From: Chloranthus sessilifolius
Taxonomy: Eukaryota; Streptophyta; Magnoliopsida; Chloranthales; Chloranthaceae
Assembly (NCBI GenBank): GCA_021018995.1
Contig: CM037589.1
Coordinates: 11,485,001 to 11,549,000 of the forward strand
Length of the DNA stretch: 64,000 nt
Direction of reading: 5' to 3'
In this document: one piece after another, positions 1-64,000 of the stretch
How the letters are laid out: the number at the start of each line of letters is the position of its first letter
How positions within the stretch are numbered: the stretch's first letter is position 1
Notes under the pieces: generated by a model
What the model was told of the DNA's origin: nothing
The model's database searches: none
What the model saw: the letters and a program-made list of their open reading frames with translations, nothing else
Translations under genes and position numbers: made by a program

Positions 1-305
1 GTTTATAAAATCCAGCCAGCTTGTGATTTGTGCACTTGATAAGTTCATTGTGATTATGACTTAAAAAAACTAAAAAACCTCAGATTATAACTAAAGATGG
101 CCAGTCATTTCAAAAACAAAGGAGATAACAGAAGCTACTGGACTTTTTCAATGGCCTCAATTCTTTGAAACTTGTAACATTGGTAAATTAAATAAAAAGG
201 AAAAGAAGTCTTGTTCATTTTATTTTTGTAAAATTTTTTGTTCTCTCGTTGTCTTGGAAATTATCCACTGTGCTCAGCTGCCACCTGCTTATGGAATACT
301 TACAG

Positions 306-1134
306 GATAAAATTGAGGTAAGGCAAGGATCTTGGTTCGATCCTCTGCAAGACATCATGGGAGAGCTCCTCGGCCTTGTCAGTAATCCACCATATATACC
401 AAGTAGTGAGATCTCTGGACTGCAAGCTGAAGTTGGTAGACACGAACCAAAAATCGCACTTGATGGAGGGAAGAGTGGCATAGATGATCTTCTCCTCCTC
501 TGTGAAGGAGCTGTTTCAGCATTAAAGCCTGGTGGATTCGTTGCTTTTGAGGTACTGCCGGCCCCCCCCCACCCACTCTCTTTTATTCCAATAATAGTTT
601 TTGCAATTAGATGGAATTTCTGTTCTATTACCTTCATATTTTTTATGTTTAATATTTAATCTGACCTATTTGGCTAAGAGCTAGTATAGAGCTACCAACA
701 CGATCACGGACACAACGCATGCGAGCCATTTGTCACATGGACCTTGAGATGCATTCGGACTTTAAGAGCATGGAATCTGCACACATCTCATAGTCCATGC
801 CTCGCATGCCATGCGCCGGTGCTCAGATTGGTCCCTCTATAGTAGCTCTTTGGCTAATATAAAGGGAGAGGAAGTTTACAGCATGAACCCACATGGTGAA
901 CACTCAAATATTCTATTAATTAAACAGAAAATTTAACACATTTCATCTAGGTTAATGAATTCAACCGCAGTTTCAAATCCAATGGTTCAGTTGCATACCT
1001 CCATTGAGCTGGTCACTTCAGTTTTAGATTACCTCTCATACTTTCTATCAATGTTTTCAGATGCGAAAGGTGAAGGCATAGCGTTTTACCTTCCCTGAGA
1101 GGCATAAGCCTTACGAATTTGCAGAATTATTAAT

Positions 1135-1215
<81 letters not shown>

Positions 1216-2587
1216 TTATAAAAACATATAAAAAATTGTCAATTCTAATAACTTGTTAAAATTATAGGCACAAATATGACTCAAAAGTCAAAACATATAC
1301 AATTCAACACGTAATACCAGTGCGAAACTTGTAGGCGAGATTAGCAAACGAGCCTTGCGGGTCTTGTGGGAATAGCAGGCGAGACTTCTTTTTTTCTCGA
1401 TTTTTTTCTTCTTTTTTCTGCAATTTCTTCTTATTCTTTCTCGTATCTTCTTCTTTCTGGTTTTCTTTTAATCGATTTATGAAAGCCCTTTAAGTTTAAG
1501 CCCTGTAATCCTTTTTTAATATCTAATCCTTCTAAAGCACTTATAAAGGACAAATAATTAAATTCTTTTAAAGGAAAACGAGTAGAAAATGTAAACACTT
1601 AAATTATTGGGATTTGCGAATTCGCCCCCTTAAAAACTTAAAAGTTAGCTCTTTGCCAAATAGCATATACCTCTCAATGAGACGTAAAATAGTGTGAGGC
1701 GTATACCTTATATGATGAGGCATACGCCTCAGTGACATTATGCCTTTTCTTGTGCCTAAAGGTGATATAGCTGCACCTTGCTTGCCTCGAGGCATAAGCC
1801 TCAACCGTCTTTTAAAACACTGCTTCCTATGTTACTTAGACCAGAACATGGTTATTGGTGCCAGACATGATGGTTATGGAAATCCTCTTCTCACTTTTAA
1901 GTCCTATAGGGCCACCTGACATGGTTTTTACCTAACCAAGCTGTCCAAGTGGCATAACATCTTAAAACCTTGGTGCAGCCCAAAACCTCTCCATTGGTTG
2001 ATCTGTACCATCAAATCCAAGTACTTCAATATAAAACCTACATTAGATATGAGCAACGATACACCAAAAAAGTCTGCCCTATAGTACATAAAGGACGACG
2101 GTGAGGGCTTTATCTTAAGCCTACGGTGAGCTCCCATTAACCCTTTACTTAACTATATACATATTAGTTCATAGGATACAGGAAAACCAATTACGATAAA
2201 TAGAAACACATTAGAAGTATATTGTTTATATTTGTACAATGGGGAATGATAAAATTAGTCCAACATTCCAGTCTCTGAAATATTTTTATCACAGGGCTCT
2301 AACCATATTACTTTCCATAAATAATAATTAAAAGTAGAAAAGATCGATTTACTTTTTTCCCATAGTAGCCTTGTATCATTTTATTGGTGTCTTATGATTT
2401 ATCATTATATTTGTTATTACTTGAGGAGAAGAATAATTATTTTTTTTTTTTTCAGACAAATGGTGGGAAGCAGTGCGGGTTTATTGCGGATTTCATGAAA
2501 ACCAAGTCAGAGAATAGCTTTTGTGATGTAAAAATAGTGTCTGATTTTGCTGGAATCCAACGATTTGTGACTGGATTTCGACGTTGA
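306..2587 (+). CDS. HEMK: PrmC/HemK-type release-factor glutamine N5-methyltransferase, last two exons (5' part outside window)
   Basis: Two exons can be read: 306-551 (acceptor TTACAG before 306, donor GAG|GTACTG) and 2456-2587 (acceptor TTTTTTCAG, stop TGA at 2585-2587). Both junctions are phase 0. The first exon carries the class-I methyltransferase motif NPPY (residues LVSNPPYIPS), the signature that binds the substrate glutamine amide, followed by HEPKIALDGG and LKPGGFVAFE. The second ends KIVSDFAGIQRFVTGFRR, the usual C-terminus of plant HemK-like proteins. Enzymes of this family methylate the GGQ glutamine of class-1 peptide release factors; plant homologues are thought to act in organelles. 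The SAM-binding N-terminal half and any transit peptide lie to the left of the window. An alternative acceptor at 277 would add nine codons that do not fit the family. The 1.9-kb intron holds a MULE MITE and an AT microsatellite. Confidence 0.9.
678..848. mobile_element. 171-bp MITE, Mutator type, with 9-bp target duplication
   Basis: The element begins GAGCTAGTATAGAG and ends CTCTATAGTAGCTC, an inverted repeat with one mismatch in 14. It is flanked by a perfect 9-bp direct repeat TTTGGCTAA (669-677 and 849-857). Inverted similarity continues inward around GCATGCGAGCCAT and its counterpart. A 9-bp duplication is the Mutator (MULE) hallmark. It lies in the last HEMK intron. No coding capacity. 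Confidence 0.85.
1141..1204. repeat. (TA)n microsatellite
   Basis: About 32 uninterrupted TA units in the HEMK intron. The intron around it (about 860-2455) shows no other recognisable element. Confidence 0.98.
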
Positions 2588-2904
2588 ACATTCATCGTGG
2601 ATGACCAGTGCAACCTTGGTTTGATGTTGCTAGATTTACTCATATCAAAGTTTTATGCAAGCGTTCTGACTTCTGAAGCTTAGCTATTTCAAATTTATTT
2701 TATTTTTTGTTCTTTGTTTGATTTAAACTTTGCAAATGTTGGAAAATAAGTGTTCTCTTACAGTGCAAAGGTAATGGAGAATTTGTAGGAATTCAACTTA
2801 TTAAACAACTGGAAATATGGTTGGCTAACAAATCCTAGTTGTAATTCTTTTTTTATCATTGGAATAAGATAAAGAGTACCTTTAATTACACTCACCGAAT
2901 CTTT

Positions 2905-3050
2905 GAGGGGGCACCCATGCTGAAAACTGAAAACCCATTGACTGCTTTGAATAAGACGGTGGAGTCGTGGAGATCATTTTTCATCCCAATCTTTCACACA
3001 TTGGATCATTTTTCATCCCAATCTTTCACACAATGGATCCGAAATTTGAC
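2905..3050. repeat. Hairpin-MITE family A, single arm with internal 32-bp duplication
   Basis: The stretch CACCCATGCTGAAAAC through GGAGATCATTTTTCATCCC matches one arm of the long inverted-repeat family best seen at 15105-15478. The segment containing TTTTTCATCCCAATC is directly duplicated (about 2971-3035). The opposite arm is missing. The flanks 2588-2904 (HEMK 3' region, polyA not pinned down) and 3051-3352 (AT-rich) hold nothing recognisable. Confidence 0.6.
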
Positions 3051-3352
3051 AGGAGAAACTGTTTATCCGAAATTGCAAAAGGTGAAACTATCAAGTCCGA
3101 AAATACAAAATTCCTTTTTACCAATTTTTTTCCTTTTTATGAAAAAAATACATCTTAAACACTTCTTTTTAAATTTAAAAAGGCCATTTTTGTGACCAAG
3201 TTCATGCAGACGACATTCATGGTTTATAAACATCCTTCTCGCCATTTAAAATTTCAGAAGCCGACTTCTACATATTTCCATATATCATGTCATCTCTGCA
3301 AGGCAGTTTTTGACAGGATAAATGGAGAAAATATGTTATAAGCTTGATAATC

Positions 3353-3569
3353 ATAGGTCAAAATCTTGTCTAATATCGATACGTATCATCTAATATGTAT
3401 CAATACATATCGGTTTTGGACCTCACCAATATGGTACATTCAAGGTATTGTATCGGTGCTTCTCATACAAAATACCAAAATACCGGATGATACATACCAA
3501 TATATCGTCTGGTACATATCGGTTTTGGAGCTAGGTGATTCGTATCGTTTTCCAAGTTTTTGCCCCATG
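3353..3569. mobile_element. hAT-like MITE, TACGTATCGG type
   Basis: The ends are CATAGGTCAAAATCTTG and, on the opposite strand, CATGGGGCAAAAACTTGG. A perfect 8-bp target duplication TTGATAAT flanks it (3345-3352, 3570-3577). The 217-bp body is made of imperfect copies of GATACGTATCGG-like words in both orientations. Eight-bp duplications point to the hAT superfamily. No coding capacity. Confidence 0.85.
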
Positions 3570-3725
3570 TTGATAATCTTAGGATGCTGGTGAAGCTCCA
3601 TTAGTCCTTACTATTTTAATGATTTTTGTAAGCACTAAAGTCCTGTCAGCTGTGCATTCATTGGGACTTTGAGATTTGCACATATTTCTATGCTCTTTAA
3701 AATTTGTGCATGTTTTTTATGTAAA

Positions 3726-3885
3726 GATCTTTGGTGCCAAGGATTGACATGAAATACGATCTCTATCGTCTGATTCAACATACAAATATCCAATCAGATG
3801 TGAGGCTTTGAATGTGTTGAATCAGATGGCAGAGATTGTGTTGGTTACCAAGCTTTGTCACAAAGATTTGTACATCATGGCCTCT
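3726..3885. repeat. Hairpin-MITE family A, both arms
   Basis: AAGATCTTTGGTGCCAAGGA with GAAATACGATCTCTATCGTC on the left is mirrored by GATGGCAGAGATTGTGTTGG and CACAAAGATTTGTACATCAT on the right, giving two inverted arms of about 70 bp. Confidence 0.6.
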
Positions 3886-3942
3886 AAATCAAACAGCTTG
3901 GATGGCCTAGTAAAAAATATCTTAAGACTTTCTTTTTAAATT

Positions 3943-4048
3943 GTGCAACGGCACAAATCTCATGTGCACGTAGCCGTTTACTACGGAAAAAAGGCAGTCA
4001 TAGTTAACGGCTACATGCACACTAGATTTGTGCCGTTGCATATAGTCA
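3943..4048. repeat. Short element with about 35-bp terminal inverted repeats
   Basis: TGCAACGGCACAAATCT and GTGCACGTAGCCGTT on the left face AACGGCTACATGCAC and AGATTTGTGCCGTTGCA on the right. The same terminal sequence recurs at 6731-7085 and near 14040. No target duplication was found. 4049-4239 shows nothing recognisable. Confidence 0.7.
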
Positions 4049-4239
4049 AATGCTGATTTCCGCATCCATCATGCTCTAAAAAATTCATAGACAAATTAAC
4101 TTTGTGAGGATTGGGTAGCAAAATCGTGCTTTGATAATTTTATGATGCGAAGTTGCCAACATCCGCAATTAATATTTGGTAAGCAAATCTGTATAAAAAA
4201 ACAACAAAAAAATATTTGGTTAGCAAATTGCTTATTTAT

Positions 4240-4377
4240 CAGGGATTAAAATTTCGGCTGAAATGACTAAAATTCGGTTTTGGTCCCTACCAAAATTAAA
4301 ACGAAATCCCAAAATTTTGAGATTTTAGTATGGGGATGATCGAAACAAAATCCACAATTTTAATCCTTGATACTTGT
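4240..4377. mobile_element. hAT-like MITE, TTTCGGCC type
   Basis: It begins CAGGGATTAAAATTTCGG and ends with the inverse CACAATTTTAATCCTTG, with a body of TTTCGG/CCGAAA words. It matches the group at 44709, 45528 and 54225, but I found no clear target duplication. Confidence 0.6.
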
Positions 4378-4603
4378 TGTAAGACCGAGGCCTTAGGTTT
4401 TCCTACACAGCTTATTGAGCCATCCCACTTCACTCCATGGCTTATGGCAAAGAATTGTGACTTAACTGATTCTTTCGAATCCATTTAATAGATAGAGTTC
4501 ACTTGTTTTTTTTTTTTTTTCTCCTCACTACTAAATCACTTCTTCATGTTGTGGAAGTGCCATAGTGCTCCTTCTTATGGTACCTAGAAGGAATTTTCTA
4601 ATA

Positions 4604-4789
4604 GATTTAGTCTCCGATGGGTGTCCACTTATGACCCGTGGACTACGAGTGTCTAGTCCATACGTCTATATAGCTGTATGATATACATGAATTTTTAATG
4701 CATGAAAATTTGCCCACATCAAATAATTATACATATATGTGGACTGCTATACCCTGCATGATGGGTGAATTATCATTATAAACTAACTC
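4604..4789. mobile_element. MULE-type MITE, TAGTCTAC family, diverged copy
   Basis: The left end GATTTAGTCTCCGATGGGTG and right end ATGATGGGTGAAT...AAACTAACTC match the termini of the clean copies at 4946 and 13824, with the internal words GTGGACT and TATGTGGACTGC. Target duplication no longer readable. Confidence 0.65.
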
Positions 4790-4945
4790 TTTTTTTGTAT
4801 GTATGAACACTCTTATTTTTGTTCGTGCTAGTAAAATGTTGAATATAGTAATTGAACCAATATTATTATGCTTACATAAGATGAGTAGAAGGTTGTATTG
4901 AGAAAACATCAATTGAGTCAAAGCATCTAAATGCCTTTAAAATTA

Positions 4946-5100
4946 GAATTAGTCTACAATGAGTGTCGATGAATATGACAGTCCACACGCATATGTTATT
5001 GCATGAAGTGCACGAAGTCCATATATACGTCACACGGTCATACAGATGTGTGGACTGTTTTAATGTATATGATGGGTGGGCATCTATTGTAGACTAACTC
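4946..5100. mobile_element. MULE-type MITE, TAGTCTAC family, with perfect 9-bp target duplication
   Basis: The termini GAATTAGTCTACAAT and ATTGTAGACTAACTC are inverted repeats. The flanks carry a perfect 9-bp direct repeat TTAAAATTA (4937-4945, 5101-5109). Inner inverted words are CAGTCCACACG and TGTGTGGACTG. 155 bp, non-coding. Confidence 0.88.
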
Positions 5101-5373
5101 TTAAAATTAATAGTTACATTAAATTTATTTTATTATTCATTTCAAATGCATTTTATAGCTTCTAATCACCCATTTAGGATATTTTTATGCAATATTTGAT
5201 CCATACTACGACTCATCACATTAAATATCGTACTCTTTTTTGGTTTTTTGGTAAGCACATTAAAATATCATACTTGAACTAAAAGATTTGACCCGTCTTA
5301 CTTGAGTGACCCATTCTCTTTTTTCCAGCACCATATCAACCAATACCTAATTAGAAATGAATAGGCATGTAAC

Positions 5374-5885
5374 TAGGGCTTTCAATGGGCCGAGTTATGG
5401 CTGAGTTAGTGTTAAATCTAGTTTGATTAGACTATTTTTAAGCTCGGCTCTAACCGGGATGAGATGCATTCAACCCAAGCCCCAATCCTAACAGTCAGGG
5501 GCAAGCTTGGCCAACTGGTTGTCGGCTTCTTTTAGATAATTTTTTTAAAAAAATTAAAATTTTCAGCTAAAATTTTATCAATAAATTATTAGAGTGTCAA
5601 TAGAATGCTCCTTAACAATTTTTAATCATTTTTTTATATAAATTCTTATAAAAATGCCTTAATTAATGATTATTATATATAATTATACGAAAATAATTAC
5701 ATATAATGTATGGGCCAATTTTGGGCCAGGTATTGGGACATCCATTTCAACCCCCTAGGTTAACCTGGTAGGAGCAAACTTGACCCTACCCTGCTTCGGA
5801 ACCGGGCTTACACCCTCAACAAGCCCATTATTCCTGGGCCGAAATGAGCTAAAATCCGGCCCGGCCCAGGTCATTGAGAGCCCTA
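5374..5885. mobile_element. Non-coding element with TAGGGCTTTCAATGGGCC termini
   Basis: The left end TAGGGCTTTCAATGGGCCGA is mirrored by CCCAGGTCATTGAGAGCCCTA at the right. Termini of this kind (TAGGG-TCAATGGGCC) are common on plant hAT MITEs; this is from family knowledge. The flanks share only TGTAA, so the target duplication is not established. It ends about 300 bp upstream of the ferredoxin-NADP+ reductase start codon. Confidence 0.65.
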
Positions 5886-5939
5886 CTGTAATGGAAGTAT
5901 TGGTAAATTCATAAAAGGTCAGGGGTACTTGTGTAATCC

Positions 5940-6181
5940 CGAATAACAAACATAAAATAATTAAACGAGCGAAGCAACCGTAGAGGGCAACTGCCCTTTG
6001 CCTCTCTCCAAGGGACCCTCGGCTCCTCCATCTTCTCCACGAGCAAACCCCTATGTAAACCCTAGACATCTCTCGATTCTCTACCCGTCCCCCTCCAAAT
6101 CAACGTCTCCTCTTTTCTTTCCGTCTTAAATTCCATAACTTTCTCAATTAGAATTCCTGGAGCTCTTCGATTTTGACGATC
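5940..6181 (+). promoter_or_regulatory. Core promoter and 5' UTR region of the ferredoxin-NADP+ reductase gene
   Basis: The 240 bp before the ATG change from AT-rich to a pyrimidine-rich leader (runs such as CCTCTCTCC and CCGTCCCCCTCC) typical of plant 5' UTRs, with an AAACCCTAG word at about 6057. No clear TATA box. The transcription start is not determined. Confidence 0.45.
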
Positions 6182-7343
6182 ATGGCGCATTTGGCAGTAA
6201 GTAAGGTCAGTGGGATACTTATTTTGTTTTCATTTCGAATCACCTAACTCACGGATCATCGATTGTTGAATGATATAATATAAATCTGTTTTTATTTTTT
6301 ATTTCAATTTTTCTTCGAACTGATTTTGGTTGTATTGCAGGCTTATACGACTTTGTCGATCGGCAGTGATTCGTCCCCAAGGAGATCGGGATTTAAGGTA
6401 TTTAATTATTGATAAAAATGTTTCTGGTTACTGCATGCTCAGTTCTAACTACTGGTTTGGTTAATTGATTACTTAAGATCTGTGAGAGGCCATCCTTAAG
6501 ATATGTGAAAGCTCTCTTTTCATGGAAATCCATGGTGAATGAGGGTTTACTCCAGTTTCTGAAATGGAATAAGGCGTTCAGGAGAGTGTTCCTACAAACA
6601 AATGGATTGATTGATAGTATAGTTCCAGCTACCTATAGAAACCTTGAAAACTGGAATAATTCCGAATTCTGTAGGCAAGGTTTTTTTTTTTTTTCTTAAA
6701 AAAATTGTACCCATTTGGCAAGTCCTGGATGAGAGCGACAACTTGCGCACAAGATTTGTACCGTTGCACATAGTTTAGAAGAAAGATTTGGTAGTTTTGG
6801 GAGCTGTTCCACATGGAACACCATCTAAGTCATCTGCCTTTGAGGCTATGACTTAAAGATCTACGGTGCAAAAGATTGGCACGAAACATGATCTCCATCA
6901 TCTGGCTCAACACGGTCAACCATTGAATCGGATAATGGGATTTAACAGGCTTTAACTGTGTTGAATGTGATGATGGAGATAGTGTTTCTTGCATGGTCTT
7001 CCACGTAGCACAGGTTCAAAAATACCATACCATTCTTTTTAAACTATGTGCAACGGCACACATCTTGTGTGCAAGTAGTTGCTCCCTTCATGTATCTATG
7101 AGAACGCTCCAAAATTTTTATGTTACCCTTAAATAGATTTCAAGAAATTTTTGAGCAAGTAGGTGACTCAGTTTATGCTGCCAAAATTTTTGTCATCCTC
7201 AACTTATAAATAGATTTCAAGAAATTTATGACAAAGTAGGCGACTCAGTTTATGCTGTCAAAATTCTTGTCATCGTCAACCTATATATAATGGACAAAGA
7301 CGTGGGTATTTTTGCTTAACACTGACACTAGGCATCTGAAATA

Positions 7344-7418
<75 letters not shown>

Positions 7419-10400
7419 GTAATTTTGATTGCAAAATCAATCTGATTGATTTTTTATTCTATACCCTTTGCTGTGATTGGTGTAGAGCGCCGCCCTTTAA
7501 CTTTTCAAATGGCAGCTGTTGACATGGATTAATCACAGCTCAAGTAACATGGTGGTCTCCCACTACTCGAGTGAGGATTACACACTCTTTTGGTGGGGGC
7601 TAGCGATGGTGGACAGATAATAGTTATTTTACTGTAGATTTGGGAGGCGTGTATACCATAGATTCAGGGGCTTATACATAAAAGAAGGCTGTATAAGAAG
7701 CATATCCTATACATTTTCAAGAGTTAAACAAGGGCTTCAGCCCACACTGCTCCATGTGCTCCGTCCCTGCACGCACGCACACTATTTGATGTTTCCGTAT
7801 GATAGTCCCATCTGATGCACATGCTGCATTTGCTATATTTTGGAGAGATATATATGATTGTGATAAACTAGAAACCTCTATTTTGTCAGAAACACTTCTT
7901 CTAAATGGTTTTCTATCACTTTTCTGTTTGCTTATTTTTCATTGCCTAAATTTTATCTTTGTCCAGATGCTATTGTTTTACTCTGTGGGGTTGGTAATGG
8001 CCTCCACATTTTCAATTATTGTTCTAAAACTCGATGAATTGTCAATAGCATGCTTATACTAATAGTGTTCATAACTGAAATAATTACACTAATCCAAAAT
8101 GTCTAGATATTTCAATATTAGATGCATCAGATGTCAGCAATCTACCTTGAAGTTGCCTTTGACGTTCATAATTACCAAGTAGTCTCAATTTTATGTTTGT
8201 AGCGATGAAAGATCTTATAGAAATTGGGCCATTTTATGCCATCATGACTTCTTGATTGCGCCTCTATAGACAGATTGATCTTTGGAGGTCTTGTCCTTCT
8301 TTTTGTGTCTTTCTGTTCGACTTCCAATGTTTTTAATTTCAGTTCATAGTTCCATTTACTAAGCCCATAAGAGGGAGTAAGAAAGGGGGGCATTTTGCGT
8401 TGTATTTTTCTCGTTTAATAATTGATACTTTTATTTGCTCTCCTTCTTTTTGTGTCTTTCTGTTCGACTTCCAATGTTTTTTAATTTCTGTTCATAGTTC
8501 CATTTACTAAGCCCATAAGAGGGAGGAAGAAGGGGGGGCATTTTGCGTTGTATTTTTCTCGTTTAATAATTGATACTTTTATTTGCTATATGAAAATATG
8601 TCTCTTGTTACCATGGCGTTTTATACTCCTATATTGTTGCAGACACACAGTGTAAAGTTTCAAGATAGATCATGGGTGCCCACCTTATCTGTTGTTTTAA
8701 AGGATAAGAATCCAGATTCAAGAAATCGATTCAAACTATGCATGTCCATTCAACAAGCCAGCAGAACCAAAGTCACAGTTTCACCTATTGAACTTGAGGA
8801 TGCTAAAGAACCTCCTCTCAATACATACAAGAACAAGGCTCCTTATACTGCAATGATTGTTTCTGTTGAGAGGATTGTAGGGCCTAAAGCTCCTGGCGAG
8901 ACATGCCATATTGTGATTGATCATGACGGAAATGTTCCCTACTGGGAAGGACAGAGTTATGGAGTAATACCTCCCGTAAGTCACTTTATTTACTATATAT
9001 TAAATTATGGAAGTATTGGTATACCACAGAACCTCTGATTGATTGGTTGCTAGTTGATCTCTTCTGCAATTTATTATATATTACCAGTTGAAAACACACA
9101 TTATCTGAAAGATTTACCTTTTCTTTTAGTCGACAGAATCTTTTCTTTTCAAATAGACATTTGGTGTTGGTTGGTCTGTGTACAATTAGAATGATGCAAG
9201 CGGATATGTTTCAGTTCATAGAAAATGCAATGGTTGTGACCAAGGTGTTAGTATCGGTATCAGGTTTCGGCCCATCTTGGACTGATACGTATCGGCAGAT
9301 TTTTTTTAATTTTTTTTTTAAAAGGAAAAAAAAGAAAAAAGAAAGAGTTCTATTGATCAGTATTGGCCGAAACCGAGACAGTATGTCCGATACGGATACT
9401 GATACCACTCCGATACCTGTATCAGGGTGGTACAGTTCTCGACGAAAATGATACGATCGCCGATACGTATCGGTATCGGCTGAGTTTTGATACCATGGTT
9501 GTTACCACAACAATACTGACTAAAATACCCAAACATGTCACTGAAGGAACAGGAGGAAAAAAAGTGACCATAAAAAACTGTTTTATCCTTTTTCAGTCTG
9601 ACTGGTGATGAATTTATTGGAGATGGTAAAGTTCGTCTTATTTGTGACTTTTCATCCCTTCATACAGGGTGAAAACCCAAAGAAACCAGGGACTCCCAAC
9701 ACTGTTCGCCTGTACTCAATCGCATCGACCAGATATGGAGACTCATTTGATGGAAGGACTGCTAGCTTCTGTGTTCGACGTGCTATATATTATGACCCTG
9801 AGACTGGGAAAGAGGATCCTTCAAAGAACGGTATCTGCAGCAATTTCTTATGCAACTCAAAGCCAGGGGACAAAATTCAGCTAACAGGTAAAAACCTATT
9901 TTCCTCGTAGGAAAGTTAGAGCAACCCTCTCGATTCCCAAGGATTGAGTTTTTTACATTGTCAATACCATGTAGTTTTTTTGTTATTTATCTTTTCCTTT
10001 AATGCTTTGATCTCAAAGAATCAATCAAGTTGCAGATTTTCACTTTATTTAACACGAAACCACTTTATACATTTTTGTTGATCAAAAGTAGCCAAATCCA
10101 GATCACCGACAATAATAAGTCACTCGAGTGGCAGAGAGTTATGTCATTTGTTACAATTACATCAAGTCATTGAGACCCTGGTTCAATATTCCAGACGAGA
10201 AACCGATATGTATCGGTTTCGGGCCTGAGGTTTGATACATTAAATGATCCAACCATATAGTTTTGTATGTATCTGTATCAGTGTGTATCGGCTGATACAT
10301 ACTAATGTATCATTCAGAACTGATAAGTATCGCTTTTGGTGCTGGACGATACGTATGGGAAAACCGAAATTTAAACCCATGATTGAGACGCAGGATGCCT

Positions 10401-11270
10401 AAAATAGTGACCGCCTTCTTCAAAAAGGGTCCAGTAAGAATCAGATCTTCCTGGGTTCTCTATGAAGACGGTTTAAGGTAGCCCCATTGACCAATTATGC
10501 ACTTGTCCATGTCAAATCGCAAAGATTTCCTAGTTTTGGGGACAAGTAAGCTTAGGCGTTTCCAATTTTATTATTATACGTTTGAGGAAAAACTAACTCC
10601 GCTGAGCCCTTGTTACATTCTTGCTTGCTTAGGCAGTTGTTAAGAATTAAGATTCCCCAATATGGTTGCATGAATTTTATATCTATGATATGCTGCAGCT
10701 TGTGCTTCGGCATCACAACTTCTTTGCATTTTTTTCAACTTCAAGTACCTAAGTTCCAACACTGTCACAGGTCCCTCCGGTAAGGTGATGCTGTTGCCAG
10801 AAGATGATCCAAAAGCTACCCACATAATGATCGCCACAGGAACTGGTGTGGCCCCATTTAGAGGCTACCTGCGCCGCATGTTCATGGAATCGGTTCCCTC
10901 TTTCAGGTTCGGTGGCCTTGCATGGCTCTTTCTAGGCGTGGCTAACTCGGATAGTCTCCTCTACGACGATGAATTTTCCGGGTACCTTCAGAAATTTCCA
11001 GACTTTTTCAGATATGACCGGGCTCTAAGTAGAGAACAAAAGAATCGAAATGGAGGTAAGATGTATGTTCAGGACAAGATTGAGGAATACAGTGATGAAG
11101 TGTTTAAGCTTTTGGATGGAGGCGCACATATATATTTCTGTGGGTTGAAGGGGATGATGCCCGGGATACAAGAGACATTGAAGAGAGTTGCAGAGCAGAG
11201 AGGGGAAAATTGGGAGGAGAAGCTTTCACAACTCAAGAAGAACAAACAATGGCATGTTGAGGTTTATTGA
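6182..11270 (+). CDS. RFNR: Ferredoxin-NADP+ oxidoreductase, root (non-photosynthetic plastid) type
   Basis: Five exons: 6182-6205, 6341-6397, 8643-8975, 9668-9887, 10771-11270 (stop TGA). All have GT-AG borders and splice to a 377-residue product, the normal length. The enzyme is an FAD protein that transfers electrons between ferredoxin and NADP(H); in root plastids it mainly runs from NADPH to ferredoxin for nitrite and sulfite reduction. Visible motifs: the FAD-binding RLYSIAST, the [21 protein letters not shown] stretch, nucleotide-binding [42 protein letters not shown], and the C-terminal HVEVY whose terminal Tyr stacks on [23 protein letters not shown] after a Ser-rich N-terminus fits root-type precursors with a plastid transit peptide. 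The first exon encodes only eight residues, so the start is the least certain part. Introns 2, 3 and 4 hold repeats. Confidence 0.95.
6731..7085. repeat. Inverted-repeat pair enclosing family A arms, in RFNR intron 2
   Basis: GAGAGCGACAACTTGCGCAC and CCGTTGCACATAGTTTA (6731-6776) are mirrored at 7040-7085 (TAAACTATGTGCAACGG, TGTGCAAGTAGTTGCTCCC). They match at roughly 40 of 47 positions. Between them lie two family A arms (6860-6905, 6955-7010). No target duplication seen. Confidence 0.65.
7348..7415. repeat. (TC)n microsatellite
   Basis: 34 uninterrupted TC units in RFNR intron 2. The intron stretch 7416-8294 has no other recognisable element. Confidence 0.98.
8295..8587. repeat. 147-bp near-perfect tandem duplication in RFNR intron 2
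   Basis: The segment beginning CCTTCTTTTTGTGTCTTTC occurs twice, 147 bp apart (8295 and 8442), with only a handful of differences. The second copy ends about 55 bp before the exon 3 acceptor at 8642. A recent direct duplication. Confidence 0.95.
9241..9497. mobile_element. hAT-like MITE, TACGTATCGG type, in RFNR intron 3
   Basis: It starts CAAGGTGTTAGTATCGG and ends TTTTGATACCATG, flanked by GTTGTGAC (9233-9240) and GTTGTTAC (9498-9505), an 8-bp duplication with one mismatch. The centre is a poly-T/poly-A tract; the outer parts are GATACGTATCGG words. Confidence 0.85.
10177..10382. mobile_element. hAT-like MITE, TACGTATCGG type, in RFNR intron 4
   Basis: A perfect 8-bp direct repeat ATTGAGAC (10169-10176, 10383-10390) brackets a 206-bp body that starts CCTGGTTCAATATT and ends AAATTTAAACCCATG, filled with TATCGG/CCGATA words. 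Confidence 0.85.
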
Positions 11271-11480
11271 TGCTGGCAATTGGTAGGGCCCGCTCATAGT
11301 ATCAGTCAGCCAGCAAACTAGGGGTGTGATTTGGATCTTATTTATTAGTCCTTGTGACTAACTTAGAACTAGGTGTTGTTCCTTTGTACTCTGAAAGTTT
11401 TAATGTTGAACAAGAGAGATTTTTTAGGTTTATTAGTGATTTGTTAGGATATTTTTTGTCAAAATAAAGGGTTTCTTGTT
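11271..11480 (+). terminator. RFNR 3' UTR with candidate polyadenylation signal
   Basis: T-rich sequence after the stop codon with AATAAA at 11463-11468 following TTTTTTGTC, about 195 nt downstream of the stop. Cleavage site not determinable here. Confidence 0.5.
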
Positions 11481-12433
11481 TACATAAAGTTGTTTTTGAG
11501 GTTGAAGGCTTGAATTATGGTCCCCACAGAGGGCACAAGTTGAAATTACTTCTAGCTTCTGTCGCTTAAGGTGGGAAACATACCACATTCCCCCATTTCC
11601 ATCTTGTTTGGGCCACTGGATTTATGTTCTTTTTCTGAAAAGATTGTGGGCAGGAACAGAGTGGGCTTGCACTCTCAAGTGGCTAAGTTGATCGCAGGGA
11701 TGGATAAACTAGTCTCTCTCTTCACTGACCACGCAAGATTGGTTGGTTAGACTACTTTCTGAGGGGCTATATGAATAATATTGCAGCTTTTTTTACTGTC
11801 TACGTTGATCAAATTTCAAACCATAATCTAATTTCCTTTGATGGATAAGGGAGATCCATGTTACCTTTCTCCTTGTAAGGTTTTAATGTCTCTTTGATTG
11901 AACTGTTATGGCAAGGAAAAACTTATACAAATGAAGATGCAAATATGGAAATTGGAACTTGAATAGTATTTGTTATGTTCATTGTTATCGTTGTTGTTTT
12001 GTGCCGTCTATTTGGGCTTCACCTCCTTTTTTTCATAATTTCTGCTGGAATTGACTCTACTAACAACATCAATAGGTAGTGGATTTTAGGTGAGAGATTT
12101 CTGCCAGAAGTTGACCTTCACATACTTTTAGGTGGCCTGACATTTATAAATCTCAATTTTTTGCAAGATTCTAAGAGGACTCTCTTCCAGGGCAGTAGCA
12201 GGGATATTCTTTGCAGGGATGTCTTCACCCAATTCGATCTTCCACATTCACCAGACCCTTCATCAGAGCTCTCTTCTCGTACTACGCTGCAACATGGCAC
12301 AAAAGATAAGGGCACCCCTCTTTATCTGTTTTTTGTTCAATAGTGTTCAATAGTATCCTTTTTTAAACTTGCTCTATCTACTTCAATATCTTGTAATTGT
12401 GACTCTTGTTATATCGGTAAATTTCATAAACTA
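11481..12433. other. Intergenic, no recognised feature
   Basis: Roughly 950 bp of ordinary AT-rich sequence. I see no coding signature, inverted repeat or RNA gene. Confidence 0.6.
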
Positions 12434-13640
12434 CCGTTTTGAGTTATCTAGTTCAATTTCTCAAAGCCTGTTGGATCTCATCCACGCAGATGTCTAGAGA
12501 CCTTCCCCTGTTACATCTTTCAAAGGCTATAGATATTACATCCTTTACATTGATGATTACTCAAGGTTTTGTTGGTTATACCCTCTTTATGCTAAATCTG
12601 ATGTTTATCAATTATTTCTTCATTTTAAAAATCAAGTTGAAAACCAATTTTCACAGAAAAACAAATTATTTAGAAGTGAGAATGGAGGGGAATTTATTAA
12701 CAAACAAATGTCTTCTCTTTTCTCTACACATGATATAAGTCATCAAATGTCATGCCCCCATACACCTGAGCAGGACGGCGTTGTTGAGGGCAAGCACAAA
12801 CATCTAATAGAAACGTCCATTACCGAATTGCACCTACTTATTGGATGGATGTCCTGTAGAACACGATGTTCATCCCCACCACACATCATTCCCCCAATTT
12901 AACACCCAACACAATGTTCCAACCGGCCACAACATCGTCTTTACCCTCACAATCCACTATCCAACCTGCCATTTCTTTTCATATTCTATGTCAAAGGGAT
13001 AGTCCCAAAAATGAAATTTTTACAGTAAATTCAAGCGGCTGCTATGGGAAGCGAATTTAATGCCCTTATCCAACAAGGCACATTCTCCTTGGTTCCCCTT
13101 TCCGCCATCACAAAATAATTGGTTACAAACGGATATTCAAAATTAAAACAAATGTTGGCAGATCTATTCCTCGCGACAAGGCTTGGCTAGTGGCTTAGGG
13201 TTATAACTAGGAATACGACATCAACTGTACCGACTGTACCGAAACATACAGTTCCATAGTGAAACCACCCACTATAGGGGTAGTTCTATCTATGGCGTTA
13301 CACTACAAGTGGGACGTATCAAACGCCTTCCTGCATGGACGTGTTGAAGAGAGTTTATGAGAGGTATGCCTGCAGATTAGGAAAAGTTATGTACGGCCTT
13401 AAACTAGCTGCTGTTTGCCGCATTATCCACCTTAAAAACATCAAGGCTTCCAAATGAGTGCCTGCGGAAACCGTCCTAATTGTTCAAGTCTCCAAGATTG
13501 GGCTCACTATTGTTTTGATGTACGTTCATTACATTTTGGTCACCGGCATTGCCTACATCAATAGTTTCATCGCTGCCTTCGACAAGTGATCAAGCATCCA
13601 AGATTTAGGCGATTTTTTGGGGATTTGTGATATATGGAAT
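12434..13640 (+). pseudogene. Degenerate Ty1/copia pol fragment (integrase then reverse transcriptase)
   Basis: From about 12505 to 12840 one frame reads through a copia integrase core: YYILYIDDYSRFCWLYPLYA, SENGGEFINK, then CPHTPEQDGVVEGKHKHLIE. The first catalytic motif is followed by a TAG where the family has Trp (HADV-stop), and the second catalytic Asp is replaced by Glu (SENGG). Sequence beyond 12850 jumps, by deletion, to the start of the reverse transcriptase (QAAAMGSEFNALIQQGTFSL near 13025), then decays. WDVSNAFLHG (about 13315) and a YVHYILVTG in place of the catalytic YVDD loop (about 13525) are still visible. No LTRs were found beside it. Clearly dead. Confidence 0.85.
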
Positions 13641-13790
13641 CAAAAATTGATCGTCTAATAGGCGCGCTCGGATCTCAAGATCTATTATGTGGAAGATTAG
13701 GGTAAAACTGTGAAACACGATCTCTATCATCTAATTAAAATGAATCAATGGTTTTTAAGGGGTTTGAGATGTGGGCGCTTTCAGAGAACG
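13600..13790. repeat. Hairpin-MITE family A, right arm only
   Basis: Shows ATGGAATCAAAAATTGATCG, CTAATAGGCGCGCT, ATCTCAAGATCTATTATGTG and CACGATCTCTATCATCTAAT, the right half of the family seen whole at 15105-15478. Confidence 0.6.
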
Positions 13791-13823
13791 CTTGGGCACA
13801 AATAGAGGTACCCTTTCTTTGAA

Positions 13824-13999
13824 GAGTTAGTCTACAATGGGTCCCATGATGTGAAGTAAAGCAGTCCACACATTTGAGTGATTGCATTACGTACACGGAC
13901 TTCCCTGCATTGGGAGTCGGTGTACGTCATTCAATCACACCGATGTGTGGACTGCCGTGTCCACCCATGATGGGTGGAACATTTATTGTAGACTAACTC
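13824..13999. mobile_element. MULE-type MITE, TAGTCTAC family, with 9-bp target duplication
   Basis: Inverted termini GAGTTAGTCTACAAT and ATTGTAGACTAACTC; flanks TTCTTTGAA (13815-13823) and TTCTTTTAA (14000-14008) are a 9-bp duplication with one mismatch. Internal inverted words are CAGTCCACACAT/GATGTGTGGACTG. Same family as 4604 and 4946. Confidence 0.88.
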
Positions 14000-14230
14000 T
14001 TCTTTTAAAGCGTGATTATTCTTTTTAATTATATGTAACAACATAAATCTCGTGTGCAAGTAGTCACTCCCTTCAAATGATGAGAGCTGACAAAATTGAC
14101 CTCTGCCTAGATAAATTTTTCGAAATGTGTCACGCAAAAACATCATCTAAGCCATATGATTTGAAGCCCATGATGTAATGATTTTACTATGACAGATAGT
14201 GCTCATGGTGTATTGTTGATAAGAAATAAG

Positions 14231-14622
14231 GGTACTGGTATTTACAACCGAAGATTCTATATTCTTCCATCTTAAATTAGACGATAGTGATCATTTTTTT
14301 TTCAATCTTTGTACACAATAGATCCTGAAATCATAAGCCTATCATCGGGTGGCCAGATGTTGATTCCACGTGAAATATATCCCCAAAAGTGACCTGAGAA
14401 CACCATCTTATGGTTCACCAATGATCACAATCGTTTTTGGAGATTTTAACACTTTGGATCAACAGCTAACCGTAGGATAGGTTAGCCATGAGCCCATGAT
14501 CTAAAGATCATTTATGTGTAGGATTGGACTGAAAAAATGATCTTTATCGGCTGATTGAAGGCAGTCAACTATTTTATCGTGCAAAAACCTACAGAATTTT
14601 TAGTTGCAAATACTGGTAGCAA
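14231..14622. repeat. Hairpin-MITE family A, near full length
   Basis: The outer ends TACTGGTATTTACAACCGAA and TTTAGTTGCAAATACTGGTA form an inverted repeat; inside are mirrored arms (CACAATAGATCCTGAAATCAT against ATGATCTAAAGATCATTTAT) and a TTGATTCCACGTGAA centre. Bases 14009-14230 include a single copy of the GTGTGCAAGTAG terminus described at 3943. Confidence 0.65.
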
Positions 14623-15104
14623 AAAAGTAATGTTGGTATTCTAGTAAAACTAATACGTGTGTGCGACTACCAGGATGTTTTAGTTGCGTGTTCAAATCAC
14701 CGTGGGTTCACTCTTTAGTAAACAAAAGTGTTGCCAGTAGCAGCGATTTCCGCAACTAAATGCTCTCGTGGTGCCATGGAAGGTTTCACCAATCAAACTG
14801 TCGACCGTCTTGAATCAGATTATAAAAGTCACGATTTGTTCCAATTTTTTTCATGTTAGATATTGTGATCGCATATCAGACGGTAAAACTTTTATTTTTG
14901 ATAGTTGATATGTGTAATATTATCTCAACATCCATTATATGAAATATTGGAACGCAAAGCTACCTATATTCGAAAGCAAAGCGACATATATCATTAGAAG
15001 CAACGAAGTCAATGTTGGGAACGGTGGAACCATTACTTGCACTGTAAGCAAATCTTTAGTTGCAAAAAACACTATCCCTTATTAAATAGTAGCTTTAAAG
15101 GCTC

Positions 15105-15478
15105 CCTGAATTTTGGTGGGCACCTATGCTAAAATCCGTCGAGTACATTAAATCAAATGATGGAGGTTGTTTTCGCTCCAATCTTTTGCCGAAGTGATCT
15201 TGAGATCATGGCCCACCTATCAGACTGTCATTTTTCGATTTCATGTGACATGAATCCTCAAAAAGTATCCCTAAAATCACATTGCACACACCACTTTCAA
15301 TCGTGACTTTGGGGATACATTTTTGGGATTTATTCCATATGAAGTCAAAAAATGACCGTCTAATAGGTGCGCTATAATCTCAAGATCCTTTGTGTGGACG
15401 ATTGGAGTAAAAAACGATCTCCATCATCTAACTTAAAGCAATCAAAGGTTTTTAGCGTAGGCGCTCACCAAAATTCGG
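15105..15478. repeat. Hairpin-MITE family A, best copy
   Basis: Almost the whole 374 bp is two inverted arms of about 170 bp. The left reads CCTGAATTTTGGTGGGC, GATCTTGAGATCATGG, CAGACTGTCATTTTTCGA; the right is its complement through GACCGTCTAATAGG, ATCTCAAGATCCTTTG, CCAAAATTCGG. No coding capacity; target duplication not identified. Confidence 0.75.
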
Positions 15479-16640
15479 TGACTACATTTAAAACTACCTT
15501 TTATTAAAACCTTTTTTTATGAACTTATCAATGGACAATTCCTCGATAAGTTTAGTGTTTATTGACCAAAATTCCATGAACTTCCCCACGGACAATTCAT
15601 TGGATAGTTTTAAATTTTACTAAAAAGAAGTTCTATTTTAGTGAAATAACGTACAAGCCACTATTTTCATGATCATGCCACGAAACTTATCGGTAAGTTT
15701 GGTTTTAATGAAATAGAACGAAAATGCAACTAAGCTTAAGTTTTGTTTTTAAAGAAAATTATGAAAATGCCCCTAAACTAACATATAGTTCATCGATTAG
15801 TTCTAATGGAATACCGAAAATGCCCCTTCAACCTATCAATGGACAATTCATTCAACATTAGGTTTTTTTACTGAAAAATGAAAATGTCGTATGCACAATT
15901 TATCGATAATTTTTAAAAAAAAATTAATAAAAAGGCAAAAAATTGTCCTTACCATATTTCTTTTATATGAACTTATCGATGGGCAGTTCAAATAAAAGTT
16001 AAGACAGGTTGATCAAATAGAAGTTAAGACAAGTTGATCGAAGAAGGAGAAGAAGATAGACTAAAACTATCCGTGAAAAAAAAAAAAATCCTAATTTTTT
16101 GAGGTTTGTTGAGAAGATGGAGGACGAGACTCAAGGGACATAGAAGAAGCAAGATCACTTGGTGAGATACAGGCCAAAGTCGAGAAGGAAATGGGCACCG
16201 CCATTCAAGGTAATTCCATTTTTAGGGTTTTGTTTTGGTTAAAATCCCAGAAGTTTTACTTAATTCACAATTCGTTCAATTCTTTTTCATTGCATTCGCT
16301 ACTATTGTGGGAACTCAAGTTGCTGGGGTTTGGATGAGTTTTTTTATATTTTGTTATTATTTTTTTTTTGATAAACCGATAATAGCTAGATTTGATATTT
16401 TGTTATTTTTTTTTATAAACTAATAATAGCCAGATTTGATAAAACTTAACGTTAACCTTCTATAAAAGAAAGAGGACCTCAAACAGTAGATCCTTTAAAA
16501 ACAAGGCTTTTTACATATAGGCGTCGCGCACCTTATTTTATCTGGAAAACAAATAACGCTGGTTTTTGTTCCAAAATGACGCCCAAGATGTATTAGCCCA
16601 CGTACCGTCTTTTAGGTTTTTACAATTATACCCTCTCGTA
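15479..16640. other. Intergenic, AT-rich, no recognised gene
   Basis: Contains several loose copies of a word like AACTTATCGATGGACAATTC (about 15520, 15580, 15680, 15820, 15965), suggesting an old degenerate repeat. Nothing coding is supportable. Confidence 0.5.
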
Positions 16641-16658
16641 AGAAATCTATGTAAAAGT

Positions 16659-17125
16659 CGTTCACCGGATATTGATCATCGATGGATGTAGATGAGATCC
16701 GATGAGATGGTCGCCGGCAACGCTAGGGTTTAGGAGAAGCTATAGTTTTTACAATGGCCACAACTCTACTGTACGCTTGCCGGGCATTGATCATCTACGC
16801 ACGTAGATGAGATCCAGCGAGATGGTCGCCAGCAAAGCTATGGTTTTGGAGAAGCTATGATTTTCACGAAAGCCACAGAGGAAGCTAGGGCTTTGGAGAA
16901 GTGACCCTAACTTGATTGTACGCTCACCAGACATTGATCATCAATGGATGTATATGGGATCCGGCGAGATTGGCGGCGCTACAATTTTTAAGAAGAGGAC
17001 GGCAAGAGGTTTTTTCTCACAAGAACATAGTGACTCCGTATCGATTGCACGCTCGTCGGACATCGATCATCAACGGACGAAGATGGGATCCGGCGAGATG
17101 GTCGCCGGCGACCGGCCCTATGTGA
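16659..17125. repeat. Four degenerate tandem units of about 120-145 bp
   Basis: CATTGATCATC recurs near 16668, 16785, 16932 and 17061, each followed about 30 bp later by GATCCGGCGAGATGGTCGCC-like sequence and, in the first three, TTTGGAGAAGCTA. GC-rich compared with its surroundings. It resembles tandemly arranged 5' leader or coding debris, but I do not recognise the source. Confidence 0.7.
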
Positions 17126-17447
17126 CATTAGGAGACGGCGCTGGAGAAGATAGGGTTATGGAGATGACAAAGGGCTTTGTGTAAAGGCAGTTAGGTGGTA
17201 ACCTACAAATAATAGGGGAAAATTGTAAAAAAAAATTATACCAAGATGCCAATGTGTAAACACACAGGCGAGATGCCAACGTGTAAACACACAGGCAAGA
17301 ATGGCCCGTTTTCTCCCCTATGGGGCGCTAAGTGATTAAAAAAAAAAAAAAAGTCTACCGAAATTATGATAAAAATTGTTTTGAGGCATGGTTTCGTACT
17401 TTTCTCTTAAAAATATCCCTACTAAATGAAAGCCCAACATGCGCTAA

Positions 17448-17451
<4 letters not shown>

Positions 17452-17493
<42 letters not shown>
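17452..17493. repeat. (TC)n microsatellite
   Basis: 21 uninterrupted TC units. Confidence 0.97.
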
Positions 17494-17496
<3 letters not shown>

Positions 17497-18180
17497 TGTG
17501 TCGCGGCTACTTTGTCCAGCGCTTACATGCGCCCAAAGCCAATTCCCTTCCTTCGTTTCTTTCTCATTTTGATTCAAATATCTTGAAAATGGGTGTTTGT
17601 TTTAAGTTAAAGTGCAAGATATAATTTATCAAAATCGTCTTATAAGGTCGTAATATGTCAAAATCATCTTACAAAGTCGTATATATGTTAACGTATTAAA
17701 TACGAGACTACGGATGATGAAGACAATAAAATCCTCAAGAAAGTTAAGGTCGAGAAGGAATAAATACTCATTTTCAATTTAATTGAAATTTCAAGATTAT
17801 ACTTATTTGTTAGTTTTTATATTTTTCTTCATGTTCTATAGTTGACAATATAAGTTTTATATATATATATTTATTTATTTATTTTTTTGATAAATTTTTA
17901 TAATTTTAAATTATACATAATGAAGACATGTGAAATATAGTAATAAATGTTTTTTTTGTCTTTAATAAATCATAAAACATAGTAACCAACACATGAAGTA
18001 CTTTATATTCAATCATTTAAAAGTCCTAATATCTTGCATGTACCCTTTTATTAGTATATATATATAATTGTTGAACCAACTCGGTTCAACCCAATCAGAT
18101 CGAACTGGTACCTTCGTCAGTTTGGCATCCAGTCCGATTTTTAAAATATTTGTTCAAATCACTGAATGAAAAAAGAAAGG
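17494..18180. other. AT-rich intergenic sequence before the copia element
   Basis: No gene or mobile element recognised. A GAACCAACTCGGTTCAAC inverted word lies near 18072. Confidence 0.5.
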
Positions 18181-18391
18181 TGTATAAGCTCAACACCGGA
18201 TACATCCTCACAGGAAGCCTCCACAGCTATGCCACCTCATCAATTTGTTAGCGGTTGATTCATTTTCTGTTGTAATACCACTAGCAGTTTACTACTTATG
18301 GTTTGGATATATATAAAATTCTTGGCATAAGTCCAGATAGGGGCGATTATCCCTAAGTACCTTCTTCTCAGTCTTTCATGGTATCAAAGCC
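18181..18391 (+). repeat. 5' LTR (18181-18378) and primer-binding site (18379-18391)
   Basis: The LTR opens TGTATAAGCTCAACACC and closes TCTTTCA (TG...CA). TGGTATCAAAGCC immediately after is the usual plant copia primer site complementary to the 3' end of initiator tRNA-Met, with one base different from the common TGGTATCAGAGC. Confidence 0.92.
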
Positions 18392-18465
18392 ACTAACCAG
18401 CGTAAGGGCTAAGAGCTCCCCCCAATCCTAATCGTCTTCTTCGTTAAGCTCCAACGAGCTTAACA

Positions 18466-21400
18466 ATGGCGGCATCTTCCGCAAATCAATCTCCTTTTAT
18501 TTTAACCCTTCCACCAGGGTTATCTTTCTTTATTTCCAACCTCTCTGCTCTCATCCTGATCCGACTTGATGCTACAAACTTTGTCATCTGGGAAAAACAG
18601 ATGCAAAACACCTTACTGGCAAATAAAATGCTCGGATATGTCGATGGCACTACGGCATGCCCAGATCCGTTCATCACCAATCCAGCTGGCAAAGAAACTC
18701 CAAATCCAGAGCAGCAACTCTGGACTCTTGTGGACAACCATCTTCTCAGTGCTATCACCGCCACAGTCTCTCCCAACATTTCACTGTTTGTTATCAACTG
18801 AAACCATGTCCATGAGGTCTAGTTTCTACTAGCAAAACGGTACAAATCCCTCTTACGTCTCCACATCCATGAGTTGAAAACTAAGTTATTCTCCATTTAA
18901 AAAGAGGATTTGAAAATGAGTGATTACCTTGATCAAATCGGAATCATTTCCGATAAACTCATGGCCGCCAGATCTCCGATCTCTGATAAAGATTTGATTT
19001 ACTTCACTCTCCATGACCTATCATCTGATTATAATCCATTCAAATGCACGAGTCGCACCAGGGCCACCTCCTTTGTTGAACTCAACTCTCTTCTCATTTC
19101 AGAAGAAGTCCTCTCCCTTGCCAATCGTGAATCATCTAACTCTCAAATCAGTTCTCCCTTCAATACCTCCATGAACAACCCCCCACCTAGCAGCAACACC
19201 AGTTCCTCTTATCAATTGTCAAATCTATCATTCGAGAATAACATAAGGTTTTATCAATCCAATCGAGGTGGTCGCAATCGTGGCAACAACTACTATCGAG
19301 GTCGCGGCAGTGGCGGGCGTGGTGGCAACCCAACCCAAGGGAAACTTTTCTGTCATATTTGCGGCCGCGCCAATCACACTGCTCATCAGTGCTACTGTCG
19401 CCACCAAGGCCCTCTTTCTCCTCAACCTTCATCCCCACAGCATACGTATGTGGCCGCGACCCCTTCTATTTCAGACTCTAACTGGTATGTGGACAGTGGA
19501 CCTAACAATCACATTACAAGTGAGCTTTCCAATCTCTCCGTTCATGATTCTTATCATGGCAATGACAATGTCGTAGTAGGTAACGGATCCTCCCTTACGA
19601 TCAAGCACATTGGCTCTGGTTTGCTCCCCACTCCACTTAAACCTCTCTCTTTATCTCATATTCTTCATGTCCCAGATATTTCACACAATTTATTATCTGT
19701 TCACAAACTCACCAGGGACAATAATTGCCTTTTAATTTTTTACTTTCATGGCTTTCAAATTCAGGGTAAAGTCTCGAATCAAATCATCTTCAAGGGCCGA
19801 TGTAGCAATGGTCTCTACCCCATCCGTCTTCCAGCCAGCTCCTCTTCACCATGTCATGCTCTTCTCACTGCCCGCTTGTCGCCCACGATCTGGCATCGTC
19901 GCCAAGGTCATCTGCCTACTTTAATTTTTAATACTTTAGTTAAGAATGTTAATATTCGTGATTCCATTTCTGCTAATTTTATGTGTGAATCATGTAATGT
20001 GGGTAAAAGTCATCGGCTACCATTTTCTTCTTCTTCTTCATCTAATGTCAAATATCCTTTTGAGTTAATTCACTTTGATTCTGGGGCCCTACTCGACAGT
20101 CTTTCGTTCGAGGCTTTCGATACTATGTGTTGTTTGTGGATGATTTTTCCCGTTTCACTTGATTATACCCAATGCGCAACAAACATGAAGTTCTCTCCAA
20201 ATTTATTGCCTTCAAAACTCTTGTGGAAAAATAATTTCATCACCAAATTAAAATATTTCGATCGGACATTGGAGGCGAGTTTATTAATAATGACATGACC
20301 TCGCTTCTTGAGAGCAATGGCATCGTTCATCAAACTAGTTGTCCCCATATCCCGAAACAAAATGGAATAGCCGAGCGGAAACATCGCCATCTGATCGAAA
20401 CCACTATGACTTTACTTCACCAAGCATCTATGTCGGAAACCTTCTGGTTGGATGCCCTCCTCACAGCTGTGTTTTTTATCAACTGTCTCCCCAGTTCAGT
20501 CCTCACCTTTAAATCTCCATATGAGAAATTGTTTCATGCCTCTCAAAATTTCAAATTTTGAAGACCTTTGGTTGTTGCTGTTTCCCCTGGCTGCGACCCT
20601 ACAGTGCTCACAAGCTCACACCACTGTCTAAAAAGTGTCTTTCTTGGATATTGCAAAGACACTAAAGGTTATAGATGTCTTGATATTACCAGCAAACGTG
20701 TCTTCATCTCAAGACACGTCAAATTTTATGAAGAAGAATTTCTATTTTCTTGTGCCAAGCCCATCTCACCAAACACCCATCCACCCAACCAATAACCCCT
20801 ATTTTTGCCATCCTAACTCCCCAACTGACATATCCTCTCCCCCTAGCTGTATCCCAACCCTCCTTACAAACCACTATCCAATTCCCCTTACAAATCCCAC
20901 CTATGTCACCGCATTCCCACCTACCACATATCAATCCCTTCAACCTTCCCCACACACCTCTGTCTCCCACTTTGTCTAAACCTTTCTCACCACTTCCCAG
21001 ACTACTTATTACACACCCAACACCCTCCCAAATTTCAGCCCATACACCAACCCCATCAACTCACACCACTACAGCTCCATCCCCCTCACTACCTCCCCTT
21101 ACTATCCATCAATCAACTCCACCTCCATCCATTGAACCCATCCTCAATTCTTATCCTATGACCACCCGCTTTAAGCATGATATTTTTAAGCCTAAGCATT
21201 CTCTATGTCTCTTAGCCACCTCAAGTGTCATGACCCAGAACTCTTACCCGATCTCAAGAGTCTAGAATTCTGTGTTATGACCCCGCACACTGGTTAAGGC
21301 GATAAGCGGATATATACATAATCTATAAATTGATTTAACATATGGATCGAAGTATTTAAAATATCATTAAAAGGTAAATGACTCATAAATTAACAGCGAA

Positions 21401-24400
21401 AATCGTAAAAGATAATAAAAAGGTAAATCCTAATCATACATCTAAGATAGGAAATAAAATAAATTTTACGTAGGGTAAAATGTCACAAACGTAAACTCAC
21501 AAAAATATCAAAATAACTAGAATATGTCTCTCAAAGAATAAAGTCTAAAGCCAAATGACTCTCAAGGCTCGTAGAAATCTGTCGAATCTACGCTCTCCTC
21601 CGGCTGATAGCCAACGTCTCCATCTACGTAAGTCGCCTCCGGAACAGCAGCTCCCGCATCATCATAAACATGATAAATTTACTCAGTCGCGTAAACTGAG
21701 CGAGTTGCACAATCGATCCACCATAACTTACCCAGGTGATCGTGTATACAATCGCTTAAATTACGGTGTATTTTAAAAATATAACCAGCATTTTAAATAA
21801 AAGAAACAAACTTCTCTATACCTCATAGTCTATCATAATCAAGATTGGAATAGCAGCTCTCACGTCATCATAAACAGGATAAATAGAATTTTCACCTGAA
21901 ACTGTTAGATTTAGGAGGGGATAAGTTTACTCAGTCGCGTAAATTCAGCGGTTTGCACAATCGATCCACCATAACTTACCCAGGTGATCGTGTATACAAT
22001 CGCTTAAATTGCGATGCATTTTAAAAATATAATCAGCATTTTAAATAAAAGAAACAAACTTATCTATACCTCATAGCCAATCATAATCAAAACTGGAATA
22101 TACTATATAATATGAAGAGTGCATGATGCTTCTATTTCTTATCTCTTTTCCTATTTGTCTCATCAATTTATCATACGTGATAAATCATAAGTCTTATTAT
22201 TACTCCATATGTATAATGTGCTTCGTATCTTACTTATCTTACTTAAACGACCTATGTTAAAATCGCTGCTCAAGCCTATCACGCTATGTTTACGTGTAGA
22301 TAACCACCTAACTTTCATATCATAATATAAACCACCATCCAACCAGATGAGATTGTCGATATAGTAACTATGATAGCCCCTTAGTTCGAGATAAGGCTAT
22401 AATGTCCTTAAAACTCGTCTTGGCTGCAGACGTTGGACCCTTATGGTGGCTTGTAAGATATGAACGTATAAAATTTAATTCATATATAGCTGGCCTTCAC
22501 AGCGTATCTTAACATTTCATATCTTTATTCGGTTCTGGGCTTAGGTTCCTGCCCTGATTTCATATTTGCGTAGGCTTAAGTCCTCACTTTTTTAATATCT
22601 CATATCTTAGCATATTTCTATTTCATCTTTTCTTAAACTTAATTAAAATTGGTCATGGTGCAATAGGCTTTACAAATCACGCTTTTCAAGGGACAGGTTT
22701 CATCATAATCTGGATGTACTTCGTATGGCATCCCATACTACCATAGAAGATTGCATCCGTACATGGACGCCTACATCCAAGTTTCACATGACCGTGAAAA
22801 AAATTATACCGTGACGAAGGCTTATGTCATGTGTCATATCTTATTCTTAACTTATATGTGTATGCCCTATCGTGAATTTCTATATGATGAATGTCATATG
22901 ATGATGGTAAACATATGTAAGAATGAACTATAACATAAATCATAAGTATTTTATATTTTTAAAGAAAATTGATATAAAGTATAACACATCAAGCATTGAA
23001 ATAAAACAGAGAATAAGAAATATTTAACTACATTTATTTTATAATTGAATTAAAAATATATTTTATTGGGGTTAATTGTATCCATAGAAATTGATGGTCG
23101 ATTGATATAACAATTAGACATATTTCAGATTTTAAAGGGGCACACTTGTCCATTCAAGGCTTGTAGAAGGCTTAAAAGATGTAATATAATGGTAAGTGTT
23201 GAAAAATGTTAATATTTGACCCCTTAAACTTATAAATTATTGTTCGATGAAAGCTATTTAATTTTAGTGATTTATAAGTCTGAAGACAAGTTGAGCATAA
23301 AATAACCCAAGAGTTTATAAAAATTATTCAAATCCGTGCAACCTTAGATCATCTAAAACGTATCCCGACTTGAAGCTCAATTTTGATCTTAAAAATATTA
23401 AATTCGTGAAATTATTATTTCAGACAAAGTTGTAGATCTCATTGCCTTCTTTCCAATGTCATAAGAATCACATCAATCCGAATTCAGAGTAAAAAGTTAT
23501 AGCCAAAATATCGAGGTTGTGTCTGTTGAAGAGTTTGGCCAAATTTTACGAAAATCTAGGAAAAACGATCCTATCGATTTTGGGCCGAAATTTTATGTTT
23601 TTAAGATCCAAAATTTTCAAAATTTAGGAAAAAATTCAGATTTTCTTTTAAAAAAATAATTGAATAATTTAAGATGGATTTAGAGACACCCACCTGTTGA
23701 AGCGTGATTCGAATCCTACGATAATTTGGGTTGATGGAGATCAGATTCGATAAATGATATGCCCGAGTCTTTTCGCGAGAATTCATTTCTTACGATAGAT
23801 CGGTCGTAGCGATAAAGAACTTTGATGGTGAAAGATTCTCTGATAAGATCAAAAAATCGATAGAGATCCGACGAGGAGTTGTAAAAGATGGCACTGTCGG
23901 AGCTTTTACAAAGAAGAGAGAATACAGAGAGACAACTAAGAGAAAAAGTGAATATATATCTAATTCCCTTTCTAGGTTAACTCTAATTAAGACTTTTCGT
24001 ACAAGATTTAATTAAATAGTAATTTTTCCACGCAAGGAGAATTCATACGCGACTTGAATAACTTGAGAAGAGGTTTTGTTCTAACTTTGTGTAAGCACCA
24101 AAGCAAATGGTGATTCTCTCCCGAAATTACAGTTATGCCCTTTAACCTGCTTTACTCTTCAAACGGGCGTAACTTTTTATATTCTTGTCGAAAATCGATA
24201 AATTATATATCTTTGGAATTGTATTGTCGAGTACTTCGCAATGAGTCTAATATTGATATAAAAAAAGAGTCAAACTATTTCTAAAGTGGGTGGATTCCGA
24301 TGTGGAGCGTTAGCACCATGCACTGAGTGATACATAATCCAATACCGTTAAATAAAGTTAAAAAATTGGGTTATTACATCAAGCCTCTCCATTGAGCCCA

Positions 24401-25893
24401 AAAACTACACTGAAGCAGCCTGCCATCAGCAATGGCATAAAGCAATGTCCGAAGAGTTTCATGCTCTACTTTCCCAAGGCACTTGGACCTTGGTCCCACC
24501 TCCACCTAACAAAAGTGTTATTAGGTGTAAATGGATCTACCGCCTCAAGAAGCATGCAGATGGCACCATAGCTTGTCACAAAGCCCGCCTTGTAGCCAAA
24601 GGTTTCCATCAAGAGGAAGGCATCGACTATAATGAGACATTCAGTCACGTAGCCAAGCAGCCCACCATCCGACTCATTCTTTCTTTTGCTCGTCATTACA
24701 AGTGGATCATCAAACAACTTGATGTGTCAAATGTTTTCCTTCATGGGTTCCTCAAAGGAGAAGTTTATATGCACCAACCCTAAGGCTTCAATGATCCTTC
24801 ATTTTCAAATCATGTATGCCGACTGCGAAAAGTTGCTATCTATGGCCTTAAATAGGCTCCGAGGGCTTGGTACGCGATGTTCTCTCACTTCCTTCTCTCC
24901 AATGGGTTTGTTAATAGCATCGCCAATCCTTCCCTTTTCATCATACATACGGGCTCACTCATCACCATGGTTCTCATCTATATGGATGACATACTCGTTA
25001 CCGGCAGCAACACTCTTCTTATCAGTTATCTAATTGATCGCATGAGCAAAACCTTTTCCATGAAGGATCTCGGGCACATAAATTACTCTCTCGGTATTGA
25101 GATTGTACGAACCCCCATTGGCATAACTCTTTCTCAGCAAAAATATACCATAAATAACCTCAGCCGCACTACTATGACAGAATACAAGCCTTACAGATCT
25201 CCAACCACTGCTAAGAAATCCAATGATCCCGATGGTGACAACGATTTCAAAGATCCCACACTTTATCGAAGCATAGTTGGGGTTCTTCAATACCTCACTG
25301 TAACACGGCTGGATCTTTCCTATGCTGTCAACAGTGTGTGTCAGCATATGCATTCCCCCAAAGTTCATAATTATAATGCAGTAAAATGGATGCTACAGTT
25401 TCTCAAAGGCAACCTGTACTTTGGCTTACAATTTCAACTCGAAAATTTCCATCTTACAGCATACTCTGACGCTAATTGGGCGGGCGACAACAAAAATCGA
25501 CGCTCGACAACTAAATTTTACATCTACATGGGCCCCAATCTCATCTCTCGGTGTGCTACCAAACAACGCACAATTGCTAGGTCATCCACCAAAGCTGAAT
25601 ACATATCTTTGGCCCATACAGCTACTGATTTAACATGGATAAATATTTTTCTTCGCGAAATCGACATTCCTGCTTGGTCAACCCCAATCCTTTGGTGCGA
25701 CAATATATCGGCAATCTCTCTTGCCTCGAATCCTATCTTCCATGCCCGCACCAAGCACATCGAGGTAGATTAGCACTTCATTCGTGAAAAAATGGTGAAC
25801 AAAGAAGTCGAGGTACGCCACATATCCACAGTCGATCAAGTCGCTGACATTTTCACCAAGCCTCTCACACCTCAACTCTTCAGTTATCTTTAA
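18466..25893 (+). pseudogene. Copia gag-pol polyprotein pseudogene
   Basis: Starts MAASSANQSPFIL at 18466. Gag contains a zinc knuckle CHICGRANHTAHQC (about 19350-19390). The protease motif is WYVDSGPNNH, with the family's DSGA changed to DSGP. A GAG-pre-integrase zinc motif (WHRRQGH...CESCNVGK) and integrase follow (to about 20560, PKQNGIAERKHRHLIE). The integrase C-terminal part continues to 21225. After the solo LTR the reverse transcriptase resumes at 24384 (CKWIYRLKKHADG, LIYMDDILVTGSN with an intact YMDD), and RNase H carries AYSDANWAGDNKNRRS. Breaks: stop at 18799, frame changes near 18900, 20290, 20560 and 20750, and in-frame stops near 24781, 24871 and 25771 where the family has Gln or a similar residue. 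Confidence 0.93.
21226..24378. mobile_element. 3.15-kb solo-LTR-like insertion with 5-bp target duplication
   Basis: It interrupts the copia pol frame. It starts TGTCATGACCC, ends GGGTTATTACA, and is bracketed by TCAAG (21221-21225 and 24379-24383). TG...CA ends plus a 5-bp duplication mark an LTR retrotransposon. I find no gag, pol, primer site or second LTR inside, so a solo LTR of a large (probably gypsy) element fits best; a non-coding LARD is the alternative. An internal direct duplication of about 200 bp (21643-21850 and 21852-22100, sharing CCACCATAACTTACCCAGG) is present. Confidence 0.85.
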
Positions 25894-25935
25894 TCCAAAT
25901 TAATGGTCGGCGAACTCCCCATCAATTTGCAGGGG

Positions 25936-26261
25936 TCTATAAGCTCAACACCGGATTCCTCCTCACAGGAAGCCTCCACCGTTACGCCACCTCATCAATT
26001 TGTTAGCGGTTGATTCCTTTTTTGTTGTAATACCACTAACAGTTTACTGCTTATGGTTTGGATATGTATAGAATTCTTGGCATAAGTCCAGATAGGGGCG
26101 ATTATCCGTAATTGCCATGGGTCAAAAAATCGTATGATACCGATACATATCACCCGATACGTATCGGTTTTGGACCTAGGCGATACGATACATTGCCTAT
26201 GTATCGTACCCCCTAAAAAATAGGGTAATTATCGTCTGATAATTTGATTTTTAATTTTTTG

Positions 26262-26317
<56 letters not shown>

Positions 26318-26677
26318 AAACGATCACTATATTAAGTTAGCGGCCGCTAACATACCGCAGCGACCGCTAACTTAAAAAAATAAAATAAATAAATAAATAA
26401 TAATAAAATAAAGATAGCGGTATGTTAGTGGCCGCTATCTTAAGTTAGCGGCCGCTAACTTAATATATATATAAGATATCGACCGCTATCCTAAGATAGC
26501 GGCCGATATCCTAAGATATTGCTCATTCTCTGGATTATACCCAAAAAAAATATATTGAACCGATACATTCAATGTATCGCCGATACATTGAATGTATCGG
26601 ACGATATGCGATACGTATCGTCCTGAACTTCAAGACGATACGTATCGAAAATCCGATACCTTCTTCTCAGTCTTTCA
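25936..26677 (+). repeat. 3' LTR of the copia element, split by an insertion
   Basis: 25936-26111 matches the first 176 bp of the 5' LTR (first dinucleotide TC in place of TG). 26656-26677 (TACCTTCTTCTCAGTCTTTCA) matches its last 21 bp. The intervening bases belong to a composite repeat. The polypurine CAGGGG lies just before 25936. Confidence 0.9.
26112..26655. mobile_element. Composite repeat in the 3' LTR: TACGTATCGG MITE, (TA)n and bi-palindromic array
   Basis: The left end has CATGGGTCAAAAAATCG, the terminus of the hAT-like MITEs, followed by GATACGTATCGG words. (TA)n lies at 26263-26315. Then comes a 26336-26530 block of alternating palindromes including AGCGGCCGCT, AGTGGCCGCTATCTTAAG and ATCGACCGCT, with a perfect 24-bp palindrome at 26440-26463. 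More TACGTATCG words follow to 26650. The right MITE terminus is missing, so the boundary is inferred from the LTR match. Confidence 0.8.
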
Positions 26678-26744
26678 GGAGACCGTGCTGCACCCAATAG
26701 GGATTAGTCCAAGGGCAAACCTACGGTATCAAAGAAAAGAAAAC

Positions 26745-27235
26745 CTCAACATGTCGAGTTTTTTTAACTCAAACCCGACTTGTAGCAAGTCAGGTTTGAA
26801 AAACTTGTCATGTCGACCTGACCCGACTTTATTTAAACCCTTACTTAACTGACATTTGCAGGTTCTTGATCGAACGGTCACCATTGTGTAAAATTTTGAA
26901 ATCAATTTAGGAATTAAAATTTGAAACCCAATTTAGGTCAAAACCATTTTTATGTGAAAAAACCCGATTTAGGTAAAAACCATTTTTATGTGAAAAAAAA
27001 GCGGCACAGGACCCTCTTATGTAATTTTTCCAAACCTATTTATACAGCAGGTCGAGATTTTTCACCCAAATTAACTCGACACATCGAGTTTTTATGAACT
27101 CGAACCCGCCTTATAGCGTGTCAGGTTTGAAAAACGTGTCATATCAACCTGACCCGACTTTGTTTGAACACTACATAACCGTTACTTGCAGGTTCTTGAT
27201 CCGACTGCCAATATTGTGCAAATTTATAATTTTTG
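26745..27235. repeat. Direct duplication of a CCCGAC-rich unit of about 160 bp
   Basis: Two copies (about 26745-26900 and 27075-27235) share CGAGTTTTT, GTCAGGTTTGAAAAAC, CCTGACCCGACTTT and TTGCAGGTTCTTGAT. Between them a shorter repeat (AACCATTTTTATGTGAAAAAA) occurs twice. Origin unknown. Confidence 0.8.
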
Positions 27236-27299
27236 GATTTATGCTACACTTAGATGGCTAGCCACATCCATTATCTTGGTTGAATATGTATAGAAGGGT

Positions 27300-27560
27300 G
27301 CAGATTTGCTGTAACGAACAGAAAATTTTAGTTTTCGGTTCTAATCAACCTGAACCAGAACCGAAATGAATCGGTTGTTTCAGATTTTTTATTATTCTTA
27401 TACATTTTTCAATTTTTCCTTGTCTTTGTAAAATTTTTTGTTTTCTCAATCGTACTCCTTTCGGTTTTCAGTTTTAGCCATAAAAAATCGAACGAAACCG
27501 GAATCAATTCCAGTTCTGTTCGCCCAATTTTTGCTCGATTTTAGGTCAAAGCTTGCATCC
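27300..27560. repeat. AACCGAA/TTCGGTT word-rich repeat
   Basis: Built of TTTCGGTT, GAACCGAAATG and AATCGGTTG words on both strands, ending GCTTGCATCCCTAGTTT. Similar blocks lie at 57585-57965 and 58955-59465. Probably a MITE type; termini not resolved. The following 27561-27984 contains CACGTGG words but nothing identified. Confidence 0.5.
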
Positions 27561-27984
27561 CTAGTTTAAGATAACGTGATCCACTGACACGTGGACAGTG
27601 TTTTGCTCGACCTCCTGCAGTGGTGCTCGAGCCATATATACCTGACGAGAGCACTTAAGTTGACTTTAATTGGGGAGGGAAATAATGCCATAATACGAAC
27701 ATGTACACTTGGTTGACCAGTGTGTGGATGAGATGGTCAAGAAATCTCATCCATCCGATCGAAGCACCTTTTTCTATTCAATGACAACCATTGGTTATAT
27801 ATGTTTTGATCGAAGCACCTATATCTAATTCGACGTTCAGGATCGTCCAAAATGTCCAAGTCCCAGCTACATGATCATCTACCACGTGAATAATCATATG
27901 CGCCACGTGTACAACATAATGACTCGAGAGTTTGACTGCGCCTAACAATAAGAGTACCATTATTTGCAGCCATAGAGTCTTTCT

Positions 27985-28262
27985 TACAATCATATTAATT
28001 GCTTCGAGTGCGATGGAGATCGTTTTGCTTTGTGCTCTGATCGGTGTGCAATGATACCATCGTACGGTCAGCATTTCGCACATTAAAAGGATCTTGGAGG
28101 CTCATTACATTCTAACCCTAAAGCCTCTCACTTATTTTACATGTGTGCTGTATGGAATCAAAATCTGTCTATGATGTGGCATAATCTCTCATGAGTTCTT
28201 CGGTGAAGCATGGAAACAAAAGGTGATCCCCATTGTTAGATTCAGAGCAATTAACACTTGAT
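27985..28262. repeat. Hairpin-MITE family A, both arms
   Basis: ATTGCTTCGAGTGCGATGG and GATCGTTTTGCTTTGTGC on the left are mirrored by ACAAAAGGTGATCCCCATTG and TTCAGAGCAATTAAC on the right. Confidence 0.6.
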
Positions 28263-30006
28263 AAATGATTGCAAAAAATAATCTATGGCTGCAAATAAAT
28301 ATACCCGAACAATAATTCACTTTAAAATGCTCCAACTGTTGGAAGGAAAAAAGTCCCATGCCTCATTAAACCATGATAGAGAATATACGAGCCTTCGTGA
28401 TTTCCACCTAATGTTCCATTATAAAGCATCATATGGCATGTGAACCGTGCACCGTGCGGACTCTAAAGTGGCACACAGCTTGCATACCGTGCATTAGTGA
28501 GCGGATTGGTCTCTCGAAGAAATAACAGATAAATCTCTCACCATCTGCTAAAGCCACACAGCATAATTTTTTATTTTTTTTTGTAAGTCTTCAAAAGTAG
28601 TAAAACGCCATTAAAAAACGGATGTCAGCCTAAAAACCATAACTAACAAAATCATTCTTAAAAATATGAGCTTCTCAAGTATGAACAGTTGGCACATATC
28701 AAATTGTTAGAACTGACATGTGCCAACTGATCTGATATGCGTCAACTGTTACATATAAATTGCGATAAGTGTTGCCATATAAATGGCAGTAATTAGGGTA
28801 AATAGATAACAATACCATCAAAAGACATCACTGATGACATTAGTTTTAGCCTTATGAGCTACAAGGTGGATCACATTTTTTTTATCAAAGCTTGTAAGTT
28901 CTAGTGGCATTTATATATAACATTTATCGCCACCACTTTGTAACTAATGGATATGTTTTATCCATGCATGAGAGAGACAGGGAGAGAGAGAGAGAGAAGG
29001 CTATGATCATATTTTTACAGCCTTCGCGATCGAGTAATATTAACGACACAAAAGTTAGCTGGGATTGAGCGCGTTAAATTAGAGTTGTGAGGTTGGGTTA
29101 GCTGTTAAGATTCTAACTAATACTGAAAAAATGGGTAGGTGTTAGAAGAGTGGAAAATTAATTCCTTAATACTTTGAAGTTGTAAACCCCACCTTCCCGG
29201 TAGTCCTTTCCCCAAGCCGCCCCTCAAGAAGTGGTGTTGTCTCCGATAACTGAAAATGTCTAGGTGTTAGTGGACCAGGAAGTTAATTCCTTATTACTTC
29301 AGGGTCATAACATCGGGTGGCTAAGGGCTCGATGATATTGACCAAAACACATTTTCGAAGAAAAAAAATGCATTTAAAAGGCGTTCTTTTATTTTTTTTT
29401 AATGTGTTAAAAAATCTTTTTCGAAAAATTTCTATTTTTACGAGAAAGAAAAAAGGCATTTTAAACCCCTTTTTTCGAAAAAAGAAAAATTGTATTTTTC
29501 CCATTTTTTTCTTGTTTAAAACCAGTATTGGATCACAATATATATATTTTATATTTTGTAATTATTAATCTATTCTATATTTTTTAAATTTTAAAAATTT
29601 TTCCATTTTTCCCGTATATTTTGGGAGCTATTTTATTCCCACACCTAGATCCTTGGTCGCTATGGGCTCAAGAGATGGGGCCAAGTTAGCGTTTGGCCAA
29701 TGTGAGTTTGTGACCCATTGACATCCCTTTTTTTGGGGGGGGGGGGGGGGGGGGCAGGGTGCCCCGTGAAATTCACCTTTTCCGCCTTAGATCTTATAAT
29801 TTCACCTTTCTCATAACTAACCAACTTGAAGTTGAGTCAGTTTCAGCTAGCACTAAAAGTCTCAAATATCCCTTCTTACACTTTTTATCGTTTTACATAA
29901 TTTAAGATTTTAAAATTTTACGCTTTTTTATATTTACGCAATGTGAAGCAGCATCCATGCCATCTGATTTGAAGGCCACAATATAAAGATCGATAGTGCC
30001 AAAGAT
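28263..30006. other. Intergenic, no gene recognised; poly-A/T palindromic block and G20 run
   Basis: 29340-29520 is an AT-rich block with TTTTCGAAGAAAA-type words in both orientations. A run of 20 G lies at 29735-29754. 28440-28540 weakly resembles the MULE MITE at 678. No coding sequence is supportable. Confidence 0.5.
29735..29754. repeat. Poly-G run, 20 bases
   Basis: Twenty consecutive G after a T run. Unusual in an AT-rich plant region and prone to sequencing error. Confidence 0.9.
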
Positions 30007-30590
30007 TGACACGAAATTCTATCATATGATTCTTTAAAGTCAACAATTAAATTTAATGATAAGTTTAAATAATGAATCGTCATCGTTCTACTAATCAGGC
30101 ATCACCGATTTGATAAAAGCTCGTCATCGCATTGATAAACACTAGTCACCAATCTTCTAATAAATCATTATCGCTCTAATAAGAAATCGCTACCGATCTG
30201 ATAAACAATCGTCATCGCTTGGATAATCAATCGTCATCATTCTTATATTTAAATTTAAAATTATCACGAATCTTGATAGCATCCAAGGTGATTCGAACAC
30301 AATGCCTATTTGTTGTGAAATCATACACTCTACCATTGCATTGTAAGTAACTTTGTTGCTAATGTTGGAACACTTTAATGTATATTAATATTTAAAAATC
30401 AGCGATACATAATAGCAAAATTAACGATTTATTATTTGAGCAATAACGATTTAATATCAGATCAGTGACGATTGGTTATCAAAACAGTAACAACTGGTTT
30501 TCAGAGCAATGACGATTCATTAGTTGAGCCTATTATTTATTATTTTGTTAGTTGACTATGATGAATCAAATAATAGAGAGCAAGTGTCAT
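30007..30590. mobile_element. Foldback-like element with repeat-built inverted arms
   Basis: The left arm (30039-30240) consists of degenerate units of about 25 bp such as GATAAACAATCGTCATCGC. The right arm (30415-30556) holds the same units inverted (GCAATGACGATTCATTAG, CAGTGACGATTGGTTATC). GTCAAC at 30039 is mirrored by GTTGAC at 30551, and the similarity continues outward to TTGACAC/GTGTCAT. The outer part resembles family A. The loop contains a tRNA-like segment. Confidence 0.65.
30285..30345 (-). other. tRNA-like A/B-box remnant, possible SINE head
   Basis: On the - strand CAATGGTAGAGTGTATGA resembles an A box and, about 35 nt on, GTGTTCGAATCACC resembles a B box. No complete tRNA cloverleaf can be drawn, so it is a decayed SINE or tRNA pseudogene, not a functional tRNA. 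Confidence 0.4.
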
Positions 30591-30599
30591 GTTATTCTT

Positions 30600-30812
30600 T
30601 GGGTGGAGTGCAAAAGGATGATTTCGTAGTGTTTAGAGTTGCCCAATAAATAAATAACCCTTGGTTTAACCTTTTATAGGCTTTGAAGGTACATTTGACA
30701 TTTTAGATTTTTGGGTGACGACTCTATTTAGAGCTGGTTAGTGAGGTGAAAGATGAAACTATAGCGGCTCCGGCGAAAAGGTGAATCTGAGAGGTAGATC
30801 CTTTAAATTTCT

Positions 30813-30866
<54 letters not shown>

Positions 30867-32429
30867 CAGACCCATTGACAATCCTAAGTATACTGGCAAG
30901 GCATAGGCATGGTCCAATGTGGGCCTTTTTGCTAGGGAATCCTGTGGAAGGTCACTGTCACGGCAATCAGGGGCCATGAACTCTTTTCTTGAGCAAAAAT
31001 GTCAATCAATGTGGACCCTCCAACTATTTGGTCATAACCCTAAAGAAAATAGTAGGAAACCGAGAACCATCGGATCAATCGCCTAAGACCAGATGGCCAA
31101 AGAATCTAGAATCTAGACTTCTTCAAAAGCCAAGGAACTAGTCCATATTATACAACTTCAACATTTAGTGTGGATTTGGTACACGGGTCATACCCGATCC
31201 GGCTCATTCTCTCTCTCTCCTCCGCGAGTAAACCTTGGAAGGTGCAGTTTTTTTATTAAAAAATGTCAATTCTTTTGAAATATTCAGAATCTGGGTATTT
31301 CTGCTTCCTGAGTTAAGAAACATTTAGAATCTGAGTATTTTCCTCAAAAATATAGGTTTTCTCACCAATTTATGAGATTTTCCGTAGTTTGAGAATATTT
31401 TTGAGTGTTTTATGAAGTTTTTTAAGCGAAAACGACGTATTATTTTCTGAGTAAAATATTAGAAATAAGCTTAGAAAATTGAAGGCAAAAAAACACTTAT
31501 GAACGAGAAAGTGAAACTCAATTGCAGGTGACTCTGATTTTCTCTAATAAAAGCTCAAAAAAGGCCCAAATATGGACAACTTAAGAAAACATAGAAAGAA
31601 ACTTAGTTTTTGAGTTTTTCACAGAATTGCTCATATTTTGATAGGTCAACTTTTTGAGCTTTTCTGAGAAAAGCTAAGAATCTGTCGAACGAGGCCTAAA
31701 ACAATTAGGGTCGCAGACGTGTCAATTGGGGTCAGGTTAGGGTCAATATGAACTCAACCCACCATCTTAACCCTCAACCCCAACCCAACATGTTTAACAG
31801 ATGCTCAGTTCGCTCAGCTCGGGTCGGGTTGGATAAATTAAGTTAAAATACAAGGGAGGGAGTTGAGTGAGTTCAAGTCTGACTCATACCCGGCTAGTTC
31901 AGTAAACCGGTTAGGATTTTCGACCCGACGGATTAGATATTTGAACCCAAACTTGATGCAGCGGATGGGATTGCTCGACTCTACCTTAAAAATGAATTTT
32001 TTACTTGAGAGGATCTCAAACTTTTACATATTTACTTGACAGGAGCTTATCCTTCTCTTATTATATGAGAGAGTTGAGACCCTTACCTATTTCACTTAAA
32101 ATATGCTTGTATTTTTTGTTTATTTTTACTTAGACGAGAATGTCCTTTAATTAAAAGCTTGTGCATTTATTTTTTCAATGACAACAATCGAGTCTTGTAC
32201 GAGATCACAATCAATTAGGTCTTGTGTGACATCGCGACTGGCCGATCATTGCATGAGTACGAGCAATCCAACGGTCCTAATCTCATTTAAGATAATGCTT
32301 TTTAATTAAAAGACATTTTAAGTCATCAAGTTTTAGAAAAAGTTGAGGGTTCGACCCTCTCACATATACCGAGAGAAGTTGAACCACATAGGGTATGTCG
32401 CTGTCCACCGGTTATGTCATCGTTTTATC
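30600..32429. other. Intergenic, no gene recognised; (TA)n(GA)n at 30813-30863
   Basis: Adjacent TA and GA dinucleotide runs lie at 30813-30863. 31690-31990 is rich in CCCAACCC/GGGTCGGGTTGG words, another simple-word repeat. 31240-31690 ends GAACGAGGCC, which recalls a hAT MITE terminus, but no partner was found. Confidence 0.5.
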
Positions 32430-32975
32430 ACAAATTTCGCCTTTTACGAAATTTGCTGAAATCGGGTCAAACGAAAATTTTAATATTTTTTTTATATTTA
32501 AATTTATTATTATTTGAATAAATGTTAATAATTTAGTATATATTATAGTAATTTAAAATATATATATATATTAAATATATTTTTTATATTTTTTTAATTC
32601 TCGAAACTTTGCCCATTTTTTTTCAAAAGGTATTGAAATTATTCCGAAAGGACCCTCCACCGAAAAATTTCCGAAAAACAAAATTTGTCAGTATGATACT
32701 AAAAGCATAGTGACAAATTTTGCCAAAATTCGACGAAATTTCATGAAATGTGGGTCAAACGAAAATTGTAGTTTTCGGAATTTTTCAGTAATTTTTGGTA
32801 AATCTTTTTAAAATATTTAAAAAATTAAAAAATATATATTTAATATATATTTTTAATCCTCAAAATTTTTCCAAATTTTTTTTGAAAAGTATCGAAATTA
32901 AGCCGATATGTACCAAAAAGACCCCGACCTAAAAATTCTCGAAAACGAAATTTGTGACTATGATACCAAATCACA
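32430..32975. repeat. Two tandem copies of a CATAGTSACAAATTT MITE just upstream of AGD12
   Basis: Copy 2 starts CATAGTGACAAATTTTGCC (about 32708) and ends CGAAATTTGTGACTATG (about 32962). Copy 1 (about 32435-32697) has the same layout, including GGGTCAAACGAAAATT and a fused AT-rich centre. ATACTAAAAG and ATACCAAATC follow the two copies. The same family appears diverged at 53690-54210. Confidence 0.7.
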
Positions 32976-32999
32976 TTTTAGTCTTTTATTATTGTTTTT

Positions 33000-34159
33000 A
33001 TTAAAAACAGCCGTATTGAAGCAATCAAAGAGAGGGCGTTCCTACAAAAAGCTGTCTCTCGTGGCGGTCCGAAGGAGCAGAGAATGGTGTTTTGTCGGTT
33101 TTGAATAAAATAGTAAGGCGAAGCACACGTATTCATCTATCTCGTTGCGAAATCTGGAAATCCAGGTACTTCGATTTCAAATTTCCCATTTTTCGTCTAA
33201 TTTCCCCTAATTTAACGGGTAAATTTATCTATCAAGCCCACATTTTTATGTCTGCAAATCGATTTCGGTTTCTTCCTCACATTCTTTCTTTTTCTGTTAT
33301 TTTCTCTTCGCATAAGATCTACTATGATTCATTTTTTATTGGATTTCTTCCTTTCAGTTTAGGATTGTAATAATCTTTTTGTGTTAATTCGAGATTCATT
33401 TCTGTTCGTCTTTCTCTGGTTTTTTGGATTTTTGGATTGATTATTTCGGTTAATTTGAATATTTCTTTGTTGGATTTATGATTTGGTTGATTGCGATGGT
33501 TTTCATGATGTTATTTGAGATGTTCTTAAAGTTATTTTCTTTAGAAGGATTGAATGGGAGCCATTTTGACTTTTTTTCCCCCTTTAAACTCGAATATGTT
33601 TTAGATTATAATTTGAAGTTTTTATTTTTGAGGAATTATAGTGTGACGGGGTTATTAGCACCCCAAATTTTTGTGCTGCTTCGGAGCTTTAGGTTCAATG
33701 AGTGCATTCGTTCATCGATTGATCCGGACCGATCCATCATGATCCAGAACTTGGACGGTCCATAGCCTGAAAATCGCAGGGTTCCAATGATTCTAACCAT
33801 CTGATTTGTTGCTCGTTGAATGTTTGGGATCGTGTATATGATCAGTGTGATTTTGGGTTTATTGGTAAGTGAGTACCTCAGCCAAATGAGTTGGTTCTAA
33901 GTTATTTTAGTCAAATTTGTCGTTCATAGGTTTGGTATACTTTTGATACTCGTTTAAATGGAATTCTATGTAATTGATTCCATGTGGGTTTGTAGTATCT
34001 CCTTGCTGTTTGATTTGAAAGTACTTTGGAATATGTTGAAGATCTCCATATTTGTAGCTTCTTTTGCCTGCTTGTTCTAAATGAGTTTCTTTGTGATGCT
34101 TTAGGGGTGGAGGAATATATATATTGGCATTGTTGAATGATTGAGGCTGTTAGCAGAGG
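33000..34159 (+). promoter_or_regulatory. Probable promoter and 5' UTR with leader intron of the AGD12-like gene
   Basis: Composition changes at about 33000 from repeat sequence to ordinary gene-flank sequence. A plausible leader exon ends at a CCAG|GTACTTCG donor (about 33163), and GTTAGCAG just before the ATG could be its acceptor, leaving a long T-rich leader intron. This is inference from splice-site appearance only. Confidence 0.4.
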
Positions 34160-34522
34160 ATGAGTATCCGTCGTTCCGAGTATGGGAAGCCTGCCTCAGG
34201 TGTGCTTTTAATCTCAACGATCACCTAACTTTATTTGATTGGTAAAATTAATTTGTTTCTTTTAATTATTTATCTCTTATAAATGATGAATTTAAATTGT
34301 CTTGGGGTACTTTTGAAATATAATCTTTTTGGATGAACTATCTTAGAAGGGATAGTCGATACTTAGCTTAAAAAATGGAGTAGGAGTCTTTTAGCTGCCA
34401 AAGTTCCTGAAATTTTGGCCTTTACAAATTTCAAGTGTGAACAAATAAATTGTTCAGGCTTGGGATCTGAGGAAATTCCACTGTTTTTTTTTTATAGAAT
34501 CTTATAGCCAAGGATTTAAAGA

Positions 34523-34601
<79 letters not shown>

Positions 34602-37600
34602 GCATGTCAGCTGTATCCCAGGCTGATACATTTCGGATATGTCGGATACGTATCGGCCTATCCAGCAATATTAAAGTACCTTTTTAAATTTTTAAATAGT
34701 AAAAAAAAAAAAAGCCAAAAGGGCATTTTTGGTATTTTTCCTGGCTCATATTGGCTGACATATGACCTCTTTGACCTGATATTTGACCCCAAATTGAATC
34801 AGGGGTGTATATCGTATCGGATGGGGCCTAACCCAATACATATCGGTCGATATGTATCGGATATGACCGATATTTAAAACCATGCTTATAGCTCATGGGT
34901 AGGTATTGTGTTTGTCAAAAGGACTATGACTAGAATAGATTCATTGTTGAGATCCGCATTAGTAATGGTAAAGAGACTAGGGACTAGGGACCCAACCTAA
35001 TTCATCCAATTATAATTCATGGATGTATATACATTTTATGGTGTATGAGTAATTTAATGAGTAGGTATGACTTCATAAGCTTTGAATAATCGCCCAGATC
35101 AGAACATAAAGGCTGCTTTTTTGTTTGTCATAACCAACCTGCACCATTTTTTTCATACAGGTAATGTAAGGAGATTGAAAGATTTATTATTCAAAAGTGA
35201 AAATCGTATCTGTGCAGATTGTGGTGCTCCAGATCCTAAATGGGCGTAAGTATTATTTCATTGTTTTTCATGCCCTAGTTTGTCTAACTTCACTTTCCTG
35301 CTGCTGTCTGTAGCTAAGATTGGAATTCGATTTATATTCATTTTACATGCCTGTATTATGATCCAACTCCAACTGTTGAAAGTTGCAAGCAATTGATGAG
35401 ATTGGGTCCATGGATAAATCAGTGTTCATTGAATCGGGCATTCCTTGCTTCTATAGTTTATAGTTAATATTTTGTATTGTTAACCTTATTGTCTTGAGAG
35501 TTTTCTTGTGATTAACCTTATCAATTAGAATTTGTTTCCAGCACACCAAGCACATGTTATGGCCAATATGCGACACATGGCATTTGTAATATTGACCGAG
35601 GTTTTCTGACTTCAACTCAACTCTTTATGCTTATTACTTATGTCTAATAACAACGAAAAGTAGTAACTGCCTGAAATAGGTTATTATCCTTTGGCAATAA
35701 TTATATATGGAAATTTCTAAGGTTACAATGCTCTAATATTTCTGCATGCTGTGAGCTGATCTGCCTGATTTCAAATGTCCAAATCAGCAGCCATCATCCT
35801 GGATTGCACTTTCTTCATGAAAATCAGGGTGTAAATGTTAGGATTAGAAAAACGATAATGCTCTGCTTGGATATTTAGAATTTCAAGAGCTGGGAGAAAT
35901 GGGCCTGTTTCAGCAGGATAGGGATGAAATTTGCGAAAGATTAATATTAAATAATTTTTTATGTGTGAATTTAATTTTTTAAACAGAACAATGTAACTCA
36001 TTTTGTCCATTGTGTTTTGAGTGACAGGTCAAGCTTGGGTTGAATAAATTGTTTTTTGTTTTTCTTGTAGAAGTCATGTGTGCCCCATTCAAGCGTGTGG
36101 GAAAGTTAAATATTTCAAACTTGATTTGGAAGCAAGGTATTAAAATTGGTATCGATCTCGGATATCGGTTTGCCTGAGGCCTATATGAACCAGCCGATAC
36201 GTATCGGCCATTTTTTTTTTTTTTTTTTTTTTTAAATGTCTCAGTTGAAACCGAGACATATCGGTAATACCGATACGCCAAACTGATACGTATCGCTGGT
36301 ACATATCGGTATCAACCGATTTTTGATACCTTGTTTGGAAGGACTGCCATTTTGTATTTATTTTGCAATCCTGTGTATAAGTTTACCCTCTTCACATTAT
36401 TATGCTAATTAATTTTGTGGCATATGGCTCGATTGACCAGTCTGTGATATTTTATGAGTAGTTGCTTGACTGCTTCATTCTCTGTTATCTGTTTCCGCTA
36501 AACCTCTAATGGTAACATAAAATACCTTCCAGACCTCATTACCCATTTTTCATGTGATTCATTTTCTTATTCTTTTGAACATATTTTTTTTTTCTCAAAT
36601 ATGTTGGTCCTGATTTTCCAGTATGGCATTTCCTGCGGTCTGGAATTATAAAACATACCTATATTTTGGAATTATAAAACATACCTATATTTGCAAAATT
36701 TAGAAATTTTTTTAGGTGTCAAAGATTTCTAAGATGATACATAGGCAATTTCCTTGGACTTCCCAAATCCCAATTCTAGAATTTGTTGACATATTCCTGA
36801 GGGTATGCCCTCTGTGGCTCTCTCTGACTGTTAACTTCTTTTCTTTAATGAATCTTCTTGCCTAGCAAAAAACAAGTGTCGGAGGTTCTTTTGGTGTTCA
36901 ATGTGCATCTTATTATGTCCCACTTTTCCAGAATACAATTGTGTTTGACCCATTCTTTTATTGATTCCTTCCTCAGGTCAGCAAATATTGGAGTATTTAT
37001 ATGCTTAAAGTGTTGTGGCGTGCACAGAAGTCTTGGTACGCACATCTCCAAGGTAGCCTCTTTGTTTTGTTTTCTTATTTTATTAAGTAGTTAGTTTGCT
37101 AAAATAGTTTAGCACTATCAATTCCCATGTTTCATCGTATTTTCTTTCCCATCACAGTTCATTTTCATCTTAGCCTTATCCCATCTATTTGGATATGACA
37201 AACTATTATAAGTTTAGCAATTATATTCATTGCCATTGAATTTCTACATATACAGAACAGTGCAGAAGTGAAAATGAAGCTTTCCCATGATCTATTGTGT
37301 TTTGTGCTTTGGAAAGCTCGTCACCTTGGTCCCAGTGAACTGTATACTCTGTCTATGTTACTGTATGAATTTTCCTTGTATAGTTAGATTGAGATGAAGT
37401 TGAAGTATGATTTTTGACTGCTCAAAGTATTTTCTTAACCTTTGCCCAGCTAAGTTTCACCTTGTTATCATTACCATTCAGGTCTTATCAGTGACATTGG
37501 ATGATTGGTCTGAAGATGAAATTGATTCCATGATTGAGGTCGGTGGAAATTCTTCTGCAAATTCAATTTATGAAGCTTTTATTCCTGAAAGATTTTCGAA

Positions 37601-39060
37601 GATTCGGTCAGACTCAAGTTATGAGGAACGCTTCAATTTCATCAGGTGATACATAGTTTTTGAGTGGAACTCTTTTTGACGTGTGTCTCTATGTGTGGTA
37701 TCAGTGATAACCATTCATCATTGCACTTGCGTTAATACACAGGTCTAAGTACGAGCTGCAGGAATTTTTGAAACCGAGCCTGCGGATTCTTTCATTTTCT
37801 TCTCGAAAGGACTCTCTCCAAGCGAGTAGTGATTCGGGAAAGAGTTTTTTGGGTAGTTTTCAACTGTCATCCATGTCAAAGAAGAAGGTACATATACATG
37901 AACTTATATTTTTTAGCTCATGAATCCTAGGTGTAAGAAGCCTTGCTGAAAGAAGGGATCCACCATATGGTGAGCTTTTGCTGAACGCTATCTTAACTGA
38001 TGAAATTTTTGGAGTGATAGCAGGTAGGCATGGTGGAGTTCATTGGAATGCTGAAGGTCAAAGTGGTTAAAGGCACAGATTTAGCTATTAGAGATATGTT
38101 AACAAGCGATCCATATGTTATCTTGGCTCTTGGGCAGCAGGTCATTAATCTCTCTGAATTTTTTTATTTTTTGTTCTTTATAATGCTGTGGGATTAAAAC
38201 AAAAATATGTGGTTTTGTCACCTTAAAGGTGACCATAATTCCGTTCAATGTTGGTAAATATTTGTGTCTGCTGCTCTTTTTTATTGTAGAAGGTCCAGAC
38301 CACAGTAATAAAAAGCAATTTGAACCCGGTATGGAACGAGGAGCTTATGCTATCAGTTCCTCAGGATTATGGGGCGTTGAAACTGGTGAGCGTGCATAGA
38401 CCACATAAATCTTATTTTCCATAGGACCAATCTACCTAAACAACCATCATTTATGTCACATCTTTAGTATTGGACATGTATAATTTACGAATCTCTAGGA
38501 CAGGTCAGCCTGGCCTGCAAGCTTAGTCACCAAGCCTGCTGAAAGAGCACTAAATAAATAAAAGGTCAAAAGTGAACTTTCACTGATTACGATGTGCATA
38601 AATAGCAGTACAATTCCCAATGCTTGACAATTTGAACAAAGGAAGATTGACCAGAGTGCTGGTGCGGGTTGGGTACCTAATGCCTGCCCTGTGTATATCT
38701 AGCTTACACATGCATGTTTTTATACCATGCAACTATCTAATCTATTGTCTGATCTAACTCTGGACCTCTTTCAAACAGCAAGTGTATGATTACGACACTT
38801 TTTCAGCTGATGACATAATGGGGGAAGCCGAGATTGACGTCCAGCCATTGATCACAGCTGCCATGGCATTTGAGGATGCAAGCCTGTACCAAAACATGCA
38901 GATCGGAAAATGGTTGAGATCCAACGACAATGCCCTCATCAGAGACAGCACCATCAACATTATTGATGGGAAAGTGAAGCAAGAGGTGTCTCTGAAACTT
39001 CAAAATGTAGAGTGTGGAGAGATAGAGCTAGAATTGGAATGGATGCCTCTTGACCAATAG
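34160..39060 (+). CDS. AGD12: ARF GTPase-activating protein with C2 domain, AGD12/ZAC type
   Basis: Eight exons: 34160-34199, 35161-35245, 36977-37052, 37482-37645, 37743-37887, 38024-38140, 38290-38385, 38779-39060 (stop TAG). All have GT-AG borders and consistent phase, giving 334 residues, about the length of Arabidopsis AGD12. The N-terminal ARF-GAP domain shows the zinc finger [11 protein letters not shown]...[12 protein letters not shown], including the arginine finger of GVHRSLG, then SNIGVF-type and SANSIYEAF motifs. After a Ser-rich linker the C2 domain reads [39 protein letters not shown] and [18 protein letters not shown], with the Asp residues that bind Ca2+. The family stimulates GTP hydrolysis by ARF GTPases and binds phosphoinositides in membrane trafficking, with a reported role in gravitropism. 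Introns 1 and 2 carry hAT-like MITEs. Confidence 0.95.
34509..34884. mobile_element. hAT-like MITE with (TA)n, in AGD12 intron 1
   Basis: Perfect 8-bp target duplication CTTATAGC (34501-34508, 34885-34892). Ends are CAAGGATTTAAAGAC and GATATTTAAAACCATG. The body contains (TA)n at 34526-34599 and GATACGTATCGG words. Confidence 0.9.
36133..36333. mobile_element. hAT-like MITE, TACGTATCGG type, in AGD12 intron 2 (reference copy)
   Basis: Perfect 8-bp target duplication TTTGGAAG (36125-36132, 36334-36341). Termini are CAAGGTATTAAAA and TTTTGATACCTTG. The 201-bp body has CCGATACGTATCGGCC and a T23 run (36211-36233). Confidence 0.93.
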
Positions 39061-39956
39061 GTTTGTTGTTTATATTTAATTTGACATAATTGGTTGAGAA
39101 GTTCGATTTTTCTGAGTTGTATAATTAGAAATGCAACTCCTGTGTTTTTTTTTTATTTTTATTTTAAGGGATGAAATTATGATATAATACAACCTGTTGC
39201 AATTGCTCATCACTGAATCACCTTAACAAAGCTGTGATCGCGTGGAACCCATTAAATTCGAATAGACTGCTGATCAATCTCCGCAATCCAGTCATATGCC
39301 ACTGATTTGTAGTAGAGCTCTTTCATCCGTACATTTTAGAATTTGTCGATAATGATTAATGAGCGAATGGCAAATTGGAGACTCATCGTAGAGAATGAGC
39401 TGACCTCTTGTCAATTGTGTAGTTTTCTGGACTTTGAGATGTGCACAGATTTTTATGTCCTTTAAAGTCTGTGCCAAAAGATCCGGTCACTGCACAGCTG
39501 TCTGAGACAGGTTATTGTTTGCAATGAGCCATGGCTCACTGATTAGAATCTAATGAATTGGCATCGGTCTAAGACGGTATAGAATCTAGATCAAATGGCA
39601 TTTTGTGTAGCTTTGAAGGTGGCAACGAGGGCGAATTTATCGATTAATTGTTAAAGTGTAAGAAAAAGAGGCTTGATAGCACATATGACAATGACTGATT
39701 TACCTCCAAAACAAACCGATCATTCTCCAAAGAAAGATCCATTGGGTCTCTATATCCAACTCAATGGGCCAATTAGGTTTATCTTTTCAGGAACGTAGGT
39801 TGTGCTTGGCAATACTCTTTGGAAGAGTTGAAAAGAGTAATTGGTGCTTTTTGATACATGTAAAATATCCCTCTTTAAAAGAATATGAAAAATCATGCTC
39901 TTTCAAAGAGGACTATTTTTCTTATTTCAAAGAGTTGCCTCCCTTTTATCTACGCA

Positions 39957-39961
<5 letters not shown>
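39061..39961. other. AGD12 3' flank and intergenic sequence
   Basis: T-rich 3' UTR to about 39190. Near 39785-39950 TCTTTGGAAGAGTTGAAAAG and TCTTTCAAAGAGGAC-like words recall a MITE also hinted at 45900-46085. Nothing coding. Confidence 0.45.

Positions 39962-40017
<56 letters not shown>
39962..40017. repeat. (CT)n microsatellite
   Basis: 28 uninterrupted CT units. Confidence 0.97.
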
Positions 40018-40018
<1 letters not shown>

Positions 40019-40029
40019 CATTTCTTTGT

Positions 40030-42960
40030 AATTATAAAGAGCAACTTATCACGGGGGCATAGCCCGACACTAGCTGTCACGCCCATGTGGCGCTTCGCTG
40101 CAATAACAATGAGACTAACTTATCCCTCCATCAATTCTGATACTACCCACCTAGAGAACGAGAGCTCTTGTATATGGTTATCTTCTCACTAAGGCCTACC
40201 ACTTCAATGCATCGTGCCTCTTGCAACACGTATACCCGCACATCGATTCCTCACTTGGCCTATTCAAGCTTCACCTTGTGCCATGCACTAGTATCTCACG
40301 TGATAATAGCATGCAGTTCCTTATGACGTCCCATTCCAACATATCTCGCTGTCATACTAAACCAAACCCACTATCGTGTGTGGCTCTCGCGATCAGCACA
40401 CATCAGCTTTCGACCCTCATGCCAACGTGCTCTACAGAGTCTCACGTAGTCCACGAGTGTCTCCCTCATAGGTCAACTATATGCACTGTGACGCATATAG
40501 CTCACGGCATAGCAACCTTACTTCGGGTGATACACGACATTGCCGAAGCAACGTCATAGGCCCACCTTTACAGACCTAAAAGACCATTGTGCACTCTACA
40601 GTGCCACAAGGCCCCATGTGTATGAGAGTAGTTCCACAGCTCTCCTCACATATATATATAATTTAAATACCATCCAAGCCAAATAGTATGAATACCTCAA
40701 ACGTATTGGTTTTACATACTACTTATGGCACACGAACTTTGTTCATGGCATACGACCCATGCAACACCAACACATGCAAGTCAGTTATCTATGCTCATGC
40801 GCGTCTAGTCGTCACACTAGCACACTACCTAGCTCGATTAGTCATCTTCTTTATACATATAGGGAGCACACACGCAACGCAAGGCCTGCACGTCTCCACG
40901 TTCCCGAGTCGCACACCTAGTTCCAAGACTAACGCCTTCATGCTAGCCAACCAACCAGCTCCAAGGCTCACACGCCTTCTTACTAATACCCAGAGTATTG
41001 ACCCTGTCACATCTTCCCCCACTGCATAATGTCAACGTCCTCGTTGACGCCATATCACAAGGGAATGACCACGCCACTTCCTCCTAACCTGGAAATGTCA
41101 ACACCCATGCTGACACCTAATACCCTGCATTAGATCCTCGACATTCGTCTTCATCTCATGCAAAATCTCCACAAATATCTAATCCCGAGGTCTAGCACCT
41201 CTCCGCTAATTCAACTTGGCGCATTTCACTAGGCATACGAAAAAGAAACACATTAATTCTTCATACGGTCCAATACCAGTGCTATCCATCACCATGCCAT
41301 TCACTAAGCATTTGTGAACATAGTTCGCTCTAGTACCTCAACACGAAGTGTCTTCCACAAGAGTTCACCCACCAAATTATGTTCGCTTCCGCAACACGAA
41401 GTGTCTTCACCCAAGAGTCTACCCACCAAATTCAGCCTTCGAAACACCACAGTACCTCGACCATGCCTTCACCCATTTGTTTCTCAAGCTCTCTTTCGGC
41501 TCAACCAAGCTACAAGGTCCTCACACCTTCCTGCTAGCTTACCAAATGTGCATCTCTATGTACTAGGGTCGTGACCACGTCACATCCTCCTCTACTCAAA
41601 TGCGTTGACGCCCTCATCAACACCCGAACTTCTGTGTCAGTTCCTCGACACAAATTGTAATCTTCACCCAAACACAACCCGCGTCTGAACCACAACTACC
41701 ACCCTTCATTATTTCCAACAACAGTTCAGTGTTAGTACATTGACCAGTCCGCTGCCTTTTGACCCATGCAACTGTGTCAGTTTCTCGACTACTCTCATTC
41801 GTCTTCACTCACACATCATCACGCTAGCCAAATGACAAGCAACACTCATCAAACTGCATTTGCATCAGGACATCAACTACTCTCATTATCTTCACCCAGA
41901 CACATTCACAACAATTCTCCGCGACGAGCTACGTGCATCTTCACCTCATGCCTCTGCATTAGTTCCTTAATGGCATTCTTGGTCTTCGCCTCATGCCTCA
42001 GCATAACAGCTCAACCATTTTATTTATTTTCACCCCATGTTATGTTATGAATAACTTGACTTTGTCTGTATTTCACCCAGGTATTCAACATACCAGTACC
42101 TCATACGACCAAAAGCAAACTTATCCTTAACATTATTCCTGTCAACTGCCTAGGTGAAGACAAATGTTGATAAACTAGAGGGCTACGATACGCAATGAGT
42201 TGCGTGTACTTAGACCCAACTATGGGAACATCAAAGGCGTGGTTTGTTTGGTTCTGACATTCATTAAACACCTTCATGCTAGCCAACCAACAAGCTCCAA
42301 GGCTCACAAGCCTTCCTGTTGGTACCAAGAGTATTAGCTCCATCACATGCTCCCCCACTCCATAATGTCAATGTCCTTATTGACGTCATATCACAAGGGA
42401 ATAACCATGCCACCTCCTCTCAACCTGAAAATGTCGACACCCATGCTGATAGCAAATTCCATGTATCAGTTCCTCGACATTCGTCTTCACCCCATGCAAA
42501 GTCTCCACAAATACTTAGCCCCAAGGTTTGGCACCTCCCCGCTCGTTCAACTTGGCCTCATCCGCATTTCACTCGGCATATGAACAAGAAACACACTAAT
42601 TTTTCACGCTGTCAAATACCAACATTATCTATCACTATGTCATTCATCAAACATTTGTGATCGCATCTCACTCTAATACCACAACACAAAGTGTCTTCAC
42701 CCAAGAGCCCACCCACCAAATTCGGCCTTCGAAACATCATAGTACCTCGGTCATGCCTTCCCCCTCTATTTCTCAAGCTCTCCTTCGGCTCAACCTAGCC
42801 ACAAGGTCCTCACACCTTCCTGCTAGCTCATCAAATGTGCATCTCTATGCACCATAGTCGTGCTTTCCTACGCTCCCAAAGGCCAATGTTAAACACACTC
42901 CTGGAGGATAAGTCCTACATCCTCAATTCTAAGAAGATTTATTGCTTTTTGAGACAATCT
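40030..42960. repeat. C-rich, strand-asymmetric region with about 600-bp direct repeats, probably old LTR sequence
   Basis: 40925-41567 and 42270-42857 are diverged direct repeats of one another, sharing CCTTCATGCTAGCCAACCAA, ATATCACAAGGGAAT, TCCTCGACATTCGTCTTCA, AGTGTCTTCACCCAAGAG and CTTCCTGCTAGCT. A partial third copy starts near 41577. Each carries GTCACATC-TCC-CCACT followed by GTCCTCGTTGACG-like sequence, a form common in plant gypsy LTRs. The + strand is strikingly C-rich and G-poor. No protein domain is recognisable, and the open frames here look accidental. Confidence 0.65.
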
Positions 42961-42990
42961 CCAATCTTTCTCATGATTTAGGCATACAAT

Positions 42991-43210
42991 GAAGGTAACA
43001 AACTCGGTATCGGGTATTGGTCCTCAAAGGACCGATATAAATAGGTCAATACCGATACGGATTGGCCCTTTTGTTTAAAAAAAAACAAGGAAAATACAGG
43101 TATCGGCCAATACCGATACCGAAATTGAGTTGGATACTTAATACGTATTGGTTTGTCAAAAAACTGATTCGTATCACCAACACGTATTATTATCAACCGA
43201 TATTTGAGTA
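42991..43210. mobile_element. hAT-like MITE, TACGTATCGG type, diverged
   Basis: GAAGGTAACAAACTCGGTAT at the left corresponds to the CAAGGTGTCAAACTTGG end of the 47602 copy. TATCGG/CCGATA words and an A-rich centre follow. Target duplication not readable. Confidence 0.65.
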
Positions 43211-43504
43211 GTGCATTTGCTTTAACTCCAACAAAATATATGTTCTCCAAAATTTTCTTTTAAGCCCTGTTTGGATAGAGGGAAAAGAAAAGCATCAGAT
43301 TACGACACTGGAAGTAATGGACAGTCACTTTGACTATTTAGATTGATCACAAATATGCGTCATGATCATAGCTGTCCTATCCAATATATCTCAAATTTTA
43401 TGAGATTTAAAATCATGCATATGGCGGTATTCTAAAGGATTAAGAGGATTACCCCAATTGAGATTGAAACTGTGTTTGTTAAGATTAGCCTTCCTCGCTA
43501 AAAT

Positions 43505-43775
43505 TAGTACTTAAGCTCTGTAAAGTTGCTTCTGAAAAACAATTTTCACGGTAAAATAGTGGGTGAGAAGTATTTTCATCCAAGGATATAATCACCTAAT
43601 TGAAAATAGTGTGTATTTGAAGTAGTCTTTTACATTTTTTTTATTTTTTTTTATAAGGTCTTTTATATTTTTAATTAGAGGTGGCTAAGCGTTTGGGAAG
43701 AAACTGCTTCTCACCCAATACTTTATCGTGAAAAGTGCACTTGAAAATCAACTTTGCCAAAGAGAGCCTAAGTGG
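43505..43775. mobile_element. MITE with inverted CTCTGTAAAGTTG/GGCAAAGTTGATTTTC ends
   Basis: TTAAGCTCTGTAAAGTTGC on the left is mirrored by CAACTTTGCCAAAGAGAGCC on the right. Inside, ATAGTGGGTGAGAAGTATT is mirrored by CTGCTTCTCACCCAATACTT. Termini of the GGCTCTGTTTGGCAAAG form are usual for plant hAT MITEs. Flanks 43211-43504 and 43776-44549 show no gene. Confidence 0.6.
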
Positions 43776-44549
43776 AGAAGCTCATTTTAGTGTCAAAATT
43801 ATATCAAAAGTGGACGTCACATATATCAATTCCATAAAATAAAAAAATCAAAATCAAAATTTGACAATCTTGTCACCAATATGTGCTTATAAGCTGTAAC
43901 ATCTACTGATGTAATTGACCATAGTGGCTAAGAAGCTTGTTTTAGGTGACCGACTCAATCCAGTTGTTTGCCTAAAAAGTCAGACCATGGAAATACTTTG
44001 ATTACCAAATGATCACCATTGGTGATATGGTAAGCCACCTAATACCAAGTCCTTGCTCACTCTAATCCGGCCATGGTAGATTTTCTCACCATTCCAATTT
44101 TCTCAGGTATTATATGCACGTCATAAGATCCTTACCATCCTTTAGATGGCTCTTCAATTTTTAATGGTAAGATTCACAAATGGACTGATGATTCAAACTG
44201 GTTTAACCCTAGGATACTTAATTCCGTCACTCGCCCCGCGAATCACAAATTAAATATGGGAAACCGAATTCGACATAACAAACGAATTGTAGAATTAATA
44301 CCTGCAAATTGGATTTTATTTGAAGTTTTAAAAGCATAAAAAATGATTCAACAAAAATCCCGTCTTACTACCATGCCACTATGTTATAGCCACCTCATTT
44401 ATCATCCAAGTGTGGACTCCACCTAATTTTGATTGTGCGTGCTGTGATCGGGAGAAATCTGCTGATTTTGAAATTATTATTATGAGGGTAGGGTTATGGC
44501 TTCTCTAGCAAAGAATTGTTAGAACATTTCTGATTTTGACCATTGTGAG

Positions 44550-44995
44550 GTCTGGCATGCTGATGAGCGTGGCTCGTTTGAAGGTGATTCACTCCGGAAG
44601 ATCAACACTGTCTCCAAGTGTAATGGTGATTTGTCGGAGTTGGCTTTTCTATTTGATGATATCACAAAGCGGCTCCTCTTTTTTGAGGCTTCGTCATGCT
44701 CTCATGCTCAAGGATCAAAACTTCGGGTTTAATTTCGGCCAAAATTTTGAATTTCGGCCAAAAATTTCAATCCCATACAAATTCTGACTGAAATTTCAGT
44801 CCCATATTATCGTTTCGGTAGGGACAGAAACCGAAAATTCCGGCCAAAATTTTGATCCTTGCTCATGTTAGAAGAGATTTAAATGTTGTTGGTCTCCTGG
44901 CAAAGTTTGGATTCAGGGTGGACTTTAATGAGATTTGAATGGAAGATGTTCCACCACAAATCTATGATGTTATTGTCTCTGATTTTTTTCCTTAA
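44550..44995 (+). pseudogene. RNase H-like (LINE/RVT_3 type) C-terminal fragment, interrupted by a MITE
   Basis: One frame reads VWHADERGSFEGDSLRK, CNGDLSELAFLFDDITKRLL and FEASSCSH up to 44708, and resumes after the MITE as HVRRDLNVVGLLAKFGF to a TAA near 44993. The order EGDS-LFDDI-HVRRDLN-LAK is that of the RNase H-like domain at the C-terminus of plant non-LTR retrotransposons and related genes. An in-frame TGA after DFNEI marks it dead. The TTTCTCTTTCATATAAAAAAAAA after the stop looks like a LINE poly-A tail. Confidence 0.7.
44709..44861. mobile_element. hAT-like MITE, TTTCGGCC type, inside the RNase H fragment
   Basis: The ends CAAGGATCAAAAC and TTTTGATCCTTG bracket 153 bp of TTTCGGCC words. 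The flanks CTCATGCT (44701-44708) and CTCATGTT (44862-44869) are an 8-bp duplication with one mismatch. Removing the element plus one flank restores a continuous SCSHVRRD reading. Confidence 0.9.
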
Positions 44996-45034
44996 TAAAA
45001 TTTCTCTTTCATATAAAAAAAAATTCATATGAAA

Positions 45035-45465
45035 AATATATTGAATGCTTTAAATCAGACAATGAAGGCCATTTTCGTCATCATCGTCCAGACAATAAAT
45101 CTTGAGATCATCGGCCACTTGATGGTGATGAGATCTGAATAAAAGTGCTCCACAACAGATCTATGATGTTATTGTTTCTCATTTTTCCTCTTAATGAAAT
45201 TTCTCTTTCATATAAAAAAAAATATATATATATTATAAACAAATGAAAAAACTGGTGAATGCTTTAAATCAGAGCTAAGAGATTATTTTTTGTCAAAATC
45301 TTCCTCTCAAGAAATCTTGATATTATGGCCTACACATCCCAAACGGTGAGCTTAGCATATGTGTAACATGGAATCAACATCCAACCATATGGCAGGCCTA
45401 TATTATCCAGATCCTAAAAGATTTGGAACAAAAAGTGATATCCATCATTTATTCAAATTAGTCTT
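45035..45465. repeat. Second LINE-type 3' tail and family A arms
   Basis: CACAACAGATCTATGATGTT through ATTTCTCTTTCATATAAAAA at about 45150-45225 repeats the tail seen at 44955-45025. Around it are family A arms: a left arm at 45035-45120, and a nearly whole element at 45245-45465 with ATCTTGATATTATGGCC mirrored by CCAGATCCTAAAAGATTTGG. Confidence 0.65.
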
Positions 45466-45527
45466 AACAGGTTATCCCTGGCTCAAGTGATAAGTGTTGT
45501 GGGTAACACCACCCCTATACATATAAT

Positions 45528-45650
45528 CAAGGATCAAAATATCGGGTTAGATTTCAGTTTTCGGCATGACAAAACAGAAATTTCGAATTACAGATTTTCG
45601 TTTCAGGGATGACAGACACCCATACATTTCAGCCGAAACTTTGATCCATG
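45528..45650. mobile_element. hAT-like MITE, TTTCGG type
   Basis: CAAGGATCAAAATATCGG to CTTTGATCCATG, flanks CATATAAT and CCTATGAT (6 of 8 identical). 45651-46440 holds no recognised gene. Confidence 0.75.
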
Positions 45651-46458
45651 CCTATGATATCCAAAATAGAGATATCTTTTAGAAAGTTTAAATAAGATGT
45701 TATTTATTTGTGAAATAAATCAATTCTATTTGAAGTTATGCTCTTTTTTCTCAATCACGGATCATTATTTCACTAATTTTCTTCTTCTACTTCTTGTTTT
45801 GAAGAGTCTTCTCTTTTTCATATTTTGCTTGCAAGAACTCGTCAATAGGTTCATTCGACTTCCCACAAGATGGCCATCGTAGGTTGTTTTTGGGATTGCT
45901 CTTGGGAGCAAAACAGCACCCCCTTAAAAGAAAGGCATAAATTCAGATCTTTCAAACTCGAAAAGAGTTGAGAGCATTTACAATCAAACATAAAAGCGTT
46001 CCACGCCAGAGCAGAGAGTTGCTCTTTGCCTCCAAAGAGGATTTCCAAACACAGTAACTTCTGAAAAAACCTTGCCTTCAAATTTGAGGTTTAATATATC
46101 AAATACTAAATGAATCTTAGCCGTGGATTGGTTGACCTTTACAGAAGATCAAGCCGAGCATATTTCATGGGATTAATCCTCACCTTTCTAAGGCTATGCA
46201 GACTCCAGCATAAATTAATAACATGTTTAATTTTGAAACCTCATATTATTCTCTTTTGATAGATCATAAAATGTTTTCAGACCAAAGCAAATATGATAGA
46301 ACAGAAAATGCTTAAGACTTGAAATCCATTTGTCATCAAATTAAAATACTAATAAATAATAACTCACCCAAAAAAAAAAAACTTTAAAAATATATCAAAT
46401 CTCGGTAGAAAATGTGTGAAGAATATATTAAATAGAAATAGAGAAATAAAAGTAAGCA

Positions 46459-46567
46459 TTTTGTGCTCAGTGGAAGGAGAAGTCGTTTAATGGCGAAGGC
46501 TCACGGCAAGTAACTAGACTCGCCACTGCCAATAAAACCATAGATTTAACTCATCATCGCAACAAAA
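46459..46567 (-). ncRNA. C/D-box snoRNA, guide matches the 3' end of 18S rRNA
   Basis: On the - strand a C box ATGATGA (46557-46551) and a D box CTGA (46470-46467) are enclosed by a terminal stem, TTTTGTTGC against GCACAAAA, with one bulged base. Immediately upstream of the D box, ACGACTTCTCCTTCC (46486-46472) is complementary over 15 contiguous bases to GGAAGGAGAAGTCGT near the 3' end of plant 18S rRNA. By the D+5 rule the 2'-O-methylation target would be the second A of GGAAGG. TGGCGA...TCGCCA forms an internal stem. A D'/C' pair is not clear. It lies about 400 nt downstream of a TATA/telo-box promoter, consistent with a polycistronic or hosted snoRNA transcript. I do not recognise a named family. 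Confidence 0.75.
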
Positions 46568-46727
46568 CCCTTACTAAACAAACCAAACATCTAAACTAAA
46601 ATAGATTATAGAATAAAATCGAAATTAGGAAAAATAAACAAATCAACCAAAAACAGAAGAGGGGAAAATTAGAAAACATCGATCGTATCAAAGGGAAGTA
46701 ACAGAACTAGGGTTTCAGTGTGTGTAA

Positions 46728-46799
46728 CAATAATCAGATCATTGACACGAAGGTCTCACCGAAATCCGCTAAGATCGTTTGATCAATCATCATCAACCC
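46728..46799 (-). ncRNA. Possible second C/D-box snoRNA in the same transcript
   Basis: On the - strand a C box ATGATGA (46793-46787) and a D box CTGA (46737-46734) are spaced 50 nt apart, with a D'-like CTTA between them. The terminal stem is weak (GTGAAC against GTTACAC with a bulge), and I could not match the guide CGTGTCAATGAT to rRNA beyond about eight bases. Position between the promoter and the clearer snoRNA is the main support. Confidence 0.35.
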
Positions 46800-46961
46800 G
46801 TTCACTTATCATGTGATTTGAATGCGTGGTGAACAAAATACCTAAATAGCGATGGAGAAGAGATTAGGCGAAGGAAAGATGAAATGAAGTTGACGGCATG
46901 GATGGGAAAACGGGGGGAGCGTATTTGAGTTGGGATGCTTTAGTGGCACGTCACGAATCTA

Positions 46962-47110
46962 TATTTATAGCGGATAAAATTAGGGTTAGGGTTTGGAGAA
47001 TAGAACACACGCAGCAATGCTGCAACGAGCGGGTCGGGCCAAAATTTCCCCTGCCCAATAGAAAAATCGTAAATGCCCAATCCAACCCAATCCAAATCAA
47101 TGGTGGGCCG
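46962..47110 (-). promoter_or_regulatory. TATA box, telo-box and site II-like element of the snoRNA locus
   Basis: Reading leftward: GGCCCA (complement of TGGGCC, 47104-47109) is a site II-type element; AAACCCTAACCCTAA (46994-46980) is a double telo-box; TATAAATA (46969-46962) is a TATA box 10 bp further on. This trio is typical of plant ribosomal-protein and snoRNA promoters. Transcription would start near 46935 and proceed toward the two snoRNAs. Confidence 0.6.
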
Positions 47111-47601
47111 GAAATGACCCAGAACCTAACCCAAAAACCCAACCCGACCTGATAGAAAAACCTTATTTTCCATCATTTTTATATACAAAATATTGGATAA
47201 TGTCAACCCGACTTGAAGGCTGGGTCGAATGTATCATACCTAGCCCAAAGTTTATGAGCCTGAATCCACTAGTCGATAGCCCATTTGTGAGTCCAACCTT
47301 GGTTTCCATTATATTATAAGGGGCATTGGTCAGGTCCAACCAAGTTGAATAGGATTTTGAGTTCAATCACATCTGCAGCCCTTTGGAATAGGAGAATCTC
47401 AACAGCGACATCATCCTATAAAAATAAAAGCTATAAAAGTTAAGATTCTTCCATACCTAAGAACTGGAGATGTGATTAAACTCGAAATCCAGTTAAACAT
47501 GATTGGACCTAACCATTACCCTCCATTATAAAAGGAGGTTGTATTAAGTAAGGTTGTAATCGATACTTTTATTTGAAGCGGAATAGTCAGGTTGAACCAG
47601 G

Positions 47602-47816
47602 CAAGGTGTCAAACTTGGACTCAGTGTCGGGTATCAGTCCATGGAGAGTTAGTCTTGGCCCCTTTAAAAAAAAAATTAAAGCCTCGGCTCAAACTAATAC
47701 GTATCGGTGGATACGGGCTCGTATCGGCCGATACCGATACCAAGTTATAAGACCGATATGTATCGGTTTGCCGAGATACCGATATGTATCGGTATTGGCC
47801 GATTTGTGATACCATG
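47602..47816. mobile_element. hAT-like MITE, TACGTATCGG type
   Basis: CAAGGTGTCAAACTTGG to TTGTGATACCATG; flanks GAACCAGG (47594-47601) and GAGCCAGG (47817-47824) are an 8-bp duplication with one mismatch. 47111-47593 and 47817-48138 hold CCCGACC-type words and no gene. Confidence 0.87.
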
Positions 47817-48138
47817 GAGCCAGGTTAAATCGAAGTTTGAATTCAACCACATCTGTTGTCTTTGGAAATAAGAGAATCTTGATTGCACGTCATCCTATAA
47901 AAAATAAAAATTCGTGAAAGTTCAGACTCTCCCTTAACTCAAGGGCTGTAGATTTGGTTGAACTTGAAATCCCATTCAATGTGGTTGGATTTAGCCATTC
48001 CCCTTATTATTTGAAGTTCAACCCAATGTTCTTTCTTTTTTTTCTTTTTTTGAGAATAACCCAATGTTCTTTCTTTGCAACCAAGTTTTGCACTTATGAA
48101 AAGTGTTGACAACTTTGAATCAAATGATAGAAATCTTT

Positions 48139-49530
48139 TTATTCAAAGGTGAGGAACTTAAAATTCTCATAATGCTCTTGACATTCATTTTCAAGGAACC
48201 TAACTTTGTCTTGGAGAGATCTCATTGTGTTTTCTTGTTTCTTCTTGACAAGTTTAAGTTCATCAACCTCGAATTTTAGAGAGGAGTTAACATTTTTCAA
48301 TTCTTCATTCTCTTTTAAGAGCTTACTCTTCTCTTTAGTCAACCTTAGGGACTCGAGATATAATTTACCATAGGCTTCATTAATATCACAAGCCTCTTCT
48401 TCAAGATCAAATGCCTCCATCACAGTAACAATATTATCTTCCTCAACTAAATTAGAAGAGGGGGCATTAAGACGTTGAATAGTAACAACAAAAGCCCTGA
48501 ATTCATACTCAATCTGAGAGGATTCATTGTTGGATGAGTTCTCATGATCATCAAACTCCTGAGTACCCACCATTTCTTTCAATTTACCTTTAAATTTTTT
48601 CCTATTAACACAATCCGTGGCAACATGTCCAAAATCATGACACTTAAAACACTTAATACCTTCAAGAGCCTCTTCAAGGGTTTTTTCTCATAGGACTTTC
48701 CTTTATCAAACTTTTTACGAAAGTTTTTTTAACCAGTGTATAATTTCTTGAATGTTTTAACAAAATAAGCAAAATCTTCATAATCGCCATTTTCACTATC
48801 AGTTTCAGTTTTAATCTTGGACGATATGAAGGCAATGCTTCTAGTCTTATGAATATCTTTAATTTCATACTCATAAGTTTGGAAAGACCCAACAAGTTCA
48901 TCCAAGTTAATAGTGTCAATGTCTTTGCTTTCAACAATAGTGTTAACTTTCGACCCGAACCGTTTAGGAAGCAATTGTAAGATTTTACAAACAATCATGG
49001 AGTTAGAGAATGATTCTCCAAGATTGAAGGAACCATTAACAATGTCATTAACTCTGATGTAGAAATCAGAGAAATTCTCATCCTCTTCCATGCAGAGATT
49101 TTCAAATTGTGAGGTGAGCATCTGAAGCTTAGCCAACTTCACTTGTTGAGTTCCTTCGTAGGTAGTCTCAAGGATCTTCTAAACATCCTTGGCTATCTCA
49201 CAAGTACTGATCCTATGAAACTCAGAGGCAGTGACAACACTAAACAGTGCATTGAGGGCTTTAGAATTATATTTGATAGAGTTAAACTCATCAGGACCTC
49301 ACATATCTCTGAGTTTTATAGTCATCTTAGTCACTCCATTTGTTTCAGAAGATATCATCGGGGGATACCATCCATCTTCTACAGCTAACCAAATCTTGGG
49401 ATCTAAGGATTTTAAAAAAGTTCGCATCTTCCTTCCAATAAGGATAGTTGGACCCTTCAAATAAAGGGGGACGCGTGGTAGATACTCCTTCTCTTGGCAG
49501 ATCTAGGAAACTAGAAAGAGCCATACACAC
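48139..49530 (-). pseudogene. Copia gag fragment, antisense, frameshifted
   Basis: Starts near 49530 with MALSSFLDLPREGVSTTRPP then PLFEGSNYPYWK, the usual N-terminus of copia gag. MLTSQFENLCMEEDENFSDF, the LLPKRFGSKVNTI stretch and a zinc knuckle CFKCHDFGHVATDC (about 48650-48610) follow. After the knuckle comes an acidic segment and a Lys/Glu-rich coiled coil (KSKLLKENEELKNVNSSLKF) ending near 48139. Several frameshifts and stops lie between 48580 and 49350. No protease, integrase or reverse transcriptase follows, so the element is truncated after gag. Confidence 0.85.
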
Positions 49531-49555
49531 TCAGTTGTTAGAACTAACGGGTGAA

Positions 49556-50115
49556 CCTTTCTCTGATACCAATTGAAATTCCAGTATCCTAAAATTGCCT
49601 AGTGATGATATAAAAAATAAATAATAAAAATAAACATAATCACCACTGCAGAAGAAATTTTTACGTGGAAACCCAAGAGGAAAAAATCACGGGACCTATG
49701 CCAGATTCAAGGCAATAAATACACTATAAGTTAAAAGGTTGCAGAAAGTATCGAATGAATGCAGACACACTAGTCCTATCAAACCTTCCCAAACCACAAC
49801 GCTTGATTTCATTACGCGTCCTCATAGATCCCCGATTTGTCGCCTTCAACCATCGAGTCATACGATGGTCCACTCGTGTTCAAACGAGCCACAATAATAC
49901 CTTAGATTCCATCAAGGTCACTCGATTCTACGAGCCAATATACGCTTGAAACCTCAAGCACAATATTCTTCAAAAAGATAAAAGCAAATCAAAAGCCTTT
50001 AATTTACAATAAAGATCTCATGAGGAGTTTCAAAGGCAAGACAGTTTTCTTCTCTATCGGAACGGTTGAGCAATTAGATATAGAGAGATAAAGAAAACAA
50101 GGAGTCCTGTAAACA

Positions 50116-50149
<34 letters not shown>

Positions 50150-50340
50150 CTTTTAAAAGTCTAAAGAGAAATAAGAAAAAGAACTCCTTTTTACGAAAGC
50201 AATTTCAAGGTTGACCGTCACTTAAGTGATGGTCAACCTCCAAATCAAAGGTGGTTAACCACGTTTCTTTTCGTGGTCAACCATCAAAGTTTTGTTGGTT
50301 AACCACGAAAGGAAACGTGATCAACTGTTAAACCCATAGT
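49556..50340 (-). repeat. Primer-binding site and putative 5' LTR/leader of the antisense copia fragment
   Basis: On the - strand TTGGTATCAGAGAAAGG (about 49572-49556) is the initiator-tRNA primer site, 26 nt before the gag start. An LTR should therefore end at about 49574 and extend rightward; its outer end was not located. The segment contains (TA)n at 50117-50148 and a cluster of palindromes at 50208-50330. Confidence 0.6.
50208..50330. repeat. Three adjacent GGTTGACC/GGTTAACC stem-loops
   Basis: Positions 50210-50239 are a 30-bp palindrome (GGTTGACCG...TGGTCAACC) with one mismatched pair. GGTTAACCACG...CGTGGTCAACC and GGTTAACCACG...CGTGATCAAC follow directly. Confidence 0.75.
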
Positions 50341-51534
50341 TTTTAAGGAGTAAACTCCTTGTAAAAGATAAACACTTGTGAATCAGTGTTATCCAATCAT
50401 ATACCATATGATCAACACGTAATAGGTTAAACTTAGCGACACATGAGAGTAAACTATCAGGTTATCATAGATCGTGACAATCAGATCTAATATGATAATA
50501 TAACTTATTACCTACAATCAAATGACTATCATTAATTCCCTATATCTTTTAAGCAATAGTAGGAGGTGTGATAGTACTCTTCTTTGGGTGTATAACACAC
50601 AAAATCATTGTGCGTACTTGTCTCATAGATGCACCATCATCTAAAGCTCTTCATCGTAAAAGATTGGATCAAAATGTGATCTCCATCGCATGATTCAAAT
50701 AATCAAACACCATCTAAACTTAATGGAAGGGTAGATTCACATGATTCATCTCTAGTTGATGCTTGACTGCTTTTGAAGCATATCTTGGAGATAGTTTTCT
50801 ATCCCAATTTTATTTTAGACCTCTCGCTAATAACCTCTTTTTTATTTTTAACTCTTTATAGGGAGTCCAATCACTAAAGAAAAAGGTTTTCCATCTTAAA
50901 TCTGGATGGCGACTCTAATTATATGCGGAAGAGTGGAGTTTGTTATTTTTTTCTTTTGAGGATGTCTTACGGCATTGACAACTCAGATATAGTGCTTGTG
51001 CAAACTTGCACGCGGAGAGGAACAATTTTCAACGCAGCACACTCATAAGAGACTTGCACAAAGGGCAGAAGCAGGCATGGGAGTTAGAACCCACGACATG
51101 TTACTTCCACAAGGGAAAAGGATACTAGATGAGCTATCGCTCAACCGACGGAAGAATGGAGTTAGTTATACGTGTATGTTATTAATAAGACATTCTTTTA
51201 ATACTTTTCTTCTAACACCACTTTATATAGTCGATCTTTTTTTTGAAAATTGTTTTTTGTATTAAGAATAGAAAGCTAAACGAGTGCTTCGGAGAGTTCG
51301 ATAAAAACACAAGTTAGAGCCACTAGCATTGTTATCTGAAAAATCGGAACACCCAGATAAAACCAAGATAGTTACCAAGGCTGACATAGGAAACCCAAGA
51401 GCAAAGGGACAAAACCTACGTCCGAAGGAAACCGAAATGTCAGTGAAAAAATCTCCAATACATAAAAAAGAAAGAAAAAAAGAAGAGGACAAACCCTCCC
51501 TTAGTGAAAAGACCAGAGAAAACTGATCTTAGAC
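50341..51534. other. Intergenic, family A arm and tRNA-like remnant, no gene
   Basis: A family A right arm lies at about 50645-50720 (AAAGATTGGATCAAAATGTG, GATCTCCATCGCATGATTCA). The rest shows no coding signature apart from the tRNA-like stretch annotated separately. Confidence 0.5.
51060..51150 (-). other. tRNA-derived SINE-like remnant
   Basis: On the - strand GAGCGATAGCTCATCTAGTA resembles a Pol III A box and, about 40 nt on, GTGGGTTCTAACTCCC resembles a B box (GGTTCGAATCC type). No functional tRNA can be folded. Confidence 0.45.
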
Positions 51535-51737
51535 CATGGATCAAAATACCGGAAAACCGGTACGTATTGGACGATACGTATCGGTACCAGTCCATATCGA
51601 ACGATGCATTGAATGTAACGTTCAATACATACATATATTTTAACGATACGGTACGTTTAATGTACCGTATCGTTCACGTCTAATACTGAGACGTATCGTC
51701 CGATATGTATCGGTATCGGACGATATTTTGATCCATG
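51535..51737. mobile_element. hAT-like MITE with CATGGATCAAAA ends and TACGTATCGG body
   Basis: CATGGATCAAAATACCGG to TTTTGATCCATG, flanked by TCTTAGAC (51527-51534) and TCTTAGAT (51738-51745), an 8-bp duplication with one mismatch. It joins the terminus of the TTTCGGCC subgroup to the body of the TACGTATCGG subgroup. Confidence 0.9.
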
Positions 51738-51866
51738 TCTTAGATTCATTTTAAGTGCTCATTGAAACGATTCCGTTAAAATTGGACGAAGAACAAGCAA
51801 ATTATGCATATTTCAATTTTTAGATGTGAATGTTTGAATAATTGCACTTCAATTTTTTTCTTAGGG

Positions 51867-52273
51867 TACCATTATTTGCAACTGAAGATTCGATCTCTGC
51901 ACTCTGAGGTTCCCACCGTTAAACTGTTAATTGCCTTGAATAAGACGATGGAGATCATTTTTCGCCTCAAATTTTCACACAATAGATCTTCAGATCATGA
52001 GTCAAACGGTCAAATGTTGATTCCACATGGAATACATCCCCTAAAGTGACTCGAGAACTGTTCTCATGGTACACCCATGATAAAGGTTACTTTTGGGGAT
52101 ATCTGAATCAATGCTTGGCCGTCAACTAGGTGGGCAATAATCTCAATATATATTTGGGTGGAAGATTGGGTCGAAAAACGATATTCATCATCCAATTCAA
52201 TTCAGTCAACGAGTTTAACGGTGAAAATCTAAAGTTGCGAAAATCGAATCTTCAATTGCAAATGTCGGTGATC
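51867..52273. repeat. Hairpin-MITE family A, complete copy
   Basis: The outer ends ACCATTATTTGCAACTGAAG and CTTCAATTGCAAATGTCGGT are inverted. Arms with GATGGAGATCATTTTTCG and CACACAATAGATCTTCAGAT are mirrored by TATATTTGGGTGGAAGATTG and AAACGATATTCATCATCC. Centre TTGATTCCACATGGAATACA. Confidence 0.7.
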
Positions 52274-53689
52274 TTTCTCTTAAATAATTTTCAAAAGTAG
52301 GTTTTTCAATTGCAACCTTTGGCCTTAAAAAACCAATTCACAACAATTTTTATTTTCATTTGTATTTCTTCAACATTTCATAATCACATCGGAAACGCTT
52401 CTTGCATTGATGAACCCTTTTAGGACGGCTACTTGGATATTTGTCACAACCATGATTTTAAATATTGGTTATATCTAATACAATTGGTCGCTATTTATCG
52501 AGATGCTCCCCATCCGATACAAAATAGACGCCCAATTTGGTATGAGATCAAATATCGAGGCAAATATGTCAAATATCAGCCCATTTCAAGAAATACGTAT
52601 GTATATTGTGTATGAACTACACAAATAAAAAGAATGCCCTTTTTACAAATTTTTTATATATTTTTAATCTTTTAAAATAAAGAAAGGTAGTTAAATATTG
52701 GCCAGTTTGGCTGATACGTATCTGATATATTTGATACATATCGGCCCGAGACCTCCCCAAGGAGTGTCAAGTGGGGCGGCAAACAAATGCCACCAACTTG
52801 CTTAGGCCCCCGACCTATATGTAAGTTTACAAGAAAAATAAATAAATTACAATACTAATAAACTATATGAAGATATGACCATCTGATAGGTGTATCATGG
52901 TCTGGAGATCTATTGTATGGAAGATTAGGATGAAAAACGATCCCATCGTCTGATTCATGGTAGTCAGTAGTTTTAATGGTGGAAATGCGTATTTCTTTCA
53001 CAGAAAAACTAGTGCAAATAACGCCACCCTAGCACTATTTGCAGTTATTTTTGGACTAATTTTAAGAGAGATTTTATGCTATCATACTAGCTCAATCCCG
53101 GCTAATTTACGGAGAAATTTCTCTCACAAGAGGCTTTGCTATTATGTGTTTGAACACTTTCAGGTAGGGTGTATAAGCTCTAGTAAAATTAATTAAAAGG
53201 AGAACCTTATACAAAAGAAGGTACCTAGAACTTATGTGTCACTAACCACTAATTCATCCACTAGAGTGGTTTCCTAAAATATGCAAAGAAATAAAAACTT
53301 TAATCCATATATAAATTTTGAAAATCAAAGTAACGCTATGCATTCTAGAAAGGGTGGCGATATTAGCACTCTTTTTTAGAGATTGTTTTTCGTCTCAATT
53401 CTCTACATAATAGATCTTGAAATTATGGTGCATCTATCGTACGGTTCAATCATGATTCCACGTGCCACACATACCTGAGAGCTATTATAAGAATCTCCAC
53501 ATAGGCCACCTAAACCTTAGGACCGGCCCTAGATATGCTGATGTATTGGTCTTTAAATTCCTGGCTACAACATGTCATTTTCATCTCCATAAACTTCTAG
53601 CTTTATGATTATGTATGTTATTCCTTAAACGGGGTTCCATAGTGAGATGATTGATCTTTGAGATCCTTGAACAGTTTGACTGTAGTCCA
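52274..53689. other. Intergenic, further repeat fragments
   Basis: A TACGTATC/ATATCGGCCCGAGACC fragment lies at 52690-52750, a family A right arm at 52868-52985 and a left arm at 53375-53500. No gene. Confidence 0.55.
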
Positions 53690-54215
53690 TAGTTACTAAA
53701 TTCGCCAAATTTTTAAACAAATCTCAAGTTAACTGTGAATTTGAGGTTCTACAAATTAATTCTGAATTATTAATATATTTTTAAAAATTTTGTATGTTTT
53801 TCAAACATTTGCTAATAATTCACCAATTTTTAATATTTGAAAAAGATTACTTTTTATTTACCAAAATTTTGTGAATTTTAACATTTTTTTTCCGGGTAAT
53901 TATGAATTTTAATATTGCCGAATTATGGCTTAACTCGACTTAGTGACCAAATCATCCCCCAAGCATAGTCACCAAGTCCAGGTATGGCAATAATTTGGCA
54001 GAAAAATTCGGCAACATTCAGCAAGTTTAGAGAAATATTAGGAGAAAAATCGAAGAGAAAAAATAAAAAAATTAAGATTAAAAATAATTAAAAAATATTT
54101 AAAATCAATTTTTTTTTTATAACTCAAGAATTATTAGTGATTTATTCACAAAATTTGAAAAAATCATGAATACTTCAGAATTAGTTTGCGAATTATTTGT
54201 GAATTTAAAAAAATT
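53690..54215. repeat. CATAGTNACTAAATTCG-type repeats, two diverged copies
   Basis: CATAGTTACTAAATTCGCC (about 53690) and GCTTAACTCGACTTAGTGAC (about 53930) look like inverted ends. A second copy begins CATAGTCACCAAGTCC (about 53965). The bodies are rich in AATTCGG/CCGAATT. Related to 32430-32975. Confidence 0.5.
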
Positions 54216-54224
54216 TGGAGCAAG

Positions 54225-54846
54225 GATCAAAATTTCGGCCGAAATGACCAAAATTATCGGTTTCCATCCCCACCGAAACAATAATTTGAACCGAAATTTC
54301 TGTCCAAATTTGTATGAGACCCAAAATTTTAGTTTTCAGCCAAAATTTTACCCGAAATTTCTAATTTGGAGAATTTTGTGACTGCCCCAAGTAATAGAAG
54401 TGAGCCATTTTCCATAATTAAAACATTTATAGCAAGGATCAAAATTTTGGATTAAATTTTGGTTTCGGACATGACCGAAACCGAAATCCAAAATCCAAAA
54501 TTTTGAGCCCTATATAAAAATGAACCAAAATTTCGGTCCCATATTATCGTTTCAGTGGAGACCGAAACCGATAATTTTGGCCAAGATTTCGGCCGAAATT
54601 TTGGAGAATTTTGTGACTGCCCCAAGTAATAGAAGTGAGCCATTTTCCATAATTAAAACATTTATAGCAAGGATCAAAATTTTGGATTAAATTTTGGTTT
54701 CGGACATGACCGAAACCGAAATCCAAAATTCAAAATTTTGAGCCCTATATAAAAATGAACCAAAATTTCGGTCCCATATTATCGTTTCAGTGGAGACCGA
54801 AACCGATAATTTTGGCCAAGATTTTGGCCGAAATTTTGATCCTTGT
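54225..54846. repeat. hAT-like TTTCGGCC MITEs with a 235-bp tandem duplication
   Basis: CAAGGATCAAAA starts occur near 54224, 54433 and 54668; the last element ends TTTTGATCCTTG at 54846. The second and third copies are almost identical, 235 bp apart, and include the non-MITE spacer GACTGCCCCAAGTAATAG. The outer flanks ATTTATAG and TGTTATAG agree at six of eight positions. Confidence 0.8.
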
Positions 54847-55034
54847 GTTATAGTCGTTTCAACAACCTCTTGGCACGACATGCTAAAAATCGACTTGGAC
54901 CATCTAATTTCTTGGCTGCACCTTATATGGACTATACTCTTCGGAATTTATCCAAACCATCTGATCTGTTGGCCAATTCTTGTATGGTCCACATATTAAA
55001 CGAAAGGTACCTTTAAATTCACCCATCAAATCTA

Positions 55035-55895
55035 TGAGTTCCCCATGCTGAAATCCGTTGACTACTCTTCATTTAAATCTTTCACATGGTAGATCTTGAG
55101 ATCATGGGGTACACCATCAAATGACCAATTTTTTTATTTCACGTGGCAGAAAGTGACCTTAACGTCAATTTGCACTCATATAACCATGCGAAAGATTGAG
55201 ACCACATATGATATCCATGTCTCATTCATAGCAGTCAATTGCTTAGGTTTTTACTTTTCAGTCAAAGGGCATCATCATTTGCAAACAGAGATTCTTCTTC
55301 AATACCAAATGTTACACGTGAGAAAATTGTTGACCTTTTAAAATCATACAATAGAGATCTGCTTTCTTCCCAATCTTCTACAATAAATCTTGAGTACTCA
55401 TCTAGATGTTAGATTCCATGAGGCGCACATCCCCAAAAAAGTGACTGTGGTCGTAGGCGCACATCGAATGAACATCTGACTGTCCAATGATGCACACATG
55501 ATCTAAAACTCTTGTGAAAGATTGGGACAAAATACGGTCTCCCTCATCTCATTCATAGGAGCCATCGGCTTTTTCACACATGGGACATATTAATACTGCC
55601 AAGAAAGAATTTCTGATTACAAACAACAGTCTACTCTATGTAATTGTGCTCATTGTATAGAAGGAGATAGAAGTGAGGTAGCATTGTCTTTAAGTTCTAA
55701 GCACACGACTTATTGAAATATCGGCAAAATTCTCTTGCGGATCATTTTCATCGACAAGGTATGTTCTAACCTTGCGATTAAATTATTCTTGATTGAAACT
55801 AATTGCCTTTAATTTTATATTGTTTATTCAACATTTCACACATGCAACATATTATTATTGCCAAGAAAGAATTTCTAGTTGCAAATAACAGTCCT
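55035..55895. repeat. Family A elements, two incomplete copies and a stray terminus
   Basis: CCCATGCTGAAATCCGTTGA and TAGATCTTGAGATCATGG (55050-55110) pair with GAAAGATTGAGACCACATAT (55190). A second set, 55265-55640, has ATCATTTGCAAACAGAGATT mirrored by TTCTGATTACAAACAACAGT. A lone terminus lies at about 55855-55895. Confidence 0.55.
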
Positions 55896-57426
55896 TCAAT
55901 CAATTGCCCTACTCTTTGACGGTTCTAATGACTTCAGTGACCGTGATCAATCAGATGGTTAGGAGCTTCTAATCATTTTTGGCCCAACAAAGAGACAACC
56001 CGACAATTAGACGGTCCATGATTACATACATGAAATTGGGCACTTTCGGAACCTTATATCAAAAGAAAAGGAAGAGTCAGGAAACTTGGAGGCTAAGAAA
56101 CCCTGATCATGGCCTTTAAAACTTTATGATCTGAACACAACCTAAAAGAGGCAAATTGCTGGATCAAAAAAAAGAAAAAAAAAGAAGCAAATTGCGAATA
56201 TTTTGTCATTTATAGCCGCATTAGACCATCCTCTGCCTCATAAACCCGTCAATGTTGTAAAATACTGACTCCATCGGCTTTCAGAATCTCTAAAATCCGT
56301 GAAGTCAACTTTGAGTTGATTGGATAGCTAAAAGGGTATTCATACTCTTATGAAACAGGTGAGCAGAGTCAAACACTTTATCATATAAGCCCCCTCCTTT
56401 GTCCTAGAATCATATCCAAGGTGTAAAAATAAAGCTAAGATATCAGGATCTTTCAGTTTAATGAGGTTCAACAAAGGTGAGTGCTTGGACCACTTTTGTT
56501 AGTTGTGCGCCACGTGATCCAGTTAACCAACTAGTGAAGTTTATAAATATGGTAGGCAACTTCTTGTTGGCTAGGACCCTGACATATTAATTATTTTATG
56601 AGCTGTTATATGATGCTGTTTTGTACCATCTTAAACAACAGTTTTCCTCCTTTTTTTTCACAATAATTGGTGTTTATACCCTTAGATCCAGACCGTCAAA
56701 TTGTTGGGCCACCCAATCTAACAGGCACAATTAATTAACTTTTAATTCATATCATGTATTACCCAAAATAGTTGGAACCCGCCACCTGAGCCGTTCTCCG
56801 AGAGCGGCGCTTGGGTTAATCTCACACCATCAAATCAGTCAAACTTTGAACAATGTAAAAAATATTGATGAGATAAATTAGAGAAAGCTTACCTTTGGCC
56901 TATCACTGGCGCTTGGTTAATCGTGTACCATCAAATTGGTCAAACTTTGAGCAATGTAAAAAATATTGATGATTGCATAAATTAGAGACAACATACTTTT
57001 GGCCTATCACTGATGGACCGCTTGGTGCATAGGCTAATACCCTCTCTTTTCCAAAACTTACAGGGCTGCTAGCGTAAAACACATTTTTTCCTTCTCCTAT
57101 ACCCAAAAAATAAAATTAAACTAAGTGGCTGCATATAGCAAAAGTTGGTGTAGACTTACAATTTATTTATTTAACCAAAAGATAAAAAATATTTAAGAAA
57201 AGTTTATGTGCACCAGAAAGCTACTAAGATCACGTGTTTCTGGATCTTTTTCTTATGTGCACCCAAAAACTACCGTGAACACATTTTGTTGTTAAGTAAT
57301 GCATGTTATGGATCTTAAATTTATCATTAGTGGGTTTTCATTAATTGGTTACTATAAATAGCGTGCAGGAAGAGAAAAGTGCCGTAGCAACCGGCAATAC
57401 CCATAGGAATGTTGGTAATCATAATT
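55896..57426. other. Intergenic, no gene recognised
   Basis: A direct repeat of about 85 bp (ACTTTGAACAATGTAAAAAA, 56850 and 56940) is visible. Otherwise ordinary AT-rich sequence. Confidence 0.5.
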
Positions 57427-57965
57427 AAGGATTAAAATAGTGGTTTCGTTTTTTATTTCGGGCATGATCGAAGCTGAAAATTTAAAAAGAAATTTCGGCC
57501 GATAATTTCCCCTTCATATATATTTAGACCGAAATTAGTTAATTAGATAATAATAACTGTCATCTATTGCTTTATAAATAATCTAGCGATGCAAGTTCGG
57601 AACTCAAAACTGAAACCGACTGAAAAACCATACCAACAAACCAGGCCGAAACCAACCCAAAATCGAAATCGATTTCCAATTGATTCACTTTTGGTTTTGG
57701 GTAGCCAAAACCGATTTGAGTATGTTTAAAAAATTGACCAAAATTTGGGAAAAAACCCCCCAAAATAATTGAATAAAATAAAAAATAAAATAAAATAAAA
57801 ACTAAACCAAACCGATTATTTCGGTTTGATTTCAGTTTCGAGTTTTTGGAATTTAACTCAACCAAAATTGGATCGATTTGTTATGATTCTATTGTGGTTC
57901 AAGTTGAACTATATCGAAAACCGAAATTTTGGATTTCAGTCAGGTTAACCTAATCTGCACCCTTG
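57427..57965. repeat. TTTCGGCC fragment and AACCGAA word-rich repeat
   Basis: 57427-57545 begins AAGGATTAAAATAGTGG like the hAT-like MITEs but lacks the other end. 57585-57965 is dense in AACCGA/TCGGTT words (CAAACCAGGCCGAAACC, TATTTCGGTTTGATTTC). Confidence 0.55.
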
Positions 57966-58084
57966 TAATTAACGATCGGGAGTCATTACTTGCACACGTT
58001 TTTCAAGTGATTGCACCGAATTTAAAGAAAGACTTGGCATTTTAAGAATATGTGATATGTAAAAATTTAATATGGGCAATCTGA

Positions 58085-58400
58085 TTTGAAGTTCATGATC
58101 AATAGATATCTGGTATATAAAATTAGAGCAAAATACGATACTTGTCATATGATCTATTATATATAGTCAATTGTTGACTCATATAATAGCCTTTGACTCC
58201 ATTTAATCAAATGATGAAAATTATATTTTGTTTTAATCTTTTACAATTGATATCTTTAAATTATGGCCTTCAAATCATACGTCCTAGATGGTGTTTTCAT
58301 ATAGTAGAGGCCACCAAATTTGCAAATCTTTCTTTCAAATTCGGTGCAATCAGATTGCAAGTAATGGCTCCCTTAACTATCTGATAGTACTTGATTTCTA
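58085..58400. repeat. Hairpin-MITE family A arms
   Basis: TTCATGATCAATAGATATC and GCAAAATACGATACTTG on the left face CAAATGATGAAAATTATATT and AATTGATATCTTTAAATTATGG on the right, around a GTCAATTGTTGAC palindrome. 58401-58954 shows nothing recognisable. Confidence 0.5.
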
Positions 58401-58954
58401 GGTGATAGCTTCTATGAGAGCACATCATTAGATTGTCCAATGCTCTAGATATAATTTAACACCATTAATAATTATTTGAAATTATTAACTAATTGAGTAA
58501 CGGATACTAATTCAAAAGTGCAACGATAATCCTGTAATTCATGAGTCAATTGTTTCAAAGGATGGTTGACACTTGACAATATAATATTTAACGCAAAATT
58601 TAAAGTTACAATCTACAACCATTTACATTAGTTGACTAAAGTAGCATACATTTGGAGTATAAATGTACTTAACTATTTAAATCAACTTAGGTACAACTCA
58701 ACTCCGGCCTCTCAACTATTTTAAATTATTGTGACTGATATAGCTTCATGAGTATAATAAGAATTTCTAAAATTAAGTGCACAACATTTTGCCTCAACAA
58801 CTGTTTAAAAAAAAATACATGTTGCTGCAACATCATCTTTCCATAAATATCCAAACAGAAAATTAAGAGAAAATAATTTATCATGACTACACGACATATT
58901 TGCTTTTTCCTAACAAATATTAGAAAGAGTTGCATTATTATTTGATCAAATATT

Positions 58955-59465
58955 AGTACCGTGCGGTTTTTGAACCGAACCGACTAAATCGAACTACCGG
59001 GTTTGGTTCGGTTTGGACGAGTACCTGTTTGGGTTTGATTTGAAAAAAAGGAAAACCGAAAAGTTTGGCTTGGTTTCGATTTCAAGCCGAAACAAAACCG
59101 AATCGAACCGAATGTAATTTGTAAGTATATATATAGGCAGGGATCTTGATTAATTTTAAAGGGCATTTAAATAAAATATATATTTTTTATATATAATCCT
59201 ACCTTTGTCTTTAGCCTATTCCTAAATCTTAAAACGGTAAAATAGAACTTATAGAAAAATCGGTTGAGAAGTTGAGAAAATTTTGATGTATAAGTAGAGC
59301 TTATAGGAAAACAAAAATCGAAATCGACTGAACCATACCAAACCGAATTGAGTCGGGTTGGTTTGGTTTAAGAGTTGGACGGTTTGATTTGGTTTGAAAA
59401 TCTAAAAAGCGATTAAGACCGATTTGATTTGTAATTTTGGTCCAAAATCGACCAAACCAAACCAT
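58955..59465. repeat. AACCGAACC word-rich repeat
   Basis: GAACCGAACCGACTAAATCG, GGTTTGGTTCGGTTTGG and CCAAACCGAATTGAG words in both orientations, in two blocks separated by AT-rich sequence. Same type as 27300 and 57585. Confidence 0.6.
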
Positions 59466-59560
59466 ATACGCCCCCATCAAATATTAAGTGCATCCTCACT
59501 AATATCTAAAGTTTGTATTATTCTCTCAAAAAGAAAGAAAAAAAAAAGTTATTTATTTAT

Positions 59561-59660
59561 GGGAAATTTGCACTTTCAGCCCTATATGTTTGCGTATTTG
59601 CAGAAACGGCCCTATAGTTTCAATCCTTGCATAAATGGCCAGCTCCAAGCCTAGCCGGGT
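59561..59660. repeat. Candidate left terminal repeat of the MULE
   Basis: GGGAAATTTGCACTTTCAGC, TTTGCGTATTTGCAGAAACG and GCATAAATGGCCAG follow the pattern of plant MULE terminal inverted repeats (GGG-AATTTGCA...ATTTGCA-A-A-GGCC). The partner would be right of the window. An A-rich and ATTTATTTAT stretch precedes it. Confidence 0.45.
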
Positions 59661-59881
59661 GCACATCAGATATCTATATATATGCTTCTCTATGCAAGCA
59701 TTGAATCTAGAATTTTTGTACCATCTTTTAACAATTTTTATCTCTCTTGGAAAGCGATTTCGAGATTCCACTAAAGGTCGTATAACATAGAGAATACAAC
59801 AGGCTAGGTAAGATATCGAGTACAATATCTTTTAAATTATTGTTTTCCCAATTTCTCGCAACATTGTAGGAAGTCCATGAT

Positions 59882-59951
59882 ATTTTAAGATATCGTCCGA
59901 TAACTTAAGATATCGACCGATAACTTAAGATATCGGTCGATATCTTAAAAG
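59882..59951. repeat. Left bi-palindromic array, 20-bp period, about 3.5 units
   Basis: ATCGTCCGAT (59892), ATCGACCGAT (59912) and ATCGGTCGAT (59932) are exactly 20 bp apart, separated by AACTTAAGAT. A further degenerate unit lies near 60015. Same design as 63081-63480. Confidence 0.85.
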
Positions 59952-60169
59952 GTTTTTTTTTTGTTTTTGGATTATGGTTTACGTTAAAAGTCCATCCATC
60001 GGCTATATATCTTAGGATATCAAGCGATAACCTATGATTGACAAAAACTCTAAAGTTTTCATTCCTTTAATTTTTTTAATAATATTTTTAAACAATTGTA
60101 GCGCTAAGTCAAGTATAACTCTTTATAAACAACTAATTTTAATTTTAATTTTGTAAATATTGTAGGTTG

Positions 60170-62580
60170 AAATGGATGTTCCCCTTCTTTGCCATTTTGA
60201 TTTAAATGCAGCGTGAGAGATAATACTTACAACGGAGGACATCGGAGGATTGTCCTTTGTCACGGAGAATATATCATTTCTTTGAGTTTATAGAGAAAAT
60301 GTACAAAAGTCGATCGGACACGTAGGAAGAACATTCTATTACATTTCGTTTCATTACGCATAGGGAATGAGCTTGTATTTGCCGAATTGTATCGACTCGA
60401 TGATCTTACAAACTTATTTAGAGCATATCGTATCGGTGATGGTGTTATAAATATTTATATCGAAAATCATTAGTCACTCTTGTGGCGAAATTTTGCCGTC
60501 TTTAGAAACATTTCAACCGTTTAAGGAAACAAGCGAAGATGATCATGGTGTTGGAGCAGAACATTTGATTGAAAATCAAGGAATACGGTATGAAGAGGAG
60601 AACATTGTTGCAATAATAGCCCGATGATAAATATAAATATAGGATTCCGCCCCTACACAAGAACTTCCGAGCAACCCTATTCGGACATTCGGTAGTGAAG
60701 GCGATGAAGATCAAGGATATTCTCATCAAGCGAATCCGATGCATGATACATCTCGATTCAACGATTCGATTCGTCGGTGGGAAACATTTTTAGTCGGCCT
60801 TAGTCCATATCAATGGCCTTCGGAACAAATAGCTTCGGAGCCTTCAACAGCACACCCTCTCATACATCAAACATTCTCGCATCGGCTAACATCAATCCAA
60901 ACAAGTGCACATCAACCAAGCGTACATCGACGGGCTCAATCTCAATCACGTAACCATCCAACCATGACGGTGATAGTGATCCCGAAAATAATGAAGCCAC
61001 CGTCTCCACTTCGCGTGTTTATACTAATAGAATTGATCAACCTCCGTGGGCGAAGACTATCGACTTAATGACTCGGAAGGGAGTACATGGATTGAGACGA
61101 TGAGGCATGAAGGGGAACGATTACCATTGGTCGAGCGTTTAGAAATAAGAAATCATTTCAAAAGTTCTTAAAGAATTTGCGATGACAAATAATTTTGATT
61201 AAACCAATAAAACCAGTCCTCTTCGAGTAATCGAGGTGTGTTGAAGTAGGATGTGCTTGGCGAATACATGCATCGAAATTAGTAGGCGTAGACACGTTTG
61301 CTGTGAAAACTTTCCACCCGAAACACACGTGCGGAATGCCAGCTTTTGGAAGCGGACATCGCCAATGTACGACATCGTGGATAGCTTCATTCTTTAGAGA
61401 TAAACTATTAAAGGGTTTTGACGAGACTCTGATAATTTTGATATTGAAAAAAATACGGTATAACTTGATGGGATTCTTTGGAAAGCATGAGAGGAAAAGA
61501 AATGGCGTTGAATGACATCCGAGGTAGTTAGAAGGAGCAATTTAAGATGTTACCGTCATATGTTTTCGAATTACGTGGTCGATCCGGCATAAATTGTGTC
61601 TCGAGCGATAATGCATTTAAGAGATTCTTCGTGGCATTCGGACCTTGCATTGAAGCTTTGTAATACTTTCGAAGAATAATTATGTAGATGGAACGCATTT
61701 ATGCGTGGACGATATAAGGGTGTTGTTAATAGCTACGGGAATGAGCGGGAATAGACATTTATTTCCTATAGCGTTCGTTGTCGAAAAGAAAATGAAGACC
61801 ATTGGACATGGTTTCTTGATCTATTAGGGAGGCGTGTAATCGGTGAATTTGAAGAAACGGTTTGTTTTGATATCGATGCAGAAAGGTTTGATGGAAGCGA
61901 TGAAAAGTTTTTCCTAATGCCTTTCACACATCGACACACAGCTCTAAATCTGTTTGATAAATATAAGGATACAATCTCTAGACCGCTTTTTGGGTTCTTT
62001 GCCGTGCATTTCGAAGCAAAATTTAAATGAATTATGCGAAAAATAGAAGCGACACCCACTTGAAATGTACAAAATGGATTAAAGAAATTGGTGATCATTT
62101 GCACAGCGCTTATTTCAAGGGAGGCGTTATGATATGTTGACAACTAATATAGTTGAAAGCATAAATAGTGTGTTGAAAATACCGGGGAGGAACCGATTGT
62201 GAGCATGTTAGAAACTATTCGCATAAAAGTCCGAATTTTATCTTCGCCGAGGAAGGAAATAAATGACACATGTGTTAACACCGATGGCGTAAAACACATA
62301 AAAAGAAATTCGAGGATGGGCCCATCGAACGTCATACCATATGGTCGTGATATATTTCAAGTTAAGCGTGGTGATTACACTCATAGTGTCGATCTAGAAT
62401 CGCGAACATGTACATGCAGGCGTTGGGCTATTCTTGGATTACCATGTTCATCACGATTGCCGCATTATCGCCAAAACAGAAGAGAGATCCCCCAATTTTG
62501 TGAACACTGGTTTTACCGGTGACTTATTTAGGAAAACTTACAAAGAACACTTTGTCCCGACTGCTTGACAAGCGCCAATG
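60170..62580 (+). pseudogene. MULE transposase pseudogene
   Basis: Pieces in several frames follow the order of a plant MULE transposase. A zinc-binding FLYWCH/DBD-like part lies at about 61150-61400. The DDE core starts near 61690 (VDGTHL or DGTHLCVDDI), then IATGMSGNRHLFPIAFVVE, QKGLMEAMKSF (the usual SDRQKGL has lost its catalytic Asp), LFQGRRYDMLTTNIVESINS and SVLKIPGRNR. A SWIM zinc finger follows at about 62340-62460 (FQVKRGDYTHSVDLESRT, CTCRRWAILGLPCSS; the final His of C-x-H is missing), then GDLFRKTYKEHFVPT. Many stops and frameshifts; not functional. Confidence 0.85.
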
Positions 62581-63080
62581 GACTTCGTAAATAAAAGACA
62601 TTCAAGTTTTGCCTCCCACAAAATACGTCAAGCCGGCCGTCCAAGAAAAGGAGAACAAGATCTAAAGGGAAGTTCGACCACTACAATGTAAAAATTGTAA
62701 CAAATGCGGTCATAATAAATTTAGTGTAAATTTGTTAATATTTGAAATTAACTTATATTACATCAAAGGTTGAGATTGAAAACAGATTTAGATTAGATTA
62801 GACCTAGTGGCAATCGAGCTTCCAATGATTTCATTATAGAAGAGTATTTTTTTTTTCTCTTTTTCTTTCCTTCAATATAAACAGATTAAACCTCAATAAA
62901 AGAGCGATCAACATCTATAAATTAATTAATATATTTTTTTGAAATTGTGACTAAAATATATTGTTGTGCTTCTTAATAAATCATTCATTCATTCAAACAG
63001 GATTTGAAGTTTCCAAATTCGCCCCTAATTTACTAGTGATTGGCATAAAGCCAAACCAAAGATATCAGGCTTCACAATTC
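62581..63080. other. AT-rich spacer between transposase and array
   Basis: No coding signature or further repeat recognised. Confidence 0.5.
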
Positions 63081-63492
63081 AGAAAGGTATATCTTAAATC
63101 ATCGTCAGATATCTTAAATCATCGGCCGATATCTTAAATCATCGGGCGATGATTTAAATTATCGGCCGATGTTTTGAAATATCGTCCGATGTTTTAAAAT
63201 ATCGTCCGATTTTTTAAAATATCGGTCGATATCTTAAATCATCGGTCGATGATTTAAATCATCGCCCGATGATTTAAGATATCGGCCGATGATTTAAGAT
63301 ATCGGACGATGATTTAAATCATCGGCCGATGATTTAAGATATCGGCCGATATTTTAAATCATCGGCCGATGATTTAAGCTATCGTCCGATTATTTAAAAT
63401 ATCGTCCTATAATTTAAATCATCGGCCGATAATTTGAGATATCGGACGATGATTTAAATTATCGGCCGATGATATAAGTCATCGGCCTATTG
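63081..63492. repeat. Right bi-palindromic array, 20-bp period, about 20 units
   Basis: From 63101 onward each 20 bp is one ATCGNNCGAT decamer plus one A/T-rich decamer centred on TTTAA or TTAAA (GATTTAAATC, GATTTAAGAT, ATCTTAAATC). Both decamers are self-complementary in their commonest form. The period is exactly 20 bp with no insertion or deletion across the array, although bases vary. In the first decamer variation falls mainly on the two central positions (GC, TC, GT, GA, CC, GG). It lies between the MULE transposase and the Ulp1 fragment. Confidence 0.97.
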
Positions 63493-63670
63493 GAATTGCT
63501 TCAAGAGAGGAAGCCTCCATTGATACATCATACAAGGTGATACAAATAAGATAAATAATTGATAACAACGATAATGAAAATTATACAAGTTAATAAAAAT
63601 TAATAAAATTAAATAATTTACAATTTCATCAAAAAATATCTTTACAAAACACTAAATTTTTTTACAGATA
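63493..63670. other. AT-rich sequence downstream of the Ulp1 fragment
   Basis: Nothing recognised. Confidence 0.5.
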
Positions 63671-64000
63671 TTAAATCTTCTTCCCAAACGTGCACATTCG
63701 ATGTCCGATTTCGGCTCTAAATTGTTGCATATGTTTATCGTCGAAATCAATAGGCCGCTGTTGGGAGAAGTACTCTATATACTTCAAAATGTATACACCG
63801 CAATCCCAACCGTTCTTTTGGATCGAGAAACGGCTGATGACGCCGATACCTTCCACTGTTGATCGAAAGCTGACTTCAAACCGATAGTGTAAAGAAGGTG
63901 CGGAAGGTGATTCAATAGACATTCTTTATACGCTTTAAACCTTTTTGAGCACTCTCGGTCTGCTGGATCAATTAGCTTAATTTCTCGATCAACTAATGAA
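63671..64000 (-). pseudogene. Ulp1-like cysteine protease (C48) C-terminal fragment, frameshifted, cut by window edge
   Basis: Reading leftward from the edge, one frame gives SLVDREIKLIDPADREC and KRFKAYKECLLNHLP. A shift to another frame then gives GVISRFSIQKNGWDCGVYI and LKYIEYFSQQRPIDF, ending MCTFGKKI at a stop (63671). Q-x-N-x-x-D-C-G is the Gln/Cys active-site segment of Ulp1/SENP (SUMO-type) proteases. The catalytic His region would lie beyond the window. The in-frame stop just before 63922 shows the frame is broken. Such domains occur in host proteins and in MULE and CACTA transposons; the neighbour suggests transposon origin. Convergent with the transposase. Confidence 0.75.

Follow-up and report, generated by a model that had tools for sequence, protein, structure and literature searches.

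A palindromic 20-bp array in a Ulp1-carrying MULE of Chloranthus sessilifolius is a probable binding-site bank for a VANC-like anti-silencing protein

What is the role of an array of short palindromes that keeps an exact 20-bp register while substituting bases freely? The question is raised by an array, here called array 2, near the end of the 64,000-nucleotide stretch of Chloranthus sessilifolius DNA that we analysed (the window). Tandem Repeats Finder (TRF) reported 19.9 copies, and 19 full units lie in register at 63101-63480, matching the roughly 20 consecutive units that an earlier note had seen in the sequence. ATCG is intact in all 19 units, the columns of CGAT are conserved in 18, 18, 19 and 19 of them and those of TTAA in 18, 19, 17 and 19; variation is seen at the two bases in the centre and at three positions on each flank of TTAA. 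These counts bear out the idea that the ATCG and CGAT half-sites are kept around a free spacer, and they place a conserved block in the second decamer too, where its extent is TTAA instead of the TTTAA core first described. Both conserved blocks are palindromic, and the array therefore forms a lattice with one dyad per 10 bp. Across the window, ATCGNNCGAT was counted 26 times, where shuffles give an expectation of 0.53. In our reading, a VANC-like anti-silencing protein, the product of the DUF1985-Ulp1 gene of the same MULE, probably binds at four banks of sites, and array 2 is one of these banks. None of the literature matches listed describes this array.

Array 2 belongs to a complete element of 7,873 bp that begins in the window and ends in its continuation, L005 (Table 1). 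Its four arrays are located before the transposase gene, between the two genes, after the DUF1985 exon and close to the right end. The transposase gene, whose outer limits were set by reading the sequence, is assigned to the MULEs by a SWIM match above the cut-off (ORF 62169-62522, E 3.9e-5) and by colinear copies, the window copy itself being decayed; a DBD_Tnp_Mut match (ORF 61231-61515, E 2.1e-4) fell below the cut-off. The Peptidase_C48 match of the partner gene (E 3.7e-9) is on the minus strand and the transposase on the plus strand, so Ulp1 runs in reverse orientation. The 9-bp target-site duplication is weak evidence alone, as the flanks are TTTA-rich. Strictly speaking, its terminal inverted repeats (TIRs), which match at 88 of 97 bp, set the element apart from VANDALs, with their degenerate or absent TIRs, and also from Kaonashi elements with their non-TIR ends. 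No DUF287 was reported in the exon-1 ORF of the copy L052 or in nine ORFs of L005, scanned singly and unspliced. We describe the element as a Ulp1-carrying MULE with TIRs and a VANC-like system.

Table 1. Features of the element carrying array 2, in window positions unless another locus is named.
Feature	Position	Strand	Remarks
Left target-site duplication TTTATTTAT	59552..59560	.	same 9 bp after the right end at C6:11552433
Left terminal inverted repeat	59561..59657	+	88/97 bp identical to right end; without ATCGNNCGAT
Array 1	59885..59948	.	three exact units, upstream of transposase gene
MULE transposase gene	60170..62620	+	decayed in window copy; DBD_Tnp_Mut and SWIM domain matches
Array 2	63089..63487	.	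ATCG-N2-CGAT-N3-TTAA-N3, period 20, between convergent transposase and Ulp1 genes
Partner gene, 3' part, Ulp1 Peptidase_C48 region	63671..64000	-	runs past window end
Array 3	L005:2198-2530 (past window)		probable intron, judged from its position
DUF1985 exon	L005:3368-3913 (past window)		
Array 4	past window, near right end		two exact units
Right terminal inverted repeat	ends at C6:11552433		

The 32 exact motifs of the element fall into the four non-coding gaps (3, 17, 10 and 2 in arrays 1-4, by segment limits of our own), and none occurs in the TIRs or in the transposase, Ulp1 or DUF1985 segments. Short tandem motifs in non-coding regions are also a feature of the VANDAL/VANC system, and the distribution found here makes improbable the transposase landing platform that the earlier note had suggested. 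According to that explanation, the transposase docks on the arrays and draws the ends together, as on the subterminal repeats of other transposons. It would agree with arrays 1 and 4, which are short and start 331 and 378 bp from the ends, and with the first 2 Mb of C1, where clustered sites are located in four MULE copies. However, arrays 2 and 3, the largest with 17 and 10 exact sites, are 3.5 and 1.9 kb away from whichever end is closer, and the TIRs themselves are free of the motif. The linkage to MULEs holds for the clustered sites; for seven isolated two-unit places in the same 2 Mb no MULE was traced, and L013, the only one of them inspected, is a foldback-like repeat. Alternatively, array 2 could be a terminator or insulator, or consist of host-factor sites, a reading for which its position exactly between two convergent genes speaks. 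We regard this as quite improbable, as it leaves unexplained both arrays 1, 3 and 4 with the same motif and the family-specific half-sites described below.

The array is a recurrent part of the family. Across the 2.17-Gb genome, the two-unit pattern has 13,320 matches and its reversed control has none. The DUF1985 ORF as a query gave 150 scored copies, each with at least 88% identity, out of 5,832 candidates, and 20 of the 149 other copies were fetched, selected on DUF1985 similarity only. The intron array was present in all 20 and the intergenic array in 19, the exception being L029 by a threshold of four sites; with the window copy and three copies found through their arrays, this becomes 24/24 and 23/24. 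Array 2 ranges from 6 to 22 sites across copies, and array 1 has 5-9 exact sites in four other copies. Among 564 neighbour spacings in arrays 2 and 3 of 24 elements (sites counted with at most one mismatch), 516 are 20 bp and 13 are 40 bp. Indel-free, as the array had first been described, is thus accurate for the register of the window copy, and the family is rather indel-poor (529/564). A 21-bp ATCG class, intended as an indel control, has 5,618 places in the genome; three inspected copies look like small foldback-like repeats, not full MULEs, and the approximately 50 places listed are mostly other sequences with TTTSAAA or ATTSAAT centres, with one clear A-type indel by eye (C1:1889555). 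Thirty-nine other copies have a left TIR of 99-100% identity (40 were scored among 2,002 candidates), so the family has moved recently. Four copies outside the DUF1985 list were examined through the TIR for short non-autonomous elements, and had no exact right-TIR end within 3 kb.

We next compared the pattern of substitutions in 328 units of array 2 (22 elements) and 219 units of array 3 (24 elements). Because units were extracted where they loosely matched the A decamer, the columns of that decamer are slightly favoured; the TTAA columns are unaffected. The pooled columns of both arrays have in common the core TCG-N2-CGA and a central TA; the remaining columns differ, and array 3 additionally retains some flanking A/T columns. 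When ATCG, CGAT and the central TA are taken as core and columns 5, 6, 11-13 and 18-20 as spacer, differences within arrays amount to 0.047 in the core versus 0.476 in the spacer for array 2, and to 0.105 versus 0.300 for array 3. The core was below the spacer in 21/21 elements for either array. For the segment between the arrays, comparison of the window copy with 21 others gave differences of 0.061-0.170 (L029 and L033 were left out, their border being undefined) and 1.6-2.4 gap openings per 100 bp; it keeps 0.54-0.75 of its CpGs, and 602/656 and 415/438 array CpGs are intact, although the two are not measures of the same kind. In the close pair of the window copy and L015, which have equal unit numbers, the difference is 0.013 for ATCG/CGAT, 0.105 for the central NN and 0.053 for the B decamer; their neighbouring segment differs by 0.074 and keeps 0.69 of its CpGs.

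These results weigh on a neutral satellite or slippage product that came to lie in the transposon by chance. Such an origin would fit the freely varying unit number, but it is at odds with the strongly position-biased substitutions, with the retention of the register and of CpGs against expected decay, and with the recurrence of one core in different gaps of the element and across most of the copies read. Already disfavoured, it is now hardly credible: neither frequent indels nor a lack of positional bias, which the earlier note had named as signs of a neutral satellite, is seen in the 20-bp class. The same evidence supports that note's comparison to an array of two-half-site protein targets at nearly two helical turns per unit, with substitutions mostly in the spacers and a link to MULEs.

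Selection for base pairing, in a hairpin, a cruciform or a source of small RNAs, is a further alternative. The array RNA folds at -249.6 kcal/mol (z -24.7), far better than dinucleotide shuffles, and the array of the window is among 5/21 that fold better than nearly all of their unit-permuted versions; moreover, tandem repeats can be a source of siRNA according to the part of PMC10398659 consulted. This fold is nevertheless largely a consequence of the palindromic core, and in the other 16/21 arrays the long-range fold was matched or beaten by more than one of 40 unit-permuted versions. The spacers also speak against pairing. Across TTAA, complementarity in array 2 of 22 elements is 0.22 for the outermost pair where column shuffles predict 0.42, and 0.34 versus 0.44 and 0.44 versus 0.53 for the others, as though the units favoured one orientation or selection acted against cruciforms. 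Spacer pairs in array 3 are at or below expectation except for columns 14/17 (0.58 versus 0.52). The hairpin and small-RNA reading, also raised in the earlier note, is therefore very unlikely.

The second gene of the element has a DUF1985 exon that resembles VANC21, and its product is a better candidate than the transposase for binding the arrays. A model of the whole 445-aa exon-1 protein proved poor (pLDDT 48.6; nothing in Foldseek at E 0.001 or better), and the domain was modelled alone instead. Foldseek gave no match to the domain model at E 0.001 or better and did not have VANC21 among the best 50 matches; VIA-align over 476 chains listed VANC21 first. The exon is related to VANC21 in its sequence profile and in its predicted fold, and the partner protein combines DUF1985 with a predicted VANC DNA-binding fold. 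This relationship, together with the co-variation of protein and motif described below, suggests that the DUF1985 protein binds the lattice. That it may remove methylation is suggested by what is published for VANC21 (PMC5735166 and PMC10398659, in the parts consulted).

The system most similar to this one is that of the Arabidopsis VANDAL transposons with their VANC proteins (VANC21 and VANC6; PDB 9lnj and 9lnk). It is likewise borne by MULEs, encodes a DUF1985 protein related in profile and predicted fold, and has a short motif in tandem repeats of introns, intergenic and terminal non-coding regions, with a motif that varies among related families and a unit number that varies among copies. 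The differences lie in the 97-bp TIRs here, where VANDALs have degenerate ones, in the Ulp1 partner of the window element, and in the motif: the part of PMC5735166 consulted gives the nonamer YAGTATTAY for VANC21, whereas the present unit is the dyad-symmetric ATCG-N2-CGAT-N3-TTAA-N3 at 20 bp. Ulp1 in reverse orientation to the transposase is shared with the Kaonashi (KIU) MULEs of Arabidopsis and with Ulp1 MULEs of melon, grapevine and rice (passages of PMC2528002), but KIU elements are non-TIR, unlike the window element. Passages of a 2026 review (PMC13317346) state that in KIU Vandals the VANC genes with Ulp1 recognise motifs located in non-coding regions. The passages compared describe no array of this kind in the melon, grapevine and rice elements, and the term "tandem repeat" is absent from PMC2528002.

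If the preferred reading of array 2 as a docking bank is correct, the DUF1985 module would dock on the lattice, with the ATCG/CGAT pair and TTAA each serving as a dyad, so that a single face of the helix presents a dyad at 10-bp intervals. The bound protein would clear DNA methylation and silent marks from the non-coding regions of the element, its Ulp1 domain may take SUMO off silencing factors, and the transposase and partner gene of the cleared element would be expressed, allowing copies to move. Array length would shift by whole units, and the half-sites would change along with the DUF1985 protein, keeping the system of each family private. This would extend sequence-specific anti-silencing beyond the non-TIR VANDALs to a large, recently moving family of TIR MULEs, and could provide modular docking arrays for epigenome work.

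A wider proposal is possible, though we rate it at rather less than even: one plant genome would harbour several parallel VANC-like MULE systems (the window family with TIRs), each protein with its own dyad lattice of about two turns (ATCG-N2-CGAT, AGCG-N2-CGCT, RRGCG-N4-CGCYY and perhaps more). Bound DUF1985 would form a continuous filament, one dyad per 10 bp, and in Ulp1 families a SUMO protease tethered to the array would remove SUMO from the silencing machinery. DUF1985 proteins of graded divergence beside lattices whose half-sites differ by as little as a single letter would form a natural code table, and a change of DNA target by such a protein would be directly testable, with the solved VANC21-DNA structure for comparison. 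This kind of system is already known; as far as we have checked, the novelty lies in the lattice of dyads, in the sort of element that carries it and in the existence of several parallel codes within one genome. A study by Sasaki et al. (2022, EMBO J) reportedly covers the antisilencing systems of Mu-like transposons in eudicots; the eudicot VANC systems are said to have diversified via gain and loss of DUF1985, DUF287, Ulp1 and motifs, with motif sequence, density and helical periodicity said to determine specificity.

To see how motifs change with the protein, we read 18 divergent DUF1985 loci (4 kb each). TRF with a consensus dyad score did not discriminate alone as a cross-family test: TRF found arrays of 17-24 bp in 15/18 loci versus 5/14 control slices of the window, several clade-B arrays fell short of p 0.05, and some slices, an unclean control, had dyad arrays of their own. 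Direct motif counts were used instead, with a control that permuted two-base blocks and is cruder than a true dinucleotide shuffle. RRGCG-N4-CGCYY is present in 5/5 clade-B loci (28 observed versus 0.13 expected) and absent from the 13 other loci; four clade-B loci contain 21-22-bp arrays and L044 a degenerate one. These counts make a good case, at the level of sequence, for co-variation of protein and motif between clade B and the window family.

For the AGCG group, such co-variation is suggestive. L049, the sister of the window family (64% identical to the window copy and 68% to L052), has four occurrences of AGCG-N3-CGCT at two locations, of which one is a 21-bp array. The pure two-unit form of AGCG-N2-CGCT with TTAA at 20 bp occurs at 175 genome places versus 0 in the control; AGCG-N2-CGCT at 21 bp has only 8 places versus 1. 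L059 and L060, picked for their AGCG sites, have DUF1985 74-75% identical to L052 and lack the Ulp1 segment and array 2, reflecting either loss or a state before the gain of Ulp1. AGCG accounts for 36/50 half-sites in their mixed arrays and for 16/16 in the one that follows the DUF1985 exon, compared to 6/736 in the 20 DUF1985-chosen copies; a single site within the L059 transposase was excluded from these counts. The stretches read showed no clear palindromic array in clade D (4 loci) or in 6/8 clade-C loci; L040 and L051 have a three-copy 18-bp repeat with a dyad score not beyond shuffles, and the palindromic arrays of the clade-C loci L037 and L050 lie outside the part common to their relatives.

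Several other repeats were observed in these sequences. The clade-B loci L041, L042, L043 and L045 contain, at approximately 2220-2725, long repeats of AGCCCAAGCCCC-like units that would be proline-rich if coding; variable repeated peptide regions are reported for VANC proteins in the part of PMC5735166 consulted. In the window, a related array at 26320-26520 consists of AGCG-N2-CGCT with TTAA or CTAA at 20 bp and has mixed ATCG/AGCG half-sites. Small foldback-like repeats rich in CGATACGTATCG and CGATACATTSAATGTATCG are found at 26140-26640 and 51560-51760 of the window and at L013:3780-3990, and such sequences occur among the listed 21-bp ATCGNNCGAT pairs; they are possibly non-autonomous elements with a sister motif. 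A 22-bp array of TGGTGGTCAACCACCAAAGTTT at 50227-50311 has a strong dyad (0.82) and is perhaps a relic of another such family, and two 22-bp arrays at 30069-30238 and 30422-30543 have no clear consensus dyad. The window further contains tandem duplications of 235 bp (54365-54838, 99% match) and 148 bp (8294-8587, 97% match).
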